From NCBI GenBank assembly GCA_003646935.1, contig QMLW01000148.1:1-5923 (forward strand): a stretch of DNA of 5,923 bases, given 5' to 3'. The position numbers and the translations under genes were made by a program. Below are positions 1 to 5,923 of this stretch, one piece after another (the stretch's first letter is position 1; the number at the start of each line of letters is the position of its first letter). Under the pieces are notes generated by a model. It was given only the letters and a program-made list of their open reading frames with translations, made no database searches and was not told where the DNA came from. Origin of the DNA: Deltaproteobacteria bacterium. Its GTDB lineage: Bacteria > Desulfobacterota > DSM-4660 > Desulfatiglandales > B25-G16.

Positions 1-19
1 CATTGCTTTTAAAACCAAC

Positions 20-57
20 ACTCCAATATTCCACCATTCCATTATTCCATGTGTGAG
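20..57 (+). repeat. ATTCCA-type interspersed repeat downstream of mvhD
   Basis: Near-tandem units of 8-9 bases (ACTCCAAT, ATTCCACC, ATTCCATT, ATTCCA) ending in TGTGTGAG. It has the same unit and the same ATGTGAG-like end as the copies in the hdrB-hdrA gap, so one repeat family flanks the hdrA-mvhD pair on both sides. Confidence 0.6.
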
Positions 58-76
58 ACAATATGGAACAGTCTCA
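54..76. repeat. Small inverted repeat after mvhD
   Basis: TGAGAC (54-59) and GTCTCA (71-76) can pair around an 11-base loop. A run of seven A (76-82) follows on the plus strand. On the minus strand, where transcription arrives from mvhD, the T-run comes before the hairpin instead of after it, so this is not a canonical terminator. The remainder of 1-157 holds nothing else recognisable. Confidence 0.3.
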
Positions 77-157
77 AAAAAACCTTTTTAATTTCAATAA
101 GTTGTAGAATTTCCGAGACGTTAGCTCTGTATTGTGATCTGTATTTATGCCAATTCA

Positions 158-598
158 CTACGCGGCTTGTTTCTCCCTGCCTGCTCCTTTGATCGGATTT
201 GGGCCCAGGGCCACGATCCTCTCGTGCATCTCCAGGGCCACCTCCGCAAACCGGGGACCGTCTGAGGCAGCGATGTTATACATCTCCAGCCTCTCTCCAC
301 CAATCCCGATCTCATCCAGGAGCTTTTTCGCGTACTCCACCCTCTTCTTGGCCCTCAGGTTGCCGGTGAGGTAATGACACTCTCCTTCAAGACAGCCCGC
401 CACGTATACCCCATCTGCACCCTTTTGAAAGGCCCTCAGGATGTGGATGACGTCTACCTTGCCGGTACAGGGCAGCCGTATAATCCTGATGCTATCGGGG
501 TAGCTGAGACGCATGGTACCTGCCAGGTCCGCCGCTTCATAGCCTCAGTATATACAGCAGAATGCCACGATTATCGGCTTAAATCCCTCCATGTTCAT
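158..598 (-). CDS. mvhD: MvhD-like hydrogenase/Hdr iron-sulfur adaptor subunit, predicted selenoprotein (Sec18 encoded by UGA)
   Basis: MvhD-family proteins carry one [2Fe-2S] cluster and pass electrons from a hydrogenase or dehydrogenase to the HdrA flavin; the protein should be cytoplasmic. The frame gives 146 residues. The N-terminus reads FCCIY-U-GYEAADLAG (from residue 13), matching the family pattern FCCxWCxYxxAD, with an in-frame TGA (545-547) at the second-cluster-cysteine position. Other family cysteines are intact: C14, C15, C44 (LPCTGK), C69 and C74 (AGCLEGECH). The ATG at 598 overlaps the hdrA stop (ATGA) and follows GGAGG by 4 nt; ATG 592 (Met3) is a possible alternative start with 10 nt spacing. 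A conventional start at 514 would give 118 residues and drop the conserved N-terminus. Translational coupling to hdrA is likely. The family is clear. The Sec reading is an inference from motif position and the hairpin after the UGA; a nonsense mutation or sequencing error is the alternative. Confidence 0.88.
515..530 (-). promoter_or_regulatory. Putative bacterial SECIS hairpin for the UGA codon of mvhD
   Basis: Starting 15 nt after the UGA, the mRNA reads GGACCUGGCAGGUACC. It can fold as GG/CC plus ACCU/AGGU with one bulged A and a short GGC loop (or UGGCA if the closing U-A pair opens). The first loop G lies 21 nt after the UGA, close to the spacing in E. coli fdhF (about 19 nt), and a G early in the apical loop is the usual bacterial SECIS feature. 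A separate basal stem, CUGAGGC with GUCUCAG (7 pairs including one G-U), encloses the UGA and the hairpin. Structure was assigned by eye, without an energy calculation, and SelB binding is inferred. Confidence 0.6.
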
Positions 599-3500
599 AT
601 CGCCTCCAGCAGTGCGTCGATCTGCGCCAGGACCTGAACATCCTCAAAATGAGAGAGCGTAATGGCCTTTGCCGGGCACTCAGCGGCGCAGACCCCGCAG
701 CCCTGACACTTGGAGATGTCGATCTCCGAAACCCCATCCTCGTTGATGAACGGTACCTCGTAGGGACAGGCCCTCACACAGATTAGACAAGCGGCACAGA
801 GCTCCGGATCTACCTTTGCTACCACCCCTCCCACCTCTATGCGATCTTGGCAGAGCAAACGGCAGGCCCTCCCAGATGCGGCGAGGGCCTGGGAGATGCT
901 CTCGTCGATCCTCTTGGGCGAGTGTGCCATGCCGCAGATGAAGATGCCGTCGTATTGGGTGTCAACGGGACGAAGCTTTACATGTGCCTCCAGAAAAAAG
1001 CCCTCCGCGGTGAGGGGAACCTTGAGTATGTTCGCGAGCTCCTCGTTGTCTCCCGCGACCACGCCCGTGCTCAGGATTACCTGATCGGGGCTCACGGTTA
1101 CCTCCCTGCCTAGGGTGTAGTCCTGAAAGCCGACCCGAATCCTACCCTGAACCTCCTCCACAACCGGTTCATGATCATCCTTGTATCGCAGGAAGCGTAT
1201 CCCCATCTCCCGGGCCGTTCGGTAGAAGTCCTCGGCGAATCCGTAGGTCCTGATATCCCTGTGGAGTACGTAGATATCCGCATCAGGATTGATCTCCTTT
1301 ACGGCAATGGCATTCTTTATGGCCTGCTGACAACAGACGCGGCTGCAATTGGGGTTCGCATCCGTTCTCGAGCCCACACACTGGATCATCACCACCGTGT
1401 GCCAGTCCTTGATCCTGTCTCTCTGGCTTATTACCATCTCCTCTAGCTCTACCTGGGTCTTTACCGCCTCATGCTGCCCGTAGAGGTATTCCTCGGGATG
1501 ATATTCACGAGCCCCTGTGGCAATCACGAGCGCTCCGTGATTGATCTCCCGGTGATACATGGCGGGCCCTACATTGAGGGAGGTCTTGTAATTTCCCTTG
1601 GAACCGGAGAAATCCGTGAGCATAGTCTCGGTAAGGACCTCGATCCTGTCGGTGTGTTGAACCCGCTCAATGAGGCTATCCACATAGCCCTGGACATCAT
1701 CGCCCTGGAGGGTCCTGTGGATCTTTCTGCTCATGCCCCCTAATTCCTTATCCAATTCCACCAGCACCACCTCGAAGCCCTGAGCGGCGATGTTCAGCGC
1801 AGCTGTCATGCCCGCGATTCCGCCGCCAAGAACAAGGGCCCTTTTGATCACCGGAAGTTTGGTTCTGTAGAGCGGGGAGAGCTCCGCTGCGTTGGCAATG
1901 GCCATCCTCACCAGGTCCTTGGCCTTTTGCGTGGCACTTTCTTTATCGGTCTGATGCACCCAAGAGTCTTGATCCCGAATGTTGGCCATACTGAAGAGGT
2001 AGGGGTTGAGGCCCGCCTCTCTGATGGTATCCTGAAACAAGGGTTCGTGTGTCCGGGTGGAGCATGACGCCACCACCACCCTATTGAGCGAGTGCTCGTG
2101 TATCAATTCCTTTATCCTGACCTGCGTGTCCTGGGAACAGGTGAACAGGTTCTCCTCGGCTACCACCACACCTGGCAAGGTGGAAGCATACTTGGTCACT
2201 TCCGGCACATCGACCACACTGCCTATATTTATCCCGCAGTGGCAAACGAACACGCCGATGCGAGGTTCTTGTCCGCTGACATCTATCTCATCGGGGTATT
2301 CCTTCTCCCTGGTAAGGGCAAATCGCTCCACCGAAAGCAGGCTGGATGCCGCGGCACCGGCGCCGCTTGCCTGCATCACCGTTTCTGGTATATCCTTCGG
2401 GCCCTGAAAGGCGCCGCACACGAATATTCCCGGCCTGGTGGTCTGTACCGGTTCGAACGATTCCGTGTTCACGAACTGATAATGGTTGAGCTCGACACCT
2501 AATTGGCGGGCAAGCTCGATGGAGCTCTGCGGTATATCAAAACCAACCGACAGGACCACCATGTCGAATTCCTCGTGGGCAACCCTTCCGGCCTCATCCG
2601 TATACCTAATCCTCAGGCTTCCCTCCTCCCCTCCCGGCAGAATGCCATCTATCCTGGATTTAGCAAACCTAACCCCTGCATCCTTTGCCCTCATATAAAA
2701 TTTCTCGAAATCCTTTCCATAGGTCCTGATATCGATAAAGAAGACTGCTGTATCGAGGGGCTCATCGCTGTGTTCCTTGGCAACCAAACACTGTTTTATA
2801 GCATAGGTGCAGCATACACCCGAGCAATAACCCTTATCGCCAATATGGGTGTTCCTCGATCCCACGCACTGAAGCCAGGCGATCTTGTTTGGTTCTCTTC
2901 CGTCGGAGGGACGCACGAGGTGACCCTGATAGGGGCCCGATGCGCTCAGGATCCTCTCAAATTCAAGGCTAGTCAAAACATTGGAGAAGTGCCGATATTG
3001 ATAGGTGTCGTGGACTGCTGGATCATAGGGCTCAAAGCCGGGGGCCATGATGATCGCTCCCACATCCACGGTGATCTCCCTTTGGACCTGATCGAAATCC
3101 ACGGCATCTGCCGGGCAGAATTTCTCACAGGCGCGGCACTTGCCTTTTTCGAAATAGATGCAGCGGTCTTTATCGATGAGGTATTTGAGGGGAACGGCCT
3201 GAGGATAGAGTATGTACGCCGCCTTCCGTTGAATCAAGCCGGTGTTGTATTCGTCGGCGGTCTTTCTGGGACATTTGTCTGCACAGGTGCCACAGGCAAT
3301 GCATTTATCAACATCGATATACCTGGGCTGCTGAACGAGTCTGACGTGGAAATTGCCGGCTTCGCCCGTTACGCTCTCTATCTCGGAAAGGGTAAGGATC
3401 TCGATGTTCAGGTGTTTGCCGCACTCCACCAGCTTGGGCGAGAGGATGCACATGGAGCAGTCATTGGTGGGAAACGTCTTATCCAGTTGCGACATACGGC

Positions 3501-3627
3501 CGCCGATGCTGGACGCTCGTTCAACCAGGTATACGTAGAATCCGGAATCCGCCAGATCGAGGGCCGCCTGAATGCCGCCGATGCCGCCGCCGACTACCAT
3601 GGCCGAGCCGATCACGTCTTTCGCCAT
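595..3627 (-). CDS. hdrA: Double-length (fused) HdrA-like FAD/iron-sulfur oxidoreductase
   Basis: HdrA is the flavin subunit of heterodisulfide-reductase-type complexes; its FAD can split electron pairs between high- and low-potential acceptors. At 1010 residues this is well above a single HdrA (about 650), and it contains two units. Unit 1: FAD-binding GGGIGG (residues 13-18), CSMC (57-60), an inserted ferredoxin domain with C109/112/115/119 and C156/164/167/171, QCVGSR (253-258) and YCSGVCC (267-273). Unit 2: an HdrA N-terminal domain (from about 456; VCHCGINIG, C497, C522), a second FAD fold with GGGIAG (601-606), QCVGSR (749-754), NCSRVCC (760-766), and a C-terminal ferredoxin domain with C944/947/950/954 and C974/977/980/984. 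Unit 1 lacks the N-terminal domain and unit 2 lacks the inserted ferredoxin. The start is supported by GAGGGG 5 nt upstream and by the Rossmann motif near the N-terminus. The stop overlaps the mvhD start. Cytoplasmic. Bifurcation is inferred from the family; the acceptors are unknown. Confidence 0.95.
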   Translation of the reverse strand: MAKDVIGSAMVVGGGIGGIQAALDLADSGFYVYLVERASSIGGRMSQLDKTFPTNDCSMCILSPKLVECGKHLNIEILTLSEIESVTGEAGNFHVRLVQQPRYIDVDKCIACGTCADKCPRKTADEYNTGLIQRKAAYILYPQAVPLKYLIDKDRCIYFEKGKCRACEKFCPADAVDFDQVQREITVDVGAIIMAPGFEPYDPAVHDTYQYRHFSNVLTSLEFERILSASGPYQGHLVRPSDGREPNKIAWLQCVGSRNTHIGDKGYCSGVCCTYAIKQCLVAKEHSDEPLDTAVFFIDIRTYGKDFEKFYMRAKDAGVRFAKSRIDGILPGGEEGSLRIRYTDEAGRVAHEEFDMVVLSVGFDIPQSSIELARQLGVELNHYQFVNTESFEPVQTTRPGIFVCGAFQGPKDIPETVMQASGAGAAASSLLSVERFALTREKEYPDEIDVSGQEPRIGVFVCHCGINIGSVVDVPEVTKYASTLPGVVVAEENLFTCSQDTQVRIKELIHEHSLNRVVVASCSTRTHEPLFQDTIREAGLNPYLFSMANIRDQDSWVHQTDKESATQKAKDLVRMAIANAAELSPLYRTKLPVIKRALVLGGGIAGMTAALNIAAQGFEVVLVELDKELGGMSRKIHRTLQGDDVQGYVDSLIERVQHTDRIEVLTETMLTDFSGSKGNYKTSLNVGPAMYHREINHGALVIATGAREYHPEEYLYGQHEAVKTQVELEEMVISQRDRIKDWHTVVMIQCVGSRTDANPNCSRVCCQQAIKNAIAVKEINPDADIYVLHRDIRTYGFAEDFYRTAREMGIRFLRYKDDHEPVVEEVQGRIRVGFQDYTLGREVTVSPDQVILSTGVVAGDNEELANILKVPLTAEGFFLEAHVKLRPVDTQYDGIFICGMAHSPKRIDESISQALAASGRACRLLCQDRIEVGGVVAKVDPELCAACLICVRACPYEVPFINEDGVSEIDISKCQGCGVCAAECPAKAITLSHFEDVQVLAQIDALLEAI
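603..607 (-). promoter_or_regulatory. Ribosome-binding site of mvhD inside the 3' end of hdrA
   Basis: GGAGG on the minus strand, 4 nt before ATG 598 and 10 nt before ATG 592. It supports starting mvhD upstream of the UGA, since a start at 514 would leave this Shine-Dalgarno sequence without a gene. Confidence 0.7.
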
Positions 3628-3632
3628 TCCTT

Positions 3633-3638
3633 CCCCTC
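3633..3638 (-). promoter_or_regulatory. Ribosome-binding site of hdrA
   Basis: GAGGGG on the minus strand with a 5-nt spacer (AAGGA) before the ATG at 3627. It fixes the hdrA start and shows that hdrA is translated independently of hdrB, whose stop lies 299 bases upstream. Confidence 0.6.
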
Positions 3639-3666
3639 TATTTCATAACCCTGGTCCCATCATGGC

Positions 3667-3702
3667 CACTCACATGGGATAATGGAATAGTGGAATGTTG
3701 TT
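3667..3702 (-). repeat. ATTCCA-type interspersed repeat, inverted copy (left arm)
   Basis: On the plus strand it begins CACTCACAT and continues with TGGAATAGTGGAATG. Its reverse complement closely matches the repeat at 3794-3830, including the terminal ATGTGAG. The two arms are about 90 bases apart and could pair into a long imperfect stem. Confidence 0.65.
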
Positions 3703-3793
3703 ATTAAAGTAATGACTTGTTTATTCATGAACATTTTGGCTTTCCTGTCACGATATGTTTTTTCAATAAACCACTATAACTATCTCCCAAGAC

Positions 3794-3830
3794 ACATTAT
3801 TCCACCATTCCACCATTCCAAATGTGAGCG
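3794..3830 (+). repeat. ATTCCA-type interspersed repeat (right arm)
   Basis: Contains three near-tandem 8-base units, ATTCCACC ATTCCACC ATTCCA, followed by AATGTGAGCG. It is the inverted partner of 3667-3702 and the same family as the copy at 20-57. It lies just after the hdrB stop in the direction of transcription. Confidence 0.65.
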
Positions 3831-3833
3831 AAG

Positions 3834-3877
3834 CGAACCAGGTTCGGTACTTGCTATCAGGATGTGTCTGGCGCCAG
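3834..3877. repeat. Two small dyad symmetries downstream of hdrB
   Basis: CGAACC-A-GGTTCG at 3834-3846 and the perfect 10-base palindrome CTGGCGCCAG at 3868-3877, starting about 50 bases past the hdrB stop. Neither is followed by a T-run on the minus strand, so they are not canonical intrinsic terminators. They could be protein-binding sites or RNA hairpins; the role is unknown. Confidence 0.35.
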
Positions 3878-3926
3878 GGAATAACGATTCAGGTTCCGGA
3901 TTCAATGTCGGGATGCTCAATGCAGC

Positions 3927-4799
3927 CTACTCCGATAGGAACTTCTCAACCGAGGTTATCTCTATGTGGTTCATTTCCAAACCAAGGGCGCGGCTGTCAA
4001 TGCCGAGGCTCAGTCCCAGAAGCTGTGGATAGAGGATGGGAGGCAGAAGATGATTTCCACCCCGTTCCCTGTGGAGCATCCTTTGAACGGTATCGAACTG
4101 GATATGGCAGTAGGGACATCCAACACAGAGGTACGCCGCCCCTGATTTCCTGGCGTTTATCACCTTTTTCTCCGTGAGATCCATTGATAGATCGTCATTC
4201 ACCCCAAACAAGGGAGCACCACAACAATCAAGCCGTGCCTGCCAGTCGATGCTCTCCGCGCCCGTTGCCTCCACTAGGGTATCAAAGAGCGTGGGGTTCA
4301 CGGGATCATCAAATTGGGTAACCTCGCTGGGCCTGAGTGCATGGCACCCATAGTGGGTTGCTATCTTGAGCTCTTGAAAGGGCCTGGTGACCTTCTCCTT
4401 GATAGCCTCTATACCCACATCATGATAGAGAACAGACAGCAGATGTTTGATCTCGATATCTCCTTCAAAACGCATTCCTTCCCTTGCAAGCAGCGCGTTT
4501 ATCTCCGACCTGAGGGCGGGGTTTTCCTTCAGGTGATAGTACGCATGCTTGAGCATGCCGAAGCCGCATTTACAGAGCACGAGCATATTGAGATTCTGCT
4601 TCTCGGCAAGGGCGAGATTTCTCGCGGAAGAAAGAATGGCCGCCCTGTAGTCGGTGTTTCGTATCGGATATCCGCAACAGTTGAATTCCTTGATCTCCTG
4701 GAGCCCTATACCGAATGTTTCCAGTACCGCCCTTGAAGAGGATTCATACTGTTGCAGCCGAGCAGGAATGGTACAGCCCAAAAAGAACGCGAATTTCAT
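3927..4799 (-). CDS. hdrB: HdrB-like heterodisulfide reductase subunit B, two CCG domains
   Basis: HdrB carries the catalytic site of Hdr complexes: two CCG domains, each binding a non-cubane iron-sulfur cluster that reduces a disulfide or relays electrons. The 290-residue length is normal for the family. The N-terminus MKFAFFLGC is typical and supports the start, although the ribosome-binding site is poor (GAGG only 1 nt from ATG). Domain 1 has C9, C41-C42 and then C76-K-C78-G79, where CxxC is expected. Domain 2 has C152 (HYGCHALRP), C192-C193 (DCCGAP) and C225/C228/C231 (CVGCPYCHIQF), so the usual CxxC is present. Its neighbours are the HdrC fusion, 70 bases upstream, and hdrA, 299 bases downstream. 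A role with HdrA and HdrC is well supported by context; the physiological substrate is unknown, and coenzyme M-coenzyme B heterodisulfide is unlikely in a bacterium. Confidence 0.93.
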   Translation of the reverse strand: MKFAFFLGCTIPARLQQYESSSRAVLETFGIGLQEIKEFNCCGYPIRNTDYRAAILSSARNLALAEKQNLNMLVLCKCGFGMLKHAYYHLKENPALRSEINALLAREGMRFEGDIEIKHLLSVLYHDVGIEAIKEKVTRPFQELKIATHYGCHALRPSEVTQFDDPVNPTLFDTLVEATGAESIDWQARLDCCGAPLFGVNDDLSMDLTEKKVINARKSGAAYLCVGCPYCHIQFDTVQRMLHRERGGNHLLPPILYPQLLGLSLGIDSRALGLEMNHIEITSVEKFLSE

Positions 4800-4801
4800 A
4801 C

Positions 4802-4828
4802 CTCGTTACTCGTTAATGGTTACTCGTT
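4802..4828 (-). repeat. Short direct repeats (AACGAG x3) overlapping the hdrB ribosome-binding region
   Basis: On the minus strand AACGAGTAAC occurs twice (4819-4828 and 4805-4814), and a third AACGAG (4802-4807) runs into the GAGG beside the hdrB ATG. They lie in the 70-base gap after the membrane subunit gene. They could be a repeat expansion or an operator; nothing else in the gap is recognisable. Confidence 0.45.
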
Positions 4829-4869
4829 GAACATGCATACACGCGATGAACTCATGGCACACGATCAGA

Positions 4870-5923
4870 TCATCCGACCTTTTCAGCAACACTCTGGATC
4901 GCTAAGTTCTTGAGTTCATAGAGAACCTCGGTCACCTTCACGCCCTGGGGGCACTGCTCCTGGCATTGATAGCAGGTAACACAATCCCATAACATATTGG
5001 AGCCGAAGGCCAGGTCCTTGATGCTCAGGCCGAGGGCATACATGATCTGATGCGGCAACATGCCCAAGGCCTCCTTCGGGTTCTCGTAGTTGGCCACTAC
5101 GGGACATACATTGGTACAGGTCTGGCAACCGAAGCACGCCGAGAAGGTGCTCGCCTGATCCGATAGCAAGAGCTCACCTTTCAATTCCCCCTCCTGAAGG
5201 CTCAGGTCCACGGGTTTGCTCTGGTCTTTCAGCAACTCACAGTCGGCTGCAATACGATCTCTGGCCAGCACCAACGGCCCCTTGTACTGCTCGGGGGGGA
5301 TATGGTCCCTCATTAATCCCCGGTAAAAGGACAAGGGGGAAAGCAGGGAGAACTCCGGATGCCCCCTCTGAAAGAGATTCTCTCTCATGGCGAACCACAG
5401 CTCCTCAAGGTTGATGCCCGCGGGGCACACATCGGTGCACCTATGGCAATTGGTGCACAAATACGTTCCGTCCAAGATGAGTTGGAGCTCCCCTTCATCG
5501 GTTTGTCTTCCAGAGATAACCCGTGGCAAGGATTGCATCTTCTCAGATGGCAGGATGTTGACGTTGCCCATGCGCTCGAAGAGCACCCCTAACGAGCAGC
5601 GGTTGGTACAGTTCCCGCAGTGCATGCACGCGTCGAACTCAAGGGCCTGTTTTGTTGCGATGTTCGCGGGATCAGACTTCTCGCCGTTCATAACGCTGTT
5701 TACCAGGAGGCTCAAGGGGCTGGTAATGATGTGAAAGAACTTCGAGAAGGGCAGATACGCGAGGCCGATGAAACAGGCCAAGAAATGCAGGTACCAGAGC
5801 AGGGTATGGACACCGGCCCTATCCAGGTCCAGGGCAATCCCTTTCACCGCCTTTGCCACCGGAAAGCTGGTAAATGCCCATTGCGGCTTGGAGTGGCACG
5901 CCGCACAGCTCATCTCATGGACC
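4870..5923 (-). CDS. Membrane cytochrome b (NarI/HdrE-like) fused to two HdrC-like ferredoxin modules, partial at its 5' end
   Basis: HdrC passes electrons between HdrB and a partner; here it is fused to a membrane anchor. The frame stays open to the window edge (VHE precedes the first Met at 5913), so the N-terminus, probably several membrane helices, is missing. Counting from that Met: CAACH (residues 3-7, a CxxCH haem-c-type motif), a hydrophobic helix (about 36-60) with H36, H43 and H61 in the style of NarI-type haem-b anchors, then four [4Fe-4S] motifs: C96/99/102/106, C153/156/159/163, C260/263/266/270 and C311/314/317/321. The last two, in ACFGCQTCTNVCP and CVTCYQCQEQCPQG, form a classic HdrC module; the first two form a more divergent one. 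Iron-sulfur modules should face the cytoplasm and HdrB, placing CAACH on the outer side. Likely role: linking quinone or periplasmic cytochromes to HdrBA (inferred). QmoC is a comparable HdrC-membrane fusion, but with the modules in the opposite order. Confidence 0.88.
   Translation of the reverse strand, partial: VHEMSCAACHSKPQWAFTSFPVAKAVKGIALDLDRAGVHTLLWYLHFLACFIGLAYLPFSKFFHIITSPLSLLVNSVMNGEKSDPANIATKQALEFDACMHCGNCTNRCSLGVLFERMGNVNILPSEKMQSLPRVISGRQTDEGELQLILDGTYLCTNCHRCTDVCPAGINLEELWFAMRENLFQRGHPEFSLLSPLSFYRGLMRDHIPPEQYKGPLVLARDRIAADCELLKDQSKPVDLSLQEGELKGELLLSDQASTFSACFGCQTCTNVCPVVANYENPKEALGMLPHQIMYALGLSIKDLAFGSNMLWDCVTCYQCQEQCPQGVKVTEVLYELKNLAIQSVAEKVG

Follow-up and report, generated by a model that had tools for sequence, protein, structure and literature searches.

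The stretch of DNA analysed here (the window: all 5,923 nucleotides of contig QMLW01000148.1, from the metagenome of a member of the Deltaproteobacteria) carries a gene cluster on its minus strand in the order hdrC-hdrB-hdrA-mvhD, with mvhD as the last gene (Table 1). Unlike the methanogen Mvh-Hdr complexes, the cluster in the window includes neither mvhA nor mvhG, which suggests that the Hdr complex encoded here works with an electron partner other than the one specified by those two genes. A longer relative of the truncated HdrC (locus L088, 11050-12438) has a membrane part of the nitrate-reductase-gamma type (30.2 bits, cut-off 22.9) that precedes its iron-sulfur part, and the HdrC of this HdrABC-type cluster is probably membrane-bound as well. 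The gene order at L088 is unlike that of the window in that the hdrC-like gene lies downstream of mvhD.

Table 1. Features of the window, with the basis for each assignment
Feature	Position	Strand	Basis or remark
mvhD (FlpD/MvhD family)	158..592	-	likely from ATG 592-590 through the TGA to stop 160-158; PF02662 and start comparison across 24 rows
In-frame TGA, predicted selenocysteine codon (site A), second Cys of CxxC	545..547	-	
SECIS-type hairpin GGACCU-GGC-AGGU(A)CC	515..530	-	frozen codons and fold of a short piece
GGAGG, likely ribosome-binding site	603..607	-	sequence and similar spacing in relatives
hdrA-like gene, 1010 aa, cysteine form	595..3627	-	NF040770, 973.8 bits, under the curated cut-off of 1100
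hdrB-like gene, two CCG cysteine-rich domains	3927..4799	-	TIGR03288, 241.1 bits, under the cut-off of 345.15
hdrC-like iron-sulfur protein gene, cut by the contig end	4870..5922	-	profile search

A search of the window against Rfam returned a weak Hrs1 match alone (24.4 bits against a gathering score of 56.4), and promoter and terminator scans of window positions 1-700 gave results at chance level. The intergenic segments at 24-57, 3683-3696 and 3795-3828 contain common ATTCCACCATTCCA-type repeats, for which four matches with at most one mismatch were observed and zero are expected in shuffled sequence.

The mvhD reading frame and its start

When the mvhD frame is read from ATG 598-596 to its stop codon, the TGA falls at residue 18, and reading through it yields a product of 146 residues with a single TGA, MNMEGFKPIIVAFCCIYUGYEAADLAG... 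This read-through product matches the Pfam family FlpD (PF02662) with 167.7 bits against a cut-off of 22.3, covering profile positions 1-123 of 123. With the VhuD profile NF045873 it reaches 193.6 bits, below the curated cut-off of 215, and thus we do not file it as VhuD. An alignment and the family set described below show the conserved cysteines in the window product, with Cys or Sec at CxxC. The main elements of a preliminary description of this DNA are confirmed, namely a frame with one TGA, an ATG at 598-596 that overlaps the hdrA stop codon at 597-595, and a GGAGG at 607-603. Its claim that the TGA replaces a family cysteine also holds, in that the codon sits where cysteine homologues encode the second Cys of CxxC.

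The proposed start codon fares less well, although the frame that opens at ATG 598-596 is real. We compared the upstream DNA of 24 locus rows, some of these being the same gene entered with two different locus ids. An ATG or GTG aligns with window residue 3 (ATG 592-590) in 23 of the rows, and in the exception, L052, the ATG comes one codon further on; in none of the 24 does an ATG align with ATG 598-596. The GGAGG lies 10 bases ahead of ATG 592-590. Given the alignment of the relatives' starts with this codon, translation more likely begins at 592-590 than at 598-596, and a predicted product of 144 residues is more likely than the 146 first given. Along the eight codons that precede the TGA, the amino acids are kept while synonymous codons are free (normalised synonymous entropy 0.71-0.98), as judged from the aligned sequences, and this segment is evolving as coding sequence.

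Automated annotation has handled such genes as the preliminary description anticipated when it predicted that gene callers would truncate the product by 28 residues and lose the motif. The database entry for the window's own product (P0002) is a protein of 118 residues that begins downstream of the TGA. Among the best 120 of 7927 database hits, 31 proteins of 117-118 residues, including this one, all begin at a methionine downstream of the TGA; every longer protein (89 of 89) has cysteine at site A. Among these listed matches, therefore, the selenocysteine form appears only shortened.

Recurrence of the TGA and a frozen codon block

A search with the protein in 99 genomes (its own and 98 relatives) gave a match in 97, and in nine further genomes from the same family the best match has one TGA and 78-84% identity. 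From 234 loci, 211 distinct genes that pass two motif filters were assembled as a family set; 11 of the loci failed the filters and were dropped, including L224, L232 and L240, each with one TGA. Because genes were sampled for their similarity to a selenocysteine query, the fraction of selenocysteine genes among the 211 is no census: 112 have TGA at site A only, 16 at a second position (site B) only and 8 at both, and 75 have cysteine at both. Site A is therefore TGA in 120 distinct genes. All 75 cysteine genes of this filtered set have the CxxC, and five Cys/Sec positions are conserved in 211 of 211 genes, four of the five being required by the filter. Close relatives can differ at site A, as illustrated by the orthologue-like gene L026 (G096), which is 71% identical to the window product and shares its CxxC region but has cysteine at this position. 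With both sites masked, a FastTree tree requires no fewer than 11 changes at site A and no fewer than nine at site B; the tree leaves 83 of 207 inner branches open and was used for these minimum counts only.

A selenocysteine codon in bacteria would be expected to be followed by a structural signal in the mRNA. For the 48 bases that follow the TGA, total folding energy shows no excess stability over synonymous-codon shuffles, in TGA and cysteine genes alike. A codon-by-codon constraint test was chosen after this negative result, and the case for a hairpin thus rests on codon constraint. Among the 120 site-A genes, the normalised synonymous entropy is as low as 0.11-0.20 at codons 5-9 past the TGA, compared with 0.57-0.97 in the cysteine group. 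The other codons of the site-A genes between -8 and +54 have values of at least 0.54, except for codon 10 (0.47) and codon 11, where only nine sequences are informative. This frozen block, GCG GAC CTG GCA GGT, folds as GGACCU-GGC-AGGU followed by CC. In bacterial SECIS elements the first base of the loop is a G; the window hairpin, which includes a bulged A, likewise has G as its first loop base, at a distance of 20 bases from the TGA.

The distribution of the block among the family provides the controls. All five consensus codons occur in 107 of the 115 non-archaeal site-A genes and four of the five in the other eight, such that 115 of 115 match at least four; the cysteine group reaches this level in 2 of 75 genes and the archaeal TGA group in 0 of 5. 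None of the 75 cysteine genes matches all five, and the two that match four (L162 and L215) may still show traces of a TGA that has been lost. Counts for the five archaeal genes are 0, 0, 1, 2 and 2 codons, and these genes serve as a natural negative control since the available text of one report describes archaeal frhD SECIS elements in the 3'-UTR (PMC11227280). Elsewhere in the same TGA genes the block codons are used in an ordinary manner (18-51% of their synonymous sets). Fisher tests on individual codons of the block give p values from 2e-11 to 3e-38, which are descriptive only because the sequences are related. Judging by this constraint and its controls, the hairpin is of the bacterial SECIS type.

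One feature of the alignment counts against this assignment. Methionine 29, located just after the block, is present in 111 of the 120 TGA genes and in 30 of the 75 cysteine genes, and a genuine start codon at this position would predict the same bias.

Interpretation of the TGA codon

We consider it very probable that the TGA in mvhD specifies selenocysteine through the bacterial SelB/SECIS route, and that the selenium is likely to reside at or beside the [2Fe-2S] cluster. The same interpretation in the preliminary description gains support from the recurrence of the codon in orthologues, from the presence of tRNA-Sec, selA and selD and from the SECIS-type hairpin. The FlpD match across the TGA, the non-standard residue X at this position in the solved homologue 9sfi_K and the published CxxU motif of the family also speak for it; the failure to find selB in the window's own assembly and the score under the VhuD cut-off count against it. 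The proposed check for the selenocysteine machinery was made on the source assembly, a metagenome assembly of 2.38 Mb in 429 contigs that is 73.88% complete. It contains a tRNA-Sec (73.8 bits, anticodon tca) and matches to selA (600.7 bits) and selD (394 bits), but selB was not found in it, the best match being 40 bits. Matches to selB exceed the curated cut-off in 77 of the 99 genomes searched and in 12 of 17 relatives from the same family. Many other genomes also yield selB-profile matches of about 180-197 bits in frames of about 400 residues, which we read as EF-Tu; these too are absent from the source assembly, and this fits its incompleteness. The corresponding tally for tRNA-Sec (87 of 99 genomes over the cut-off) is overstated because a tRNA-Trp of the window's own genome passes as well (L006, 50.3 bits). 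The selD gene of this genome (L249, about 1420-2600 on the plus strand, G000:C106) has one in-frame TGA within a GUACK motif, and its SelD is probably a selenoprotein itself.

Given that the databases already hold a 118-residue version of the protein (P0002), it seems appropriate to ask whether the TGA is a real stop and translation begins at ATG 514-512. The high frequency of Met 29 among the TGA genes (111 of 120) agrees with such a start. Even so, we regard this explanation as very improbable. It leaves codons upstream of the TGA that evolve as coding sequence, it yields a protein devoid of the CxxC carried by every cysteine gene of the filtered set, and it disregards both the cysteine found at the TGA position in all of the longer database proteins noted above and the frozen hairpin codons, which precede Met 29. 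Translation from 514 only, the counter-case named in the preliminary description, is contradicted by the freezing of those codons in the non-archaeal TGA copies and not in the cysteine or archaeal ones. A sequencing error or a dead gene might be suspected in a metagenome assembly as fragmented as this one, but the chance seems negligible, since the same codon recurs in many separate genomes with frames intact on both sides. Equally hard to credit is a genome-wide use of TGA as a normal sense codon, for which nothing speaks beyond the in-frame TGAs themselves; the genome has a selenocysteine system (tRNA-Sec, selA and selD), and we rejected this explanation because hdrA itself ends in TGA, directly before mvhD.

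The selenocysteine reading leaves room for two views of what the residue does. If SelB binds the hairpin, selenocysteine would be inserted at the TGA, and we infer that this residue ligates or tunes the [2Fe-2S] cluster. In the complexes studied so far, MvhD has such a cluster, and electrons move through it towards the FAD of HdrA, according to the portions of the reports available (PMC6019823, PMC12350162). By analogy with these relatives, the window's MvhD would pass electrons from a partner enzyme towards the bifurcating FAD of HdrA, and selenium might alter the cluster potential, the electron-transfer rate or the oxygen tolerance relative to the cysteine form. Alternatively, the selenocysteine might be inserted yet remain a free selenol beside the cluster that serves redox chemistry or protects against oxygen. 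This rival concerns mechanism and not the identity of the residue, and it draws on the presence of five conserved Cys/Sec positions (in all 211 genes, with four required by the filter) where a [2Fe-2S] cluster needs four ligands. We consider it a possibility of some substance, albeit a rather doubtful one.

Known relatives and two predicted positions for selenium

It is important to note that selenocysteine forms of FrhD/MvhD/VhuD, including the CxxU position, have been in print since at least 2006, and the window gene is a further member of this group; the preliminary description noted that such forms exist for VhuD of some methanogens. The accessible passages of earlier papers describe, in 2006, selenocysteine FrhD from both archaea and bacteria, 19 of the members being bacterial, along with operons that include hdrA (PMC1794560), four mvhD selenoproteins (mvhD1, 2, 3 and 5) in Desulfobacterium autotrophicum (PMC2702500), an mvhD selenoprotein with a SECIS in Desulfococcus multivorans, where BamE, and not the BamF cited in the preliminary description, is also named as a selenoprotein (PMC5109826), and a CxxU motif for the FrhD/MvhD family in an ocean survey (PMC2398784). 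In the part of a 2026 review consulted, a table gives CxxU and the figure 2 for the family, which we read as the number of selenocysteine residues, and multiple selenocysteines are noted for archaeal members (PMC13188914). The FrhD/MvhD proteins from Deltaproteobacteria (PMC1794560, PMC2702500, PMC5109826) are of the same family as the window product and share its selenocysteine TGA and neighbouring hdrA. From the passages at hand, which do not compare selenocysteine positions among paralogues, no difference from the window gene is established.

The VhuD proteins of Methanococcales (loci L092-L094 from Methanothermococcus, and PDB 9sfi and 9t1s by sequence) resemble the window gene in having TGA or X at the U of CxxU. 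They differ from it in having no hairpin block in the coding region, and in L092-L094 there is TGA at site B as well. The solved delta subunit 9sfi_K (also in 9t1s) has a non-standard residue X at sites A and B, and since L092-L094 have TGA at both places, our reading of the aligned sequences is that X would be selenocysteine. The MvhD of the methanogen Mvh-Hdr and Fdh-Hdr complexes (PDB 5odc, 7bkb) belongs to the window's family and acts as the electron connector to HdrA. We presume that these methanogen proteins have cysteine in place of the window TGA.

Site B lies in the motif GU....C, 51 residues after site A, and bacterial genes with TGA at this position have a block of their own at codons 6-11 after it, usually (C/A)AT T(T/A)C CTG GAN GGN AAT. 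The six corresponding stem pairs can all be formed by 18 of 20 bacterial site-B genes, by none of the four archaeal ones and by 5 of the 187 genes whose site B is cysteine. One of the pairs varies on both sides, being T-A in 12 genes, A-T in four and T-G in two. Both failures (L060 and L061) belong to a group of four bacterial MvhD genes in which TGA occupies sites A and B together, the other two being L209 and L230. Two hairpin types are thus observed in the sequences, GGACCU-GGC-AGGU at site A and either ATTTCC...GGAAAT or ATTACC...GGTAAT at site B.

The two sites can also be divided between copies within one genome. In 12 of the 78 genomes represented by the 211 genes, a gene with TGA at site A and another with TGA at site B occur as distinct copies, and the genome of the window is one of these 12. 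Its second MvhD gene (L001; G000:C173, 1459-1890, minus strand) is on another contig, with an intact CAWC, TGA at site B within GUHPGEC and its own hairpin, in which the block takes the TAC/GGT form. In the passages of the mainly open-access literature searched, we found no account of bacterial MvhD with selenocysteine at site B only or of a division of sites among paralogues. We tentatively propose, with a confidence slightly short of even, that bacterial MvhD proteins carry selenium at either of two fixed cysteines of the cluster region, each served by its own mRNA hairpin, and that paralogues divide these sites between them, with selenium differently placed for different Hdr partners. In the last part of this proposal, the placement of selenium may be tuned to the partner.

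The preliminary description therefore spotted a selenoprotein correctly, one that the databases keep as a truncated copy without its CxxU motif. The block GCG GAC CTG GCA GGT after the TGA offers a simple signature by which such genes can be recognized. Furthermore, with two sites to compare, the choice of one cysteine over the other for selenium in this electron connector of heterodisulfide-reductase complexes becomes a question that can be tested.
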